Source of the DNA: Pseudomonadota bacterium
Lineage (GTDB): Bacteria > Pseudomonadota > Gammaproteobacteria > Burkholderiales > Ferrovaceae
Length of the DNA stretch: 64,000 bases
NCBI GenBank assembly: GCA_021832305.1
Contig: JAKBLB010000001.1
Location: 124,001 to 188,000, forward strand
Direction of reading: 5' to 3'
The notes beneath the pieces were generated by a model that was given only the letters and a program-made list of their open reading frames with translations, was not told the DNA's origin and did not search any database. Made by a program: the position numbers and the translations under genes. Positions within the stretch are counted from its first letter, which is position 1. Every line of letters starts with the position of its first letter. Positions 1-64,000 of this stretch are shown here, in pieces.

Positions 1-1715
1 GCGTGGCCTGGTTCTATAGCCTATGTGTGCTTTGGTTTCCTGCCTGGTTTCCCGTGGCTTCCCGTCATCTTTATTTCGACTCGTCTGCCGTGGTGGTGGC
101 TGCCGTATTGCTGGGGAAATATCTGGAATCCCTGGCCAAGGGGCAGACTTCTCTGGCTTTGCGCAAACTCATCGGTCTGCAATCCAAGACCTCCTGTCTG
201 ATAGACGATCAGGGTCAGGAACGCGCCGTCCCGACCGCTCAACTAAAGGTGGGAGATCGTCTCGTCGTCCGACCGGGAGAGAGGATCACGGTGGATGGAC
301 TGGTCAGGGAAGGTCGTGCCCATGTGGACGAATCGATGCTGACTGGGGAGCCTTTGCCGAAAAACAAAGGGGAAGGAGATCGGGTGGTCGGGGGTACCGT
401 GGCTCTGGATGGGAGACTGATCATCGAGGCGACTTCCGTGGGAAGGGATACCGTGTTGGCGCAGATCGTGAAGTTGGTGGAAAGCGCGCAAACCGGGAAA
501 CTTCCCATTCAGGGGTTGGCGGATCGCGTGGTGCGCATATTTACGCCATTGGTCCTCCTGACGGCATTGGCTTCCTTTGTCGCATGGATGGTGTTGCGAA
601 ACGATCTCAATCTGGCGCTGGTTTCTGCAGTTGCCGTCCTGGTGGTGGCCTGTCCCTGTGCCATGGGCCTGGCTACACCGGCGGCCATCATGGTGGGCAC
701 TGGGCGTGCTGCCGAACTGGGCGTCCTGTTTCGCAAGGGCGAGGCCCTGGAGGCACTTTCACACATCGATAGGGTTCTCCTCGACAAAACCGGGACTCTG
801 ACGGAAGGTCGACCGGTACTTGTCGGGGTGCATGGCTCACAGCCCGATGAGGCCTTGCGACTGGCTGCTGCGTTGGAGTCTGCCAGTGAACATCCCCTGA
901 GTCGATCCATTGTGGAGGGTGCCCGGCAACGAGGCATGAATCCATCGGTTGTCGAAGGGTTTCGCGCCGTGCCCGGTTTCGGGGTCGAGGGGGAGGTGGA
1001 AGGTTCCCGGGTGTATGTGGGTGCCAGACGGTTCCTCGAGCGAGAGGGGATCCCCGTGGACGAGACTGTCCTGAACGAAGTCACGCGGTTGGAAAACGAA
1101 GGTTGCACGGTGGTGTTTGTGGCGGTCGAGTTGCAATTATTGGGCTTTCTTGCCCTTGCAGATCCACTCAAACCGGATGCTCTTGCGGTCGTCCAGGCAT
1201 TGAAGGCGCGCGGTTTGGAGGTTGTCATGGTGACGGGGGATGCCCGTCGAACGGCAACTGCGATTGCGGCGCAACTTCAACTTCTGGAATTTCATGCGGA
1301 AATGTTGCCCCAGGATAAGGCGCGTGTCGTCATCGACTTGCAAAATCAGGGGCATCGGGTGGCGTTTGTGGGGGATGGGATCAATGATGCGCCTGCGCTG
1401 GCCCATGCTTCGGTGGGTATTGCACTGGCCTCCGGCACCGATATTGCCATGGAAGCGGCAGAGGTGACCCTGACGCGGGGAAATTTGCGTGCAGTGGTGA
1501 CGGCCGTTGATGCAGCGCGACAGACGCTCAGTAACATACGAGGTAACTTGTTCTGGGCGTTTTTCTATAACATTCTGCTCATCCCCATCGCCGCGGGTGT
1601 GGCGGTGCCTTTTGGCGTGCAGTTGAACCCAATGTTGGCCGGGGTGGCCATGGGATTGTCTTCCGTATTCGTTCTGGGGAACAGTTTGCGGCTCAAGCGG
1701 ATCGCAGGCTTTTGA
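1..1715 (+). CDS. copA: Copper-translocating P-type ATPase, 5' end outside window
   Basis: P1B-type ATPase that exports monovalent copper (or silver) across the inner membrane. The reading frame is already open at the left edge (first full codon at base 3), so the N-terminal metal-binding domains and first membrane helices are missing. About 570 residues remain. They contain, in order, the actuator motif MLTGEP, the transmembrane CPC metal site (near residues 217-219 of the fragment), the phosphorylation motif DKTGTLTEG (D261), the nucleotide-domain motif SEHPLS and the hinge GDGINDAP. The CPC and SEHP motifs are typical of the Cu+ subgroup. No operon partner follows: downstream DNA is full of relics. 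Family assignment is firm; the exact metal is inferred. Confidence 0.93.
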
Positions 1716-1924
1716 GGATGCAGCAGTACAGAAATTTTTTTGACTATTCCGTAAGAAGATGAAGTCGTGAATATTGGTCCGGCTCCAGCAGGATGTTTTT
1801 CCATGATGTGTGTGCTTGGAAGATCGTTCGACCCTCTTGCATTTTTTGCGCTGAAAAGCGCTTTGATGAGGACTGCCTTACTCAAGTCCGCATGAAAAAG
1901 AAGCGGGTTTGTAAACAATAAATG

Positions 1925-2101
1925 TTCAAATTTTTGGGTATCCGTAACGTCTTGTGTAACGGGGAGCATCATGAGGTGTATCAAGCGGCCAAGGAAAAGA
2001 ACCCGCAACGCTGGTCAGGGGCTACCCGTAACTGGGGGCCTGCAGGTGCGGTCCAATTGAATCCGGAGCGACAAGTTCGGTTGCGGCATAAAGATGGTTG
2101 A
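1925..2101 (+). pseudogene. IS3-type transposase C-terminal remnant
   Basis: The frame ending in TGA at 2099-2101 reads HHEVYQAAKEKNPQRWSG, then TRNW and LNPER. This resembles the conserved tail of IS3-group integrase-core transposases as I recall them. There is no catalytic DDE core and no start, so only the last ~45 residues survive. The first residues of the frame (GIRNVLC) fall in the 22-bp repeat shared with 3039-3060 and may not belong to the transposase. Confidence 0.55.
1937..1958 (+). repeat. 22-bp inverted repeat, left copy
   Basis: Matches the reverse complement of 3039-3060 at 21 of 22 positions. Both copies read GIRxVLC in the frame of the adjoining broken gene. The pair brackets the IS tail and the toxin/antitoxin module. 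Confidence 0.6.
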
Positions 2102-2156
2102 CGCGACAGAAACCCTGAAAAACGCCGCTCAGGGGTGGCGGAAACTGCAATACCCG

Positions 2157-3093
<937 letters not shown>

Positions 3094-3315
3094 TCATCGT
3101 GGTTCCGTTCGATGAAGTCAAACCGGAGGTTCTTCGGTATCATCTGAGATTTCTGCCACGGTCCCCCACAGCGGGTCCCTGGGTGAGAGATTACCCAGAG
3201 ACACCGTGGAATGTGACAAAATCCAGGAAATGATTGCGGAAGGAAACGCTGAAAAAGCAGACCCCGTGAACTTCTGGTGGTCTGCTTTGGTCTGGGAGGA
3301 CAGGCGTTTCAATGA

Positions 3316-4719
3316 ATGATTAACATCTCACCGTTGAGGAAGGTACGTGTGGAATACACTGAGTTGAATGAAAGGCAATGGAAACGACGTCAGCTACTAT
3401 TGGCGGGTGGGGCGGCTCTGACCGGTTCCCTGTGGCCGAAGGTCAGTTTTGCCGAGTTGGGCGAAGAGTTTCCCCATGGGTTCATCTGGGGTGCGGCCAC
3501 GGCGGGACATCAGGTGGAAGGCGGCAATATCAACAGCGACTCGTGGTTGCTGGAAAATATGCAGCCAACCCTGTTTGATGAGCCCTCGGGCGATGCCTGT
3601 GATCATTACAACCGTTTTGATCAGGATATTTCCATGTTGTCCGACCTGGGGCTCAACACCTTTCGTTTTTCCATCGAGTGGTCGCGGGTCGAGCCTGAAG
3701 CCGGACAATTTTCCCGGGCGCAGATCGATCATTATCGGCGTGTTCTGGAATCGTGCCAGCGCTACGGCGTACGTTCCATGGTGACGTTCAACCATTTCAC
3801 GACGCCACGCTGGTTTGCCGGGCTGGGGGGATGGGAAAACCCGGAGTCGAGTTGGCTCTTTGCGCGGTATTGTGATTGGGTGACGCGTCATCTGGGCGAG
3901 TGGATGAATTATGCCACCACACTCAATGAGCCCAACCTGACGCAGTTGCTGTTCTGCATTCCAGGGTATGAACTGACCAAACTGGGGACGATCAAGGACC
4001 AGGAGATTATTCGCAAAGCCGGGACCCGAGTGGGTACGGGACGCTTTTCTTCGTGGATTTTCGGGGACCTGGAGCAGGTTCACCAGGGTCTGCTCCAGGC
4101 TCATCAGGCGGGGTATGAAGCCATCAAGGCGGTACGCCCCGAATTACCGGTCGGGGTATCCATTGCCATGGAAGATGACCAGCCCGTGGGGCCGGGAGCG
4201 ATGGCGATGGTGGAACGCAAGCGTCGTCTTTCTTACCTGCCCTGGTTTGAAATGGTGCAAAAGCATGGCGATTTTTTGGGGGTACAGGCTTATTCCCGGG
4301 CACGCATCGGCGCGCGCGGCCGGTTACCACCCCAGGAGGGTTACCCACTGACCGATATGGGGTACGAGTTTTATCCCGAAGCTCTGGAGGGCGTTATCCG
4401 GTATACCCATGGGCATGTAAAAATTCCGCTGTACGTGACAGAAAATGGCGTGGCCACCACGGATGATACGCGGCGGGTCGAGTACATCCGCCGGGCAGTT
4501 TCGGGCGTGGCCCGTTGTTTGGCAGCAGGGATCGACGTGCGAGGTTACATCCACTGGTCCCTGTTGGATAACTTTGAATGGTTGGATGGCTACCGCCCAC
4601 ACTTTGGGTTGGTGTCGGTGGATCACCGGACCTTTCAACGGCATATCAAGCCCAGCGCGACTTATTTGGGCGAGATTGCACGGCAGAATCGGGTTTTGGT
4701 GGTACCCCGCTCCGCGTGA
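3316..4719 (+). CDS. GH1 family beta-glucosidase, Tat-exported
   Basis: 467-residue glycoside hydrolase family 1 enzyme cleaving beta-glucosides or related sugars. Both catalytic glutamates are present: the acid/base in TTLNEPN (E205) and the nucleophile in LYVTENG (E376). The N-terminus has a twin-arginine export signal (WKRRQLLLAGGAALTG), unusual for GH1 enzymes, which are mostly cytoplasmic. A GTG at 3349 (residue 12) with GAGGAAGG six bases before it is an equally good start and keeps the signal. The stop overlaps the start of a sugar permease gene (GTGA), so the two are co-translated. The exact substrate is unknown. Confidence 0.85.
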   Translation: MINISPLRKVRVEYTELNERQWKRRQLLLAGGAALTGSLWPKVSFAELGEEFPHGFIWGAATAGHQVEGGNINSDSWLLENMQPTLFDEPSGDACDHYNRFDQDISMLSDLGLNTFRFSIEWSRVEPEAGQFSRAQIDHYRRVLESCQRYGVRSMVTFNHFTTPRWFAGLGGWENPESSWLFARYCDWVTRHLGEWMNYATTLNEPNLTQLLFCIPGYELTKLGTIKDQEIIRKAGTRVGTGRFSSWIFGDLEQVHQGLLQAHQAGYEAIKAVRPELPVGVSIAMEDDQPVGPGAMAMVERKRRLSYLPWFEMVQKHGDFLGVQAYSRARIGARGRLPPQEGYPLTDMGYEFYPEALEGVIRYTHGHVKIPLYVTENGVATTDDTRRVEYIRRAVSGVARCLAAGIDVRGYIHWSLLDNFEWLDGYRPHFGLVSVDHRTFQRHIKPSATYLGEIARQNRVLVVPRSA

Positions 4720-5915
4720 AATCTGCCTCGCTCCAGAAGGGTCGTTCGTATTGGATGGAGGCGGTGGTCGCCGTTTTCTTTTGCTGGGGGATGAGTACCG
4801 TACTGATCGATTCCCTGGTACCCAAACTCAAGGTCCTGTTTTCCTTGGGGTATGCGGAAGTATTATTGACTCAGTTCAGTTTCTTCATTGGCTATCTGGT
4901 GTTTTCAGTTCCTGCAGGGCAAATTCTGGCGTGGTTGGGTTACGCGCGCAGCATTGCTCTGGGACTGGCGGTCGCGCTCCTGGGTTGTCTGCTGTTCATC
5001 CCCGCGACCGAGTTTCGTGAATTTCCATGGTTTTTGGGAGCGCTTTTCGTCTTGTCGGCGGGGATTACTCTGCTTCAGGTCAGCGTCAATCCCCTGGTCA
5101 TGGAACTGGGGGACTCTGCCCTTGCCCACAGTCGTCTGACGTTGGCTCAAGCCTTCAACTCCCTCGGTACGACCTTGGGTCCATTGATTGGTGCGGCAGT
5201 GATTCTGCGGCATGCAACTTTTGAGGACATGGACCCGATGCGCTGGCCTTTCCTGGCGATTGCCGTCATTTTTGGCGCGTTGTCCCTGTTGTTCTGGAAG
5301 GGACGGAATTCGCCGAATATGCCCAGGTTACAGGAATCTCCCAGTGGGGTGGATTGGCAACTCTTCAAGCGGCCCCGCTTTGCCTTTGGTTGGAGCACTC
5401 TGTTTGTCTACGTGGGCGCCGAAGTGACGTTGGGGAGTCTGATGACCAGTTATTTGATACAACCTCAGGTATTGAGCGTCAGTGCCCCCGTGGCGGGAAG
5501 TTTGGTCAGTCTTTACTGGGGCGGGGCCATGGTCGGGCGTTTCCTGGGTTCCTGGGTACTCTCCCGCTGGCCGGCGCCCTGGGTTCTGGGGGGCTGTGCT
5601 CTGGGAGCGGCGACCCTGGTACTGATCTCTTCCCTGAGTCAAGGGCATCTCGCGGCGGGAGCCCTGATTTCCGTAGGGCTATGTAACTCGATCATGTTTC
5701 CGGTCATCTTTTCGTTGACCCTGGAAGATCTGGGCGGTGATACGCCGAAGGGTTCGGGATTGCTGTGTATGGCCATTGTGGGGGGCGCGCTGATTCCTTT
5801 ACTGACGGGGACCTTGGCCGATGCCTGGGGGTTGGCCCGCGCTTTTGGAATCCCTGTGCTTTGTTATCTCATCATTGCCTCCTTTGCCTTTTTGCAAAAG
5901 AGAATGGTCCGGTGA
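4716..5915 (+). CDS. MFS sugar permease, FucP family
   Basis: 399-residue major facilitator of the FucP (fucose/glucose/galactose:H+ symporter) type, with about twelve hydrophobic segments. FucP-like features include ITLLQVSVNPLVMELG in helix 4 and LTLAQAFNSLGTTLGPLIG in helix 5. The GTG start at 4716 overlaps the glycosidase stop by four bases. The likely role is to import the monosaccharide released in the periplasm by the preceding enzyme. A terminator hairpin follows directly. Confidence 0.82.
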   Translation: MKSASLQKGRSYWMEAVVAVFFCWGMSTVLIDSLVPKLKVLFSLGYAEVLLTQFSFFIGYLVFSVPAGQILAWLGYARSIALGLAVALLGCLLFIPATEFREFPWFLGALFVLSAGITLLQVSVNPLVMELGDSALAHSRLTLAQAFNSLGTTLGPLIGAAVILRHATFEDMDPMRWPFLAIAVIFGALSLLFWKGRNSPNMPRLQESPSGVDWQLFKRPRFAFGWSTLFVYVGAEVTLGSLMTSYLIQPQVLSVSAPVAGSLVSLYWGGAMVGRFLGSWVLSRWPAPWVLGGCALGAATLVLISSLSQGHLAAGALISVGLCNSIMFPVIFSLTLEDLGGDTPKGSGLLCMAIVGGALIPLLTGTLADAWGLARAFGIPVLCYLIIASFAFLQKRMVR

Positions 5916-5920
5916 GAGGG

Positions 5921-5946
5921 TCTGACCCGATGAGTCAGATTTTTTT
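5921..5946 (+). terminator. Intrinsic terminator after the permease gene
   Basis: TCTGAC, a 7-nt loop, GTCAGA, then seven T residues, starting six bases after the permease stop. Confidence 0.75.
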
Positions 5947-6151
5947 GGAAGGATAACCACTCATCCTTCAACACATCGGTAAATCCTCGCCGGTGAATTG
6001 ACCTGCTACCTCTAAAATGGACTTTTTTGACCAAAACCATGCGGTAATGGTTGGGATGTCACAGGAACTTCATCCTATCTTTATGAATTTGTAAAAAACT
6101 GTGTCCACAATCTCCCAGGATATTTCAATAAATACTTGGGGGGAGAACTAC

Positions 6152-8434
6152 GTGAACCAGCATAAATTTGCATTACGAGTGTCGCATCGTGCGGTTATTG
6201 CCTTTATTGCTTTGATGGAAACGGTGTCAGCCAATGCGGCCGATCAAACTTATGACCTGGGTGCCGTCACCACTGCCGGTGAAAGTGATTCCTCCGGATC
6301 TTCGGCAACAGAAAAGGGCTCGGCCACTTATGAGTCGCCGTCCAGCATGTCGGTGAAGGCCACCGAGCCCGTGTTCAATGTGGGGCAACAGTATATCGAC
6401 CAGAATGCCAGCGCGGGTTCGAACTACACCGACATCATTTCAATTCTTCCCAGTGTCGTGAGTGTGGATCCCAATGGGCCCGGTATGATGGAAACCCAGG
6501 CCTTGAGCATACGTGGCTTTCAGGATGGTCAGTACAACGTGACTTTCGATGGAATTCCCTGGGGGGATTCCAACGATTTCACCCACCATTCCACCTCTTA
6601 CTTCATGGCTCAGGATATTGGCGGCATAGGCGTCGACATGGGACCTGGAGATGCAAGCAACATCGGTTACTCCACTTTCGGCGGAACAGTGGCAGTCAAA
6701 TCCAGAGATCCCATGGGGGCCGCTCAGACAGATATGTTCAGCAGTTTTGGCAGTTGGAATACCCGGTTGCTGGGGGCACAGTTCAACAGCGGCAATATGC
6801 AGAACTACGGTGATGCCATGTTGTATCTCAGTTACAAGGACTTCTCGAGCGATGGTTATTTGACCGATGGTGCCCAAAAACGTCAGAACCTGTTCATGAA
6901 GTTCGAAAAGCCGTTGGGTAATGATACCCTGGTGACTTTTGTGGCGATGGGGAACAAACTGCAACAAAACGTCCCTTATGGCGCCTCGCTGCAACAAATG
7001 GCCCAGTATGGAAAGAATTACAGTCTGTCGGCCAATCCTCTCAGCCAGAACTACTATGGTTACAATAACGACAATATCACGTCTGACTTTGAATACATCG
7101 GCGTGAAGACGCGTTTGGGCTCCCTGGATTTGGACAACAAGTTGTACACCTATGCTTATTACCATGATCCCGGACTCAATGGTCTTCAACCGGGTTATGG
7201 AACCAATCTGTCTACCGGGAATGCTCCCGGGACTCCGGGTTTGGCAGTGACAGGCACGGTTGTGGGAGGCGTGGCTTATCCCAACGACGTTCCCGGACAA
7301 ACCATGACCATGAACTACCGCTCCGTGGGAGATCTGTTGCGCATGTCTGAATTGATGGGACCGGGTAAACTGGATTTCGGAGCGTGGATCGATGTCCAGA
7401 ACAACAATCGGTCGCAGTCGGAGATTGATTTCAGTTTGAATGGAGCACCCAACTCAGGCAACCAGATCTATGCTACATCGGGAAATTTGGCCTACACGGA
7501 TCGCCTCATGGTTGATTCTCTGACCACCTTGCAGCCTTACGTTCAGTATGAATGGAAAGTCAGAGATAACTGGACCGTGACTCCCGGGCTGAAATATTCC
7601 TACTTTGACCGCTCATTCAGTTCGCTGGTGCAGCAAGGCACCGGAGCGCCTTACGATGGATCGCAAAGTTGGACCAAGGTATTGCCGGCCTTGACTACCA
7701 ATTATCAGATGTCGAGAAACTGGTCATTCTACGCAGAATACGCTGAGGGGTTCATGGCGCCGAACATGAATAATTTCTACAAGCCCAATGCTCAGACGGG
7801 AACCCTGCAGCCCCAGTCCACCAAGAATTATCAGGTAGGAACGGTCTGGTCCGGCCATGACCTGAACTTCTCTGCGGATTTGTACCGGATCGATTTTACC
7901 GACAAGATATCGTCCATCAGTTGCGGGGTGGGGGTGATTGGAACCTGTTTCACCAATATTGGCGGTGTCCGGTACGACGGGGGAGAAATGCAGGCGACCT
8001 GGAAATTTACCAAAAATACCAGTCTCTATGGCAACCTGGGGATCAACAACTACTCTACCAGCGATGGAAGCGTACTGCCCTACACGCCCCATACCACGGC
8101 AGCGCTCGGGCCCATTTATGACGATGGGTCATGGTATGGTTCCATGATAGCCAAAGAAGTCGGCGCGCGCAGCAGCGGGACGGGCAACGGGGGGCCCAAC
8201 AACAACGGGATTGCGTTCGGGTCATACACGTTGGTCGATTTGAATGCCAGTTACAAATTTGATACGGGCTGGAACTGGGCCAAGAAGGCGCAGGTGGGGT
8301 TTCAAGTGAACAATCTGTTCAACCGCACGGATATCTACGCCTATACGTCCGGGTTCACGGACATCAACGGCAATCCCCTGCTGTTTGGTCTGCCGGAACG
8401 TTATTACCAGGTCAACTTTTCTGTGATGTTTTAA
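6152..8434 (+). CDS. TonB-dependent outer-membrane receptor
   Basis: 760-residue outer-membrane active transporter. I place the start at the GTG at 6152, just after GGGGGGAG; the frame is open to 6101, but that start has no ribosome site. A signal peptide (FALRVSHRAVIAFIALMETV, cut after SANA) leads to a Ser/Gly-rich linker. The plug domain (DIISILPSVVSVDP, LSIRGFQDGQYNVTFDG) and a long beta-barrel ending in VNFSVMF, the terminal aromatic signature of barrel proteins, follow. It lies 236 bp downstream of the permease behind a terminator, so it has its own promoter. Its substrate may be a sugar (context) or an iron chelate (family); the sequence does not decide. Confidence 0.88.
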   Translation: MNQHKFALRVSHRAVIAFIALMETVSANAADQTYDLGAVTTAGESDSSGSSATEKGSATYESPSSMSVKATEPVFNVGQQYIDQNASAGSNYTDIISILPSVVSVDPNGPGMMETQALSIRGFQDGQYNVTFDGIPWGDSNDFTHHSTSYFMAQDIGGIGVDMGPGDASNIGYSTFGGTVAVKSRDPMGAAQTDMFSSFGSWNTRLLGAQFNSGNMQNYGDAMLYLSYKDFSSDGYLTDGAQKRQNLFMKFEKPLGNDTLVTFVAMGNKLQQNVPYGASLQQMAQYGKNYSLSANPLSQNYYGYNNDNITSDFEYIGVKTRLGSLDLDNKLYTYAYYHDPGLNGLQPGYGTNLSTGNAPGTPGLAVTGTVVGGVAYPNDVPGQTMTMNYRSVGDLLRMSELMGPGKLDFGAWIDVQNNNRSQSEIDFSLNGAPNSGNQIYATSGNLAYTDRLMVDSLTTLQPYVQYEWKVRDNWTVTPGLKYSYFDRSFSSLVQQGTGAPYDGSQSWTKVLPALTTNYQMSRNWSFYAEYAEGFMAPNMNNFYKPNAQTGTLQPQSTKNYQVGTVWSGHDLNFSADLYRIDFTDKISSISCGVGVIGTCFTNIGGVRYDGGEMQATWKFTKNTSLYGNLGINNYSTSDGSVLPYTPHTTAALGPIYDDGSWYGSMIAKEVGARSSGTGNGGPNNNGIAFGSYTLVDLNASYKFDTGWNWAKKAQVGFQVNNLFNRTDIYAYTSGFTDINGNPLLFGLPERYYQVNFSVMF

Positions 8435-8885
8435 GCCCGGGTCCGTGCTGCACTCATGGTCAGGCAGTGCATTCATGCCTCATGAAGTGCCCGGAGCCCG
8501 GAGCCGTTCCTGGATATGTCTGAACATGGCTACCATCGCCAGTCCACCAGAGTCCAGGATCGGCTTTCTCCCTCAACAAAATGGAGAACTACATGTCAGT
8601 TGTTCAAAAGTTCTGAACATCCCACCACCGGGGCATCGGACTACACCAAGTCTTTTTTCAAGGGGCAAATCTTTTTGAGTGATTCCTGATAGATTGTGAA
8701 TGGTGGTGTCCGTGAGTATTTTGTGGTTAACGCCCCTGTGGGGTCGTGCAGTTACCCGAAAAGTTACCCAACACGAGCGATGGGATGTCAAGGAATCAGG
8801 CGAGCCCGCCCGAGGTGCAATAATCACCTGATTCTTTAGCTTATTGCTGTATTCCAGATGAACTGCGACGGTGCGAAACAACCGA
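8435..8885. other. Gene-free stretch between receptor gene and attL
   Basis: Short open frames occur on both strands, but none has a ribosome site plus protein-like composition. Before the element inserted, this DNA lay directly downstream of the tRNA-Ala gene. I see no clear promoter, hairpin or relic gene. Confidence 0.5.
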
Positions 8886-8901
8886 ATGGTGGAGGTAAGC
8901 G
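8886..8901. repeat. attL core repeat
   Basis: ATGGTGGAGGTAAGCG, identical to 15388-15403. It is the displaced 3' end of the tRNA-Ala gene, 172 bp before the integrase start. Confidence 0.85.
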
Positions 8902-8949
8902 CCACCATTTAACCCTTCTTGTGATTCCGTCTGATACGCACTGATACCA

Positions 8950-8980
8950 TTGAAACCCCCGCCAATAAAGGCTTACAGCC
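8950..8980. repeat. Possible integrase arm-type site near attL
   Basis: The order TTGAAAC, AATAAA, TTACAGCC recurs in the two direct repeats beside attR (15025-15060 and 15145-15180: TTGAAAC, TATTAAA, GTTACAGC). Sharing this order at both ends is what integrase or excisionase arm sites would show. The match is short and imperfect. Confidence 0.35.
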
Positions 8981-9073
8981 TTGTGCTGGTGTTTTATACA
9001 GTTGCATACCGTATCACTTAAGCGCATAATTTATGTTGGGCGGTAAGGTGGACGAAAAACTGGGGGGTGAATC

Positions 9074-10345
9074 ATGCCGAAAATTGCCAAGAGCCTTGGT
9101 CCGTTGGAGGTGAGCAGACTGAGCAAGGAAGGATTCTATTCTGTGGGAGGGTGTCGAGGTCTACACCTTCGGATCACTGGCGGTTCCAAGGCGTGGGTTC
9201 TGAGGATTACGATAGGTGACAGGCGGCGTGATATTGGTTTGGGGCCGTATCCAGAAACAGGGCTTGCTGATGCCCGGAGGAAGGCGCAGGAGTTACGCGA
9301 CAAGGTTGCGGTTGGTGTTGATCCGGTGGCAGAGAGGAAAGCCAGCCAAAGCGCCCTGAAGGCTTCCCAAGCCAGGCAAGTCACTTTCAAACAGGTGGCA
9401 GGGCAGTATCTTGAAGCAAAGGCCAGCGAGAAGACAGCGCGTCATACCCAGGTCTGGCGGTCCAGTTTTGAAATGTATGTTTATCCGGTCATCGGGGATG
9501 TGCTGGTTCAGGATGTTGATCTGCCCCAAGTGGTCAAGGTATTGGAGCCGATCTGGAATACCCTCAACGATACGGCAACAAAATTGCGGGGGAGGGTTGA
9601 GGCGGTCTTGTCCATGGCGACTGTCAGGGGCTACCGAACCGGACCGAACCCGGCAGACTGGAAGGGCAACCTTGACCAATGCTTACCAATGCCCAGCAAG
9701 GTAGCGAAGGTGACCAAGCAACCCGCCTTACCCTTCCGTCAGATTCACGACTTTCTGACTGACCTTCACGAGATTGAAGGCATGGGGGCGCTGGCGCTGG
9801 AATTCGCCATTCTGTGCGCTTCTCGTTCTGGTGAAGTGAGAGGTGCCAAGTGGTCCGAGATTGATTTTCAGACCGCCACCTGGACGATACCCGCTGAGCG
9901 CATGAAGGCCAAAAGAGAACACAGGGTTCCGCTGAGTGATGCAGTTATCAAACTGCTGGAAAATCTCCCCAAAGATAACCCGCTGATGTTTCCTGCCTTG
10001 CGCGGTGGGATGCTGTCTGACATGACCATAAGCGCGGTATGTAGACGGATCAACGAGCGCAGGGAACGGGAAAAACTGGCCCCTTGGACAGACGAGAAAA
10101 GCGGTCTATGGATTGTCCCCCATGGCTTCCGTAGCACCTTCCGGGACTGGTGTAGTGAACAGACGGCGTATCCAAGGGAGGTGGCAGAAATGGCGCTGGC
10201 CCACACCATAGGCAATCAGGTTGAAGCAAGTTACAGGAGGGGTGATCTGTTCGAGAAGCGCAGGCACCTGATGCTGGCATGGGCCGAGTATTGCCAGTCA
10301 CCAGCACCAGCGGGACACGTTATCCAGATCAGGAAAGAGAAGTAA
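9074..10345 (+). CDS. int: Tyrosine integrase, P4 type
   Basis: 423-residue site-specific recombinase with the DUF4102 N-terminal arm-binding domain (about residues 5-90), a core-binding SAM-like domain (103-185) and a C-terminal catalytic domain. All catalytic residues are visible: R256 in SGEVRG, K280 in RMKAKREH, H350 and R353 in HGFRSTFRDW, H377 in ALAHTIG and nucleophile Y387 in EASYRRG. GGGGGGTGA precedes the ATG. It lies next to attL, distal to the tRNA, and would cut and join DNA at the tRNA-Ala 3' end. Confidence 0.95.
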   Translation: MPKIAKSLGPLEVSRLSKEGFYSVGGCRGLHLRITGGSKAWVLRITIGDRRRDIGLGPYPETGLADARRKAQELRDKVAVGVDPVAERKASQSALKASQARQVTFKQVAGQYLEAKASEKTARHTQVWRSSFEMYVYPVIGDVLVQDVDLPQVVKVLEPIWNTLNDTATKLRGRVEAVLSMATVRGYRTGPNPADWKGNLDQCLPMPSKVAKVTKQPALPFRQIHDFLTDLHEIEGMGALALEFAILCASRSGEVRGAKWSEIDFQTATWTIPAERMKAKREHRVPLSDAVIKLLENLPKDNPLMFPALRGGMLSDMTISAVCRRINERREREKLAPWTDEKSGLWIVPHGFRSTFRDWCSEQTAYPREVAEMALAHTIGNQVEASYRRGDLFEKRRHLMLAWAEYCQSPAPAGHVIQIRKEK

Positions 10346-10578
10346 CCAATTGTAAGTATGGTGATTTTAGAGCACTACCGTACCGTGAGCACGCTTTTGT
10401 TTGAGGTGATATGATGCGCGCAGCGGTAGCCCGAAGTAGGTCCTGAACTGGCCAGTTAGTGCAGTCCGGCGGGGTGCGGCGTCAATCGGGGAGAAAACAT
10501 GAGAGCGATTTTTCATAAAACCGCTTTTTGTGCTTTCCCTTCTTTGGTTGGCGCAAAAAGCATCTTGAAGGGCTTGCT
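10346..10578. other. Leader region upstream of the AlpA-like gene
   Basis: 233 bp between integrase and regulator. A strong GGGGAG ribosome site lies before an ATG at 10499, but that frame runs across the regulator gene in another phase and is not protein-like. In P4-like elements such regions can hold an immunity or antisense RNA. I see no definite structure. Confidence 0.35.
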
Positions 10579-10794
10579 ATGTCGACTGAAAATACTCCAT
10601 TTACCCAACTCCCGGATGCGGCTCAAGTCAAACTTGCCGTTATCTGTGCTCTGTTCGGAATCTCCAAAGCCACAGTCTGGCGCTGGTCCAAGAGCGGAAT
10701 TTTACCCACGCCACGAAAACTAAGCGCGGGGGTGACCCGGTGGAATGTTGGTGAAATCCGGGCTGTTCTAAAAAGTTTAGGGGTGGAAAAGTGA
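10579..10794 (+). CDS. AlpA-like helix-turn-helix regulator/excisionase
   Basis: 71-residue MerR-like winged-helix DNA-binding protein of the AlpA class. The helix-turn-helix is FGISKATVWRWSKSGILPTP, followed by KLSAGVTRWNVGEIRAVLKS. AlpA proteins in P4-like elements switch on integrase or act as excisionase. I chose the ATG at 10579 because family similarity starts there, though the frame extends upstream. The stop overlaps the GTG of the next small gene, suggesting one operon. Confidence 0.8.
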   Translation: MSTENTPFTQLPDAAQVKLAVICALFGISKATVWRWSKSGILPTPRKLSAGVTRWNVGEIRAVLKSLGVEK

Positions 10795-10967
10795 GCGGCC
10801 CCAAAGGAAACGCCACCGGGGAGGGTGGCGCGGGTACTTCTCAAAAAACTCCAGTCCATTTTAGCACTCTTGACACCTGGATATACCTCCTTTTGACCTT
10901 GAATTGGATCGTCTTTGCTTTTCTGTTTGGCGACCTGGTTCTGTATTATCTTGGGTGGATGTCATGA
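10791..10967 (+). CDS. Small single-pass membrane protein (58 aa)
   Basis: A 58-codon frame from GTG at 10791 to TGA at 10967. It begins MSGPKGNATGEGGAGTSQ, a polar Gly-rich head. A strongly hydrophobic stretch with TWIYLLLTLNWIVFAFLFGD follows, then LVLYYLGWMS. It overlaps the regulator stop by 4 bp (GTGA) and the next gene's ATG by 4 bp (ATGA), which strongly suggests a translated, coupled gene. Its 5' part also holds a GC-rich hairpin (CGCCACC and its complement, 10811-10830). No family recognised. Confidence 0.6.
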   Translation: MSGPKGNATGEGGAGTSQKTPVHFSTLDTWIYLLLTLNWIVFAFLFGDLVLYYLGWMS

Positions 10968-11389
10968 ATGCGCAAGAGTTTTTGATGCGCTTGGATCGGG
11001 TCAAGCAGACTGGCTCTGGCCGATGGATGACAAAGTGTCCGGCTCATGACGATAAAGGCCCTTCACTTTCGGTTACGGAAGCCCAGGATGGGAAAATTCT
11101 CCTCCACTGTTTTGCAGGATGTGGGGCGCAAGAGATCATGCAGGCCCTTGGTTTGGAATTGGCCGACCTTTTTCCTGAAAAACTTTCGTTCAACCCCGGA
11201 CGCGCCCAAAGATTCCCAGCCCGTGAAATTTTGATGGCGCTGGCTTCTGAAATCGAGATAGCGGCTTTGTTGATCCTCCGCTGGATCGATCCTGATCGTG
11301 ACTGGAAACCGGATCACTATGACCGCCTGTTACTGAGTAACTCCCGAATCCAGAATGCGGTAAATATGCTGGGAGGTCATCATGGATAA
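10964..11389 (+). CDS. CHC2-type zinc-finger primase-like protein
   Basis: 141-residue protein whose N-terminal half matches the DnaG/P4 primase zinc-binding domain: TKCPAHDDKGPSLSV supplies C25 and H28, LLHCFAGCG supplies C49 and C53. No TOPRIM catalytic domain follows; the C-terminal half is unassigned. The ATG at 10964 has GGTGGA upstream, and the frame's upstream extension is the 58-residue gene in another phase. It would recognise template DNA for element replication together with the DUF3987 protein encoded next, whose start it overlaps. Confidence 0.8.
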   Translation: MNAQEFLMRLDRVKQTGSGRWMTKCPAHDDKGPSLSVTEAQDGKILLHCFAGCGAQEIMQALGLELADLFPEKLSFNPGRAQRFPAREILMALASEIEIAALLILRWIDPDRDWKPDHYDRLLLSNSRIQNAVNMLGGHHG

Positions 11390-12956
11390 TCTCACACTTG
11401 AGCAGCGTAACGTTCTGGATTACTCGCGGCCAGCACCAGCGAATATCCTGGATACTATGCGATCCGCTTCAGAATCACTCAGGAGCGAACCTGAGCCACT
11501 GCGCGCAACCTTATCACCTGCGGAGCCTTATCCCGTAGATGCGCTCGGAAACGTGCTGGGCACTGCTGCAAAGGCAATTCACGAGTCTGTCAAAGCACCT
11601 CTGGCGCTCTGTTGTCAGAGTGTACTGGCGGCGGCATCACTGGCGGCTCAAGCGCACTTTGATGTGCTGTTGCCGTGGGGCGAGCGGAAACCGTTGTCAT
11701 TATTTCTGCTGACTGTTGGCGAGTCCGGCGAAAGGAAAACCGGCGTTGATGACCTCGTACTCGGAGCCGCAAAAGTTCAGGAACGCGCAGCCATGGAAGG
11801 CTACGCAGAGGACTTGAAACTTTATCAGGAGGAACTCGCGTCATGGAATCAAGCGACCGAGGCAGCACGGAAGGCGGTGACCAACGGGAAAAAAGGCACG
11901 GTAACAGCACGCGAGGTTCAAGTAGCCGTGGGGCGATGCGGCGATAAACCAGAAGCGCCAATAGTTCCACTTCGATTCATGACTGATCCTACCGTTGAGG
12001 GCATGTACAAACAATTGGTACAGGGGCAGCCCAGTGTCGCGCTCTTTTCTGACGAGGGCGGCTTGTTGATCGGCGGACATGCTCTAAACTCTGATAACGC
12101 GCTCAAGACGATGGCGCGCTGGTGCAAACTTTGGGATGGATCACCTTTTGATAGAGTCCGAGCCGGAGATGGCGCTGGCGTTTTGTATGGGCGGCGGATG
12201 GCTTTCCACCAGTTGGCACAGCCGGACGTTATGGCTACGCTCTTATCTGATCGTATGGCGAACGGTCAAGGACTGCTTGCCCGCTGTCTTGTTGCATGGC
12301 CTGACTCAACAATCGGCACGCGTCACATTAAGGCGTATGAATGGCCCGGTAATCACCCCGCCCTCAAAAGGCTGTTTGCTGTATTCAAAGGGCTGATGGA
12401 AGCCAAACCAAGATCAGGGAAATCCGAACAAGAACTTGATCCTGTAGAACTGCCGCTGACCGATGATGCAAAGTCTCTAGCAGTCGCGGCTAACAATCAG
12501 TTTGAAACCCTGATGGCACCCGGCGCTGAACTTGCAGAACTTCGGGACCGCACCAGCAAGGCGGTTGAAAATGCTTGTCGTATCGCTGGTGTACTCGCGG
12601 TGATCGAACAAGGTTTGTCGGTTCGAGAGATTGGCGAGGACCACCTTGGGCGCGCCCTGGTACTGGTGCAATGGTATTTAAAGGAAACTTTGCGCATCAA
12701 AACCATGGCACAGGTTCCGGCTGAGATCACGGACGCAGAGGCCCTCATGCGCTGGCTACAGGGCCGGAATATGAGGCAGTTTTGCTCTGTTCAGGTTATG
12801 CAAGGCGGCCCAAATCGACTGCGCTCCAAATCAACCTTTGAAGCGGCTATCAAGGTTTTGGGTGAGGGTGGGTATGTTGGCCGGCTTCCAGATGGCCAAG
12901 TGATTGACGGAAAATCCAGGCGTCTAAGTTGGGAGGTATTTCACTATGTGGTTTGA
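11382..12956 (+). CDS. DUF3987 P-loop ATPase, probable replication protein
   Basis: 524-residue protein of the DUF3987 (YfjI-like) family, common in integrative elements beside primase fragments. The variant Walker A is GESGERKT (113-120), where Arg replaces the usual Gly. The acidic FSDEGG (222-227) is a likely Walker B. The C-terminal part (CSVQVMQGGPNRLRSKSTFE) looks like a winged helix. It overlaps the primase gene by 8 bp and the next gene by 11 bp. The likely role is a helicase or origin-processing ATPase for the excised element; this is inferred, not shown. Confidence 0.8.
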   Translation: MDNLTLEQRNVLDYSRPAPANILDTMRSASESLRSEPEPLRATLSPAEPYPVDALGNVLGTAAKAIHESVKAPLALCCQSVLAAASLAAQAHFDVLLPWGERKPLSLFLLTVGESGERKTGVDDLVLGAAKVQERAAMEGYAEDLKLYQEELASWNQATEAARKAVTNGKKGTVTAREVQVAVGRCGDKPEAPIVPLRFMTDPTVEGMYKQLVQGQPSVALFSDEGGLLIGGHALNSDNALKTMARWCKLWDGSPFDRVRAGDGAGVLYGRRMAFHQLAQPDVMATLLSDRMANGQGLLARCLVAWPDSTIGTRHIKAYEWPGNHPALKRLFAVFKGLMEAKPRSGKSEQELDPVELPLTDDAKSLAVAANNQFETLMAPGAELAELRDRTSKAVENACRIAGVLAVIEQGLSVREIGEDHLGRALVLVQWYLKETLRIKTMAQVPAEITDAEALMRWLQGRNMRQFCSVQVMQGGPNRLRSKSTFEAAIKVLGEGGYVGRLPDGQVIDGKSRRLSWEVFHYVV

Positions 12957-13371
12957 TCCCGCAGAACTTCTCAAGAAATCAGAACCCGCCCCCCTTGCTA
13001 TTCCTGCTATTCCGCTATTCGCTGGGGGGGAGCCAGAGGTAAACGAGGGGGAAAATAGCAAAATAGCAGAAATAGCAGACCCCCCCGATTCTGAAAACTT
13101 GGTTTCTGCCCCATCCAATGACGAAGCCTGGCGGGATGAACTTGCGGCCCAACTCGAGGCGAATCCTGAACTTCGGTACGTTTACCGTGCCGGGTTACCC
13201 GAGGGCGGTTTGGTCAAACTGTACTTTGCAGTCAGGGACGTGGCCACGGCTTACTTTACGATCCCAGCGGAGCGGTACGACCCGATCACGGCCATGATGG
13301 AACTGTCACGACTGGCAGATCAGCATTACCCGGCAGTTGATCCACACCCTTACGCGGACCCTTTGAGGTGA
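12946..13371 (+). CDS. Element protein of unknown function
   Basis: 141 residues, no family recognised. The N-terminal ~65 residues are Pro/Glu-rich and look disordered (SEPAPLAIPAIPLFAGG, then an acidic run). The rest looks folded: WRDELAAQLEANPELRYVYR, then LVKLYFAVRDVATAYFTIP. The 11-bp overlap with the DUF3987 gene supports translation in the same operon. An accessory replication or anti-host role is possible but unsupported. Confidence 0.65.
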   Translation: MWFDPAELLKKSEPAPLAIPAIPLFAGGEPEVNEGENSKIAEIADPPDSENLVSAPSNDEAWRDELAAQLEANPELRYVYRAGLPEGGLVKLYFAVRDVATAYFTIPAERYDPITAMMELSRLADQHYPAVDPHPYADPLR

Positions 13372-13417
13372 AAGCACAACTTCGGATACTGGAATTCATG
13401 GTCATGTTTGACACGGC

Positions 13418-13646
13418 TGGATAAATGGTTATCCACTCTCACGGTTTATGGATATAATATTATCCATACTCCAATTGGACACCGAGCATGAGATACCACA
13501 TCACTGTCACCCGGAACGGAACCAGCACCAGAACCACGGTCAGCATGGATAAAACCTTATCCGGTCTGCTGGCGGCTTCACTTGGGAAGGATGGACTGCT
13601 GGCGGATCACGGAACAGTCAGGGCATGGCTGGATAACCATTTATCC
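13418..13646. repeat. Four GGATAA-N4-TTATCC palindromes
   Basis: Sites at 13419-13434 (spacer ATGG), 13450-13465 (GGATAT-AATA-TTATCC, one mismatch), 13547-13562 (spacer AACC) and 13631-13646 (spacer CCAT). Two lie upstream of the gene starting at 13488 and two inside it. Site 2 contains TATAAT at 13453-13458, so a bound protein would cover a promoter. Start-to-start distances are 31, 97 and 84 bp. They are probably binding sites for an element-coded dimeric protein. Confidence 0.8.
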
Positions 13647-13796
13647 GAATGGGCGGCGTTTGATCCGCTCTTGCCAGTTTCCAGACAAGTTACGCGCCTG
13701 GCGCTGTTGCGTATCGCAAGACCGGAATATGTTGACGCCCTGACGGCTCCAGAGGCCCCCAGCGGCGTTATTCATGGCGCGGTCAGCAAGAGGTAG
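13488..13796 (+). CDS. Element protein of unknown function, holds two palindromes
   Basis: 102 residues starting MRYHITVTRNGTSTRTTVSM, with an Arg-rich segment VSRQVTRLALLRIARPEY near the end that could contact DNA. The two internal palindromes encode MDKTLS and LDNHLS, a repeated peptide pattern. With two further sites over the promoter region, autoregulation by this protein or a neighbour is plausible. It may be a ribbon-helix-helix type regulator, but I cannot confirm the fold. It begins a new transcription unit after a 116-bp gap. Confidence 0.65.
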   Translation: MRYHITVTRNGTSTRTTVSMDKTLSGLLAASLGKDGLLADHGTVRAWLDNHLSEWAAFDPLLPVSRQVTRLALLRIARPEYVDALTAPEAPSGVIHGAVSKR

Positions 13797-13798
13797 CC

Positions 13799-14068
13799 AT
13801 GCACACGAAACCAAAAATGCTTGAAACCGGCTCGGTAGTGGAATTGCAGCGCGGCCCTACCCCCCCAATTCGGCTTCACACCTTGGACGATTTACGGCTG
13901 GAAATGGCAAGGGTTTACCGCGAGATGCGATCCGGCGTTATCGATCCGCAAGACGGCACCCGACTGGCTTACGTCCTCGGTCAGATGGTTAGGCTTTTTG
14001 AACAAAGCGCCCAGGAACGACGACTAGAGGCAATCGAACAAACGCTTTCCCAAAGGACCACGCCGTGA
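13799..14068 (+). CDS. Element protein of unknown function (89 aa)
   Basis: 89 residues. The centre (LDDLRLEMARVYREMRSGVI, then YVLGQMVRLFEQSAQERRL) is strongly helical and resembles small accessory proteins seen in integrative elements and phages. It starts two bases after the preceding stop and overlaps the next gene by GTGA. No named family recognised. Confidence 0.65.
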   Translation: MHTKPKMLETGSVVELQRGPTPPIRLHTLDDLRLEMARVYREMRSGVIDPQDGTRLAYVLGQMVRLFEQSAQERRLEAIEQTLSQRTTP

Positions 14069-14601
14069 AAAACCCCATCGCAAAACTTTATGAAAAGTTG
14101 ACCCCTTCCGAACTGGCTACCGTCGCCCTCAAGCACCTATACCACGGGGACAATGACGAGGCAGGACGCGTGGCCCTCATGGTGCCCAGGGTTCATTACA
14201 TCGGTAACGACCTTGCTTACATGCAGAAGGTACGGGGGTTCATGGGCATGGTGGACGACTGGGCTACACTGGTCTGGAAGGCTCGTTACCAGCGGGAAAA
14301 AACCTTTTCTCAGGCATTGTCGATCGTCATACACCCGAGCGAAGACCCAGAAGGGGAAATACTCTGTCGGATAAAAAATCGTCTGGTGAAATGGGAATCC
14401 GACTTGATGGCGCTCGACGATGCCCTGGAGTCCGTATGCGCGTCGGCTGGCGTTGATCCTGATGGGGTGAGGGCGCTCCATGGCATTGAACGTTTTGAGC
14501 CGTTGGAACCTTCCCCAGGCGAACCGAGAACAGAAGCCGACATAGAGACGCTGGGCTGGGCAATCCAAACCTTGACGCAATGCCTTGGTAGAAGCATTTA
14601 A
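14065..14601 (+). CDS. Element protein of unknown function (178 aa)
   Basis: 178 residues starting MKNPIAKLYEKLTPSELATV from a GTG that overlaps the previous stop. It appears all-helical, with HLYHGDNDEAGRVALMVPRV and a C-terminal DIETLGWAIQTLTQCLGRS. No membrane segment, signal peptide or known motif. It is the last gene of the element before the noncoding repeat tract and is followed by a terminator-like palindrome. Function unknown. Confidence 0.65.
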   Translation: MKNPIAKLYEKLTPSELATVALKHLYHGDNDEAGRVALMVPRVHYIGNDLAYMQKVRGFMGMVDDWATLVWKARYQREKTFSQALSIVIHPSEDPEGEILCRIKNRLVKWESDLMALDDALESVCASAGVDPDGVRALHGIERFEPLEPSPGEPRTEADIETLGWAIQTLTQCLGRSI

Positions 14602-14626
14602 CCACCGCGCTGTCTGATGCACCCGA

Positions 14627-14658
14627 AAAGGGGCAATATTGCCCCTTTATTTTATCTA
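14627..14658 (+). terminator. Perfect 22-bp palindrome, probable terminator
   Basis: AAAGGGGC, loop AATATT, GCCCCTTT, then a T-rich tract, 25 bp after the last element gene. The core GGGGCAATATTGCCCC is also the first of four related inverted repeats in this tract, so it may serve two roles. Confidence 0.7.
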
Positions 14659-14738
14659 GTGTTTTCCGGTACTTAGCGGTAATCCAATAGACAATTGACT
14701 TTTGCATTTTCGCTATCAGGTGGCGAAGAAAAGCCGAT

Positions 14739-15147
14739 CAAGAGGCAATATTGCCCCTTGAAACAAGGACCATATCTGACCGATTTAGTGAACAAATTTA
14801 CAAGATAAAATCCGTTTCTAACCATATGGTTGAAGTGAAATCGAGTTTGTCCGTAGCGAAAAAATAGCGAACAGTTTCAAGCCCGTCTGCTCTGTTGCGG
14901 GAAGGGTACGATGTGCGCTTTGATACTGTCTGCCAAGTCCCCCCGAGAGCGCCAGCACAGCACGCGTGACCGCTCAAGCCCACGGTGGAAACCGGAATGC
15001 CGAGCAAGTGGCAATTTTGCCACTTGAAACTCTCTATTAAAATCAATTTGTTACAGCATGAAAATTGGATATTGCGGAAATTGTGGGCGACCGCTCAAGC
15101 CCATGGTGGAGACAGAAAAGCGGATCAAGAGGCGAAATCACCTCTTG
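14739..15147. repeat. Family of related 22-bp inverted repeats
   Basis: Three elements of the form CAAGNGGCAA, then TTGCCNCTTG: 14739-14760 (one mismatch between arms), 15005-15026 (perfect 10-bp arms) and 15126-15147 (arms CAAGAGG/CCTCTTG). The palindrome at 14627-14648 is a fourth relative. They lie 112, 266 and 121 bp apart in a gene-free tract beside attR. Candidates: cis-replication region, packaging signal or regulatory binding sites. Confidence 0.75.
14968..15070. repeat. ~103-bp direct repeat, copy A
   Basis: Starts GACCGCTCAAGCCCACGGTG, contains the inverted repeat at 15005-15026 and ends with GTTACAGC and a TGGAT motif. It is about 80% identical by eye to copy B, 121 bp downstream. 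Confidence 0.75.
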
Positions 15148-15190
15148 AAACTACCCTATTAAATCAATCAGTTACAGCCTGAAAATGGAT
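15089..15190. repeat. ~102-bp direct repeat, copy B
   Basis: Starts GACCGCTCAAGCCCATGGTG. The inverted repeat inside (15126-15147) has changed in both arms, so the hairpin is kept while its bases differ from copy A. That is paired change rather than simple drift. Confidence 0.75.
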
Positions 15191-15387
15191 AGCCGGGGTT
15201 ATCAATACCCCTCAGAATCCGGTCACACCACAAAAGGCCCGTTGTTTTTTCCTGACTGCCCTTCGTTACTTGGTAACGAGGATCCCATATCGTCTCATGT
15301 AATCTATTTCAAGCACTTTCATTTTAGGTGGGCGGGATGATGGACGGCTATAAAAAATGGCTGTGAATGCCCGTGTTTATTGATGTG
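15191..15387. other. Noncoding DNA between the repeats and attR
   Basis: No gene seen. It contains a small inverted repeat, TCGTTAC, loop TTG, GTAACGA (15263-15279), and otherwise nothing recognisable. Confidence 0.4.
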
Positions 15388-15388
15388 A

Positions 15389-15464
<76 letters not shown>

Positions 15465-15479
15465 CAAAAGAATCCGTGC

Positions 15480-15508
15480 ATCATACAGGGTTCGAGGAAC
15501 TCATGCAA
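15480..15508 (-). promoter_or_regulatory. Promoter of tRNA-Ala
   Basis: On the minus strand, -35 TTGCAT (15508-15503) and -10 TATGAT (15485-15480) are 17 bp apart and end 16 bp before the tRNA. Confidence 0.7.
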
Positions 15509-15861
15509 GGGACAATGGAACCAGGAAAAGACTCTCCGAAAATGATCGGTGGATTGTCAGAGGGTGAACGCGCATCATTCGGTGTTGAATCCGTTGTTCA
15601 ATGACAGGGGGGCGGATTTGATTGATTCCTGTGCTTTACTTGTTGGGTGATGAATTGATTTGGGGTAATAGGGGGATAATGGAGATCGTTGTGATTGATT
15701 GAATTCGGCAACAATATTTGTTTTTTTGACGTTGCATTTTGTTTCAATTTTGTTTTGTGATTTGGTATACTGACAGCAATCCGATGGTTGCGGTTTTTTT
15801 GTCAGTCATTCGGATTGGGTGATTTCAAACGCACCTTGTTTCACTTAATAAAAGGAATAGA
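15509..15861. other. Intergenic region upstream of the hns-like gene
   Basis: AT-rich, gene-free. A possible -10 TATACT at 15766-15771 follows a T-rich tract; the -35 is unclear. AAGGA at 15852-15856 is the ribosome site of the next gene. This richness in AT is typical upstream of H-NS-family genes, which often bind their own promoters. Confidence 0.4.
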
Positions 15862-16161
15862 ATGATGGCAACTTATGAAGAATTGATGGCTCAGGCAGAG
15901 GAATTGAAACAACAGGCTGAAGCCGTGCGCCAGCAGGAAAAGTTGGGGGTGATTGCGGAGATTCGCGAGAAAGTGGCGCGTTACGGCATCACAGCCAAGG
16001 AATTGGGGCTGGTGGGGACACGCGCTGCGGCACGCTCCGCTGCGTCAGGTGTTCGTTATCGGGGACCCAATGGAGAAATCTGGAATGGCAAGGGACGCCG
16101 TCCCGATTGGCTCAAGCAGGCCACCAGCGCAGGACGCAACAAGTCGGACTTCGCGATCTGA
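15862..16161 (+). CDS. H-NS family nucleoid protein
   Basis: 99-residue H-NS-like DNA-binding protein. The N-terminal coiled coil (LMAQAEELKQQAEAVRQQEK) mediates oligomers. The C-terminal domain YRGPNGEIWNGKGRRPDWL carries the AT-hook-like loop GKGRRP that binds the minor groove. Length fits the betaproteobacterial form. It typically silences AT-rich, acquired DNA. It lies just outside the element, on the far side of tRNA-Ala, so it is a chromosomal gene. Confidence 0.9.
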   Translation: MMATYEELMAQAEELKQQAEAVRQQEKLGVIAEIREKVARYGITAKELGLVGTRAAARSAASGVRYRGPNGEIWNGKGRRPDWLKQATSAGRNKSDFAI

Positions 16162-16210
16162 TTATCCGCCCCTCATTGCTTGAAAAATCTGCAGGGCAAG
16201 AGGGTAAGGT

Positions 16211-17509
16211 CTACTTTGACTTGTCTTTGGATTGATCGTCCAGCTTTTTCAGGAAATCCATTTTTTCGGCAATCTTGACTTCCAGTCCACGGGGTACGGG
16301 ACGGTACCACCGGGGAGGGTTCATGCCGGCAGGTAAGTAGGTTTCTCCTGCAGCGTAGGCATGGGGTTCATCATGGGCGTAACGATAAGTTTGCCCGTGT
16401 CCCATTTCTTTCATCAAGCGGGTTGGAGCATTGCGCAGATGAACCGGAACTTCACGACTCTTGTCCTGCTTCACGAATGCACGAGCCTGGTTGTAGGCCA
16501 TGTAGCCGGCATTGCTCTTGGCGGCAACCGCAAGGTAGATGACCGCCTGGCCCAGGGCTAATTCACCTTCAGGGCTGCCCAGGCGCTCAAAGGTCAGTGC
16601 TGCGTCGTTGGCAACCTGCAGGGCTCTTGGATCGGCCAACCCGATGTCTTCCCATGCCATTCGGACAATCCTCCGCGCCAGATAACGGGGATCGGCCCCC
16701 CCATCCAGCATCCGGCACAACCAGTAGAGCGCTGCATCGGGATGAGAGCCACGGACCGATTTGTGCAGAGCGGAAATCTGGTCATAGAAGTTGTCCCCAC
16801 CTTTATCAAACCTTCTGCTGTTCAGGGTAAGCGCATTCTGGATGAAGTCGGCATCGATCACCGTCACCCCCGCAGCACCCGCAGCCGTGTTGCACTGTTC
16901 GAGCAGGTTCAGGAGCCTTCGCGCATCGCCATCGGCGTAGCCAATGAGGGTGTCGACGGCCAAGTCGACAAATCGGAGATGACCCAGCGCCTTTTCCTGC
17001 GCCCGTATCAGCAACTGTTTCAGTTCGTCTTCGGTCAGTGACTTCAGGACATAGACCTGGGCACGAGACAGAAGGGCCGAGTTCACTTCAAACGATGGGT
17101 TTTCAGTGGTCGCGCCAATGAACGTAACCAACCCGTTTTCAGCATAGGGGAGCAGGGCATCCTGTTGGCTCTTGTTGAACCGGTGAATTTCATCGACAAA
17201 CAGGAGGGTATGTTTGTCCTGCGCCAAATTCTCCTGAGCCTGTTCCATGGCTGCCCTGATGTCTTTTACGCCAGAGAACACGGCTGACAGAGCGATGAAT
17301 TCACAATCAAATGCGTGGGCAGTCAGTCTGGCCAAGGTTGTTTTACCAACCCCCGGTGGACCCCATAAAATCATTGAATGGGGTTTCCCGCATTGAAAGG
17401 CCAGCTTCAACGGTTTGCCTTCCCCGAGAAGATGGGACTGCCCAATGACCTCATCCAAGATCTGGGGACGAAGGGCTTCAGCCAGTGGGGTCATCGGGTT
17501 CTGGGACAT
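16211..17509 (-). CDS. rarA: Replication-associated recombination ATPase RarA (MgsA)
   Basis: 432-residue AAA+ clamp-loader-like ATPase acting at stalled forks. Walker A is WGPPGVGKTTLA, Walker B is LLFVDEIHRFNKSQQD, and sensor 1 is IGATTENPSFEVNSALLSRA. The C-terminal tetramerisation region includes GSHPDAALYWLCRMLDGG and YLPAGM. I start at MSQNPMTPLAEALRP (17509); the open frame beyond has no similarity. It is divergent from mutS, 118 bp away. Confidence 0.93.
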   Translation of the reverse strand: MSQNPMTPLAEALRPQILDEVIGQSHLLGEGKPLKLAFQCGKPHSMILWGPPGVGKTTLARLTAHAFDCEFIALSAVFSGVKDIRAAMEQAQENLAQDKHTLLFVDEIHRFNKSQQDALLPYAENGLVTFIGATTENPSFEVNSALLSRAQVYVLKSLTEDELKQLLIRAQEKALGHLRFVDLAVDTLIGYADGDARRLLNLLEQCNTAAGAAGVTVIDADFIQNALTLNSRRFDKGGDNFYDQISALHKSVRGSHPDAALYWLCRMLDGGADPRYLARRIVRMAWEDIGLADPRALQVANDAALTFERLGSPEGELALGQAVIYLAVAAKSNAGYMAYNQARAFVKQDKSREVPVHLRNAPTRLMKEMGHGQTYRYAHDEPHAYAAGETYLPAGMNPPRWYRPVPRGLEVKIAEKMDFLKKLDDQSKDKSK

Positions 17510-17627
17510 GGGGGCTTTCGTACCAGCGGAAAACTGTAGAAGGGCCGAGAAACGGGTGGAGCATGGATTATAATCCATTCCATTCAGGGTGGACGCCCTC
17601 AGATTCCCGCTACAGGTTCTCTCGCTC

Positions 17628-20231
17628 ATGGATCATTCCGCCCATACCCCGGTGATGCGCCAATATCTGGCCTTGAAAGCCCAACACCCGGATCGCCTGG
17701 TTTTCTACCGGATGGGGGATTTTTACGAACTGTTCTACGAGGATGCGGAAAAAGCCGCACGCTTGCTGGATATTTCCCTGACCCGTCGCGGCATGTCAGC
17801 CGGTCAGCCGATTCCCATGGCGGGGGTCCCCTACCACGCGGCTGAAGGTTATCTGGCCCGTCTGGTCGAATTGGGCGAATCGGTGGCCATTTGTGAGCAA
17901 GTGGGAGATCCTGCGACCAGCAAGGGTCCCGTGGAGCGCCAGGTGATGCGCATCGTGACCCCGGGAACCGTGACTGAGGCGGCTCTTTTGCCAGATCATC
18001 GCGATGCTCCTTTGGTGGCGCTGGCACAACGGGCTGGGCAGGTGGGGATAGCGGTTCTGACCTTGAGCAGTGGGCGCTTTCGGGTACTCGAAGTCCCACT
18101 GCCGGATTTGATGTCCGAGTTGGAGCGTATTCAGGCCCGGGAAGTACTCTGTCAGAGTGGAGAAGAGCCGGCGACCCGAAATTGGGTGGTGCAGACCCTT
18201 CCTGCCTGGCATTTTGATGAAAATCGGGCTTTGCGCGATCTGACGCAGCATTTTGGCGTGCATGATCTGGAAGGGTTTGGTTCGGTGAGTCCGCTGATGT
18301 TGCGGGCTGCCGGGGCCCTGTTTCACTACGTGCAGCAGGCCCAGGGGATGCACTTGCCCCACATCGATCGCCTGGAAGTTCAGCAGACCAGGGATTGGGT
18401 GCATCTGGATGAAATCACGCGACGCAACCTGGAAATCACGGAAACCTTGCGTGGCAGCGGGGCTCCCACCCTATGTTCCTTGCTGGATACCTGCCGCAAC
18501 TCCATGGGGCGACGTTTGTTACGTCATTGGCTACATCATCCCCTGCGTGATCTGAACGTGATTCGGGCACGCCAGGAAGGCATTCGTCACCTCATTGGCC
18601 GAGGGGACGGTCATCGGGCTAAGCAACTGCAAAATCTTCTCAAGACCACGGGCGATGTGGAGCGAGGGGTGGGGAGAATTGCCTTGGGAAGCGCGCGTCC
18701 TCGAGATCTGGTGGCTTTGCGCGAAACCTTGCAGGGGTTGCCTGATCTCTGGACCGTATTACAGGACCTGACGGATTCTGCGCGTCTGCGGGAATTATAT
18801 GACGTATTGCGCCACTTTCCCGGCGAAGTATTGGATCTGCTACAGCACTCCATTGCTTCAGAACCGGCCAATTTGATCCGGGAGGGGGGGGTCATTGCGC
18901 CGGGTTTTGATGCCGAACTGGATGAATTGCGCAGCATTCAGAATGATTGCGGTAGTTTTTTGCAGGCTCTGGAGCAGCAGGAGAGAGTGCGCACAGGCAT
19001 TCCCACCCTGAAAGTGGAATACAACCGGGTGCACGGGTTTTATATCGAGGTGACCCATGTACATCGAGAACGCATTCCTGATCATTATCAGCGTCGTCAG
19101 ACCCTCAAGAATGCCGAACGCTACCTCACGCCTGAACTCAAGGCGTTTGAAGAACGGGCTCTGGCTGCGGGTGAGCGGGCTCTGGCCCGGGAGAAATTGC
19201 TTTATCAGCAAGTTTTGGAAACATTGAGACATTTTCTCAGTGAACTCAAGATGCTGGCTTTGGCCATTGCTGAACTGGATGTGCTGGCCTGCTTTGCGGA
19301 ACGGGCAGTGACCTTGAATTTGGTGGCCCCTGAATTTTGTGATGCGATACGCATGGAGATCGAAGGGGGTCGGCATCTGGTGGTGGAACAACAGGTGGAA
19401 CGATTCGTGCCCAACGATACCCGGTTGCACGAAGGGCGACGTCTGCTTCTGATTACCGGCCCCAATATGGGCGGCAAGTCTACCTACATGCGGCAGACTG
19501 CCCTGATCGCCCTGCTGGCGCATACCGGAAGTTTCGTGCCGGCTCGACGCGCGCTTCTCGGCCCTTTGGATCAGATTTTTACCCGCATCGGAGCGGGAGA
19601 CGACCTGGCATCGGGACGGTCCACTTTTCTGGTGGAAATGTCGGAAGCCGCTTACATTCTGAACCATGCGACTCCCGCCAGTCTGGTTCTGGTAGATGAA
19701 ATAGGGAGGGGAACTTCTACTTTCGACGGGCTGGCACTGGCACACGCCATTGCCCGTCATCTGTTGGAGAAGAATCGCTGCGCCTGCCTGTTTGCGACGC
19801 ACTACTTCGAACTGACTCATTTGGAACGGGAGGTGGCGGGGGTGGCCAATGTGCATCTGGATGCAGTGGAACACCATGACCGTATCGTGTTCCTGCATGC
19901 CCTGGAAGAAGGTGCGGCCAGTCGCAGTTACGGTCTTCAGGTGGCGGCTCTGGCAGGCATTCCCCGACCGGTATTGCGCTGGGCACGAGAGTTGTTGACG
20001 CGTCTGGAACAGCAACCGGGACTGCGCCCGGCTCAGGACGACCTGTTCCAACGGGAGTGGAAGCCCCTGCCGGAAGTTGAACGGGAGGAGAGCCATCCAG
20101 AACCAGAATCTCATCCGGCAATCGTGCGTCTTGCCGTATTGGAACCCGATCGGTTGACTCCCCGTGAAGCGTTGGAAACCCTGTACGCTCTGGTGGCGCT
20201 GGTTCAAGCGAACCCGGCGCCAGGAGGCTGA
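17628..20231 (+). CDS. mutS: DNA mismatch repair protein MutS
   Basis: 867-residue mismatch recognition ATPase. The N-terminal [16 protein letters not shown] contains the F-x-E mismatch wedge. Clamp and lever domains follow, then the ABC-type ATPase with Walker [14 protein letters not shown], signature [11 protein letters not shown] and Walker [19 protein letters not shown]. The C-terminal helix-turn-helix is [14 protein letters not shown]. Start ATG at 17628 ([14 protein letters not shown]). Full-length compared with homologues. Confidence 0.97.
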
Positions 20232-20297
20232 AGACATGCCGGGTTTCTGCCTGGAGGGTAGATCAGGTAGAATGCATCCAGAAACGGGAGGATCCAC

Positions 20298-20771
20298 ATG
20301 CTGAAAACTGGACAACCGGCCCCGGGTTTTGAATTGCCCGATGCAGGGATGGAAATGGTTTCCCTTAATGGCTACCTGGGGCAGTGGATCGTCGTGCTTT
20401 TTTTCTATGCGCGAGATGCGTTGCCCCAATGTCGCGAAGAGGCCATCGGCTTCAGTGACCGGGAAGAGGACTTTGACCGCTTTGGTGCCAAGGTGCTGGG
20501 TGTTTCCCAGGATGATGTGCTGTGTCACGCAGACTTTTGTGAGGCTCATGGTTTGAATGCCCGACTCCTGTCGGATGTGGAGGGGGAAGTTTGTCAACGT
20601 TACGATGTCCTGCGCGAGAGGGAACTGGGTGGGCAGAAACGCTCCTGTGTCGATCGTATCACCTACATCATCGATCGCCAGGGTGTGGTTCGTTTTGCAG
20701 TAGCGGTGAACAACAACCGCGACCATGTGGTCGAAGTGTTGAATCTTGTCAAGGAACTTAATCGATCATGA
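20298..20771 (+). CDS. PrxQ/Bcp-like peroxiredoxin with altered active site
   Basis: 157-residue thioredoxin-fold protein of the AhpC/TSA class, closest to PrxQ/Bcp (LKTGQPAPGFELPDA at the N-terminus; CVDRITYIIDRQG near the C-terminus). The peroxidatic Cys is present (C45), but the family motif P-x3-T-x2-C reads ARDALPQC: both the Pro and the catalytic Thr are replaced. Other Cys residues (VLCHADFC) might resolve it. It may be a weakened peroxidase or a redox sensor. The stop overlaps the slyD start (ATGA), so the two are coupled. Confidence 0.8.
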   Translation: MLKTGQPAPGFELPDAGMEMVSLNGYLGQWIVVLFFYARDALPQCREEAIGFSDREEDFDRFGAKVLGVSQDDVLCHADFCEAHGLNARLLSDVEGEVCQRYDVLRERELGGQKRSCVDRITYIIDRQGVVRFAVAVNNNRDHVVEVLNLVKELNRS

Positions 20772-21244
20772 TTATCGCAAAGAATTCAGTCGTCACGCTC
20801 GCTTTTGTATTGCGGGACGATCAGGGGGTGTTGCTGGAAGAAAGCGACCCCACCATCAGTTACCTGCACGGGGGCTATGACGGCATTTTCCCTCTGGTGG
20901 AAGAAACGCTGGAGGGTCAGGAGGAAGGGTTTGCCTGTACGGTGACGATGACGCCGGATATGGCCTTCGGGGAGTACGATCCCACTTTGCGTAGAACGGA
21001 ACCACGTTCGCTGTTTCCCTCCCAGGTCAAGGTAGGGATGCAGTTTCAGGGAGAGGGGGAAGGAGATCAGAACTGGCTGTTTGCGGTGACTGAAGTCACG
21101 GACGAAACGGTAACGCTGGACGGGAATCATCCGTTGGTCGGCAAGACGTTGGTGTTTGACTGTACGGTGAAAGGGGTGCGGCGTGCCAGCGCGGAAGAAG
21201 TGGAACATGGCCACATTCACGGAGAACATGGCCATCACCATTGA
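20768..21244 (+). CDS. slyD: FKBP-type peptidyl-prolyl isomerase SlyD
   Basis: 158-residue SlyD: an FKBP domain interrupted by an IF (chaperone) domain. Markers are YLHGGYDGIFPLVEETLEG at the start, MAFGEYDPTLRRTEPRSLF and NHPLVGKTLVFDCTVKGVRR. The His-rich tail HGHIHGEHGHHH binds nickel, zinc or copper. It isomerises prolines, assists folding and delivers metal in the cytoplasm. Translationally coupled to the peroxiredoxin gene. Confidence 0.92.
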   Translation: MIIAKNSVVTLAFVLRDDQGVLLEESDPTISYLHGGYDGIFPLVEETLEGQEEGFACTVTMTPDMAFGEYDPTLRRTEPRSLFPSQVKVGMQFQGEGEGDQNWLFAVTEVTDETVTLDGNHPLVGKTLVFDCTVKGVRRASAEEVEHGHIHGEHGHHH

Positions 21245-21248
21245 AAAA

Positions 21249-21716
21249 TCAGTTGGTTTTTAGGTAGGCTGGCCAAGGAGTCCCCAGTTCGTTCTGGGTC
21301 AGGCGCGGACTCTGGAACAGGGTCCACTTACCGATCAGACCCTTGGACCAGATCCCCAGGACCAATTGACCATCGCGATATTCGCAACGGTAGGTGGCGG
21401 GTATCGTGGTTGTCCCCGTGCCAAACGGGACCCCTGTGAGATCTGCATCGGTTTCGATAATGACGCCATCCACCGTGCGCAGGATGCGCTCATGGATATT
21501 TTTTGCGGCATTGCCCGGCGAGGCATTCAGCATGCTCACGGGGCAGGCGGCTTGCATGGCTTCCAGTTCCAGTCCAGGTTTATTGGCGATCTCCCGTTGG
21601 GCGTTTTGCGTCAACTTGAGTTCGTCGGGGTAAGGTTCGCCGGCTTGAGCAAAGAGCGGGGCTGCCGTCAGCAAGGCCAGAACGACCAGCGCCGGGCGCA
21701 GTATGGGTGCAGACAT
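21249..21716 (-). CDS. Exported protein of unknown function
   Basis: 155 residues with a clear signal peptide (LRPALVVLALLTAAPLFA, cut after AQA). The mature part has two Cys (AACPVSM and YRCEYR) that could form a disulfide. GTTTIPATYRCEYRDGQLVLG looks like a beta-strand pair. Periplasmic location is likely. It converges with slyD, four bases from its stop. No family recognised. Confidence 0.7.
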   Translation of the reverse strand: MSAPILRPALVVLALLTAAPLFAQAGEPYPDELKLTQNAQREIANKPGLELEAMQAACPVSMLNASPGNAAKNIHERILRTVDGVIIETDADLTGVPFGTGTTTIPATYRCEYRDGQLVLGIWSKGLIGKWTLFQSPRLTQNELGTPWPAYLKTN

Positions 21717-21919
21717 TAGGAGTTCTCCAGATCGTTAATCGGGGGTGCGGCGAGGGAGTGGTAATGACCCGACCGTCCCTCCCATGAGGCGATTCTACTG
21801 CATCTGTGATCAATCGTGCAGCGAGAAAACCGTGAGAAAAGAAGATATGCAAATTTTCTCGCTTACGGTCATAATGACGCAGTCAATTTCTCCCTGTTCC
21901 ACCGTGCGTAGATTACAGG

Positions 21920-23818
21920 ATGCCTCAACATATGAATCACCACATGAATGAAGAGTCGGCCGTTCCGGATACCATTGCCGAAGATTCTTTGTTGCTTCAG
22001 ATTCGTGCTTTGGGGCACCTGCCTTCTCCTTCCTCCACCGCCCTGCGCCTTTATGCATTGATCCAGTCGGATGACGTGGATTTGCACAAAATGGCCGAAG
22101 TGATCAAAGGGGATGTGGCGCTGACCGTGCGTTTGATTCGCCTGGCCAATCGTCCGGGAAGGACCCCTGGCCGTCCGGTGGCTTCCATTGAAGAAGGGTT
22201 GATGCGTCTTGGACTCAAAACCGTGGCAGGATTGGCCGTGGGTATGTCGGTGATCGATGACGCAGTTGCCTCGAGTGCACCTGATGACCGTGCTTATTTG
22301 GCGTTGTGCCGTCATTCTCTAGCGGCGGCTGTGTTGGCAGAGTGGATGTGTGATCGTCCCGAGGTCCCTGCCAGTGCCGCTGACCTTTTTACCTGTGCCC
22401 TGCTGGCAAGGATCGGACAATTGGCCCTGTTGCGTTTCTACCCGGAACCTTACCCGGTACTGATTCGTTTGCAGCAGAAAACCCATGAATTGCTGGATGC
22501 AGAGCGGCAACAACTGGGTATCGATCACCAAGTGATCACCCTGGCGTTGCTGCAGGAATGGGGATTCCCTGATCCGCTGACGGAGGCCATTCGAATTTCC
22601 GAGGCGGAACCTGAATTGCGGGTAGGTACTGACCGTGGCTACATCATGGCACAAATTCTCGGTTTTGCCTGGGAGGCTGCTCCTGCATTGATCTCCCATC
22701 GTACTGAGGAGATCGCGCGGCATTTGGAACATGGCCTGGCCCTGTTGGGGCAAAGCGTACTGAAGGAAGAATTGTCCGGCATGGTTGAGACCCTCATCCG
22801 GCGCTGGCTTGAATGGGATTCTCGCCAACACGGGCATGAGGGTTCCGCGCACATTGCCTCGGATACGGATATCGGTGATACGGGACAGGGCGCTGCCCAA
22901 CTCTTGCTCGTTGGGGTCCCTACGTTCATGCGTCAGTCATGGGAATCAACATTCGCAGAACGGGGTTATGGCGTTTTGAGCGTGGATTCCTGGGATGCCG
23001 TGGTGGCTCAGATGACCAATGAACGGGTGGGGTTTCTGATCCTTTGGAAGGATGACTCCTGCATTTTTGGCGAACCGGAAAAAAGATTGTTCGCCTCCTG
23101 GGTGGGTGAGGAATGTCGGGCGATTGTGGTGCTGGTTCCCGAGATGAATGCTTCGTCTGCCCATGAACTCTTGGAAATCGGAGCGGACGTCGTACTTCCC
23201 TGCACGGTATCAGCCACGCTGCTGGGCGCCCAGTTGGCGCGTCTGGAGGACAAGTTGGAGGTGGCGAGAAACCTCGAAGAGGAACGATCTGCGCACCGCA
23301 AGTTGTTGTCTGAACTGGTATTGACGACGCGTAAATTACATTTGCAGACTTTGACCGATCCGCTTACGGGGTTGGCCAACCGACGCATGGCAGAGGCCTT
23401 CCTGAAACGCCACTGGTCCATGGTGGAACGCCGTAATATCTCTCTGGGGTGTCTGATCATCGATCTCGACGACTTCAAGCGAATCAACGATAAATTTGGA
23501 CACGATGCTGGCGATGCCGCCCTTCGTGCTTTTGCTGCCATTCTCAAGGAAAATGTCCGTCAGGAAGACCTAGCGGTTCGTTTGGGTGGAGATGAGTTTC
23601 TGGTGGTATGTCCCCTGGCGCAAGTCTCTCATCTGGAATATCTGCGCCAGCGCCTGATCGAAGTTGCCCATCGATTGAAACTGGAAACAGGTCCTTTGTC
23701 GTGTTCCATCGGATTTGCCGAAAGTGATCGAAACACCATGAAGTCCCCCTCTGAATTATTGAAGCAGGCAGATGAGCATTTGATGCGGCTGAAACGAAGT
23801 CGCTTCGGAAAAGGGTGA
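21920..23818 (+). CDS. HDOD-pseudoreceiver-GGDEF diguanylate cyclase
   Basis: 632-residue signalling protein. An N-terminal HDOD domain (LGHLPSPSSTALRLYALIQS, IKGDVALTVRLIRLANRPG) is followed by a receiver-like region starting LLLVGVPTF (about 325-440) that lacks the acidic pocket. The GGDEF domain has DPLTGLANRR and an intact RLGGDEFLVV (556-560). The inhibitory I-site RQED lies five residues before GGDEF. It should make cyclic-di-GMP and be product-inhibited. Start codons at 21920, 21932 and 21944 are all possible. It precedes cbbL in the same direction, 154 bp away. Confidence 0.88.
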   Translation: MPQHMNHHMNEESAVPDTIAEDSLLLQIRALGHLPSPSSTALRLYALIQSDDVDLHKMAEVIKGDVALTVRLIRLANRPGRTPGRPVASIEEGLMRLGLKTVAGLAVGMSVIDDAVASSAPDDRAYLALCRHSLAAAVLAEWMCDRPEVPASAADLFTCALLARIGQLALLRFYPEPYPVLIRLQQKTHELLDAERQQLGIDHQVITLALLQEWGFPDPLTEAIRISEAEPELRVGTDRGYIMAQILGFAWEAAPALISHRTEEIARHLEHGLALLGQSVLKEELSGMVETLIRRWLEWDSRQHGHEGSAHIASDTDIGDTGQGAAQLLLVGVPTFMRQSWESTFAERGYGVLSVDSWDAVVAQMTNERVGFLILWKDDSCIFGEPEKRLFASWVGEECRAIVVLVPEMNASSAHELLEIGADVVLPCTVSATLLGAQLARLEDKLEVARNLEEERSAHRKLLSELVLTTRKLHLQTLTDPLTGLANRRMAEAFLKRHWSMVERRNISLGCLIIDLDDFKRINDKFGHDAGDAALRAFAAILKENVRQEDLAVRLGGDEFLVVCPLAQVSHLEYLRQRLIEVAHRLKLETGPLSCSIGFAESDRNTMKSPSELLKQADEHLMRLKRSRFGKG

Positions 23819-23972
23819 TTGCCGGACGAATGGATAAGGTTTGGTGATTGCGGTGATTAGAATTATTGAATTTATTTATGCTTTATTTCCTTATAGTATG
23901 CTCGACAGCAACAAGATAACAAGTTTAGCAGTAAGACCCCCTGAGTCGCAGTTAACCTGATGGAGGAAAACC

Positions 23973-25394
23973 ATGTCAGTGAAGAAATACAATGCTGGTG
24001 TAAAGGAATATCGCCAGACCTACTGGACCCCTGAATACACCCCCAAAGACACGGATCTGTTGGCGTGTTTTAAAATCACCCCGCAGCCTGGAGTGGACCG
24101 CGAGGAAGTGGCCGCTGCCGTGGCCGCCGAGTCATCCACCGGGACCTGGACCACGGTGTGGACCGACCTTTTGACCGATCTGGACTATTACAAGGGGCGT
24201 GCCTATAAAATTGAGGATGTCCCTGGCGACGATACCTGTTACTACGCTTTTGTGGCGTACCCCATTGACCTCTTCGAAGAAGGGTCAGTGGTCAATGTGT
24301 TGACTTCGTTGGTGGGCAATGTGTTTGGCTTCAAGGCGTTGCGCGCTCTTCGCTTGGAAGATGTACGCTTCCCCATCGCATATGTCATGACCTGTGGCGG
24401 TCCTCCTCATGGGATTCAGGTAGAACGGGATGTGATGAACAAATATGGTCGCCCCATGCTGGGTTGTACCATCAAACCCAAATTGGGTCTGTCCGCCAAG
24501 AACTACGGCCGTGCGGTTTATGAATGCCTGCGCGGTGGTCTGGACTTCACCAAGGATGACGAGAATGTCAATTCTCAACCGTTCATGCGCTGGAAGCAAC
24601 GGTTTGATTTCGTCATGGAAGCCATTGAAAAGGCGGAACGGGAAACCGGTGAACGCAAGGGTCACTATCTGAACGTGACGGCACCCACGCCGGAAGAAAT
24701 GTACAAACGCGCGGAGTATGCCCGGGATATCGGCGCTCCGATCATTATGCACGATTACCTGACCGGTGGGCTGACGGCCAATACCGGCTTGGCCAACTGG
24801 TGTCGGGACAATGGGGTGCTACTGCACATCCACCGGGCCATGCACGCGGTGCTCGACCGTAATCCTCATCATGGGATTCACTTCCGTGTGCTGACCAAGG
24901 TGCTGCGTCTGTCCGGCGGGGATCATCTCCACTCGGGTACCGTGGTGGGCAAACTGGAAGGTGACCGTGATGCCACGTTGGGCTGGATCGACATCATGCG
25001 CGACAGTTATGTCAAGGAAGACCGCAAGCGCGGGATCTTCTTTGATCAGGATTGGGGTTCCATGCCTGGGGTTTTCCCGGTGGCCTCTGGTGGAATTCAC
25101 GTCTGGCACATGCCTGCCCTCGTGACCATTTTTGGAGATGACTCGGTTCTGCAGTTTGGCGGAGGCACCTTGGGTCACCCTTGGGGTAATGCGGCCGGGG
25201 CTGCAGCCAATCGTGTGGCACTGGAAGCCTGCGTGGAAGCCCGCAATCAGGGAGTAGCCATCGAGAAGGAAGGCAAGGCTGTGTTGACCAAGGCTGCCGA
25301 ACACAGTCCCGAACTGAAGATCGCCATGGAAACCTGGAAAGAAATCAAGTTCGAGTTCGATACCGTGGACAAACTGGACGTGGCCCACAAGTAA
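23973..25394 (+). CDS. cbbL: RuBisCO form I large subunit
   Basis: 473-residue catalytic subunit fixing CO2 onto ribulose bisphosphate. Active-site segments are intact: [11 protein letters not shown], the carbamylation site [20 protein letters not shown], and loop 6 [11 protein letters not shown]. The sequence style and following cbbQ/cbbO mark it as form IA (the non-carboxysomal Q type). GGAGGA precedes the ATG. The AT-rich upstream region has a -10-like TATAGT at about 23894. No cbbR gene lies next to it in this window. Confidence 0.98.
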
Positions 25395-25407
25395 TGGCGC
25401 CTGATAT

Positions 25408-25429
25408 CGTGTGGCCCCAGAGCCACACG
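25408..25429 (+). promoter_or_regulatory. Stem-loop between cbbL and cbbS
   Basis: Perfect 8-bp stem CGTGTGGC/GCCACACG with loop CCCAGA and no T-run. It probably stabilises or processes the mRNA to balance large and small subunit levels. Confidence 0.6.
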
Positions 25430-25458
25430 AGCCTGCAAACTAATTTGAGGAATGACTC

Positions 25459-25815
25459 ATGAGTGAAGTAATGGATTACAAGTCGCGTTTGAGCGACCCT
25501 GCCAGCCGGAAGTTTGAAACATTCTCCTACTTGCCCGCCATGAATGCGGACGAAATCCGCAAGCAGGTGGAGTATCTGGTCAAGAAGGGATGGAACCCGG
25601 CCATTGAACACATCGAACCCGAGTACCTGATGGATTCTTACTGGTACATGTGGAAATTGCCGATGTTTGGCGAAACCGACGTGGAAAAAGTGTTGGCAGA
25701 AGCTGAAGCCTGTCATAAGGCCAATCCTGAAAATCATGTGCGCTTGATCGGCTACGACAATTTCAGTCAGTCTCAGGGCGCATCCATGGTGATTTTCCGC
25801 GGCAAGACTGTTTGA
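25459..25815 (+). CDS. cbbS: RuBisCO small subunit
   Basis: 118-residue small subunit that caps the L8S8 holoenzyme. Typical segments are [32 protein letters not shown] and [13 protein letters not shown]; the C-terminus contains [16 protein letters not shown]-rich leader with GAGGAATG before the ATG. Followed by a terminator before cbbQ. Confidence 0.97.
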
Positions 25816-25835
25816 CGGGGGAAGTCCTCATCTCT

Positions 25836-25873
25836 GCCCCCGTGACCTCGACAGCGAGGGACGGGGGCTTTTT
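25836..25873 (+). terminator. Terminator/attenuator between cbbS and cbbQ
   Basis: Stem GCCCCCGT/ACGGGGGC with an inner CCTCG/CGAGG pairing and then five T residues. Since cbbQ follows in the same direction, partial read-through would keep CbbQO far below RuBisCO levels. Confidence 0.8.
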
Positions 25874-25943
25874 GTTGGCGGGTCTCTCTCTTTGGTTGGT
25901 CAGGGAAGAGGCATGATCAAGCATTAGATTAAGGAATCATTCC

Positions 25944-26747
25944 ATGAGCGACATTATTTCGCAGTATCGAATTTCCACGGCTCCCTATTATCGCCCGGTG
26001 GCAGACGAAGTGGAACTGTTTCAGGCTGCCTATAGCGTGCGTATGCCTATGATGCTCAAAGGCCCGACGGGGTGTGGTAAAACCCGTTTCGTCGAGTACA
26101 TGGCCTATACCTTGGGGAAACCCTTGATCACGGTGGCCTGCAACGAAGACATGACCGCATCCGACCTGGTCGGACGCTTTCTGCTGGACGCCAACGGTAC
26201 CCGCTGGCAGGATGGACCGCTCGCCATTGCCGCCCGGTATGGTGCCATCTGTTATCTGGATGAAGTGGTAGAGGCGCGCCAGGATACCACGGTGGTGATT
26301 CACCCACTGACCGACAATCGGCGTGTTCTTCCTTTGGAAAAGAAGGGTGAATTGATCAGGGCCCATGCCGACTTCCAGTTGGTGATTTCTTATAATCCCG
26401 GCTATCAGAGTTTGATGAAGGATCTCAAGCAATCGACCAAACAGCGTTTTGGAGCATTGGACTTCAATTATCCCGCCCACGATGTTGAAACGGAAATCAT
26501 CGCCCATGAAACCCGGGTTACCGTGGAGGTGGCCAGCAAATTGGTCTCTATCGCGGAACGGGCCCGTAACTTGAAAGGGCACGGACTGGATGAGGGGATC
26601 TCCACCCGGATGCTGATCTATGCCGGAAGTTTGATTGTCGCAGGGGTGGATGCCAAAAACGCCTGCCGCGTGGCGCTGGTCCGTCCAATTACAGATGATC
26701 CGGACATGCGTGATGCCCTCGATGCGGCGGTCATGACCTTCTTTTGA
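25944..26747 (+). CDS. cbbQ: RuBisCO activase ATPase CbbQ
   Basis: 267-residue MoxR-type AAA+ ATPase that, with CbbO, removes inhibitory sugar phosphates from RuBisCO. Walker A is [14 protein letters not shown], Walker B is [14 protein letters not shown], and the sensor region is [17 protein letters not shown]-terminal CbbQ domain follows ([17 protein letters not shown]). Full length. It is followed 14 bp later by cbbO. Confidence 0.95.
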
Positions 26748-26761
26748 GGAGTGGACGAACC

Positions 26762-29086
26762 ATGGCGATCCATCTCGAGGATTATCAGGAGTTACTGGCT
26801 GATTTGCCTCCATCCTGCCAGCAAGGGTTGCGCGACGAGTGGCATGAGGCCACACGGGCACTTTCGGCACGGGGTCTGGACAATTACCTCAAGGGAACGG
26901 CCGCGTTGCAACATCTGGGGCGTGGCAATGAACTGGTCCTGAGCTGGATTGAAGTGGCCCCTCAGGTGGCAAGGGCTGTGGGCGAGGAATGCCTGACGGA
27001 ACTCGTACAGATTGCTCTGGGGTTTTCGTCACGAACCTCTGGAACGGTGATCGAGCGCTTGCTGGGAACGGCTCCCGTAGCGGCCAATCGACTGGGAGAC
27101 GCCGACCTGTTTCAGTCCTATCTCCAGTTTCTCAACCATCTCCTGGGTCAGGCTCCCCGTGGGATTCGACCCATGCTCGACAATCTGGAAGTATTGCTGA
27201 ACCAGTTGACGTTGGGAGGGCTGCGCCGCTGGGCGACTTGGGGCGCCCATGCTCATCGCACCAACTATGAAGCGCAGATCGAGTATTTTGGATTGGCCTC
27301 CAAAGAATCGCTGGCCATGTTGCAAAAGGAACGCAAAGGGACGCTCTTCATCGACATCCAGCGACGGATCAACATGTATCTGCGCGCCTTGTGGGGACGG
27401 GATTTCTTTATGCGCCCCACCTCTGGAGACTATGAGCGAAGAGAAGGGTATAAACCTTACATCGAGGGTTATTTCTTTCATGTGCCCGATGCCTTTGATG
27501 ACCATGAGGGCGTTTCCGGCCTCGGTTTGTACCGTGCTGCGGCCGCCCATTGCGCCGCTCATTGGGACGCGACTACGGCTCCGATTTCGGCAGAAAACCT
27601 GAATCCCCTGCAGATGGCGTTGATCGAGATCATCGAGGACGCGCGCGTGGAAACCCTGGCCATCCGGCGTTTTCCCGGGCTGAAGCAATTGTGGGCCCAG
27701 TGTCATCATACCGAGGCACACCAGAGTTCGAGCGCAGGAGATTATTTCAACCGTCTGAGCCGGGCTCTGCTGGACCCCGCCTATCAGGACCTCGACCCTT
27801 GGATAGCGGAAGGACGACTCCTGTTTGCCCGGGCAGAAAACCTGGACGATCACCAACTTTCCTGGGATATTGGCGTTTCCCTGGCCCACACTTTCCGGGC
27901 GAAAAACATTGCCTACAATCCACGCACGGATGGACAACGTCCCCTTTATCGGGATGACAATCGTTTCATCTGGGCTTTTGAAGGGTTTGATTTCGAGGCG
28001 GCCCTGGCCGCGGGGTACGATCAACCTCGTCAGGTGCGGCGCAAGGTTAATTTGATGGAAATGGTCAATGAGATCGATACCGAACTGGCTGGGGATGATG
28101 CTCAGGAAATTTGGGTACTGGGTACGGAACTCTTTCCTTATGAGGATACGGGCGTCAGTTTCAATGAACTGGAAGGCAAGGAACCCATTTCTGATCCGTT
28201 TCATTATGTGGAGTGGGATTATCAGATTCAACTCGAGCGCCCCTCTTGGGTGACCGTTCTGGAGCGCCACTCCAAACGAGGGGATCTGGCGCTCATCGAG
28301 GACATCGCCTTTCGCAACAAGCGCTTGATTGCACGCATGAAGTTCATCCTGGATGCGATGCAACCCCAAGGAGTGACGCGTCTGCGCAAATTGGAGGAAG
28401 GAGATGATATCGACTTGAATGCGGCCATTTCCAGTACCATCGACTTGCGTATGGGCGTACAGCCTGAACCCCGCATCATGATGCGCAGTGTGCGCAAGGT
28501 GCGTGATATTTCGGTCATGGTTTTGCTGGATTTGTCTGAGTCGACCAATGACAAGGTGGCCGGACAGGATTATTCAGTGCTTGACCTGACGCGCGAGGCC
28601 ACCGTTCTGTTGGCCGATGCCATCCACAGGGTGGGGGATCCCTTCGCAATTCATGGATTCTGTTCCGATGGTCGGCACGGAGTGTCTTACTATCGTTTCA
28701 AGGATTTTGATCAGGATTATGATGATCTTCCCAAAGAACGGCTGGCGGGCATGAAGGGACAACTTTCCACGCGCATGGGTGCTGCCATTCGTCATGCGGT
28801 ACAGCATTTGAAGGGACAACGTTCAGCCAAAAAATTGTTATTGGTGTTGACGGATGGAGAACCCGCCGATGTGGATGTGCGTGACCCCCAGTATCTTCGT
28901 CACGACACCAAAAAGGCTGTGGAAGAGGCAGGACGTTCGGGGATCATGACCTACTGTTTGAGTCTCGATCCACGGGCAGACCAGTATGTTTCACGCATCT
29001 TTGGGGCCAAGAATTTTCTGGTGGTGGATCAGGTGGCGCGTCTGCCTGAGAAATTGCCTTTGCTTTATGCTGGTTTGACACGCTGA
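26762..29086 (+). CDS. cbbO: RuBisCO activase adaptor CbbO
   Basis: 774-residue partner of CbbQ. The helical N-terminal part includes a NorD/CbbO region; the C-terminal von Willebrand A domain starts near VMVLLDLSESTNDK, a MIDAS motif DxSxS, with a further site at LTDGEPADVD. The MIDAS metal contacts RuBisCO. I start at ATG 26762 (MAIHLEDYQELL), after GAGGAG; the frame extends six codons upstream without support. Confidence 0.94.
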   Translation: MAIHLEDYQELLADLPPSCQQGLRDEWHEATRALSARGLDNYLKGTAALQHLGRGNELVLSWIEVAPQVARAVGEECLTELVQIALGFSSRTSGTVIERLLGTAPVAANRLGDADLFQSYLQFLNHLLGQAPRGIRPMLDNLEVLLNQLTLGGLRRWATWGAHAHRTNYEAQIEYFGLASKESLAMLQKERKGTLFIDIQRRINMYLRALWGRDFFMRPTSGDYERREGYKPYIEGYFFHVPDAFDDHEGVSGLGLYRAAAAHCAAHWDATTAPISAENLNPLQMALIEIIEDARVETLAIRRFPGLKQLWAQCHHTEAHQSSSAGDYFNRLSRALLDPAYQDLDPWIAEGRLLFARAENLDDHQLSWDIGVSLAHTFRAKNIAYNPRTDGQRPLYRDDNRFIWAFEGFDFEAALAAGYDQPRQVRRKVNLMEMVNEIDTELAGDDAQEIWVLGTELFPYEDTGVSFNELEGKEPISDPFHYVEWDYQIQLERPSWVTVLERHSKRGDLALIEDIAFRNKRLIARMKFILDAMQPQGVTRLRKLEEGDDIDLNAAISSTIDLRMGVQPEPRIMMRSVRKVRDISVMVLLDLSESTNDKVAGQDYSVLDLTREATVLLADAIHRVGDPFAIHGFCSDGRHGVSYYRFKDFDQDYDDLPKERLAGMKGQLSTRMGAAIRHAVQHLKGQRSAKKLLLVLTDGEPADVDVRDPQYLRHDTKKAVEEAGRSGIMTYCLSLDPRADQYVSRIFGAKNFLVVDQVARLPEKLPLLYAGLTR

Positions 29087-29102
29087 CAACACAAGGACAA
29101 CT

Positions 29103-29402
29103 ATGGAACAACATTACAAAGGCGTATACTCCGATCTCAATGGGGGGATGACCCATTTGGCTCAGATCATCAAGGACGCCTGGGTGTTTGGGTTGTTGCC
29201 GGAAGATCAGGATGGCGCGGGCTGGACAGCTGGACAAATCCAGCAACTCTATGACAAGGTATCGGTGGAATGGGAGAAATATGGACATCTGCCCAGCCGT
29301 TTGACGCCTGAGTTGCGTGAACGTCACCAAAGGATCCATGAAGAGGCAGTGAAACGGGCGCGCAAGGGCGGTTGGAACCCGGAGTTGGGGGAAGATGATT
29401 GA
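29103..29402 (+). CDS. Small protein at the end of the cbb operon
   Basis: 99 residues starting MEQHYKGVYSDLNGGMTHLA, with WVFGLLPEDQDGAGWTAGQI, then a very basic helix RERHQRIHEEAVKRARKGGW. It starts 16 bp after cbbO and so is probably co-transcribed. The length and helical pattern suggest a small adaptor or DNA-binding protein. Proteins of this kind follow cbbQO in some autotrophs, but I know of no assigned function. Confidence 0.75.
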   Translation: MEQHYKGVYSDLNGGMTHLAQIIKDAWVFGLLPEDQDGAGWTAGQIQQLYDKVSVEWEKYGHLPSRLTPELRERHQRIHEEAVKRARKGGWNPELGEDD

Positions 29403-29425
29403 GCGCATCAAAAATTATCGCCCGG

Positions 29426-29454
29426 TTGGCAGGGTTGCCTTAATTGTGTATAAT
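29426..29454 (+). promoter_or_regulatory. Promoter of rpsO
   Basis: TTGGCA (29426-29431), 17-bp spacer, TATAAT (29449-29454), 43 bp before the rpsO start. Confidence 0.75.
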
Positions 29455-29497
29455 CCTGTGTTTTTCAGACGCATCCCTACCGTATTTGGAGAATGAC

Positions 29498-29767
29498 ATG
29501 GCTTCCATCGCTGCTCATAAAGCGCAGATCATGAAGGACTTTCAGCGTACCCCTCAAGACACCGGTTCAACCGAGGTCCAGGTGGCACTGTTGACTCATC
29601 GCATCAATCATCTGACTGAGCACTTCAAAACCCATGTCAAGGACCACCATTCCCGTCGTGGTTTGCTCAAATTGGTCAGTCAGCGCCGCAGTTTGTTGGA
29701 TTACTTCAAGCGCGTCAATATGGAAGGCTATCGCCAACTCATTACCAGTTTGGGTCTGCGTAAGTAA
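29498..29767 (+). CDS. rpsO: 30S ribosomal protein S15
   Basis: 89-residue S15, exact family length, binding 16S rRNA in the platform. Conserved segments are [39 protein letters not shown] and [12 protein letters not shown]. Start ATG 29498 after GGAGAATG. Classic neighbour of pnp; S15 often represses its own translation. Confidence 0.98.
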
Positions 29768-29794
29768 CCTCAGGTGAAGAGAGGCTGATTTGAG

Positions 29795-29829
29795 ATGCGG
29801 TGCGAGGTGATGGGCGCACCGCATTTTTG
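29795..29829 (+). terminator. Terminator between rpsO and pnp
   Basis: Perfect 10-bp stem ATGCGGTGCG/CGCACCGCAT with a 10-nt loop, then five T residues. Read-through or RNase III processing here would affect pnp. Confidence 0.8.
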
Positions 29830-29875
29830 TTTCTTATACTGAATGTAACAATCTATTGATAGTGAGGATGAACTC

Positions 29876-31978
29876 GTGAATCCGATTCGTAAGACATTTA
29901 CCCTGGGCCGCCATCAAGTTACTCTTGAAACTGGAGAAATTGCCAGACAGGCCGATGGTGCCGTGATGGTATCCATGGAGGATACCGTGGTTCTGGTAAC
30001 CTGCGTGGCCCTGAAGAAAGCCAAGGTGGGTCAGGATTTCTTTCCCTTGACAGTGGACTATCAGGAGCGATTTTACGCAAGCGGGCGTATTCCCGGGGGC
30101 TTCTTCAAACGCGAAGGGCGTCCTTCCGAAAAGGAGACGCTGACTTCCCGTCTGATCGATCGCCCATTGCGGCCCTTGTTTCCGGAAGGGTTCTATAATG
30201 AAGTTCAGATCGTGGCAACGGTGATGTCCTGCAATCCGGAAATCGATCCGGACATTCCCGCCATGATCGGGGCTTCTGCCGCTGTTGCATTGGCGGGGGT
30301 TCCTTTCAGCGGCCCCCTCGGGGCAGCCCGGGTGGGCTATGTGGATGGCCAGTTTGTGCTGAATCCTACCGCGACCGAGTTGACTCAGTCGAAGATGGAC
30401 CTGGTGGTGGCCGGGACGGCAGATGCGGTCCTGATGGTGGAGTCCGAAGCCAGCGAATTGTCCGAAGAGGTCATGCTGGGTGCCGTGGTCTACGGGCATG
30501 AACAAATGCAGGTCGTCATCAATGCCATCAATGAATTGGCTGATGAAGCGGGCAAGGAACCTTGGGAATGGGCACCACCGGCACAGGATGGAGACCTGGT
30601 GGCACGCCTTGAAACATTGGCCCTGAATTCCTTGCGTGAAGCCTACCGGATTCGCGCAAAACAGGCGCGTACGGAGCGTATCGAGGCCATTCGAAGCGAA
30701 GTCTTACCGCAACTTCTGTCCGCCGATGCAGATGCAGACCAGCAAAATCAAGTGCGTAACCTCTTTGGTGCATTGGAAGCGCGTATCGTGCGAAACCAGA
30801 TCCTGGATGGAGAACCTCGTATCGATGGGCGCGACACCCGTACGGTCCGGCCCATTACCATCCGTATGGGGGTCCTACCCCGTACCCATGGCTCCGTTTT
30901 GTTTACGCGGGGAGAAACTCAGGCTCTGGTGATCGCGACTCTTGGCACTGGGCGCGACGAACAGATCATCGACGCGATCCAGGGAGAATACAAGGATCGC
31001 TTCATGCTCCATTATAATTTTCCCCCCTATTCCACCGGTGAGACAGGACGGGTTGGTAGCCCAAAACGGCGCGAAATCGGTCATGGACGTTTGGCGAAGA
31101 GGGCTTTGGTGGCAACCTTACCCACGCCGGAAGAGTTTTCCTACACGCTTCGTGTGGTCTCCGAAATCACCGAATCCAACGGGTCGAGTTCCATGGCTTC
31201 GGTGTGCGGTGGATCCCTTGCGCTGATGGATGCGGGGGTTCCGGTCAAGGCCCATACGGCGGGCGTGGCCATGGGATTGATCAAGGAAGGGAATCGTTTT
31301 GCCGTGCTGACGGACATTCTGGGTGATGAAGATCATCTGGGTGATATGGACTTCAAAGTGGCCGGTACAGAGCAGGGTGTCACCGCTCTGCAAATGGATA
31401 TCAAGATCACGGGAATCACCAAGGAGATCATGCAGGTGGCGCTGGCTCAAGCGCGTGAAGGCCGTATCCATATTCTGGGGTTGATGAAACAGGCGATGCC
31501 CATGGTGCGTGAAGAGTTGTCAAGTTTTGCGCCACGCATCCTGACTCTCAAGATCAACCCGGAAAAAATTCGGGATGTGATCGGTAAGGGTGGGGCCGTG
31601 ATCCGCGCACTGACTGAAGAAACCGGCACGACGATCGATATTCAGGAAGATGGCACGGTCAACATTGCCTGCCTGACCTCGGAAGCCGGGGCTATGGCCA
31701 AGAAACGCATCGAAGAGATCACGGCAGAGGTGGAAGTAGGCAAGGTCTATGAAGGTACCGTCCTGAAGTTGCTCGACTTTGGCGCGATCGTGAGTGTTCT
31801 TCCTGGCCGGGATGGATTGCTGCATATTTCCCAGATAGCCCATGAGCGAGTCAATGCCGTCGGAGATTATCTCAAGGAAGGGCAGCAAATCAAGGTCAAG
31901 GTGCTGGAGGCGGATGAAAAGGGCCGTTTGCGTCTCAGCCTCAAGGCATTGTTGGAACTTCCTGTGGTTGCGGATTGA
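29876..31978 (+). CDS. pnp: Polyribonucleotide nucleotidyltransferase
   Basis: 700-residue 3'-5' phosphorolytic exoribonuclease of the RNA degradosome. Two RNase PH domains carry [19 protein letters not shown] and [10 protein letters not shown](T). A KH domain ([20 protein letters not shown]) and an S1 domain ([20 protein letters not shown]) follow. GTG start ([10 protein letters not shown]). Full length. Confidence 0.97.
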
Positions 31979-32039
31979 ACTTCGTGATAGGATGAGTAGG
32001 CCGAAAGGTCTGTCTGGAATGTTGATACGGTGAATTGCC

Positions 32040-32462
32040 ATGGTTGAAGCCACGTTGAAACAATTTTCTCCCTATGTTCCGAAAGAGGGAGAAACGTACA
32101 TGAATGACCTGCAACTGGCCCATTTTCGGCATCTGTTGGAGAGTTGGAAGGCGGAACTGGGTCAGGACATCGACCGAACGGTCCATACCATGCAGGATGA
32201 AGCAACCGTTTTTGCCGATCCCAACGATCGTGCCAGCCAGGAGTCGGATATGGCCCTGGAGTTGCGCAACCGCGATCGTGAACGCAAGTTGATCAAAAAA
32301 ATTGATGAAACCATCGTCAAAATAGAAGCAGGTGACTATGGCTACTGCGAAAGTTGTGGGGTCGAAATCGGGATCAAACGTCTTCAGGCACGACCCACCG
32401 CCAGTTTGTGTATCGATTGCAAACAACTGGAAGAGATGCGCGAGCGTCAGGTCGCCAAATAA
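32040..32462 (+). CDS. dksA: RNA polymerase-binding factor DksA
   Basis: 140-residue stringent-response factor that enters the polymerase secondary channel and amplifies ppGpp effects. The coiled-coil tip region has DEATVFADPNDRASQESD with the two functional Asp residues. The C4 zinc finger is CESCGVEIGIKRLQ...CIDC. The length and N-terminal FSPYVPKEGETYMNDLQLAH match the betaproteobacterial form. Confidence 0.94.
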   Translation: MVEATLKQFSPYVPKEGETYMNDLQLAHFRHLLESWKAELGQDIDRTVHTMQDEATVFADPNDRASQESDMALELRNRDRERKLIKKIDETIVKIEAGDYGYCESCGVEIGIKRLQARPTASLCIDCKQLEEMRERQVAK

Positions 32463-32516
32463 TTTCAGTGTGTTCTTTTCGTCTGGGGTGACACAGTGCC
32501 TGATAAAGGCACTGCT

Positions 32517-33134
32517 TCAGAGGCGCACGAGAGGTTTCAGAAGTGTCCATCCCAAATCCCAATGTTCCAAAGGCGACCGTTGGAACTGACTGGAACTGAA
32601 TTGATGCCAGCGCCCGATGACGACATTCATCAGTAGATTTGCTTGCACCGCAATAGCACGGTCGCTGGATATTTCTCCGTGAGTGACTGCAAGGCGCAGA
32701 CTTTGGCGTATCGAGGCTTCCAATCGTTCACAGAGTTGTACGATGCGGACCAGGAGCCGTTCATTTTCATGATGCAGGACTTCTCCTGTCAGGACACGGG
32801 TCATGCCGGGATTCTTGTCTGAAAAAGCCAGGAGTAACGTCAAAGTGGCCTCTACCTGGGCCAAACCCGAAGGTAACTCGACGGCGATACGATTGATGCG
32901 GGTAAACAGGGTTTGTTCGATAAATTCGATCAACCCTTCATACATTTTGGCTTTGCTGGAAAAATGGCGGTACAGGGCGGCCTCGGACACTTGCAAATGG
33001 CGAGCCAGAAGTGCGGTGGTGATTTTTTCGGGTTGGGGACGTTCCAGCAGAAATGCCAACATGCGCAGGATTTCTTGACGGCGTTCTCCCGCTTTGGAAC
33101 GGGGGTGGGAAACGGGGGGGGCCGGGGTGGACAT
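32517..33134 (-). CDS. slmA: Nucleoid occlusion factor SlmA (TetR family)
   Basis: 205-residue TetR-family protein that blocks FtsZ ring assembly over the nucleoid. N-terminal helix-turn-helix ITTALLARHLQVSEAALYRH and the SlmA-specific HFSSKAKMYEGLIEFIEQTL are present. It converges with dksA and is divergent from yebC (156 bp). Confidence 0.85.
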   Translation of the reverse strand: MSTPAPPVSHPRSKAGERRQEILRMLAFLLERPQPEKITTALLARHLQVSEAALYRHFSSKAKMYEGLIEFIEQTLFTRINRIAVELPSGLAQVEATLTLLLAFSDKNPGMTRVLTGEVLHHENERLLVRIVQLCERLEASIRQSLRLAVTHGEISSDRAIAVQANLLMNVVIGRWHQFSSSQFQRSPLEHWDLGWTLLKPLVRL

Positions 33135-33290
33135 GGTGCATTGTATGGGCAGGAATGCCGTTGGATGAAAGGTGCATTATAGCGAACCCGGCTTGAATCT
33201 AGAGTGTTTCGTTTTTCAACCCCTGCCAGGCCTCATCGAGCGTGTTAAAATGAGGGCCGTTTCCATCATTCAGTCAGAGGTCAGTGCATC

Positions 33291-34016
33291 GTGGCAGGAC
33301 ATTCCAAATGGGCCAATATCAAGCACAAGAAAGCTGCCACCGATGCAAAACGGGGCAAGATTTTTACCCGACTCATCAAGGAAATTACCGTGGCTGCGCG
33401 CATGGGTGGCGGTGAGGTCGGGAGTAATCCGAGATTGCGTTTGGCAGTGGACAAAGCCTATGACCAGAACATGCCCAAGGACACCATCGAACGTGCTATC
33501 AAGCGGGGAAGTGGCGATTTGGAAGGTGTCAATTACGAGGAAATACGCTATGAAGGGTATGGAATCAACGGGGCAGCAGTGATGGTGGATTGCCTGACGG
33601 ATAACCGGACTCGTACCGTGGCCGATGTGCGCCATGCTTTTACCAAGTATGGAGGCAATTTGGGGACGGATGGCTCCGTATCCTTCCTGTTCGTCCATTG
33701 CGGACAAATGCTTTTTTCTCCGGGAACGGATGAAGATCGACTGATGGAAGCCGCTCTCGAAGCGGGGGCCGACGATGTTCTCCACCATGAGGATGACAGT
33801 TTGGAAGTGGTGACCCCACCCTATGAATTCAGTGCCATTCGACAAGCCCTGGAAAAAAGTGGATTCAATGCGGAATTTGCTGAAGTGACCATGAAACCCC
33901 AGAATGAGGTGGAGTTTTCCGGAGATGAGGCTGTGCGTATGCAGAAACTGATAGATGCGCTGGAGTCCCTCGATGATGTGCAGGCGGTGTATACCACCGC
34001 CCTCTTGTCCGAGTGA
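33291..34016 (+). CDS. yebC: YebC/PmpR family protein
   Basis: 241-residue member of the YebC/TACO1 family, which includes transcription regulators and ribosome-rescue factors for proline-rich stretches. It begins with GTG, then [20 protein letters not shown], as in all family members. It is the first gene of the ruvCAB-tol block: its stop abuts the ruvC start. Confidence 0.94.
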
Positions 34017-34571
34017 ATGGCGGCCTTGCGTATTCTGGGCGTAGATCCCGGCCTGCGTTGTACCGGGTTTGGGATCATCGAAGTGTCCCGGAAGGGAAAT
34101 GACCCTGAATATGTGACCAGCGGAACCATCACCACGCCCTTTCCCGCGGCTCTGGCGGCGCGCATCAAGGTGCTTCATACGGGTTTGACGAGCATCATCG
34201 AACGTTATCAACCTCAGGTCATGGCGATTGAAATCGTCTTTGTCAATGTGAATCCTCAAGCCACCTTGTTGTTGGGTCAGGCTCGTGGTGCCTTGTTGGC
34301 GGCCGCGGTCATGCACGACCTCGAAGTACATGAATATACGGCCCTGCAGGTCAAACAGGCCGTGGTAGGGCATGGTCATGCCAGCAAGGATCAGGTTCAG
34401 GCCATGGTCATGCGTCTGCTCAAATTGACCGAGGCTCCTCGGACCGATCCTGCCGATGCTTTGGCCTGCGCGCTGCGGCATGCCCATGGAGATTCTCTGG
34501 CACCGGCCGCAGCAGGGCGCCGATCTACCCGCTGGCGTTCATTGCCGGGATACACAGGAAGTTCTTCATGA
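34017..34571 (+). CDS. ruvC: Holliday junction resolvase RuvC
   Basis: 184-residue resolvase dimer subunit. Catalytic acids are visible in [26 protein letters not shown] and [15 protein letters not shown]. Overlaps ruvA by ATGA. The tail after HAHG is Arg-rich and slightly extended. Confidence 0.95.
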
Positions 34572-35158
34572 TCGGACGTCTGCGTGGAATTGTGGTGCAC
34601 CAGGCGCCTCCCTGGGTTGTGCTGGAGGTACAGGGGGTAGGATATGAACTGGAAGTTCCTTTGGGAACCTTTGCGCGTTTGCCCACGGACGATGTGACCA
34701 TATGCTTTTTGACCCACCTCGTGGTTCGGGAAGACGCACATCTTCTGTATGGTTTTCTGGACGAAGATGAGCGACAGGTTTTTCGTCAACTACTGAAAAT
34801 CAGCGGGGTGGGGCCTCGTCTTGCGTTGGCGGTGCTGTCCGGACTTTCTGTGAGCGCCTTGGGGCAAGCCGTGGAACGGCAGGAAGTCGATCTCTTGATG
34901 CGCATTCCCGGTATCGGAAAAAAAACCGCCCAGAGGCTCCTTTTGGAACTGAAAGAAAAATTGATCGTACCCACCCTGCCCGAAGCGCCTTCTTCCGGTG
35001 GCGTTACGCTCCATGGGGAATTGGCGCAAGCCCTGAGCGGATTGGGTTACCACGATCGTGAAATTCAATGGGCCTTGAAGCAATTACCAGCGGAAGGTTT
35101 GACTCTGGAACAGGGCATTCGTCAGACTTTGGGCTGGCTGGCGCGTCGGGAGTCCTGA
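34568..35158 (+). CDS. ruvA: Holliday junction DNA helicase subunit RuvA
   Basis: 196-residue junction-binding subunit. OB-fold N-terminus ([20 protein letters not shown]), tandem helix-hairpin-helix motifs ([39 protein letters not shown]) and a C-terminal RuvB-binding domain. 33 bp before ruvB. Confidence 0.96.
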
Positions 35159-35191
35159 TCCGATGGCGAGATCCATGGTGAGGGAAAGGAA

Positions 35192-36238
35192 ATGATCGAA
35201 CAGGATCGCCTAGTCCACGGGCAGTTGGAGTCGCGCCAGGAAGAAGTTCAGGAGCGGGCATTGCGTCCGCGCCAACTGGACGATTATGTGGGACAGCAAA
35301 AAGTGCGCGCCCAACTGGAAATTTTCATCGAGGCGGCGCGTCGGCGGAAAGAACCCCTGGACCATGTCTTGTTGTTCGGTCCGCCTGGGCTTGGCAAGAC
35401 GACCCTGGCGCATATCATAGCTCGTGAAATGGGCGTCAATTTGCGTCAAACGTCGGGGCCGGTGCTGGAACGTGCAGGGGATCTGGTGGCTCTGTTGACT
35501 CATCTGGAGTCCAACGATGTGCTGTTCATCGATGAGATTCATCGCCTGAGTCCGGTGGTCGAAGAAATTCTTTATCCGGCCCTCGAAGACTACCAGATCG
35601 ATATCATGATTGGAGAAGGGCCGGCAGCCCGTTCCATCAAACTGGATCTGCCTCCATTCACTCTGGTGGGGGCAACCACGCGCGCCGGGATGCTGACCAA
35701 TCCTTTGCGTGATCGATTCGGAATCGTGGCCCGGCTCGAGTTTTATACGGAAGATGAATTGTCCTTGATCGTGACTCGTTCGGCCCGTTTACTGGGAATG
35801 GACATGGACGAAGCGGGAACCCGTGAGGTGGCACGACGTTCCCGAGGGACGCCCCGTATTGCCAATCGGTTGTTGAGACGGGTTCGAGACTATGCGGAAG
35901 TACGTTCGCAAGGGTGCGTCACACAGGCGGTAGCAGATGCAGGTTTGAAATTGCTGGAAGTGGATGACAAAGGATTGGATATGATGGACCGCAAGTTGTT
36001 GCAGACGGTCATCGAGAAGTTTGCCGGTGGACCGGTGGGGGTGGATACCCTGGCTGCTGCCATTGGAGAAGAGCGAGATACCATCGAGGATGTGCTGGAA
36101 CCTTATCTGATCCAGCAAGGATACTTGCAACGTACGGCGCGTGGGCGCATGGCAACGGCGGTCGCTTTCCATCACTTTGGCTTGCCTTCGTCGGGAGGAA
36201 AAACCATCGGTGAACTGACTCTGGAGGACCTCTCATGA
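35192..36238 (+). CDS. ruvB: Holliday junction DNA helicase subunit RuvB
   Basis: 348-residue AAA+ motor for branch migration. [20 protein letters not shown], Walker [14 protein letters not shown], Walker [15 protein letters not shown], sensor [21 protein letters not shown]-terminal winged helix follows ([17 protein letters not shown]). Overlaps ybgC by ATGA. Confidence 0.97.
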
Positions 36239-36645
36239 ATTCCGGTCGAACCGAGGTCCCTGTCAGGATCTATCATGAGGATACGGATGCCGGCGGGGTC
36301 GTTTATCATGCCAACTATTTGTGTTATATGGAGCGGGCTCGTACGGATTGGTTGCATGAACGGGGTTTTGATCATGATCGTGTCGCGCGTGAGCATGGGG
36401 TTTTGTTCGTGGTTCGCAGTATCGAAATCAAATTCCAGCGTCCTGCCCGTTTGGGGGATAACTTGCTGGCTGTGGCGGAACTGGCAGGGGTGCGCCATGG
36501 TCTGATGACGTTCCGGCAGACGGTCATGCGGGGACCACAAAGTTTGGTACGTGCACAGGTGACGGTGGCCTGTGTGAAGGTGGAGGATTTTACGGTAGCG
36601 GTCATACCGCCTGCCTTGGCGCATTTTCTGGGAGTGAAAGGGTGA
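36235..36645 (+). CDS. ybgC: YbgC family acyl-CoA thioesterase
   Basis: 136-residue hot-dog thioesterase (4-hydroxybenzoyl-CoA thioesterase type). The motif [20 protein letters not shown] holds the catalytic Asp. First gene of the Tol-Pal operon; it overlaps tolQ by GTGA. It is thought to act on short-chain or phospholipid-derived acyl-CoA. Confidence 0.93.
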
Positions 36646-37337
36646 ACATTACTTCGGATATTTCGTTGGTCAGTCTGGTGCTTCAGGCCAGTGTTCTGGT
36701 CCAGATCGTGTTGGGGTTACTATTGCTGATATCGTTGCTGTCCTGGACCTATATCTTTACGAAAATGCTGACCCTGGGCAAGGCGCGTCGTCAAACCGCC
36801 AAATTTGAAGAAGAGTTCTGGGCGACTTCGGATATCGGTGCTCTTTACCAGCGAGCCTCGGGGCATAATGAAAACAGCGGGGCACTGGAGCGGATTTTTG
36901 AATCCGGCTATCGGGAGTTTCTTCGTCATCGCAAATCCGGGACCCAGGAGACGGGCGCTGTCACCAGCGGGGTGCAACGGGCCATGAAAGCCACTTTTCA
37001 GCGTGAAACCGATCGCCTTGAATCGCATCTGGCTTTTCTGGCGACAGTGGGGTCGGTCAGCCCTTATGTGGGATTGTTCGGGACGGTATGGGGGATCATG
37101 AACGCCTTTCGCGGTCTGGCCAATGTCGGTCAGGCAACGTTGGCTCATGTGGCGCCCGGTATCGCTGAAGCCCTGGTGGCCACCGCAATGGGGTTATTTG
37201 CGGCAATTCCTGCGGTCGTGGCCTATAATCGTTACGCCCATGATACGGACCGGTTGTCCAGTCGTTTTGAAAGTTTCATGGAGGAGTTCTCCAACATCCT
37301 GCAGCGCCAGTTCAAACCCTCTCAAAACGGACGTTGA
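36642..37337 (+). CDS. tolQ: Tol-Pal system motor protein TolQ
   Basis: 231-residue inner-membrane MotA/TolQ/ExbB proton channel subunit with three membrane helices: one near residues 15-37, and a pair with TVGSVSPYVGLFGTVWGIMN and IAEALVATAMGLFAAIPAVV. Works with TolR to energise TolA. GTG start overlapping ybgC. Confidence 0.96.
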   Translation: MNITSDISLVSLVLQASVLVQIVLGLLLLISLLSWTYIFTKMLTLGKARRQTAKFEEEFWATSDIGALYQRASGHNENSGALERIFESGYREFLRHRKSGTQETGAVTSGVQRAMKATFQRETDRLESHLAFLATVGSVSPYVGLFGTVWGIMNAFRGLANVGQATLAHVAPGIAEALVATAMGLFAAIPAVVAYNRYAHDTDRLSSRFESFMEEFSNILQRQFKPSQNGR

Positions 37338-37339
37338 TC

Positions 37340-37756
37340 ATGGCACGTAAACCACGGCGCATGATGAGTCAGATCAATGTGGTCCCCTACATTGACGTCA
37401 TGCTGGTGCTCCTGGTCATTTTTATGGTGACGGCCCCCATGATCAATCCGGGACAGGTGGATCTGCCTTCGGTGGGTCAGAATCTGGCTCAGTCACAGGA
37501 TCCGGTGCAGGTGATCCTGCATCTGGATGGTCACTTGACAGTCCGGAATTCCCGTCAGGGTAGTGAGGAACAGGGCATGACCCGCGCTCAGTTGGTGGAC
37601 CAGATGGTGGCCTTGCATCGCACAGAACCGGATCGTCCAGTGGTGATTGCGGCAGATCGTGCGGTACGCTATGAAGAAGTCCTACAAGTCATGGATCTGC
37701 TCAAAAAAGCCGATATCAAGCGAATTGGTTTGCTGGCGCGGGGGCGCTCCGGTTGA
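37340..37756 (+). CDS. tolR: Tol-Pal system protein TolR
   Basis: 138-residue ExbD/TolR family stator. The single membrane helix INVVPYIDVMLVLLVIFMVT carries the proton-relay Asp. A periplasmic domain follows. ATG at 37340 is two bases past the tolQ stop; an in-frame TTG at 37334 would overlap it. Confidence 0.95.
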   Translation: MARKPRRMMSQINVVPYIDVMLVLLVIFMVTAPMINPGQVDLPSVGQNLAQSQDPVQVILHLDGHLTVRNSRQGSEEQGMTRAQLVDQMVALHRTEPDRPVVIAADRAVRYEEVLQVMDLLKKADIKRIGLLARGRSG

Positions 37757-38583
37757 TGCCTGCGACCATCGATAATGAACGGGGTGTGCGTCTATGGGCC
37801 TGGTTACTGGCGTTGCTGGTTCATGCGTTGTTTGTGGCAATTCTGGTATTCGGGATATCCTGGCAACGGCATCCTGACCCCGCGCCCTTGATGGCTGAAC
37901 TGTGGTCGGATATCCCCAAACCTGCCACCGTTACGGAAGTGACCCCGCCACAGCCGGTAACGCCGGAACCCACGGCTCAGCCAGCCCCTGCGCCAATGCT
38001 TGCGCCCCCTCGTGTGGAGCCCACCCCGGCCCCTCCCCATCCCGAACCCAAGCCGGCCTTGCCAGCAACCCCCAGTGCAGCGGACATTGCGCTCAAGAAA
38101 AAAAAGGAAAAAGCGGCGCAGGCAGCAAAACGTCAGGCGGACCAACAACAGCGGGAGAAAATTCTGGCGGATCAACTGCGTCAGGAACGTCAGGATGCGC
38201 TCAAGGAAGAAAGGCGCGATGCCGCATTGCGGGCGGATGCCGAGGTACGCCGTCGTCAAGCCGAACAGTTGGCTCAGAATGCCCGCGCCGCTCAAGCGGC
38301 GGCAGTGGACCGTTACAAATTGGCCATCATCAACAAAATCCGTGGCAATACCGAAGTTCCCGAGGGGGTTCAAGCCGGGTTGACGCTGGAGGTGGATGTC
38401 ACCATACTGCCTGACGGAGGGGTTCTTGAACCCGTCAGGATCGTAAAGTCCAGTGGTGACCCGCGCTATGATCAGGCGGTTCTACGCGGTATCCTGCGTT
38501 CCCAGCCATTACCTTTGCCCAGTGACGTGGCCTTGCGTCGACTATTTCGAGTGACACACCTACAAATCCACCATGAAAAATAA
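37756..38583 (+). CDS. tolA: Tol-Pal system protein TolA
   Basis: 275-residue bridge between inner and outer membrane. One N-terminal helix (WAWLLALLVHALFVAILVFG), a Pro-rich stretch with many PAP/EPT units, a long Lys/Ala/Gln helix (IALKKKKEKAAQAAKRQADQ) and a C-terminal TonB-like domain (GLTLEVDVTILPDGGVLEPV). ATG shares a base with the tolR stop. Confidence 0.93.
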   Translation: MPATIDNERGVRLWAWLLALLVHALFVAILVFGISWQRHPDPAPLMAELWSDIPKPATVTEVTPPQPVTPEPTAQPAPAPMLAPPRVEPTPAPPHPEPKPALPATPSAADIALKKKKEKAAQAAKRQADQQQREKILADQLRQERQDALKEERRDAALRADAEVRRRQAEQLAQNARAAQAAAVDRYKLAIINKIRGNTEVPEGVQAGLTLEVDVTILPDGGVLEPVRIVKSSGDPRYDQAVLRGILRSQPLPLPSDVALRRLFRVTHLQIHHEK

Positions 38584-39859
38584 CCTGCTCGTTTTCATCG
38601 CTCTCCTGTTGGCACTGATTCAGGTGCCGGTTCATGCCGATATGACTCTCGAGATCGTCACCCAGGGAGCGCAACTGACCCCCATTGCCGTTTTGCCCTT
38701 TGCTGGTGATGGGGTGGGTTCTCACCAACTGTCTGCGGTCATTGCTGCCGATCTCAAACGTTCTGGTCTGTTTGATCCGCTGGATACTCGAGGAGTCTCT
38801 CCGGCCCCTGCCGATGTAGAAGGGGTGAATTGGGACACCTGGCAGGCGCAACATGCCAATTTTGTGGTGGTGGGAAATATTCAGGAAGAACCAGCGACCC
38901 ATCATGTCAAACTCAATTTTCGCCTGGTAGAACTGCCCAACCGAATGGCTCACCTCAACCTGTCTTTTGATGGATCTGCAGATCAGTACCGTATGGTGGC
39001 ACACCATGCGGCCGATGCCATTCTGGAAAACATCACGGGGTATAAGGGCATGTTCAGTTCCCGAATTGCCTATATCACCCAGCATGGTTCGGCCCACAGT
39101 CTCAAGGTAGCGGATAGCGACGGCTTCAACGAGCAGAGCATGCTCAATACCAATGAACCGATCCTGTCTCCCAAATGGTCGCCTGATGGTCAACGTATGG
39201 CCTATGTGACTTTCGAACTCAATCGTCCCATGGTGGTGGTACAGACTCTGGCTACCGGGGTTCGCCATGTGGTGGCTCGCTATAAGGGCAGCAACAGTGC
39301 TCCGGCCTGGACCCCTGATGGACGGCATCTGGCTGTGGTCCTGACCAAGGATGGGCACTCGCAGATATACCGGGTATCCATTGATGGTTCGCAGGCACCC
39401 GAGCGTCTGCTTTCAAGCGGGGGAATCGACACGGAACCCTACTTTTCGCCGGATGGGCAAACCCTGTACTTTACTTCCGACCGGGATGGCGGGCCCCAGA
39501 TCTACCGAATTGCACTGAGTGACCTGCGTGGGTCTCCAGAACGTCTGACCTTTGGCAGCAATTATGCGGTTTCTCCCAGATTGAGTCCGGACGGCAAGCA
39601 GTTGGCTTACATTCAGCGTGATGGTGGGGCATTTCATGTGATGCTCATGGACCTGGCGACGAAGCAGACCCAGCCCATGACGGATACCCCGCTGGACGAA
39701 TCTCCGACTTTTGCGCCCAATGGAAAATACCTGCTCTACTCCACTCAGGATGGTGGGAGAGGTGTCCTGGCCATTGTCAGTACCGACGGACGAATCCGTC
39801 AGAAACTGACGACCCAGACAGGAGATGTTTATGAACCGGTATGGGGGCCGTTGCAGTAA
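38573..39859 (+). CDS. tolB: Tol-Pal system periplasmic protein TolB
   Basis: 428-residue periplasmic protein with a signal peptide (LLVFIALLLALIQVPVHA), an N-terminal domain and a six-bladed propeller. Repeats such as SPKWSPDGQRMAYVTFE, APAWTPDGRHLAVVLTK and SPRLSPDGKQLAYIQRDGG define the blades. It binds Pal and TolA. Overlaps tolA by 11 bp. Confidence 0.96.
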   Translation: MKNNLLVFIALLLALIQVPVHADMTLEIVTQGAQLTPIAVLPFAGDGVGSHQLSAVIAADLKRSGLFDPLDTRGVSPAPADVEGVNWDTWQAQHANFVVVGNIQEEPATHHVKLNFRLVELPNRMAHLNLSFDGSADQYRMVAHHAADAILENITGYKGMFSSRIAYITQHGSAHSLKVADSDGFNEQSMLNTNEPILSPKWSPDGQRMAYVTFELNRPMVVVQTLATGVRHVVARYKGSNSAPAWTPDGRHLAVVLTKDGHSQIYRVSIDGSQAPERLLSSGGIDTEPYFSPDGQTLYFTSDRDGGPQIYRIALSDLRGSPERLTFGSNYAVSPRLSPDGKQLAYIQRDGGAFHVMLMDLATKQTQPMTDTPLDESPTFAPNGKYLLYSTQDGGRGVLAIVSTDGRIRQKLTTQTGDVYEPVWGPLQ

Positions 39860-39951
39860 ACCTAAGAACAGGGGTATGCGTTATACTGGGCGCAGCATTT
39901 GAAACCACTTTTTGAGTTTTACGTCAACCCTCTTTCTTAACAAGGATAATC

Positions 39952-40476
39952 ATGAAAAAAGCCCTTCTCGCTTTGGCTGTTACCAGCGTTCTGGCCGCTT
40001 GTAGTTCCACCCCAACCGAAGAAACCAGTACTCCTGTGGCACAGAAGACCGCTGCGCCTGTGGCTGTGGCTCCTGCACAACCCATGGTCAAGGAGCCGGT
40101 CACGGTTTCGTTGTATCCTGCCAAGGGTGTGGGGGGGGCGTTGGGTCAACGGACCATTCATTATGCATTCGACAAGTATACGGTCACGGATGAGTACATG
40201 CCCGTGGTTGATGCCCATGGCGACTTCCTTTTGTCTCATGGGGCTGCCAAGGTCACCCTGCAAGGGAACTGTGACGAGCGTGGCAGTCGTGAATACAATC
40301 TGGGCCTGGGACAGCGTCGTGCTGACAGCGTACGCAAGATCCTGATGGCCAAGGGAGTGAAGGACAGCCAGATCGAAACCGTCAGTTTCGGCAAGGAGAA
40401 GCCTGTCAATCCGGGGCATAATGCAGCCGCTTGGGCAGAAAACCGCCGCACTGATATCGTTTACCAAGGCGAGTAA
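39952..40476 (+). CDS. pal: Peptidoglycan-associated lipoprotein Pal
   Basis: 174-residue outer-membrane lipoprotein. Lipobox SVLAACSS gives lipidated C17. A Pro/Val/Ala linker leads to an OmpA-like domain with LQGNCDERGSREYNLGLGQR and NPGHNAAAWAENRRTDIVY that binds peptidoglycan. 92 bp after tolB; a possible -10 TATACT lies at 39882. Confidence 0.97.
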   Translation: MKKALLALAVTSVLAACSSTPTEETSTPVAQKTAAPVAVAPAQPMVKEPVTVSLYPAKGVGGALGQRTIHYAFDKYTVTDEYMPVVDAHGDFLLSHGAAKVTLQGNCDERGSREYNLGLGQRRADSVRKILMAKGVKDSQIETVSFGKEKPVNPGHNAAAWAENRRTDIVYQGE

Positions 40477-40495
40477 TTTTTATCCGAGTTCATTA

Positions 40496-40535
40496 CCCGG
40501 CGAGTGTATTTCCCTCGTCGGGTTTTCCTTTTTTG
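40496..40535 (+). terminator. Terminator/attenuator after pal
   Basis: CCCGGCGAG, 9-nt loop, CTCGTCGGG (one G-U pair), then a T-rich run, just upstream of cpoB. Confidence 0.75.
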
Positions 40536-40541
40536 GTGACC

Positions 40542-41453
40542 ATGAAAACCACTTTCAAATCGACATATTTCCTCCTGATCTTGGGTCTGCTTTGGGTTGG
40601 CCATGCTCGTGCGAGCCTTTTATCCGATGAGGAAGCCCGGCAGGGCGTGGCAGACCTCAAGAGCCAGCAATCCGTCTTGAGTCGCCAACAACAGACGATG
40701 GATGAGCGGATCACGCGCATGGAAACTGCACTTCAAGGCTATCCGGATCTGGTCATGCGGCTGGACAGTATGAGTCAGGATCTGGCCCAGTTGCGTGGGC
40801 GTATCGATAGCCTGGCCAATCAACTGGATACGGAAGACAAGCGTTTTCATGACTTGTACGTGGATCTGGACTCTCGTCTCAAGGCGGTGGAATCTGCCTT
40901 GCCCAAACCGGAAGGAGCGGATGGGTCGACTTCCGGCTCTCCAGGTGTGGCAGGTGGAAAAGAAGGCGCACCCTCTTCGGGGATGGCAGAAGGTGGGAAA
41001 AGTGTCGCGACTGTGGCGGATAATGGCGCCAAATCAGCGGAGCAGGGGAAAGAGGGAACCCCGGAAGGCGCCTCTGATGCCAAGGCGCCCTCTGCGGATT
41101 ATGATGCGGCTCTATCCGTGTTCAATGCGGGAAATTATGTCAAATCCCGGAAGTTGTTCGAAGCCTTTGTCAAGGCCAACCCCAACGATGACAAAGTGCC
41201 TAATGCGCTCTACTGGATCGGGATGAATCAGTTATTGCTCAAAGATTACAAAGGAGCTCGTGCGACGAATCAACACCTGTACAAGTCTTATCCGGACTCA
41301 CCCAAAACCCCGGATGGGTTGCTGAACCTTGCGGCAGCTTGGTTGGGGTTGGGGGAATCCGCCACAGCAAAAGCCACTTGGAAGATGATCATTGCCGAAT
41401 ATCCAGGCAGTTCGGCTGCGCTGAAGGCCAAGGCCCGTCTCCGCCAACATTGA
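40542..41453 (+). CDS. cpoB: Cell division coordinator CpoB (YbgF)
   Basis: 303-residue periplasmic protein linking Tol-Pal with peptidoglycan synthesis. Signal peptide (TYFLLILGLLWVGHARA), an N-terminal trimeric coiled coil (RQQQTMDERITRMETALQGY), a Gly/Ser/Glu-rich linker and C-terminal TPR repeats (YDAALSVFNAGNYVKSRKLF, PNALYWIGMNQLLLKDYKGA). Start ATG 40542; GTG 40533 is possible. Confidence 0.92.
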   Translation: MKTTFKSTYFLLILGLLWVGHARASLLSDEEARQGVADLKSQQSVLSRQQQTMDERITRMETALQGYPDLVMRLDSMSQDLAQLRGRIDSLANQLDTEDKRFHDLYVDLDSRLKAVESALPKPEGADGSTSGSPGVAGGKEGAPSSGMAEGGKSVATVADNGAKSAEQGKEGTPEGASDAKAPSADYDAALSVFNAGNYVKSRKLFEAFVKANPNDDKVPNALYWIGMNQLLLKDYKGARATNQHLYKSYPDSPKTPDGLLNLAAAWLGLGESATAKATWKMIIAEYPGSSAALKAKARLRQH

Positions 41454-41478
41454 CATCGTCGTTTTTTTGGGTGATAAT
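41452..41478 (+). promoter_or_regulatory. Promoter of tRNA-Lys(UUU)
   Basis: TTGACA (41452-41457) and GATAAT (41473-41478), spacer 15 bp, overlapping the cpoB stop region, 25 bp before the tRNA. Confidence 0.5.
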
Positions 41479-41503
41479 GGCAGGCTGTGCTTGTCAATTT
41501 ATT

Positions 41504-41579
41504 GGGCCGTTAGCTCAGTTGGTAGAGCAGCGGACTTTTAATCCGTTGGTCGCAGGTTCGAATCCCGCACGGCCTACCA
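41504..41579 (+). tRNA. tRNA-Lys(UUU)
   Basis: 76 nt with encoded CCA. Acceptor GGGCCGT/ACGGCCT, anticodon loop CTTTTAA gives TTT, T-arm GCAGGTTCGAATCCCGC. A second tRNA-Lys lies at 50444. Confidence 0.96.
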
Positions 41580-41610
41580 ATAAATCAAACCGTTCCGCGG
41601 TTACATCATT

Positions 41611-41865
41611 TCAGTAAATTTCAGAATCGCTATCCGAGGGCATCGTTGTGAGCGCCAACTCGATATTTGAAGCCAGATCTTTGGCATAGTCCGCTGCCTC
41701 GGATAATCGAATCGACTCATAGAACTTTGCTTTTAGCCGAAAATTATTGATATCTTCCAACAACAACGCTCTTATCTCATCCTTTTTCATCTGGATCTCC
41801 ATTCTGAGGTTAACCGAGGTTTGGTCCGTATTTCTCTTCTTTTTTCGCCATTCTTCAATTGCCAT
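41611..41865 (-). CDS. Small hypothetical protein
   Basis: 84 residues, strongly charged and helical (MKKDEIRALLLEDINNFRLK). No family recognised. A GGAG six bases before an internal ATG at 41790 makes a 59-residue version the more likely product. It sits between tRNA-Lys and another small minus-strand gene. Confidence 0.4.
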   Translation of the reverse strand: MAIEEWRKKKRNTDQTSVNLRMEIQMKKDEIRALLLEDINNFRLKAKFYESIRLSEAADYAKDLASNIELALTTMPSDSDSEIY

Positions 41866-41928
41866 TGTTACGAGCCATTATTACTCAAGAGTGATACTTG
41901 GGGTAAAATATCATGACAGGTCAACTGC

Positions 41929-42129
41929 TCAGGGTTCCGGTGGCGGTGGTGGCGTAGACTTGGAGTTTTTCTGTTCTACTGCAGGCTTGTGATTGTAACT
42001 CGTTGTTTCATTAAGACTTACTTCGTTTTCGTCTTTTTCATCTTGTTTTTTGTCAGTGCTGCTCTCTCCCGTGGTGGCTACAAAAACAATGGATCCTAGA
42101 AAAAGCAGGCCTATGATGGTCTCAAGCAT
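41929..42129 (-). CDS. Small single-pass membrane protein
   Basis: 66 residues: an N-terminal membrane helix (LETIIGLLFLGSIVFVATTG), then an acidic/polar tail with many Asp, Glu and Lys, ending in a proline run (STPPPPPEP). AGGAAGGA lies about 11 bases before the ATG at 42129. Likely a membrane-anchored protein with a flexible tail. Family unknown. Confidence 0.5.
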   Translation of the reverse strand: MLETIIGLLFLGSIVFVATTGESSTDKKQDEKDENEVSLNETTSYNHKPAVEQKNSKSTPPPPPEP

Positions 42130-42406
42130 AAAATATTGGGTCCTTCCTGGCGGTGTCACAAATGCGTACGGATTCGGTAACTCTACAAGTCAATGTTGGA
42201 GTGTCGATGAAGCATGAGAGGCAAAATTATTCCATAAGTGCCCTTTGATCCGGTAAAAAATTGTTATATTTTTTGATTGGGGCAAGAACCTTCAAGTTAT
42301 TTCCATACTCCAAGGTATTGAGGAGACATTCCTCGCGGGTTGTCGACAGACGCGCAGCCCATCGGTCGACAGCAGATTCGTTCATAATAAATCTGAGGGG
42401 ACCGCC
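42130..42406. other. Intergenic region upstream of pseudoazurin gene
   Basis: No gene. AT-rich around 42250-42285 and presumably holding divergent promoters, but no clear -35/-10 pair. GAGGGGA precedes the pseudoazurin ATG. Confidence 0.4.
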
Positions 42407-42853
42407 ATGAAAAAATCAATTATCCCGCTGGCAGTGATGTTGGCCTGCCTGAGTGTGAGTGCATGGTCTGCAGACCATGAAGTCAAGATGATGACACAGG
42501 GAAGCGATGGACAGACGTTGGTCTTTGAACCTTCGTTTCTCAAGGTCGCGGTTGGGGATACTGTGACTTTCAAACCCATGCAGAAAGCCGGCCACACCAG
42601 TTACTCAATCTTTGAGCCGGAGGGAGCGAAGCCCTGGAAGGCGCAGCCTGATTCGGAAATTACCGTCAAACTGGACAAGGAAGGGGTTTATCTGGTGGAG
42701 TGTTTTGTCCATAAGACCTTGGGTATGGTGGCCGTGATTCAGGCTGGAAAACCAGTGAACCTCGAGGCTGCCAAGCAAAAAGCAGCAGAAGAATCTGCCA
42801 AGATGGCGGTCGGCAAGGATCGCTTCGCCAAGGAATTGGCGCTGGTCAAGTAG
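42407..42853 (+). CDS. Pseudoazurin, type 1 blue copper protein
   Basis: 148-residue periplasmic electron carrier. Signal peptide (SIIPLAVMLACLSVSAWS, cut after SA). All four copper ligands are present: His in KAGHTSYS, then Cys, His and Met in ECFVHKTLGM with the pseudoazurin spacing (C-x2-H-x4-M). Two C-terminal helices (LEAAKQKAAEESAKMAVGKD) also fit. Pseudoazurins feed electrons to nitrite reductase or oxidases; in an iron oxidiser this one might carry electrons from iron, which is a guess. Confidence 0.9.
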   Translation: MKKSIIPLAVMLACLSVSAWSADHEVKMMTQGSDGQTLVFEPSFLKVAVGDTVTFKPMQKAGHTSYSIFEPEGAKPWKAQPDSEITVKLDKEGVYLVECFVHKTLGMVAVIQAGKPVNLEAAKQKAAEESAKMAVGKDRFAKELALVK

Positions 42854-43043
42854 GGAGGATCTTTTCTTTGCCCCCCTTGGAGTTTTCGGGGGGGCGAGGG
42901 GCTTCCTGTAGAGCCTCAAGCCGTCATGATCGTTCAGTTCATTGGAAGAACTGGCGCAGAAATCTTTCGGTATTTGGGCTATGAAAACCTGATGTTTGAG
43001 ATTAGTATGGCCGCTTGGGGGGCGTTGGGGTCGGGAGGTCATC

Positions 43044-43718
43044 ATGTCAATACTGAGCGGTCTGAGTGGTAGCGTTGGAGCAACGGTCGCGGGGAGCGTC
43101 TTGACTTCCGCCATGTCTAAAAGACACGGGGGTAGCCATGGAGACGGGAGTGGACGCGCGGCCGCACTGTCAGGATTTACGGGGGGAACGTTCATGTCGT
43201 CCGTGGTGCAGTCCTTGCGCCAGGTCATAAGCGCGGATTCTGTGAAATCGGGAGCCGTTGCCGTATCTCCCCGTTCCGCGACGAGTCCTGCACATTCCCG
43301 TTCCCCGGGGACATCACCGGACCTGGCGTTGAATGCGTTCACGCAGGCGCTCTTTTCATCCTTGTATGGGGCAAATAACCCGGCTTCGACGAATCCGGCA
43401 GGACAGAGCGGTGCAGGTCAGGGGGCCGCATCGACTGGATACCTGTCTGCTCCCGGCTCGCTGGAAAGCCGCCTGGGTGGTTTGATCCAGACGCTTTCTA
43501 CGGCGAATTCATCGCCCATGTCGGCTTTGTCGGCGCCAGGAGGGCAAACCGGAGCAACGAGTGCGTCATCCTACGCGACGTTGCAGCAGGAGTTTCATAA
43601 CCTGCTGTCTGCCTTTGGGGCAACACAGGGTCAGACGACCCTCAGTGGATTTCTTGCGTCGTTATCAACCAATCTGCAAAATAATGGTGCCAGTTTGGGG
43701 CTCAATGCGATTGCTTGA
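43044..43718 (+). CDS. Low-complexity protein of unknown function
   Basis: 224 residues starting MSILSGLSGSVGATVAGSVL, with GGGAGG before the ATG. Rich in Ser, Gly and Ala, with a basic HGGSHGDGSGR segment and the C-terminal FHNLLSAFGATQGQTTLSGF. No clear cleavable signal. Secreted or surface proteins often have such composition, but location and role are unknown. Its stop overlaps the rplU promoter. Confidence 0.65.
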   Translation: MSILSGLSGSVGATVAGSVLTSAMSKRHGGSHGDGSGRAAALSGFTGGTFMSSVVQSLRQVISADSVKSGAVAVSPRSATSPAHSRSPGTSPDLALNAFTQALFSSLYGANNPASTNPAGQSGAGQGAASTGYLSAPGSLESRLGGLIQTLSTANSSPMSALSAPGGQTGATSASSYATLQQEFHNLLSAFGATQGQTTLSGFLASLSTNLQNNGASLGLNAIA

Positions 43719-43748
43719 CAGGATGGGTATATGGGATTAGAATCCCAT
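43715..43748 (+). promoter_or_regulatory. rplU promoter with overlapping palindrome
   Basis: TTGACA (43715-43720), 17-bp spacer, TAGAAT (43738-43743). The perfect palindrome ATGGGATT-AG-AATCCCAT (43731-43748) covers the -10 box and could be an operator or, in RNA, a leader hairpin. Confidence 0.75.
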
Positions 43749-43776
43749 GTTCTGTGAATTTATCAAGGTGAATCCC

Positions 43777-44094
43777 ATGTATGCGGTCATCAAGACGGGC
43801 GGTAAGCAATATCGCGTTCAGTCCGGAGAGAAGTTGAAAGTAGAGCGAATTGAAGCAGAAGTTGGCTCTGAGGTAGGACTCGATCAGGTACTGATGGTTG
43901 CTGATGGGGAGACCCTGCACGTTGGGCGTCCCTTGGTTGAAGGGGCGAAGGTCGCGGCAACTGTGGTCAGTCACGGTCGTCACGACAAGGTACGCATCTT
44001 CAAAATGCGTCGTCGCAAGCACTACCAGAAACATCAAGGACATCGGCAGAATTATACGGAACTGCAAATCGGTTCCATCACGACAGCAGTCTGA
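43777..44094 (+). CDS. rplU: 50S ribosomal protein L21
   Basis: 105-residue L21 starting [20 protein letters not shown], with the C-terminal motif [23 protein letters not shown] at 43777; the frame extends ten codons upstream without support. First gene of the rplU-rpmA-obgE group. Confidence 0.97.
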
Positions 44095-44103
44095 GGTTAA
44101 AAC

Positions 44104-44373
44104 ATGGCACATAAAAAGGCAGGCGGGAGTTCCCGCAATGGACGCGATTCTGAATCGAAACGTTTGGGAGTCAAGGCCTACGGTGGGCAACTTGTCAGCG
44201 CGGGAAGCATCATCGTGCGGCAGCGCGGTACACGCATCCACCCAGGGACCAATGTTGGGATGGGAAAGGATCATACCCTCTTTGCCAAGGTGGAAGGGCA
44301 TGTCGTATTCCGCAACAAAGGACCGCTCAACGACAAGATCGTCACCATTGAACCTTTGGCCAGCGTTGCTTGA
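44104..44373 (+). CDS. rpmA: 50S ribosomal protein L27
   Basis: 89-residue L27, starting [20 protein letters not shown] with the uncleaved Gram-negative N-terminus that reaches the peptidyl transferase centre. Internal [20 protein letters not shown]. Nine bases after rplU. Confidence 0.98.
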
Positions 44374-44398
44374 TCAGGCGTTGCGATTACAGGAAAAT

Positions 44399-48200
<3,802 letters not shown>

Positions 48201-48203
48201 GTT

Positions 48204-49772
48204 ATGGCCCGCCAGAAAATTCTGATTCTTGACTTCGGTGCCCAGTACGTCCAATTGATTGCACGGCGTGTTCGGGAGGCGGGAGTCTATTGTGAATTAC
48301 ATCCATGGGATGTCACAGACCAGTTTGTGCGTGAATTTTCCCCGCAGGGAGTGATCTTGTCTGGAGGACCGGCTTCGGTGACGACGGGGCATGCAGCTCC
48401 TCGTGCTCCACAGTCCGTGTTTGAGTTGGGCGTTCCCGTTCTGGGGATTTGTTACGGTATGCAAACCATGGCAGCCCAACTGGGCGGACAGGTAGAAAAT
48501 GCCAGCGTACGGGAATTTGGGCATGCCACCGTTCAGACCTTGGGCGATTCTTCCCTGTTTGGCAAGTTATGTGACCAGAAAGGTCAGCACGGAGAATCCC
48601 TGTTATCGGTATGGATGAGTCATGGCGATAAAGTCACCTCACTGCCCCCAGGTTTTTTTATCAGTGCGGCCAATGCAGTGACCCCGATTGCGGCCATGGC
48701 CGATGAAACTCGTCATTTCTACGGGGTTCAGTTCCATCCGGAAGTGACTCATACGGTGCAGGGGAAAGCGCTGTTGACGCGTTTTGTGAGGGATATTTGC
48801 GGCCTTGGTGCGGATTGGACCATGCCCCATTTCGTCACGCAGGCAGTGCAGGCGATCCGTGCCCAAGTGGGAACCGATGAGGTGATTCTCGGACTTTCCG
48901 GGGGTGTTGATTCTTCGGTGGCAGCGGTTCTCATTCACAAAGCGATTGGTTCTCAACTGACTTGTGTTTTCGTGGATCACGGTTTATTGCGCTACCGGGA
49001 AGCCGAGGAAGTCATGGCCACCTTTGGTCAGCACCTTGGCCTCAAAGTGATTCATGTGGATGCCAGGGCAACCTTTATGGGGCATCTGGCAGGGGTCACA
49101 GACCCGGAACAGAAACGAAAAATCATTGGTCGTGAATTCGTCGAGGTTTTTCAGCGTGAAGCCGGACGTTTACCGCAGGCAAAGTGGTTGGCTCAAGGAA
49201 CCATTTATCCAGATGTCATCGAATCTGCTGGTTCCAAAAATGGCAAAGCCCAGAATATCAAATCTCACCATAATGTGGGGGGGCTTCCTGATACGCTCCA
49301 TCTGAAATTACTTGAACCCTTGCGTGATCTGTTCAAGGATGAAGTACGCGCCTTGGGGATGGAACTGGGGCTTCCGCCCGAAATGGTCCATCGTCACCCC
49401 TTTCCCGGACCGGGTATGGGGGTGCGTATCTTGGGTGAAGTATCGCCTCATTTTGTTGACTTGCTGCAGCGTGCCGATGCCATCTTTATTGAGGAATTGC
49501 GCTCTTCGGGCTGGTATGACCAAGTTTCTCAAGCTTTCGCGGTGTTTTTACCCGTGCGTTCCGTAGGAGTCATGGGCGATGGACGAACCTATGAACATGT
49601 CGTGGCTTTGCGTGCTGTGGTCACCAGCGACTTCATGACGGCTCATTGGGCCGAACTTCCTTACAACCTGTTGGGAAAGGTTTCCAACAGAATCATCAAT
49701 GAAGTGCGTGGGATCAACCGCGTAGTCTATGATATTTCCGGGAAACCTCCCGCTACCATAGAGTGGGAATGA
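48204..49772 (+). CDS. guaA: GMP synthase (glutamine-hydrolysing)
   Basis: 522-residue enzyme making GMP from XMP. N-terminal class I glutaminase with [17 protein letters not shown] (nucleophile Cys) and [14 protein letters not shown]-pyrophosphatase P-loop [15 protein letters not shown]-terminal dimerisation domain ending PPATIEWE. Three bases after guaB. Confidence 0.98.
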
Positions 49773-49789
49773 CTTGATGTCTGGCAATG

Positions 49790-49886
49790 CTGCCCATAGG
49801 GAATCGTGCTGCTCAGGCTACTCGTACACCATGCGTATGACACGCTCCCGGAGTTCCGGGGAATACTTGGCTTGTGTCTGCTAGTG
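49790..49886 (-). pseudogene. IS3-family OrfA remnant
   Basis: The minus strand reads KYSPELRERVIRMVYE, stop, PEQHDSLWAA. This is the start of an IS3-group OrfA helix-turn-helix protein with an in-frame TAG and no continuation. The relic ends almost at the guaA stop. Confidence 0.65.
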
Positions 49887-49988
49887 GCCCCATTCTCTCA
49901 ATGGTCGGAACCTCCTCAAAACCCAGGGTGGTTCAGTGGCCATTGGTTCGGATTGAGCGAGGTTAACTGAAGTTTGGATTGATTTACT

Positions 49989-50040
49989 AAAACCAGCGAT
50001 GCACCCTGTTACGAGGGGGGGGGTACGAGCGCATCGCTGG
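49989..50040 (-). terminator. Terminator of the 31-residue membrane peptide gene
   Basis: On the minus strand, CCAGCGATGC and its complement (50040-50031 and 50002-49993) form a 10-bp stem followed by TTTT. The loop contains an eight-C run. Confidence 0.65.
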
Positions 50041-50056
50041 GAGAGAAATGCGTTGC

Positions 50057-50152
50057 TTACTTCTTGCGCTGCCAGTTGGCGTTGTCGACAATGAAACAAA
50101 ATAAGGCTGTTCCCACGATTCCAATGATTTCATACATCACGATATTACCCAT
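50057..50152 (-). CDS. 31-residue membrane peptide
   Basis: A micro-gene reading MGNIVMYEIIGIVGTALFCF, then IVDNANWQRKK. It has AGGAG eight bases before the ATG, one membrane helix and a basic C-terminus. A terminator follows and an FNR-type box lies upstream, so the unit is complete. The size and layout resemble small subunits or stabilisers of respiratory complexes, such as CydX-like peptides, but the sequence matches none I know. Confidence 0.6.
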   Translation of the reverse strand: MGNIVMYEIIGIVGTALFCFIVDNANWQRKK

Positions 50153-50246
50153 GGCGCAATCTCCTGAAATTTTTGTCTGAATGCGATACTGTCCTATCCT
50201 CCATCCCGCAATTTTTTTGACGGGATGGCTGATTTTAACTATAAAT

Positions 50247-50260
50247 TTGATTAAGATCAA
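50247..50260. promoter_or_regulatory. FNR/Anr-type box
   Basis: TTGAT-TAAG-ATCAA, an exact match to the FNR/Anr consensus, in an AT-rich tract 95 bp upstream of the 31-residue gene. Between box and gene lies an 8-bp inverted repeat (CCATCCCG, 50201-50228). Confidence 0.6.
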
Positions 50261-50396
50261 ATAAAAATAATAAAAAATATGGTAGCGCATAGTTTTTATG
50301 CGCAACTGGTTGAACGGATGAATGTTTTTGTTTCGACCTGGACTTGTACAAAGGGCGATTCCAAGTCGGCAGGAGTAGGGTGAAGCAAAAAGTCGT
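50261..50396. other. Intergenic DNA between FNR-type box and tRNA-Lys(CUU) promoter
   Basis: No gene. AT-rich at its left end, with a small perfect inverted repeat GCGCATA, loop GTTTT, TATGCGC (50285-50303). Nothing else recognised. Confidence 0.4.
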
Positions 50397-50427
50397 TTGA
50401 TTCCGAGGTGGAGAATTCTGTTATAAT
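50397..50427 (+). promoter_or_regulatory. Promoter of tRNA-Lys(CUU)
   Basis: TTGATT (50397-50402) and TATAAT (50422-50427), spacer 19 bp, 16 bp before the tRNA. Confidence 0.55.
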
Positions 50428-50443
50428 CCTCACTTCATGGTGT

Positions 50444-50519
50444 GGGTCGTTAGCTCAGTTGGTAGAGCAGCGGACTCTTAATCCGTTGGTCGAAGGTTCG
50501 AATCCTTCACGGCCCACCA
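50444..50519 (+). tRNA. tRNA-Lys(CUU)
   Basis: 76 nt with encoded CCA. Anticodon loop CTCTTAA gives CTT; T-arm GAAGGTTCGAATCCTTC. Nearly identical to the UUU isoacceptor at 41504. Confidence 0.96.
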
Positions 50520-50625
50520 GTAATGATTAAGAAAACAAACATTTTTTATCATTGCGTTGATCGAGACCATGACGGTCCCCTCAGGAGACTTCTTTCTACA
50601 CCCTCCACTTCAAGGAGGTTATACC

Positions 50626-51168
50626 ATGCGACAACGACAACTGAGATATGCGGGTACGGCGATACTGATTGCGGCAGGTGGAATCGCCAGTTTTTCTGCG
50701 TGGGCTACATTGCCCATGAAACCTGGACTATGGGAAATTCAACCTGCGGTGCAGTTGCCGTCACAGAACGGCGTACGGCCCATGCTGGACATGAATCAGG
50801 TCGTGCAGAACATGTCGCCTCAAATGCGCAGTCAAATGGAAGCCATGCTACAAAAACAAGGGGTGTCCATGGGGGCCAACGGCGGTATACGCGTCTGTAC
50901 AACCCGGGACATGATCGAACGAAACCGATTGCCTCAGAAGAATGGCTGTGAAAGTTCCATTACCAGTCAGCCTGGAGATAAGTACAAACTTCATTTCAGT
51001 TGTGGCAACCCACCGACCATCGGCGATGGGGAAGTCGTGTTCCAGAACAGCGAGGCTTATACCACGAAGGTTGAAATCACCCACCATGAGCAGGGCAAGG
51101 AGTTTGGCGTGACCATGGAATCCAGCGCCAAGTGGCTGGGCTCGGATTGTGGAAGCCTGCAACCGTAG
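50626..51168 (+). CDS. DUF3617 family exported protein
   Basis: 180-residue periplasmic protein with signal peptide (GTAILIAAGGIASFSAWA) and the DUF3617 start LPMKPGLWEIQ. Four Cys (VCTTRD, NGCESS, HFSCGN, SDCGSL) are placed for two disulfides. A textbook AAGGAGGT precedes ATG 50626. Function of the family is unknown. Confidence 0.85.
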   Translation: MRQRQLRYAGTAILIAAGGIASFSAWATLPMKPGLWEIQPAVQLPSQNGVRPMLDMNQVVQNMSPQMRSQMEAMLQKQGVSMGANGGIRVCTTRDMIERNRLPQKNGCESSITSQPGDKYKLHFSCGNPPTIGDGEVVFQNSEAYTTKVEITHHEQGKEFGVTMESSAKWLGSDCGSLQP

Positions 51169-51255
51169 GACCCCGATTCCCACTGGACGATTTTCATATC
51201 AACCCGCATAGCCAGGGCACTGAACGGTTACGGCGCACATCCTTGTAGACGTGGC

Positions 51256-52128
51256 TCACGGCTGCAATGCGGGAACTGTGGGTGAAGGAGAAGGCGGGGC
51301 TTGCCCAGTAGCGGTTCCACCGTACCGAAGGTGCTTCATCAGTTCTGAACGGATGGCTTCCAGTTTTTCTTTGAGTTTGTGTTCATTGGACAATCCCAGT
51401 CGAATCATCATTTTCTGCCCGGCAGACCTGTTTTCCAGGTCATCGTCAGAAAACTGGTACAGCACGTGTTGCTGAACGAGTCGTATTGGCGGTGAAATTT
51501 CCGGGGCCTTGATCAGGTCATCCAGAACAGCCAGCAGACGGTCATTAAAATATCGTTTGGGATGCCCCAACTGTTCATAGGCGTTCTGGAGCAGGGGGTA
51601 TACCTCCAGATACAGCCTGACTACCGCTTTGGCATCCACGGCGTCAACGAGGCGCATGTAAGGGGCATAGCGCGCTGAGTTGGCAGGATCGATGCTCAAT
51701 ACCCCCGCCTGATTTTTTACCTTGAAACTGCCATTGGGCACATCCACTGGCAGTCCATTCGCAGGAATGTTCTGGCGCAGGAGATTGTCTATGGTGGAGA
51801 CAATATGGGTGACCAGGTTTTCCTCCATGAAGAGAGGCGTCGACGACCTGTTTCCGGTCAAGTGCGCGATGCCAGCGAGCATGAAGGCGTCACTCTTGTC
51901 CAGAGGGGGGAGGGCTGGGCCCTCTGATACGGGTGGCCCGATGATTTTTGCCGACTCAGGATTGGGGGGCGGCTTCAGGGCGACTACGGGACCGGCAACC
52001 GGTAAGGAAGAGACCTGCAACGGAGGGCTGATTTGTTTATTAGCCGAACTTCTCCAGAAGAGATACCCTGCAAAGGTACCGCCAATGATAGGGATGATGA
52101 TCAGTGAAACCTGCAATGCTTTCTTCAT
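51256..52128 (-). CDS. DUF3014 family membrane-anchored protein
   Basis: 290 residues: one N-terminal helix (VSLIIIPIIGGTFAGYLFW), a Pro-rich linker and a helical domain with LPPLDKSDAF near its start, as in DUF3014 proteins, and YAPYMRLVDAVDAKAVVRLY. Most of it should face the periplasm. Start MKKALQVSL at 52128; the longer frame lacks support. Role unknown. Confidence 0.8.
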   Translation of the reverse strand: MKKALQVSLIIIPIIGGTFAGYLFWRSSANKQISPPLQVSSLPVAGPVVALKPPPNPESAKIIGPPVSEGPALPPLDKSDAFMLAGIAHLTGNRSSTPLFMEENLVTHIVSTIDNLLRQNIPANGLPVDVPNGSFKVKNQAGVLSIDPANSARYAPYMRLVDAVDAKAVVRLYLEVYPLLQNAYEQLGHPKRYFNDRLLAVLDDLIKAPEISPPIRLVQQHVLYQFSDDDLENRSAGQKMMIRLGLSNEHKLKEKLEAIRSELMKHLRYGGTATGQAPPSPSPTVPALQP

Positions 52129-52502
52129 GAAGTGTTCTTTCGGGCTTGAAGAGAAACGATGAGTTGGACACTCTGGTGCGGGAAATGTTGCATGGTCCAC
52201 GTCAAGATCGCATGAAAATGGCGTAGCAACGGTCGCCAGCACTGAAATGGAGTTTCCCGTGCAATATCACATATATCTGCGATACACAACAACGATACGA
52301 TCGAGATCGTGATATTCTTTTTCTGGCCCGTTGAACCCGGTACTGTGTCTCGGCCACTGTACGATGGAAAAAACCTTCTGATCAGGTGGTTGTGGAAGAT
52401 ATGTGCATGATACCGGGCTGATATTTGGTGGGTTCGACAGGATGTGGGGGAGAGGGGTGTTACCGCAGCATCTAAACTGGACAGAAAAAAGGATAACTCC
52501 AT
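52129..52502. other. Divergent intergenic region
   Basis: 374 bp between two divergent genes. No gene, RNA or clear promoter pair seen. A GATCGAGATCG segment near 52300 is weakly palindromic. Confidence 0.4.
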
Positions 52503-52877
52503 ATGAAAAAACAAAAGATTGCCATCGTAGGGTTGGGTAGGGTTGGATCTGTTTTCCTTGAAGCGCTACTCAGCAAAGCCAACCAGGGGCTGGAAATTGT
52601 TGCTGTCGTGGAAAAAAGCGACACCCCAGGTTGCCGCCTGGCCCAGGCGAAAGGTATTGAAATCCTCGATGTGGATGGCTTGATCGGGAAGAGTGGCGAT
52701 GTGGACATCATTTTCGATTTGACTGGTGTGTCTGCCGTACGGCAGGAATTGAGGGAAAAGTTATTGAAATCGACTAACCGACACACCGTCATTGCTACGG
52801 AAAGTATTGCCCGCATGATCTGGATATTCATTGCCGATACTGAACTGCCTGACATACATGCGGCGGTGGGGTACTGA
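52503..52877 (+). CDS. Stand-alone NAD(P)-binding Rossmann protein
   Basis: 124 residues with an N-terminal dinucleotide fold, IAIVGLGRVGSVFLEALLSK (GxGxxG), then VVEKSDTPGCRLAQAKGIEI and VDIIFDLTGVSAVRQELREK. It resembles the N-terminal domain of homoserine/aspartate dehydrogenase-type enzymes but has no catalytic domain. It may be a redox or NAD sensor, or a truncated enzyme. Confidence 0.7.
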   Translation: MKKQKIAIVGLGRVGSVFLEALLSKANQGLEIVAVVEKSDTPGCRLAQAKGIEILDVDGLIGKSGDVDIIFDLTGVSAVRQELREKLLKSTNRHTVIATESIARMIWIFIADTELPDIHAAVGY

Positions 52878-53052
52878 GACGGGGACGTTGGCGCGGTTCG
52901 ATGACTGGATGCCCTGCGTCGGTGGACGGTACATTTGTTTTGTGTTGTATTCCCCTCGGCTGACGATCTGAAAGGGGCGCCATGCGTCTGGTTGTCGCGT
53001 ATCATTGGCGGATGTCGCTTGCGCGTTCTCACAAGTGGGAATTCAGATAGAA

Positions 53053-53517
53053 ATGAAAACCAGTAAAATTGGCTTGATTTCCCTGCTGCTCTGGGTTGCT
53101 ACCGTCGCGACGCTTGCATGGTTTTTTATTCGGGGCAACCAGGCCGAGGGGACGGATCGTCGAACCGCGATAGTTCTGCAGGCCGGTGAGCGTGATTTTG
53201 TCTTGTCCGAAATGCGCGGAATGTTGGTTGCAACCCAGGGTATTCTGGAAGGTGCGAATCGAGGCGATAGGCAGGCCGTCATCAAGGCTGCCAGCGCTGC
53301 AGGCATGGGTGTGGCTGCGGATGCAAATCCGTCGCTCATCGCAAAATTGCCGATGGACTTCAAAATACTGGGAATGAGCGTTCACCACGATATGGACGAA
53401 ATAGCCAGAGCCGCTGCCACTGGAATGCCGGTTTCGGAAATTTTGAAGATGGAGTCGAACACATTGACGAAATGTGTTGCCTGCCATTCGGCATGGCAAC
53501 TACAGGCAGCGCGTTAA
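53053..53517 (+). CDS. Membrane-anchored c-type cytochrome-like protein
   Basis: 154 residues. An N-terminal helix (IGLISLLLWVATVATLAWFF) exports and may anchor the protein. The helical body ends with a single heme site, KCVACHSAW (CXXCH), as in cytochrome c'-like four-helix proteins. Probable periplasmic electron carrier or gas sensor. Starts at ATG 53053 (MKTSKIGLIS). Confidence 0.75.
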   Translation: MKTSKIGLISLLLWVATVATLAWFFIRGNQAEGTDRRTAIVLQAGERDFVLSEMRGMLVATQGILEGANRGDRQAVIKAASAAGMGVAADANPSLIAKLPMDFKILGMSVHHDMDEIARAAATGMPVSEILKMESNTLTKCVACHSAWQLQAAR

Positions 53518-53593
53518 ACCGGGGGGCCCTTGGGTCAACTCAACTCGGTTTATGGATTTTTGTACAGTGGAGAACGTCGAAGAGGAGGGGTAT

Positions 53594-54484
53594 ATGAAGG
53601 ATCAGTTGAGGGCGCTTCGGGGTTGGCGGCAGGTTTTGGTGGGGATGGTGATGCTGGCAGGTGGAGGTTGGGGTTGTCTGGGGGCCAGTGCGGAAGATCT
53701 TCCAGTCATCCATAACCCCGATGCCTCAGGAGCACTTCCAAAGTTGGAGTTGCTTTGGCTGGGGCAGTCGGCACTGCGTTTGACGACCCCGGGCGGGAAA
53801 GTCATTCTGATCGACCCATTCATTACGCAAAATCCGAAAACCCCGGAAAAATATAAGGATCTGGATAATTTGGGCAAGGTGGATCTGATTTTGGTGACCC
53901 ACGCCCATGCGGATCATTTGGGTGATGGGCCTGCTTTGGCCAAGAAGTACCATGTTCCCCTGATTGGCCCGGCAGGGATGAACCAATCCCTGGTGACCCT
54001 GGGGGTGTTGCCTGCTGAACTGGCTCCGGGGATGAACAAGTCGGGAACGGTCACTCCCCTGGGCCCCACTATTCATATCACGATGGTGCATGCCGAGCAC
54101 AGTTCCGAGTTGGATTGGCTCAATCCTGCGACAAGTCAGCATGAGATTCATAACGGCGGAGAACCGGTAGGCTATGTGATCGAGTTGGAAAATGGATTCA
54201 AAATCTACGATATGGGCGATACCGGACTGTTCAGTGACATGAAATTTATTGGCGATTATTACCGCCCCGATCTGGTGGTGATACCGATTGGAGGGAATTA
54301 CACCATGGGTCCCGTCGAAGCGGCTTTTGCCATGCGTTACTGGATCCATGCACGCTATGTCCTTCCTGTGCATTATGGAACTTTCCCTGCGTTGAAGGGA
54401 ACACCCGAGGAATTTATCAAGGCTCTGGGGCCAACGCGGACCAAAGTGCTGGAACTCAAACCGGGTGGAACCGTTTCTTTTTAA
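53594..54484 (+). CDS. Exported metal-dependent hydrolase (beta-lactamase fold)
   Basis: 296 residues. Signal peptide (WRQVLVGMVMLAGGGWGCLG, cut after ASA). The domain is UPF0173-like: LLWLGQSALRLTTPGGKVIL, metal motif VTHAHADHLGDG, then MVHAEHSSE, YDMGDTGLF and VLPVHYGTFP supplying the remaining ligands. Cytoplasmic members are usual, so the signal is notable. GAGGAGGGG precedes ATG 53594. Substrate unknown. Confidence 0.85.
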   Translation: MKDQLRALRGWRQVLVGMVMLAGGGWGCLGASAEDLPVIHNPDASGALPKLELLWLGQSALRLTTPGGKVILIDPFITQNPKTPEKYKDLDNLGKVDLILVTHAHADHLGDGPALAKKYHVPLIGPAGMNQSLVTLGVLPAELAPGMNKSGTVTPLGPTIHITMVHAEHSSELDWLNPATSQHEIHNGGEPVGYVIELENGFKIYDMGDTGLFSDMKFIGDYYRPDLVVIPIGGNYTMGPVEAAFAMRYWIHARYVLPVHYGTFPALKGTPEEFIKALGPTRTKVLELKPGGTVSF

Positions 54485-54511
54485 TAATCCATTTCAGGAA
54501 TTCAGTGAGAG

Positions 54512-55957
54512 ATGTATAACATAGTTCCGGTCATTCTTTGCGGAGGCTCGGGGACGCGCCTCTGGCCTTTGTCCCGCGCGGGTTTTCCAAAGCAATTTCT
54601 TGCCCTGACGGGGGAGGAAAGTCTCTTTCAGCAATCGGTGGCGCGAGCACGCACGCTTGCAGGAGCGGATATCCATCTGGATGATTTGTTTCTGGTCATG
54701 CATGAGGATCATCGATTTTTGGCGCTTGATCAACTGAATGCTACGGAATCTGCCGAGACGGTGCATTTTCTGCTTGAACCTGTGGCGCGGAACACGGCTC
54801 CGGCATTGACTTTGGCCGCTCTTCAGGCGCAGTCCCTGGGTGAAGACCCCATTCTGGTCGTGATGCCCGCCGATCAAAATGTGGCGGAACGCAGTGCATT
54901 TACTGAGGCGGTGCAACGGAGTATCAGAACGGCGGCTCAAGGGGGAGTGGTTCTTTTGGGAATTCCTCCGGATCGTCCCGAGACGGGGTATGGGTACATT
55001 CGGCGTACAGGACAGGTTGACCTGCAAGGAACCTGGGAAGTGGGTCAGTTTACAGAAAAACCAGACCTCGATACGGCCCAAAGTTATCTCGAGAGCGGGG
55101 AATACACCTGGAATGGCGGCATGTTCGTGCTGCGAGCGAGTGTATGGCTCGCAGCTTTGGGCGAGTTTCGTCCTGATATTCTGGAACCCGTTCGGTCGGC
55201 CTGGGAAAAACGCTCGGTGGATGGGATATTCACAAGACCGGATAAGGCGATATTTTCCCGGGTTCCCGGTGAATCTGTGGACTATGCTGTTGTGGAACGG
55301 TGTCCTGGTTCATCTTTTCCTGTCCGGATGACCCCGTTGCACGCGGGGTGGAGCGATCTTGGAGCTTGGGATGCAGTCTGCCAGGTGAATGCGGCAGATG
55401 CAGAGGGCAACGTCACGCAGGGCGATGTCTTGCTGATGGATACCCGGAATTCATTGGTTCATGCCACCTATCGTCTGGTTTCTACGGTGGGTGTAGACAA
55501 TCTCGTGATTGTGGAGACACCGGATGCCGTGTTGGTGGCGGATCGTTCTCAAAGTCAAAAGGTCAAACAGGTCGTTACGGCCCTCCAGAAGCAAAAGCGG
55601 GAAGAACATAACTTGCACCGCAAGGTACACCGACCCTGGGGATGGTACGACAGTATCGATGAGGGGGAACGCTTCAAAGTCAAGCGGATCCAGGTCAAAC
55701 CGAAGGCCAGTCTCAGCCTTCAAAAGCACTATCATCGAGCCGAGCACTGGATCGTGGTGCAGGGAACCGCAGAAGTGACTTGCGAGGATCGGACCTTCCT
55801 GCTTCATGAAAACCAGTCGACCTATATTCCCCAAGGTGAAGTCCACCGCCTTGCCAATCCGGGAACCGTACCTCTCGAGATTATCGAGGTACAGTCCGGC
55901 GGGTATCTGGGCGAAGACGATATCGTGCGTTATGGTGATGTCTATGGCCGTCAGTGA
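54512..55957 (+). CDS. manC: Mannose-1-P guanylyltransferase/Man-6-P isomerase
   Basis: 481-residue bifunctional enzyme of GDP-mannose synthesis. N-terminal nucleotidyltransferase signature ILCGGSGTRLWPLSR and QFTEKPD; C-terminal cupin-type isomerase with HRPWGWYDSIDEGERFKVKR and HYHRAEHWIVVQGTAEV. It feeds exopolysaccharide or LPS synthesis with the sugar transferase encoded convergently, whose end it overlaps by 7 bp. Confidence 0.94.
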   Translation: MYNIVPVILCGGSGTRLWPLSRAGFPKQFLALTGEESLFQQSVARARTLAGADIHLDDLFLVMHEDHRFLALDQLNATESAETVHFLLEPVARNTAPALTLAALQAQSLGEDPILVVMPADQNVAERSAFTEAVQRSIRTAAQGGVVLLGIPPDRPETGYGYIRRTGQVDLQGTWEVGQFTEKPDLDTAQSYLESGEYTWNGGMFVLRASVWLAALGEFRPDILEPVRSAWEKRSVDGIFTRPDKAIFSRVPGESVDYAVVERCPGSSFPVRMTPLHAGWSDLGAWDAVCQVNAADAEGNVTQGDVLLMDTRNSLVHATYRLVSTVGVDNLVIVETPDAVLVADRSQSQKVKQVVTALQKQKREEHNLHRKVHRPWGWYDSIDEGERFKVKRIQVKPKASLSLQKHYHRAEHWIVVQGTAEVTCEDRTFLLHENQSTYIPQGEVHRLANPGTVPLEIIEVQSGGYLGEDDIVRYGDVYGRQ

Positions 55958-56526
55958 GTGATGCCTTCGCGGCGCAGAACTTGCAGAGCGGTGCGCCACA
56001 GGATGACCATATCCAGTCTCAGGGATCGATGGGAAAGGTAGTAGGCATCCAAAGCCACTTTTTTGGGTATGGGAATTTCGTCGCGTCCGTTGATCTGTGC
56101 CCAGCCGGTTAGCCCGGGGACCAGAACGTGGACCCCACAGGCGGTGCGTTGCTCGATCAGATCCTGTTGATTGAACAGCGCCGGACGAGGTCCCACGAAA
56201 CTCATGTTTCCCGTGAGGATGCTCCATAGTTGAGGCAGTTCATCCAGGCTGGTCTTGCGCAGCAGAGAGCCAACCGGGGTCAGATATCGATTCGGATCTT
56301 TCAGGAGATGGGTGGCCACGGCGGGAGTACCCATGCGCATGGTGCGAAATTTGGGCATGGAAAATAGTCGGTTATTCTTGCCTACCCGTTGCGACCAGTA
56401 AAGGATCGGACCAGGGGATGTCAGGCGTACCAGCAGGGCTGTGATCAATAGGATGGGCGATAACAAAACGAGTACGCCAAAACCTGCCAGCAGATCAAAT
56501 AGCCGTTTGATTTCTTCGTGTGCCAT
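55951..56526 (-). CDS. Small phosphoglycosyl transferase (PglC-size)
   Basis: 191-residue membrane enzyme that starts glycan assembly by moving a sugar phosphate to undecaprenyl phosphate. Reentrant helix (LFDLLAGFGVLVLLSPILLI), then SPGPILYWSQRVGKN, FRTMRMG, the catalytic Asp-Glu pair in SLDELPQLWSIL and NMSFVGPRPAL. It lacks the large N-terminal region of WcaJ-type enzymes. Start at MAHEEIKRLFD; overlaps the upstream gene by 32 bp. Confidence 0.88.
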   Translation of the reverse strand: MAHEEIKRLFDLLAGFGVLVLLSPILLITALLVRLTSPGPILYWSQRVGKNNRLFSMPKFRTMRMGTPAVATHLLKDPNRYLTPVGSLLRKTSLDELPQLWSILTGNMSFVGPRPALFNQQDLIEQRTACGVHVLVPGLTGWAQINGRDEIPIPKKVALDAYYLSHRSLRLDMVILWRTALQVLRREGITH

Positions 56527-57322
56527 GGATCGTCCTTTGAGCGGGCCACCACCGCAAAAGTCCTTCCCGCGTGGTGGTGGCGGGGCGATATTCGCAGCCG
56601 ACATGGCCCGCATAGCCCAGGGTATCGAGTAAGGTGAACAGATAGGGATAATCGATGTCCCCGCCTGCAGGTTCATGACGTCCGGGGAAGCCGGCTATCT
56701 GTATATGATGTACCCGTCCGGAGGGAATCCACTGAAGCACCTCCTGGGCGACTTGACCTTCCACGCGATGACAGTGATAAAGGTCCATTTGAACCCCCAG
56801 ATTGGCAGCATCGATGGCCTGGACCAAGGTATGAGCCTGGGCCTGGTGGGTCAAAAAATAGTTGGGCATGTCAATGGGATTGATGGGTTCTATGACCAGT
56901 CCAAGATGGTGAACGGCGGCCTGACGACAGGCCCAGGCCAAATTCTCGAGAAAAGTGTCACGCAGACGTTGAGGGGAGTCGTCTTGCCCCATGAGCCCTG
57001 CCATGATATGCAGACAGGGACAATGGGTGGCAAGAGCATAAGGCAGAGCCACTTCAAGGAAACTTTGGCGAAACTCTGCCTGTCTTTCTTCATGAATGGC
57101 CAGCCCACGTTCGCCCTGAGCCCAATTTCCGGGAGGAGCGTTGAACAGCACCAGATCCAGTGCCTGATCCGAGAGTCGACTACGAAATTCCTGTGCAGAC
57201 AGTTCCTGGTACGGGAACAGGCACTCAACGGCGCTGAAACCATCTGCGGCCGCTTGAGTGGCACGATCGGGAAAGGGGACTTCGGAATAGAGCCAACTCA
57301 AATTGGCGGAAAAGTGGGGCAT
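56495..57322 (-). CDS. hyi: Hydroxypyruvate isomerase family protein
   Basis: 275-residue TIM-barrel sugar isomerase/endonuclease-IV-like fold. Hyi-type features are FSANLSWLYSEVPFPDR, FSAVECLFPY, NAPPGNWAQGERGLA, the metal Glu in VIEPINP, QMDLYHCHRVEG, and CEYRP near the end. It interconverts hydroxypyruvate and tartronate semialdehyde, possibly in glycolate salvage, which an aerobic RuBisCO organism needs. Starts at MPHFSANLSW. Confidence 0.85.
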   Translation of the reverse strand: MPHFSANLSWLYSEVPFPDRATQAAADGFSAVECLFPYQELSAQEFRSRLSDQALDLVLFNAPPGNWAQGERGLAIHEERQAEFRQSFLEVALPYALATHCPCLHIMAGLMGQDDSPQRLRDTFLENLAWACRQAAVHHLGLVIEPINPIDMPNYFLTHQAQAHTLVQAIDAANLGVQMDLYHCHRVEGQVAQEVLQWIPSGRVHHIQIAGFPGRHEPAGGDIDYPYLFTLLDTLGYAGHVGCEYRPATTTREGLLRWWPAQRTIHGTRRNQTAI

Positions 57323-57327
57323 GGTTT

Positions 57328-57711
57328 TTAAGTGGGATCGGCCAAAATTCCCCCGGTGATCAGTACCAGAGCGCGTACCATCAGGAGGGCGCGAGCCTGA
57401 TGGTGATGCGTTGCCCGGGCCGAGGGGTCCCCTGCCAGAATTTTTCGGGCGCTCCAGATTTGGGCGGCTTCCAACGCATAGAGCGTGATGAGTAGTCCGA
57501 AATGCATCCAGATACCAAAAGAAAAAATATCTTCCTGTTCGATCAAACGATGCCACCAGCGACGATGGGTGTACAGGAATACGGGCATGGCGACATCGAA
57601 CAGGATCGTGGCGAGCATGACGGGTATATGGAAACTGCGTCTGCGGGGATTGTAAAAGGCGACCAGCATGAGTGCATAACTGAGACAGGCCAGGACAAAA
57701 GGCGTTAGCAT
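57328..57711 (-). CDS. Multi-pass membrane protein of unknown function
   Basis: 127 residues with about four membrane helices (LTPFVLACLSYALMLVAFYN, IPVMLATILFDVAMPVFLYT, FGLLITLYALEAAQIW, MVRALVLITGG). His residues in or near helices could bind heme, but there is no recognisable motif. It ends five bases before the hyi start and is probably co-transcribed. Confidence 0.65.
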   Translation of the reverse strand: MLTPFVLACLSYALMLVAFYNPRRRSFHIPVMLATILFDVAMPVFLYTHRRWWHRLIEQEDIFSFGIWMHFGLLITLYALEAAQIWSARKILAGDPSARATHHHQARALLMVRALVLITGGILADPT

Positions 57712-57751
57712 GAGGACCGTGCCTCGAGGAAAAAAATGATAGGAAGGAGGG

Positions 57752-58645
57752 TCATGGCAAGGGGGATTCCGCTCGGGCTTGAGTGATCATCCACTGGCTC
57801 AGGGCTGCCAGTAGGGGGTCATCCACACGGTGGCTGGGAAGACATAGGGCAAACTCCGATGGGCCTTGAACAAAACCCAGAGGCGCGATCAGGCGACCTT
57901 GATTGAGTTCCCTGCGGGCCAGACGCTCCGGCGCGATGGCGATGCCCAACTTTGCCACGGCCGCCTCCAGCATCAGTTGTAAATTATCGAAGTGACGAAC
58001 CAGATGCAAACGCGGGTTCTCCAGTCCGTTGAGTTCGGCCCAGTCGGTCCATGCGCTGCGGCGAGACAGGGTGTAGAGCAAAGGTTGGCCGGAAAGGTCG
58101 GCGGCTGTGTGAGGTAAGGGAGACCAGTCTGGAGCGCAAACGGGGCCGGCGCGGTCAGAAAAGAGGGTCTGCCCTTGAACGCCATGAGGCCAGGGTGGAC
58201 AGCCACTGACCACCAGAGCATCGATGCGATCCGCGACCAGATCGTTGAAAGTGCCCTGAGTTTGTAATTGCAAACGGATATGAGGGTGCTGCTGCTCAAA
58301 GTGTTCCAGGCGCTGGATCAGCCAAAGCGCCATGAAACCTCCCGGTGCTGCCAAGGTCAGGGTTTCTCCAGGAGGAGATGCAAGTAACTGGTGACAGGCC
58401 TCTTCCAGAGTGGATAAAGCATGGGTGGCTGCCCTTTGCAAGGTTTGTCCCGCAGGCGTCAATTGAACGCCTGCGGCATGGCGGGTGAAGAGGGGTTGGC
58501 CGATCCAGTCCTCCAACTGCCGGATCTGATGGCTGACTGCACTGTGGGTCAGGCATAATTCGCGTGCTGCCAGAGAAAAATTCAGGACCCGGGCGCAGGC
58601 CTCGAAAATTCGGACCGCATGAAGCGAAGGGAGTTTTCTCATCAA
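57752..58645 (-). CDS. LysR-family regulator, GcvA-like
   Basis: 297 residues. N-terminal winged helix-turn-helix (FSLAARELCLTHSAVSHQIR) and a C-terminal periplasmic-binding-type effector domain. The PSLHAVRIFEACARVLNFSL start is typical of the GcvA/AmpR branch. Target genes are not evident; the same-strand neighbours hyi and the membrane protein are candidates. Confidence 0.9.
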   Translation of the reverse strand: MMRKLPSLHAVRIFEACARVLNFSLAARELCLTHSAVSHQIRQLEDWIGQPLFTRHAAGVQLTPAGQTLQRAATHALSTLEEACHQLLASPPGETLTLAAPGGFMALWLIQRLEHFEQQHPHIRLQLQTQGTFNDLVADRIDALVVSGCPPWPHGVQGQTLFSDRAGPVCAPDWSPLPHTAADLSGQPLLYTLSRRSAWTDWAELNGLENPRLHLVRHFDNLQLMLEAAVAKLGIAIAPERLARRELNQGRLIAPLGFVQGPSEFALCLPSHRVDDPLLAALSQWMITQARAESPLP

Positions 58646-58717
58646 AGGGGCATTAAAGACAACGATCAGCGGACAGTATACAACCTTGCCCGCTGATGTC
58701 GACCATTGCCGCTCCGT

Positions 58718-59410
58718 TCAACTACATTTGCTGTCCCCGCAGTTGAGACAGGTCAGGCATCCGTCCATTTTAATCACGGCCTGGGTGGAACATTTGGCGC
58801 ACAGGGAGGCTCCTTCAGGGAAGCCTTTCTCTTGGGGTTGGCTTGACGCATGGCGTTCAATGAATTCCTGCCGCTTTTCTTCCAGAAAAGCCTTTTGCTG
58901 AGGATCAGGTTCGGGACGACCGAGCATCCCGATTTCCATCAGGTGTTCCTTGAGAACTTCTCCTATTTCAGCAACCAGACTGGGAATGTATTTTCCGCCT
59001 TTTTTGAAGTATCCCCCCTTGGGGTCGAAAACGCTGTGCAATTCCTCTACCAGGAACGTGATGTCTCCTCCCTTCCGGAACACGGCGGACATCACGCGGG
59101 TCAGGGCCACGATCCATTGAAAATGTTCCATGTTCTTGGAGTTGATGAATATTTCAAAGGGGCGACGGTGCTCTTGAGGCGTGCCGGAATTCATGACAAT
59201 GTCATTGATGGTGATGTATAGGGCATGATCTGTCACTGGGGTCTTGATCTTGTAGGTATTCCCCACCAGTTTTTCCGGGCGGGAAAGAGGTTCTCCCAAC
59301 TGATGGATGGGCGCCAGAGGCTGGGTGGTTTCCGGCGCGTGAGGAACGAAGGTTGGTTCTTCCGTGACGACGGTATATCCCACAATTTTTTTGTCGATTT
59401 TGAGTGTCAT
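58718..59410 (-). CDS. nrdJb: Class II ribonucleotide reductase, small C-terminal part
   Basis: 230-residue second polypeptide of the split B12-dependent reductase. It carries the TSCPD-type region (NDIVMNSGTPQEHRRPFEIF, IVALTRVMSAVFRKGGD). It ends with a zinc-ribbon/redox tail CAKCSTQAVIKMDGCLTCLN. In one-piece NrdJ this follows the barrel domain. Separated from nrdJa by 47 bp. Confidence 0.88.
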   Translation of the reverse strand: MTLKIDKKIVGYTVVTEEPTFVPHAPETTQPLAPIHQLGEPLSRPEKLVGNTYKIKTPVTDHALYITINDIVMNSGTPQEHRRPFEIFINSKNMEHFQWIVALTRVMSAVFRKGGDITFLVEELHSVFDPKGGYFKKGGKYIPSLVAEIGEVLKEHLMEIGMLGRPEPDPQQKAFLEEKRQEFIERHASSQPQEKGFPEGASLCAKCSTQAVIKMDGCLTCLNCGDSKCS

Positions 59411-59457
59411 GATGGGTTTTTCCTTGGGCGGTGAACGAGAGAGCGCTGAGCCACACT

Positions 59458-61596
59458 TCAGAACTTGCCGTAGTACCCCTCTTTCAGGGCATCATACAGG
59501 TTGGCGGCACTGTGCAATTCACCATCGTACTCGATGGTTTCATTGCCCTTGACTTCGAGGGTACTGCCATCCTCCAAAGTGAAACGGTAGGTGGTGTTTT
59601 CCAGATCTTTTTCTGTGACCAGTACGCCTTGGAAGGCCTCGGGATTGAAACGGAAGGTGGTGCATCCCTTCAAGCCCTTTTCATAGGCATAAAAGTAGAT
59701 ATCCTTGAACTCGTCATAGGGATAATCCGTGGGTACATTGATGGTCTTGGAGATGGAACTGTCGATCCATTTCTGAGCGGCGGCCTGGATGTCCACATGG
59801 GCACGGGCTGAGATGACAGAGGAATCAACGAAATAGTCCGGCAGACGGGTATCCTCATCCTGAGCGTAGGGCATGGCCTTGGGGTTGATGAGAGAACGGT
59901 AGGCCAGCAATTCATAAGAAAATACATCCACCTTTTCCTTGGATTTTTTGCCTTCTCTAATGACGTTGCGGCTGTAATGGTGCGCAAAAGAAGGCTCGAT
60001 GCCATTGCTGGCGTTGTTTCCCAGGGAGAGGGAGATGGTTCCCGTCGGGGCAATGGAGGTATGATGGGTAAAACGGATGCCCTGGGTGGCAATGCGTTCG
60101 CGCAGTGTCTCGGAAAACTGCTGGAAGTAACGGCTATAGCGCCCCAACAAAATCTTTCCTGGCACGCTATCCCCCACTTTCAGGCCGTCTTGTGCCATTT
60201 CAGGGCGTTGTGCGAGCAGTGCGGATGTGATGAGGAATGTTTCCTCCATGATGGGGGCCGGCCCCTTTTCTGCGGCCAGTTCCAACCCGACTTCCCAACC
60301 TTCTTCAGCCATGACGCGTGTCACTTCTTCGGTGAAGGTCAGGGATTCCGGGGATCCATAACTCATTCGCAACAATGCGAGAGTCGAGCCCAGTCCCAGA
60401 TAACCCATGCCATGCCGACGCTTGCGGATGATTTCCTCGCGTTGTCGGGGCAGCGGCAGGCCATTGATATCGACGACATTATCGAGCATTCGGGTGAATA
60501 TGCGCACGACTTCCCGGTATTCCGCCCAATCGAAGTGAGCCTGTTCGGTAAAGGGACAACGCACAAACTGGGTCAAATTGATGGACCCCAACAGGCATGC
60601 GCCGTAGGGAGGCAGGGGCTGTTCGCCGCAAGGGTTGGTGGCGCGGATGTTTTCGCACCACCAGTTATTATTCATTTCATTGACACGGTCGATGAGGATG
60701 AAACCGGGTTCGGCATAATCATAGGTGGAAGACATGATGACATCCCACAGACGGCGGGCCTTGAGTGTCTTGTAGATACGGCAGGCAATTTTGCCATCGG
60801 TTCGTTCCACATATTTTTTTTCATGACTGGGCCAGTCTCGCCATACGATCTCGGTATTTGAGGCGACCTCGAGGGAATCCGCCTCGCTCTGGCTGATGGG
60901 GAAAGCCAGGGGCCAGTCCTGATCCTTTTTCACCGCTTCCATGAATTCACGTGTAATGAGACAGGACAGGTTGAATTGACGCAAGCGTCCTGCCTCACGT
61001 TTGGCCTTGATAAAATCGGCCACGTCGGGGTGGGAGATGTCGAAGGTCGCCATTTGGGCGCCTCTTCGTCCCCCTGCAGAGGAGACGGTGAAACACATTT
61101 TGTCGTAGATGTCCATGAAGGATAAGGGGCCGGAAGTGTAGGCCCCCGCCCCCGCCACGAAAGCCCCCTTGGGGCGCAAAGTGGAAAATTCATAACCGAT
61201 GCCACAGCCCGCCTTCAGGGTGAGCCCTGCTTCATGAACTTTTTCCAGAATTCCGTTCATGCTGTCTTCCACAATGCCCGACACCGTACAGTTGATGGTG
61301 CTGGTGGACGGTTTATGTTCCAGTGCCCCGGCGTTCGAGATGATTCTCCCGGCTGGAATGGCTCCCCGACGCAAGGCCCAAAGAAATTTGTCATACCAGA
61401 AAGCACGTTTTTCGTCGTTCTCTTCCGTATCGGCCAGGGCACGGGCAACGCGCTTGAAAGTGTCATCGATCTGCTGGTCGATAGGTTCCCCTTGCTTGTT
61501 TTTGAGGCGATATTTTTTGTCCCAGATATCCAGGGAGACGGCTTGAAAGGGAACCTCTGGGTGCGATGGGGAAGGAGACTTGACTGCGCTCAACAT
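59458..61596 (-). CDS. nrdJa: B12-dependent (class II) ribonucleotide reductase, large part
   Basis: 712-residue catalytic barrel making deoxyribonucleotides without needing oxygen. Conserved pieces: STINCTVSGIVEDS, LKAGCGIGYEFSTLRPKGA, the active-site NPCGEQPLPPYGACLLGSIN, and IAPTGTISLSLGNNASNGIE. It uses adenosylcobalamin as radical source. GAGGATA precedes the ATG. A NrdR-like box lies 76 bp upstream. Confidence 0.94.
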   Translation of the reverse strand: MLSAVKSPSPSHPEVPFQAVSLDIWDKKYRLKNKQGEPIDQQIDDTFKRVARALADTEENDEKRAFWYDKFLWALRRGAIPAGRIISNAGALEHKPSTSTINCTVSGIVEDSMNGILEKVHEAGLTLKAGCGIGYEFSTLRPKGAFVAGAGAYTSGPLSFMDIYDKMCFTVSSAGGRRGAQMATFDISHPDVADFIKAKREAGRLRQFNLSCLITREFMEAVKKDQDWPLAFPISQSEADSLEVASNTEIVWRDWPSHEKKYVERTDGKIACRIYKTLKARRLWDVIMSSTYDYAEPGFILIDRVNEMNNNWWCENIRATNPCGEQPLPPYGACLLGSINLTQFVRCPFTEQAHFDWAEYREVVRIFTRMLDNVVDINGLPLPRQREEIIRKRRHGMGYLGLGSTLALLRMSYGSPESLTFTEEVTRVMAEEGWEVGLELAAEKGPAPIMEETFLITSALLAQRPEMAQDGLKVGDSVPGKILLGRYSRYFQQFSETLRERIATQGIRFTHHTSIAPTGTISLSLGNNASNGIEPSFAHHYSRNVIREGKKSKEKVDVFSYELLAYRSLINPKAMPYAQDEDTRLPDYFVDSSVISARAHVDIQAAAQKWIDSSISKTINVPTDYPYDEFKDIYFYAYEKGLKGCTTFRFNPEAFQGVLVTEKDLENTTYRFTLEDGSTLEVKGNETIEYDGELHSAANLYDALKEGYYGKF

Positions 61597-61671
61597 GGAT
61601 ATCCTCGGAGGAAAAGGTCGGTTTGGTGTAGTGGTCTGAAAAAACAGCGAAAATCAAAAAATTCGAGAAAA

Positions 61672-61687
61672 CCACAAGATGTAGTGG
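61672..61687. promoter_or_regulatory. NrdR-like box upstream of nrdJ
   Basis: A 16-bp site, CCACAAGATGTAGTGG, matching the NrdR core C-w-A-n-A-T-n-T-w-G, with arms CCAC/GTGG. A half-site GTGTAGTGG lies at 61626-61634, 53 bp (about five helix turns) closer to the gene; NrdR usually binds paired boxes. Confidence 0.6.
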
Positions 61688-61735
61688 TTGAGTGAAAAGA
61701 TTATCACTATTTGTGCCGGTTGGTCAACCAAATGC

Positions 61736-62557
61736 TCATTGGGCGCTGCTGCGGGCAACGGCTCTGCCAAGCAGGTAAAAATAAAGGCGTCGCGGCAGCC
61801 ATTGCGCGATTTTGAGCAGTGTCGTGAAGCGCTTGGGAAAGTGGATCTCGAAATCTCCGCGTTCCAGTCCTGCAAGTATTTCCTGCGCGGCTTGCTCGGG
61901 TTGCATCAAAGCGGGCATGAAATAGTCTGCATGTGATGTCATGTCCGTGGCCACAAAACCTGGGCAGATACGTGAGATACCGATGCCGAGCGGACGGAGT
62001 TCAAAGTACAAACCCTCGCACAGGTTATTGAGGGCGGCTTTGCTGGGTGCGTAGGCGAGGGCTCTGGGTAGGCCGTTGTAGCCTGCCACACTGCTGACAA
62101 AAGCAAGATGCCCGTATCTTTGTTGGCGCAACAGGGGAAGTACGGCCGCCAGTACACGATAGGAGCCGAGCAGGTTGGTCTGCAGGGTATCTTCGATCAA
62201 AGGCATCTGATCAGGGGTGAGGTCTGGAGCGCAGAGGCCGTCGTAAATTCCCGCGACGACCAGTATCAGATCGATTCCCCCCCAGGCCAGAAACAATTCC
62301 TGGGCGGTTTTTTGAATGCCCTGTGGGTCACGAATATCGAGCTCAGTCAGGGTGGTGTGCGTTTTTTGCTCTGTGGTCAAGGTGTCATGCCATTCCTGTA
62401 GACCCGAGAGGACGCGACCGGACAGGCAGAGACGAGCGTTTCGGGCGACCAAAACACGCGCTACTGCGGCGCCGATACCGCGGGTGGCGCCAATAATCCA
62501 GACGCGTTGATTGAACCATTTGGTCAGCGGGGGATTCAGAGGAGGGAGGAGGCTCAT
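61736..62557 (-). CDS. Short-chain dehydrogenase/reductase
   Basis: 273-residue classical SDR. NAD(P) motif IIGATRGIGAAVARVLVARN, NAG-like site VVAGIYDG, catalytic Ser in FVSSVAGYNG and Tyr/Lys in YAPSKAALNN. The C-terminal part is basic and amphipathic (LPRRLYFYLLGRAVAR), suggesting membrane contact. Divergent from a desaturase; a lipid substrate is plausible. Confidence 0.88.
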   Translation of the reverse strand: MSLLPPLNPPLTKWFNQRVWIIGATRGIGAAVARVLVARNARLCLSGRVLSGLQEWHDTLTTEQKTHTTLTELDIRDPQGIQKTAQELFLAWGGIDLILVVAGIYDGLCAPDLTPDQMPLIEDTLQTNLLGSYRVLAAVLPLLRQQRYGHLAFVSSVAGYNGLPRALAYAPSKAALNNLCEGLYFELRPLGIGISRICPGFVATDMTSHADYFMPALMQPEQAAQEILAGLERGDFEIHFPKRFTTLLKIAQWLPRRLYFYLLGRAVARSSAQ

Positions 62558-62659
62558 GAATTAATCTCTCCAAGGGTTGTGTTCAATCAAATACGGAGAC
62601 TTTTGAAATCAGTTAGAATACTCGCCACCATTGTCATTAGACAGGATGATACAGTAACT

Positions 62660-63775
62660 ATGGTAGATCACTCGACTACGTTATCCACTGGCTCCATACC
62701 CATCATCGACCCTGCCGAGCCATTTCCAGGCCGCAAGTTGGTTCGTTCGTGGTTGGTGCCACTCTGCGGCAAGCGTACGGCTTTGCCCATTCTCATGATC
62801 ATTTTTGATTTCGCTCTGTTTTTCGGCGCGATTTCGGCCACCCTCTGGTTTTCGTCCGTTATTGCCAAAATTTTGGCGGGGATGGTTGCCGGTTTTATTA
62901 TTGGTCGTCTCTTCATTTTAGGGCATGATGCCTGCCATCAAAGTTTGACGCCCCACCGCAAGTTGAACCGGGTATTGGGCCGAATCGCGTTTCTTCCTTC
63001 CCTGACGCCTTATAGTTTGTGGGATATTGGTCATAATCTGGTGCATCATGGGCAAACCAACCTGAAGGGTTTTGATTTTGTCTGGGCACCCTATTCGTTG
63101 GAAGAGTATCAGGCTCTCTCCTCTGCGCGCCAAAGACTGGAACGAATTTACCGGAGCGGGTTTGTGCCTGGTCTCTACTATTTCATAGAAATGTGGTGGT
63201 TGCGCATGTACTTTCCGGCGAAAACCTACATGGGCGCGCAGCGTCCGGTCTTTGTCTGGGATGGTCTTTTGGTTTCGGCGTTTGGTTTGGTCTGGATGAT
63301 GATTTTGGCCGTCATGGCGCATGTGACACACCAGAGTCTGTGGCTCACTGAATTAGCGGGTTTTTTGGTCCCCTTCGTTTTTTGGAATTTCATGATCGGT
63401 TTTGTGGTTTATGCGCATCACACGCATACCCGTGTCGCATGGTATGACAACAAGGTTGAGTGGACGCGGGCCCAGCCCTTCGTTTCTACCACGGTGCATC
63501 TGATTTTTCGTTTCAAGGTGGGCGCATTGATGCACCATATCATGGAACATACGGCACACCACCTGGATATGGGTATTCCCTTGTATCGCCTGAAGGAAGC
63601 GCAGGATTTTCTGGAAAACCACTTGCCGGGTCGAATCGTCGTGCAGCATTTCTCTTGGGCCTGGTACTTCAAGACGGCACGTCTGTGCAAACTCTACGAT
63701 TTCAAGTCGCGTTGTTGGCTCGATTTTGACGGTAAACGCACCAGCCAACCTTTGGCGAGCATAGGGGCCTCGTGA
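62660..63775 (+). CDS. Membrane fatty acid desaturase
   Basis: 371-residue di-iron desaturase/hydroxylase. Three His clusters: LGHDACHQSL, GHNLVHHGQTN and HHIMEHTAHHLDMGIP. Hydrophobic helices around residues 50-85 and 225-275. Start MVDHSTTLS at 62660; the frame extends upstream over the SDR promoter. Likely adjusts membrane fluidity or lipid hydroxylation. Confidence 0.88.
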   Translation: MVDHSTTLSTGSIPIIDPAEPFPGRKLVRSWLVPLCGKRTALPILMIIFDFALFFGAISATLWFSSVIAKILAGMVAGFIIGRLFILGHDACHQSLTPHRKLNRVLGRIAFLPSLTPYSLWDIGHNLVHHGQTNLKGFDFVWAPYSLEEYQALSSARQRLERIYRSGFVPGLYYFIEMWWLRMYFPAKTYMGAQRPVFVWDGLLVSAFGLVWMMILAVMAHVTHQSLWLTELAGFLVPFVFWNFMIGFVVYAHHTHTRVAWYDNKVEWTRAQPFVSTTVHLIFRFKVGALMHHIMEHTAHHLDMGIPLYRLKEAQDFLENHLPGRIVVQHFSWAWYFKTARLCKLYDFKSRCWLDFDGKRTSQPLASIGAS

Positions 63776-63800
63776 TCCCGAAGGGGTCTTTCAGACGCAA

Positions 63801-63826
63801 AAAAGGCGACCCGCGGGTCGCCTTTT
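63801..63826. terminator. Bidirectional terminator
   Basis: Perfect 12-bp arms AAAAGGCGACCC/GGGTCGCCTTTT. The U-run on either strand serves the desaturase (plus) and the partial gene at the right edge (minus). Confidence 0.85.
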
Positions 63827-63842
63827 GATTTATCCAATTACC

Positions 63843-64000
63843 TTATTTGGAAGGCTTGGCGTCTGTAGCAGGAGTCGCTGCAGGAGCGGCTGCTTTCTTG
63901 TCGGCTTTCTTGGCGTGGTGATGTTTCATCTTCTTGGCTTCTTTCTTGGGGGCATCCTTAGGGGCATCGGCAGCAGCAGGGGCGGCGTCAGCAGCAAAGG
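63843..64000 (-). CDS. Ala/Lys-rich exported protein, 5' end outside window
   Basis: The C-terminal 51 residues visible read FAADAAPAAADAPKDAPKKE, a basic KKMKHHHAKKADKK stretch and AAAPAATPATDAKPSK, then stop. FAADA looks like a signal-peptidase cut (AFA|ADA), so little of the mature protein is missing. Composition resembles acid-shock (Asr-like) periplasmic proteins; this is a compositional likeness only. Confidence 0.6.
   Translation of the reverse strand, partial: FAADAAPAAADAPKDAPKKEAKKMKHHHAKKADKKAAAPAATPATDAKPSK

Follow-up and report, generated by a model that had tools for sequence, protein, structure and literature searches.

In Escherichia coli, the galR gene is not part of the gal operon. 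CopG-type ribbon-helix-helix plasmid repressors are small proteins with a strand-helix-helix order that autorepress by covering their promoter, and the operators of the KorA and KorB repressors, which lie both at the repressors' own promoter and at other places on the replicon, have sequences that differ from GGATA-N6-TATCC. GalR, a LacI-family protein, has in gal two 16-bp operators, O_E and the internal O_I, which lie 113 bp apart with one of them inside galE, according to the account in PMC4693257, and KorA and KorB are described as regulators encoded by the IncP-1 plasmid RK2 (PMC11790492).

The array described here, found in a 64-kb stretch of a Ferrovum genome (the window), can be compared with each of these. 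As in gal, 16-bp sites lie near a putative promoter and in a coding region, 96 to 108 bp apart in Ferrovum and four Thiothrix plasmids instead of 113 bp. Unlike in gal, the gene of the candidate regulator itself carries a site, and its 102-residue product has no family match, whereas GalR belongs to the LacI family. The extra sites that we found on Thiothrix plasmids recall KorA and KorB, but no KorA, KorB or ParB family was detected in Pfam and NCBIfam scans of 13 members. With CopG, the protein shares its small size and, in its structural model, the strand-helix-helix order; it differs by a beta-hairpin followed by four helices and by having no sequence, profile or fold match.

The palindrome array and the element that carries it

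The array comprises four palindromes that share their arms, with one base differing, and spans 228 bp (Table 1). A TATAAT -10-like box lies within site 2 at 13453-13458, and the spacings between successive sites are 31, 97 and 84 bp. The palindromes, the box, the spacings and the peptides encoded by sites 3 and 4 had been described in a sequence-only reading of the window, and all were recovered here; its remark that the spacings of 31 and 84 bp are close to whole helical turns is correct, and it placed the start of the array at 13418, one base before the true start at 13419. A further symmetry, absent from that reading, is that site 4 is the exact reverse complement of site 1.

Table 1. Features of the array and of the surrounding element, in window positions
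Feature	Positions	Strand	Sequence or remark
Left 16-bp direct repeat, putative att	8886..8901	+	ATGGTGGAGGTAAGCG
Tyrosine integrase	9074..10345	+	family/profile matches
AlpA / excisionase-like HTH protein	10528..10794	+	below Pfam cut-offs; phrog_66
CHC2 zinc-finger, primase-like protein	10904..11389	+	family/profile matches
DUF3987 / helicase-like protein	11382..12956	+	E 8.3e-91; phrog_2373
141-aa ORF, 5' of array	12946..13371	+	ORF list
Site 1	13419..13434	.	GGATAAATGGTTATCC
Site 2	13450..13465	.	GGATATAATATTATCC, one arm base differs
102-aa protein, proposed autoregulator that would bind sites 1-4	13488..13796	+	ORF list
Site 3, intragenic	13547..13562	.	GGATAAAACCTTATCC, encodes MDKTLS
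Site 4, intragenic	13631..13646	.	GGATAACCATTTATCC, encodes LDNHLS
89-aa ORF, next same-direction gene	13799..14068	+	similar ORFs in C31, L013; none listed in L014
178-aa ORF	14065..14601	+	similar ORFs in C31 and L013 (170 aa)
Right 16-bp direct repeat	15388..15403	+	at 3' end of tRNA-Ala(GGC)
tRNA-Ala(GGC)	15389-15464	-

A loose scan of the 64 kb, allowing two mismatches, returned 5 sites against a mean of 1.64 in 100 shuffles, 3 of which reached at least 5; this is weak evidence for a non-chance array. Genome-wide, the motif is uncommon: the host genome (Ferrovum, 2.12 Mb; 2,121,300 bases, 53 contigs) has six exact copies of GGATAAN4TTATCC, three in the window element and three in a second element copy on contig C31, with none elsewhere, and the site-2 variant is present in both copies. 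Because the innermost arm base differs in some arms of two related Ferrovum loci (L013 and L014), the core was set at GGATA-N6-TATCC. Of the 11 core matches in the host genome, 8 lie in the two element copies. The 6.4-kb element stretch holds 4, compared with 0.0024 expected under a first-order Markov model, and ten elements and plasmids together hold 49 sites, compared with Markov expectations of 0.0003 to 0.0083 each. We conclude that the four palindromes are a real, conserved, element-borne DNA element with the core GGATA-N6-TATCC.

The gene for the 102-residue protein sits in a 6.5-kb integrative element at tRNA-Ala, flanked by a 16-bp direct repeat. The copy on C31 (locus L006) adjoins a different tRNA-Ala gene, tRNA-Ala(CGC), and a test for att repeats gave no clear repeat there, as against the 16-bp repeat in the window. 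Blocks corresponding to the integrase, the primase-like protein and the 102-residue module are about 94 to 99% identical in DNA between the two copies, and another gene takes the DUF3987 position. A 38-nt repeat built around a palindromic core (e.g. AAGTGGCAATTTTGCCACTT, AAGAGGCGAAATCACCTCTT) occurs four times in the noncoding 3' end of the window element (14615-15151), and some of its arms change together; similar palindromes are found in the C31 copy (L006:9792-9817 and 9905-9928). In an Rfam scan, only the tRNA matched at gathering score.

Relatives of the gene and the distribution of the sites

The gene was found in three of eight Ferrovum genomes, three of the eight being only 73 to 86% complete: the host, with two copies, G006 (locus L013, 83%) and G004 (strain P3G; locus L014, 73%), which also has a tandem paralog. 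Sites accompany each of the four Ferrovum gene copies and lie at 5909, 5951, 6057 and 6141 in L013 and at 5964, 6060 and 6144 in L014; an extra site at 5598 precedes the P3G tandem paralog, which has this upstream site and no intragenic core. Site 1 has counterparts in the C31 copy and in L013, where it is 11 bp further upstream, and the core of site 4 is kept in all four copies, being absent from that place in Thiothrix and in the Burkholderiales genome G279. Clusters of GGATA-N6-TATCC occur in the three Ferrovum genomes with the gene; the five genomes without it have 0 to 5 sites, each on a separate contig, and no clusters.

Our genome searches covered 60 relatives and the host's own genome, 399 genomes of the order, 12 of the G279 genus and family, and 369 and 360 of the class; these samples are partial, and a genome often had more candidates than the 12 to 13 that were scored. 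Among the scored candidates, a profile search of the 399 order genomes yielded one more credible homolog, that of G279, whose protein is 25 to 28% identical to the window protein. In an IS21-like element (L032:3507-6249), its gene follows istA- and istB-like ORFs as the third ORF, and plasmid matches to this region carry IS21 annotation. At the site-3 codons the gene holds GGATAACTTCTTATCC. The 6.1-Mb genome has three GGATA-N6-TATCC matches, one in the gene, one in istA of the same element and one elsewhere; the gene has one intragenic site and no upstream pair. This arrangement would agree with transcription from the ist promoter, in which case the single intragenic site would have to act. 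A second, frameshifted G279 copy (contig C25) keeps only a two-mismatch remnant of the site.

When plasmids were searched with the G279 protein, ten records were returned at E<=10, seven of which were judged relatives: five from Thiothrix (E 1e-4 to 4e-4), one from Burkholderia anthina (0.02) and one from Allochromatium tepidum (1), the last two being weak as relatives on these E values. The other three (response regulator, TetR and Rep genes) were rejected and served as controls, together with one match from another search; none of the four has a site. The Thiothrix genes were thus found through protein similarity, independently of the motif. The protein of plasmid pTunz4 is 36% identical to the window protein over 89 residues. 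Each of the five Thiothrix genes is preceded by two sites, the second with TATAAT in it, and contains one at +71, on the codons of site 3. Four of the five have a further site across their own stop codon, and in pTunz7 a 68-aa ORF lies between the upstream sites and the gene. The pTunz4 record (L044, NZ_CP072799.1) apparently consists of two head-to-tail copies of a 9,114-bp unit, judging from the spacing of features and sites. B. anthina has upstream sites only, and Allochromatium has three intragenic sites at codons other than those of site 3.

Other searches returned no additional members. No relative was found in plasmid searches at E 1e-5 or in phage and viral searches, and among the IMG/VR pattern matches (a pair in L050 and 11 others) none resembles the family gene by eye. 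The L050 pair (L050:8906-8953) consists of two GGATA-N6-TATCC sites that are mutual reverse complements and make up a single inverted repeat; no family gene was seen in the vicinity. The site-3 codon pattern was found only in G279 among 398 order genomes (a sample that does not include the host genome), and the pattern of the promoter pair was found only in the host's own genome among 369 genomes of the phylum. Six weak matches (G050, G075, G340, G122, G511 and G593), all without a site, were not accepted as relatives. That in G122 is an ABC-transporter ORF, that in G075 lies within a long ORF, and that in G340 is a ribbon-helix-helix-looking ORF; the match in G050 (E 7e-4) contains four in-frame TGA codons and may be a decayed relative.

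All 12 gene loci, a count that leaves out the P3G tandem paralog and the decayed G279 copy, have one to four GATA-N6-TATC sites between -350 and +320, and none of the 10 control loci has any. Similar sites lie just upstream of the start codon in 11 of the 12, G279 being the exception. From ORF lists and annotation, the 102-residue family appears to be the sole gene common to the carriers. Judged by this comparison, the sites travel with the gene across islands, plasmids and an IS21-like element, and we consider it probable that sites 1 to 4 are operators of the adjacent 102-residue protein, forming an autoregulatory array.

If the palindromes were instead the sites of another factor, such as a host regulator, the AlpA-like protein or DnaA, they would merely lie near the gene. 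DnaA comes into question because the arm TTATCC resembles part of the DnaA box, which is TTATCCACA, and 18 of 98 arms differ from it by a single base; the element also encodes an AlpA-like protein. However, none of the 98 arms matches TTATCCACA, the arms conserve neither its first base (T in 41 of 98) nor its last two, and the element contains no exact TTATCCACA, TTATACACA or TTATCCAAA. Nor do the annotations of the stretches examined in Thiothrix, Burkholderia and Allochromatium list an AlpA-like gene, and the Ferrovum genomes without the gene lack clusters. Taken together, these points make another factor quite improbable.

The distribution along whole replicons raises a different possibility. 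Four Thiothrix plasmids of 12 to 16 kb have 6 to 7 GATA-N6-TATC sites each, and pTunz4 has 14 in its duplicated unit, the reversed-pattern control giving 0. Two to four sites per plasmid (or unit) are distant from the gene, some of them at matching places across plasmids, one such place being 3' of rep in an unrelated ORF. This ORF, present on four Thiothrix plasmids (L044:2965-3279, with counterparts in L045, L046 and L047), contains a GGATAAAACYGTATCC site and for that reason encodes APMDKTVS. The distant sites go beyond simple autoregulation and may reflect a wider regulon or an organising role. An iteron-like origin, which the sequence-only reading had offered beside the operator array, or replicon-wide sites for partition or silencing to which the protein would bind, autoregulation being a secondary effect, could account for such a spread. 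Yet most sites are at the gene in Ferrovum, in B. anthina (4+4 of 9 GATA-N6-TATC sites on a 152-kb plasmid) and in Allochromatium pAt1 (4 of 7 on 176 kb). Moreover, the units are palindromes and not direct iterons, their spacing varies (31, 42, 28 and 29 bp), the gene adjoining the array is not a rep gene, and the carriers differ in their replication genes, that of G279 being an IS21-like element. We therefore regard an origin or a primarily organising array as unlikely, if deserving of some weight. The array follows the 102-residue gene and not the element's replication genes; of the two suggestions made earlier, the operator array is well supported by the comparison and the iteron-like origin is not supported.

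Constraint on the intragenic sites

An intragenic site occupies the same codons in Ferrovum (4 copies), Thiothrix (5) and G279, where the peptides are MDKTLS, LDKILS and LDNFLS. Given the peptide and the local codon usage (tables of 10,773, 3,143 and 9,001 codons from long ORFs), the chance of the motif is 0.0094 for site 3, 0.0068 for site 4, 0.0016 in G279 and 0.0100 in Thiothrix. Residues shared by the window and pTunz4 proteins use the same codon in 4 of 4 cases at site 3 and in 5 of 25 elsewhere; the corresponding counts are 3 of 3 versus 6 of 18 for the window and G279, and 3 of 3 versus 10 of 19 for G279 and pTunz4. Within Ferrovum there is little contrast (5/5 versus 51/69 for the window and L013, 3/5 versus 30/55 for the window and P3G), and there is no such conservation of the site-3 codons in Allochromatium (1/3) or B. 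anthina (0/1). Had the motif been lost while its flanking codons were kept, a role for the DNA would be doubtful; between Ferrovum, Thiothrix and G279 we observed the opposite, the site-3 codons being kept while the flanks diverge, although the contrast is weak within Ferrovum. Site 4 of P3G reads MDTSIS, TATCC being preserved there through an ATA codon, which accounts for 7.6% of Ile codons. Read from these comparisons, a signal is held at one intragenic spot while most of the surrounding protein has changed.

Alternatively, sites 3 and 4 might simply reflect conservation of a peptide, xDKxLS, with no signal in the DNA at all. This peptide maps to the predicted strand-helix junction of the AlphaFold model and is similar in relatives, and within Ferrovum the site-3 codons are no better kept than others. 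Against this, the distant groups keep their codon choice beyond what the peptide specifies and use unlikely codons, the core stays while the peptide changes to MDTSIS, and the unrelated Thiothrix ORF gains MDKTVS at a site, all of which leaves the peptide explanation with hardly any probability.

A role as RNA hairpins in the mRNA, with a 5- to 6-bp stem and a 4- to 6-nt loop, strikes us as very improbable. Every site could fold in this way, sites 3 and 4 are transcribed, and two Allochromatium sites have a changed yet still pairing outer pair (AGATA..TATCT and TGATA..TATCA). Sites 1 and 2 would nevertheless be outside the transcript because they precede or contain the -10-like box, the inner bases pair in just 19, 15 and 18 of 49 sites, the outer base is unpaired in further Allochromatium sites, and the tRNA was the sole Rfam match. 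Because the outer five pairs are set by the search pattern itself, the 49-site set carries no information on covariation there.

A model for the 102-residue protein and its probable operators

Returning to the reading of the array as operators of the 102-residue protein, the placement around the TATAAT box is recurrent. The second upstream site contains TATAAT (GGATATAATNNTATCC) in the window, L006, L013 and five Thiothrix plasmids, that is, in three of the four Ferrovum copies and in every one of the five from Thiothrix (8 of 9), L014 of P3G having TAAAAT. The TTATCC that forms the right arm of site 1 in the window is 18 bp upstream of TATAAT, at the place expected of a -35 hexamer, which it matches at 3 of 6 positions; in Thiothrix, a TTGTAT inside site 1 lies 17 bp before TATAAT in four plasmids and 18 bp before it in pTunz7. 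A promoter scan returned no consensus promoter, which implies that any promoter here is weak or depends on help, if there is one at all. The distance from site 2 to site 3 is 97, 97, 106 and 96 bp in Ferrovum and 107 to 108 bp in four Thiothrix plasmids, so that the values 96, 97, 106, 107 and 108 bp differ by about one helical turn; Allochromatium (132 bp) and pTunz7 (314 bp, with the small ORF inserted) fall outside this pattern.

We propose the following model. A dimer of the 102-residue protein would read the two GGATA half-sites of a palindrome. Bound at sites 1 and 2, such dimers would cover the presumed promoter, from the -35 position to the -10 box, and exclude RNA polymerase. The intragenic sites 3 and 4, 97 and 181 bp past site 2, would hold further dimers, which could either bridge back to the promoter sites in a loop of the GalR O_E/O_I type or hinder elongation. 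In this way, the protein would limit its own level and that of the downstream genes.

The protein itself has no family match in Pfam, NCBIfam, PHROGs or PADLOC. Its AlphaFold model, built from four sequences (mean pLDDT 84.3, pTM 0.74), predicts the beta-hairpin and four helices mentioned above. No known DNA-binding fold was recognised: Foldseek searches of PDB and BFVD gave no match at E<=0.001, and a VIA fold search gave a best Z of 4.3. PDB sequence searches gave no true match, one returning two chance matches at E 0.35 and 1.1 and another none. An hhalign comparison with a ribbon-helix-helix family from the same plasmids also gave no match, and neither did the Pfam ribbon-helix-helix families. 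The marginal profile match in G340 (E 0.0097) is, judged by eye, a ribbon-helix-helix-looking ORF adjoining a ParA-like ORF (L019, ORF 1156-1629), a possible lead on the family fold.

One residue offers a hint as to recognition. Immediately ahead of Thr-Thr in the second strand, the proteins of Ferrovum, Thiothrix and G279 have Arg, and the outer G-C pair of their sites is fixed; B. anthina has Lys at this position and Allochromatium has Ala, and in their sites the outer base varies. The pattern, across five lineages only, suggests that this Arg contacts the outer guanine.

Among the papers listed by a literature search, none was seen to treat the motif or the 102-residue family, and a literal-pattern query gave 0 results. 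With these data, an unannotated protein family gains a probable binding site, and a natural case comes into view in which a probable regulatory DNA site is kept in coding sequence across proteins that are only 25 to 39% identical. The sites shape peptides, as in DKMLSDKMLS of Allochromatium and MDKTVS of the unrelated Thiothrix ORF. More broadly, and tentatively, since we rate this wider picture as possible but short of an even chance, the proteins may form an undescribed family of mobile-element regulators with their own operator hard-wired into the coding sequence at a strand-helix junction. Gene and operator would then be one unit that moves between islands, plasmids and transposons and dictates the peptide, and on small plasmids the same protein would read replicon-spread sites as a regulator or organiser. 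A self-carried operator, if true, would explain how autoregulation survives each transfer.
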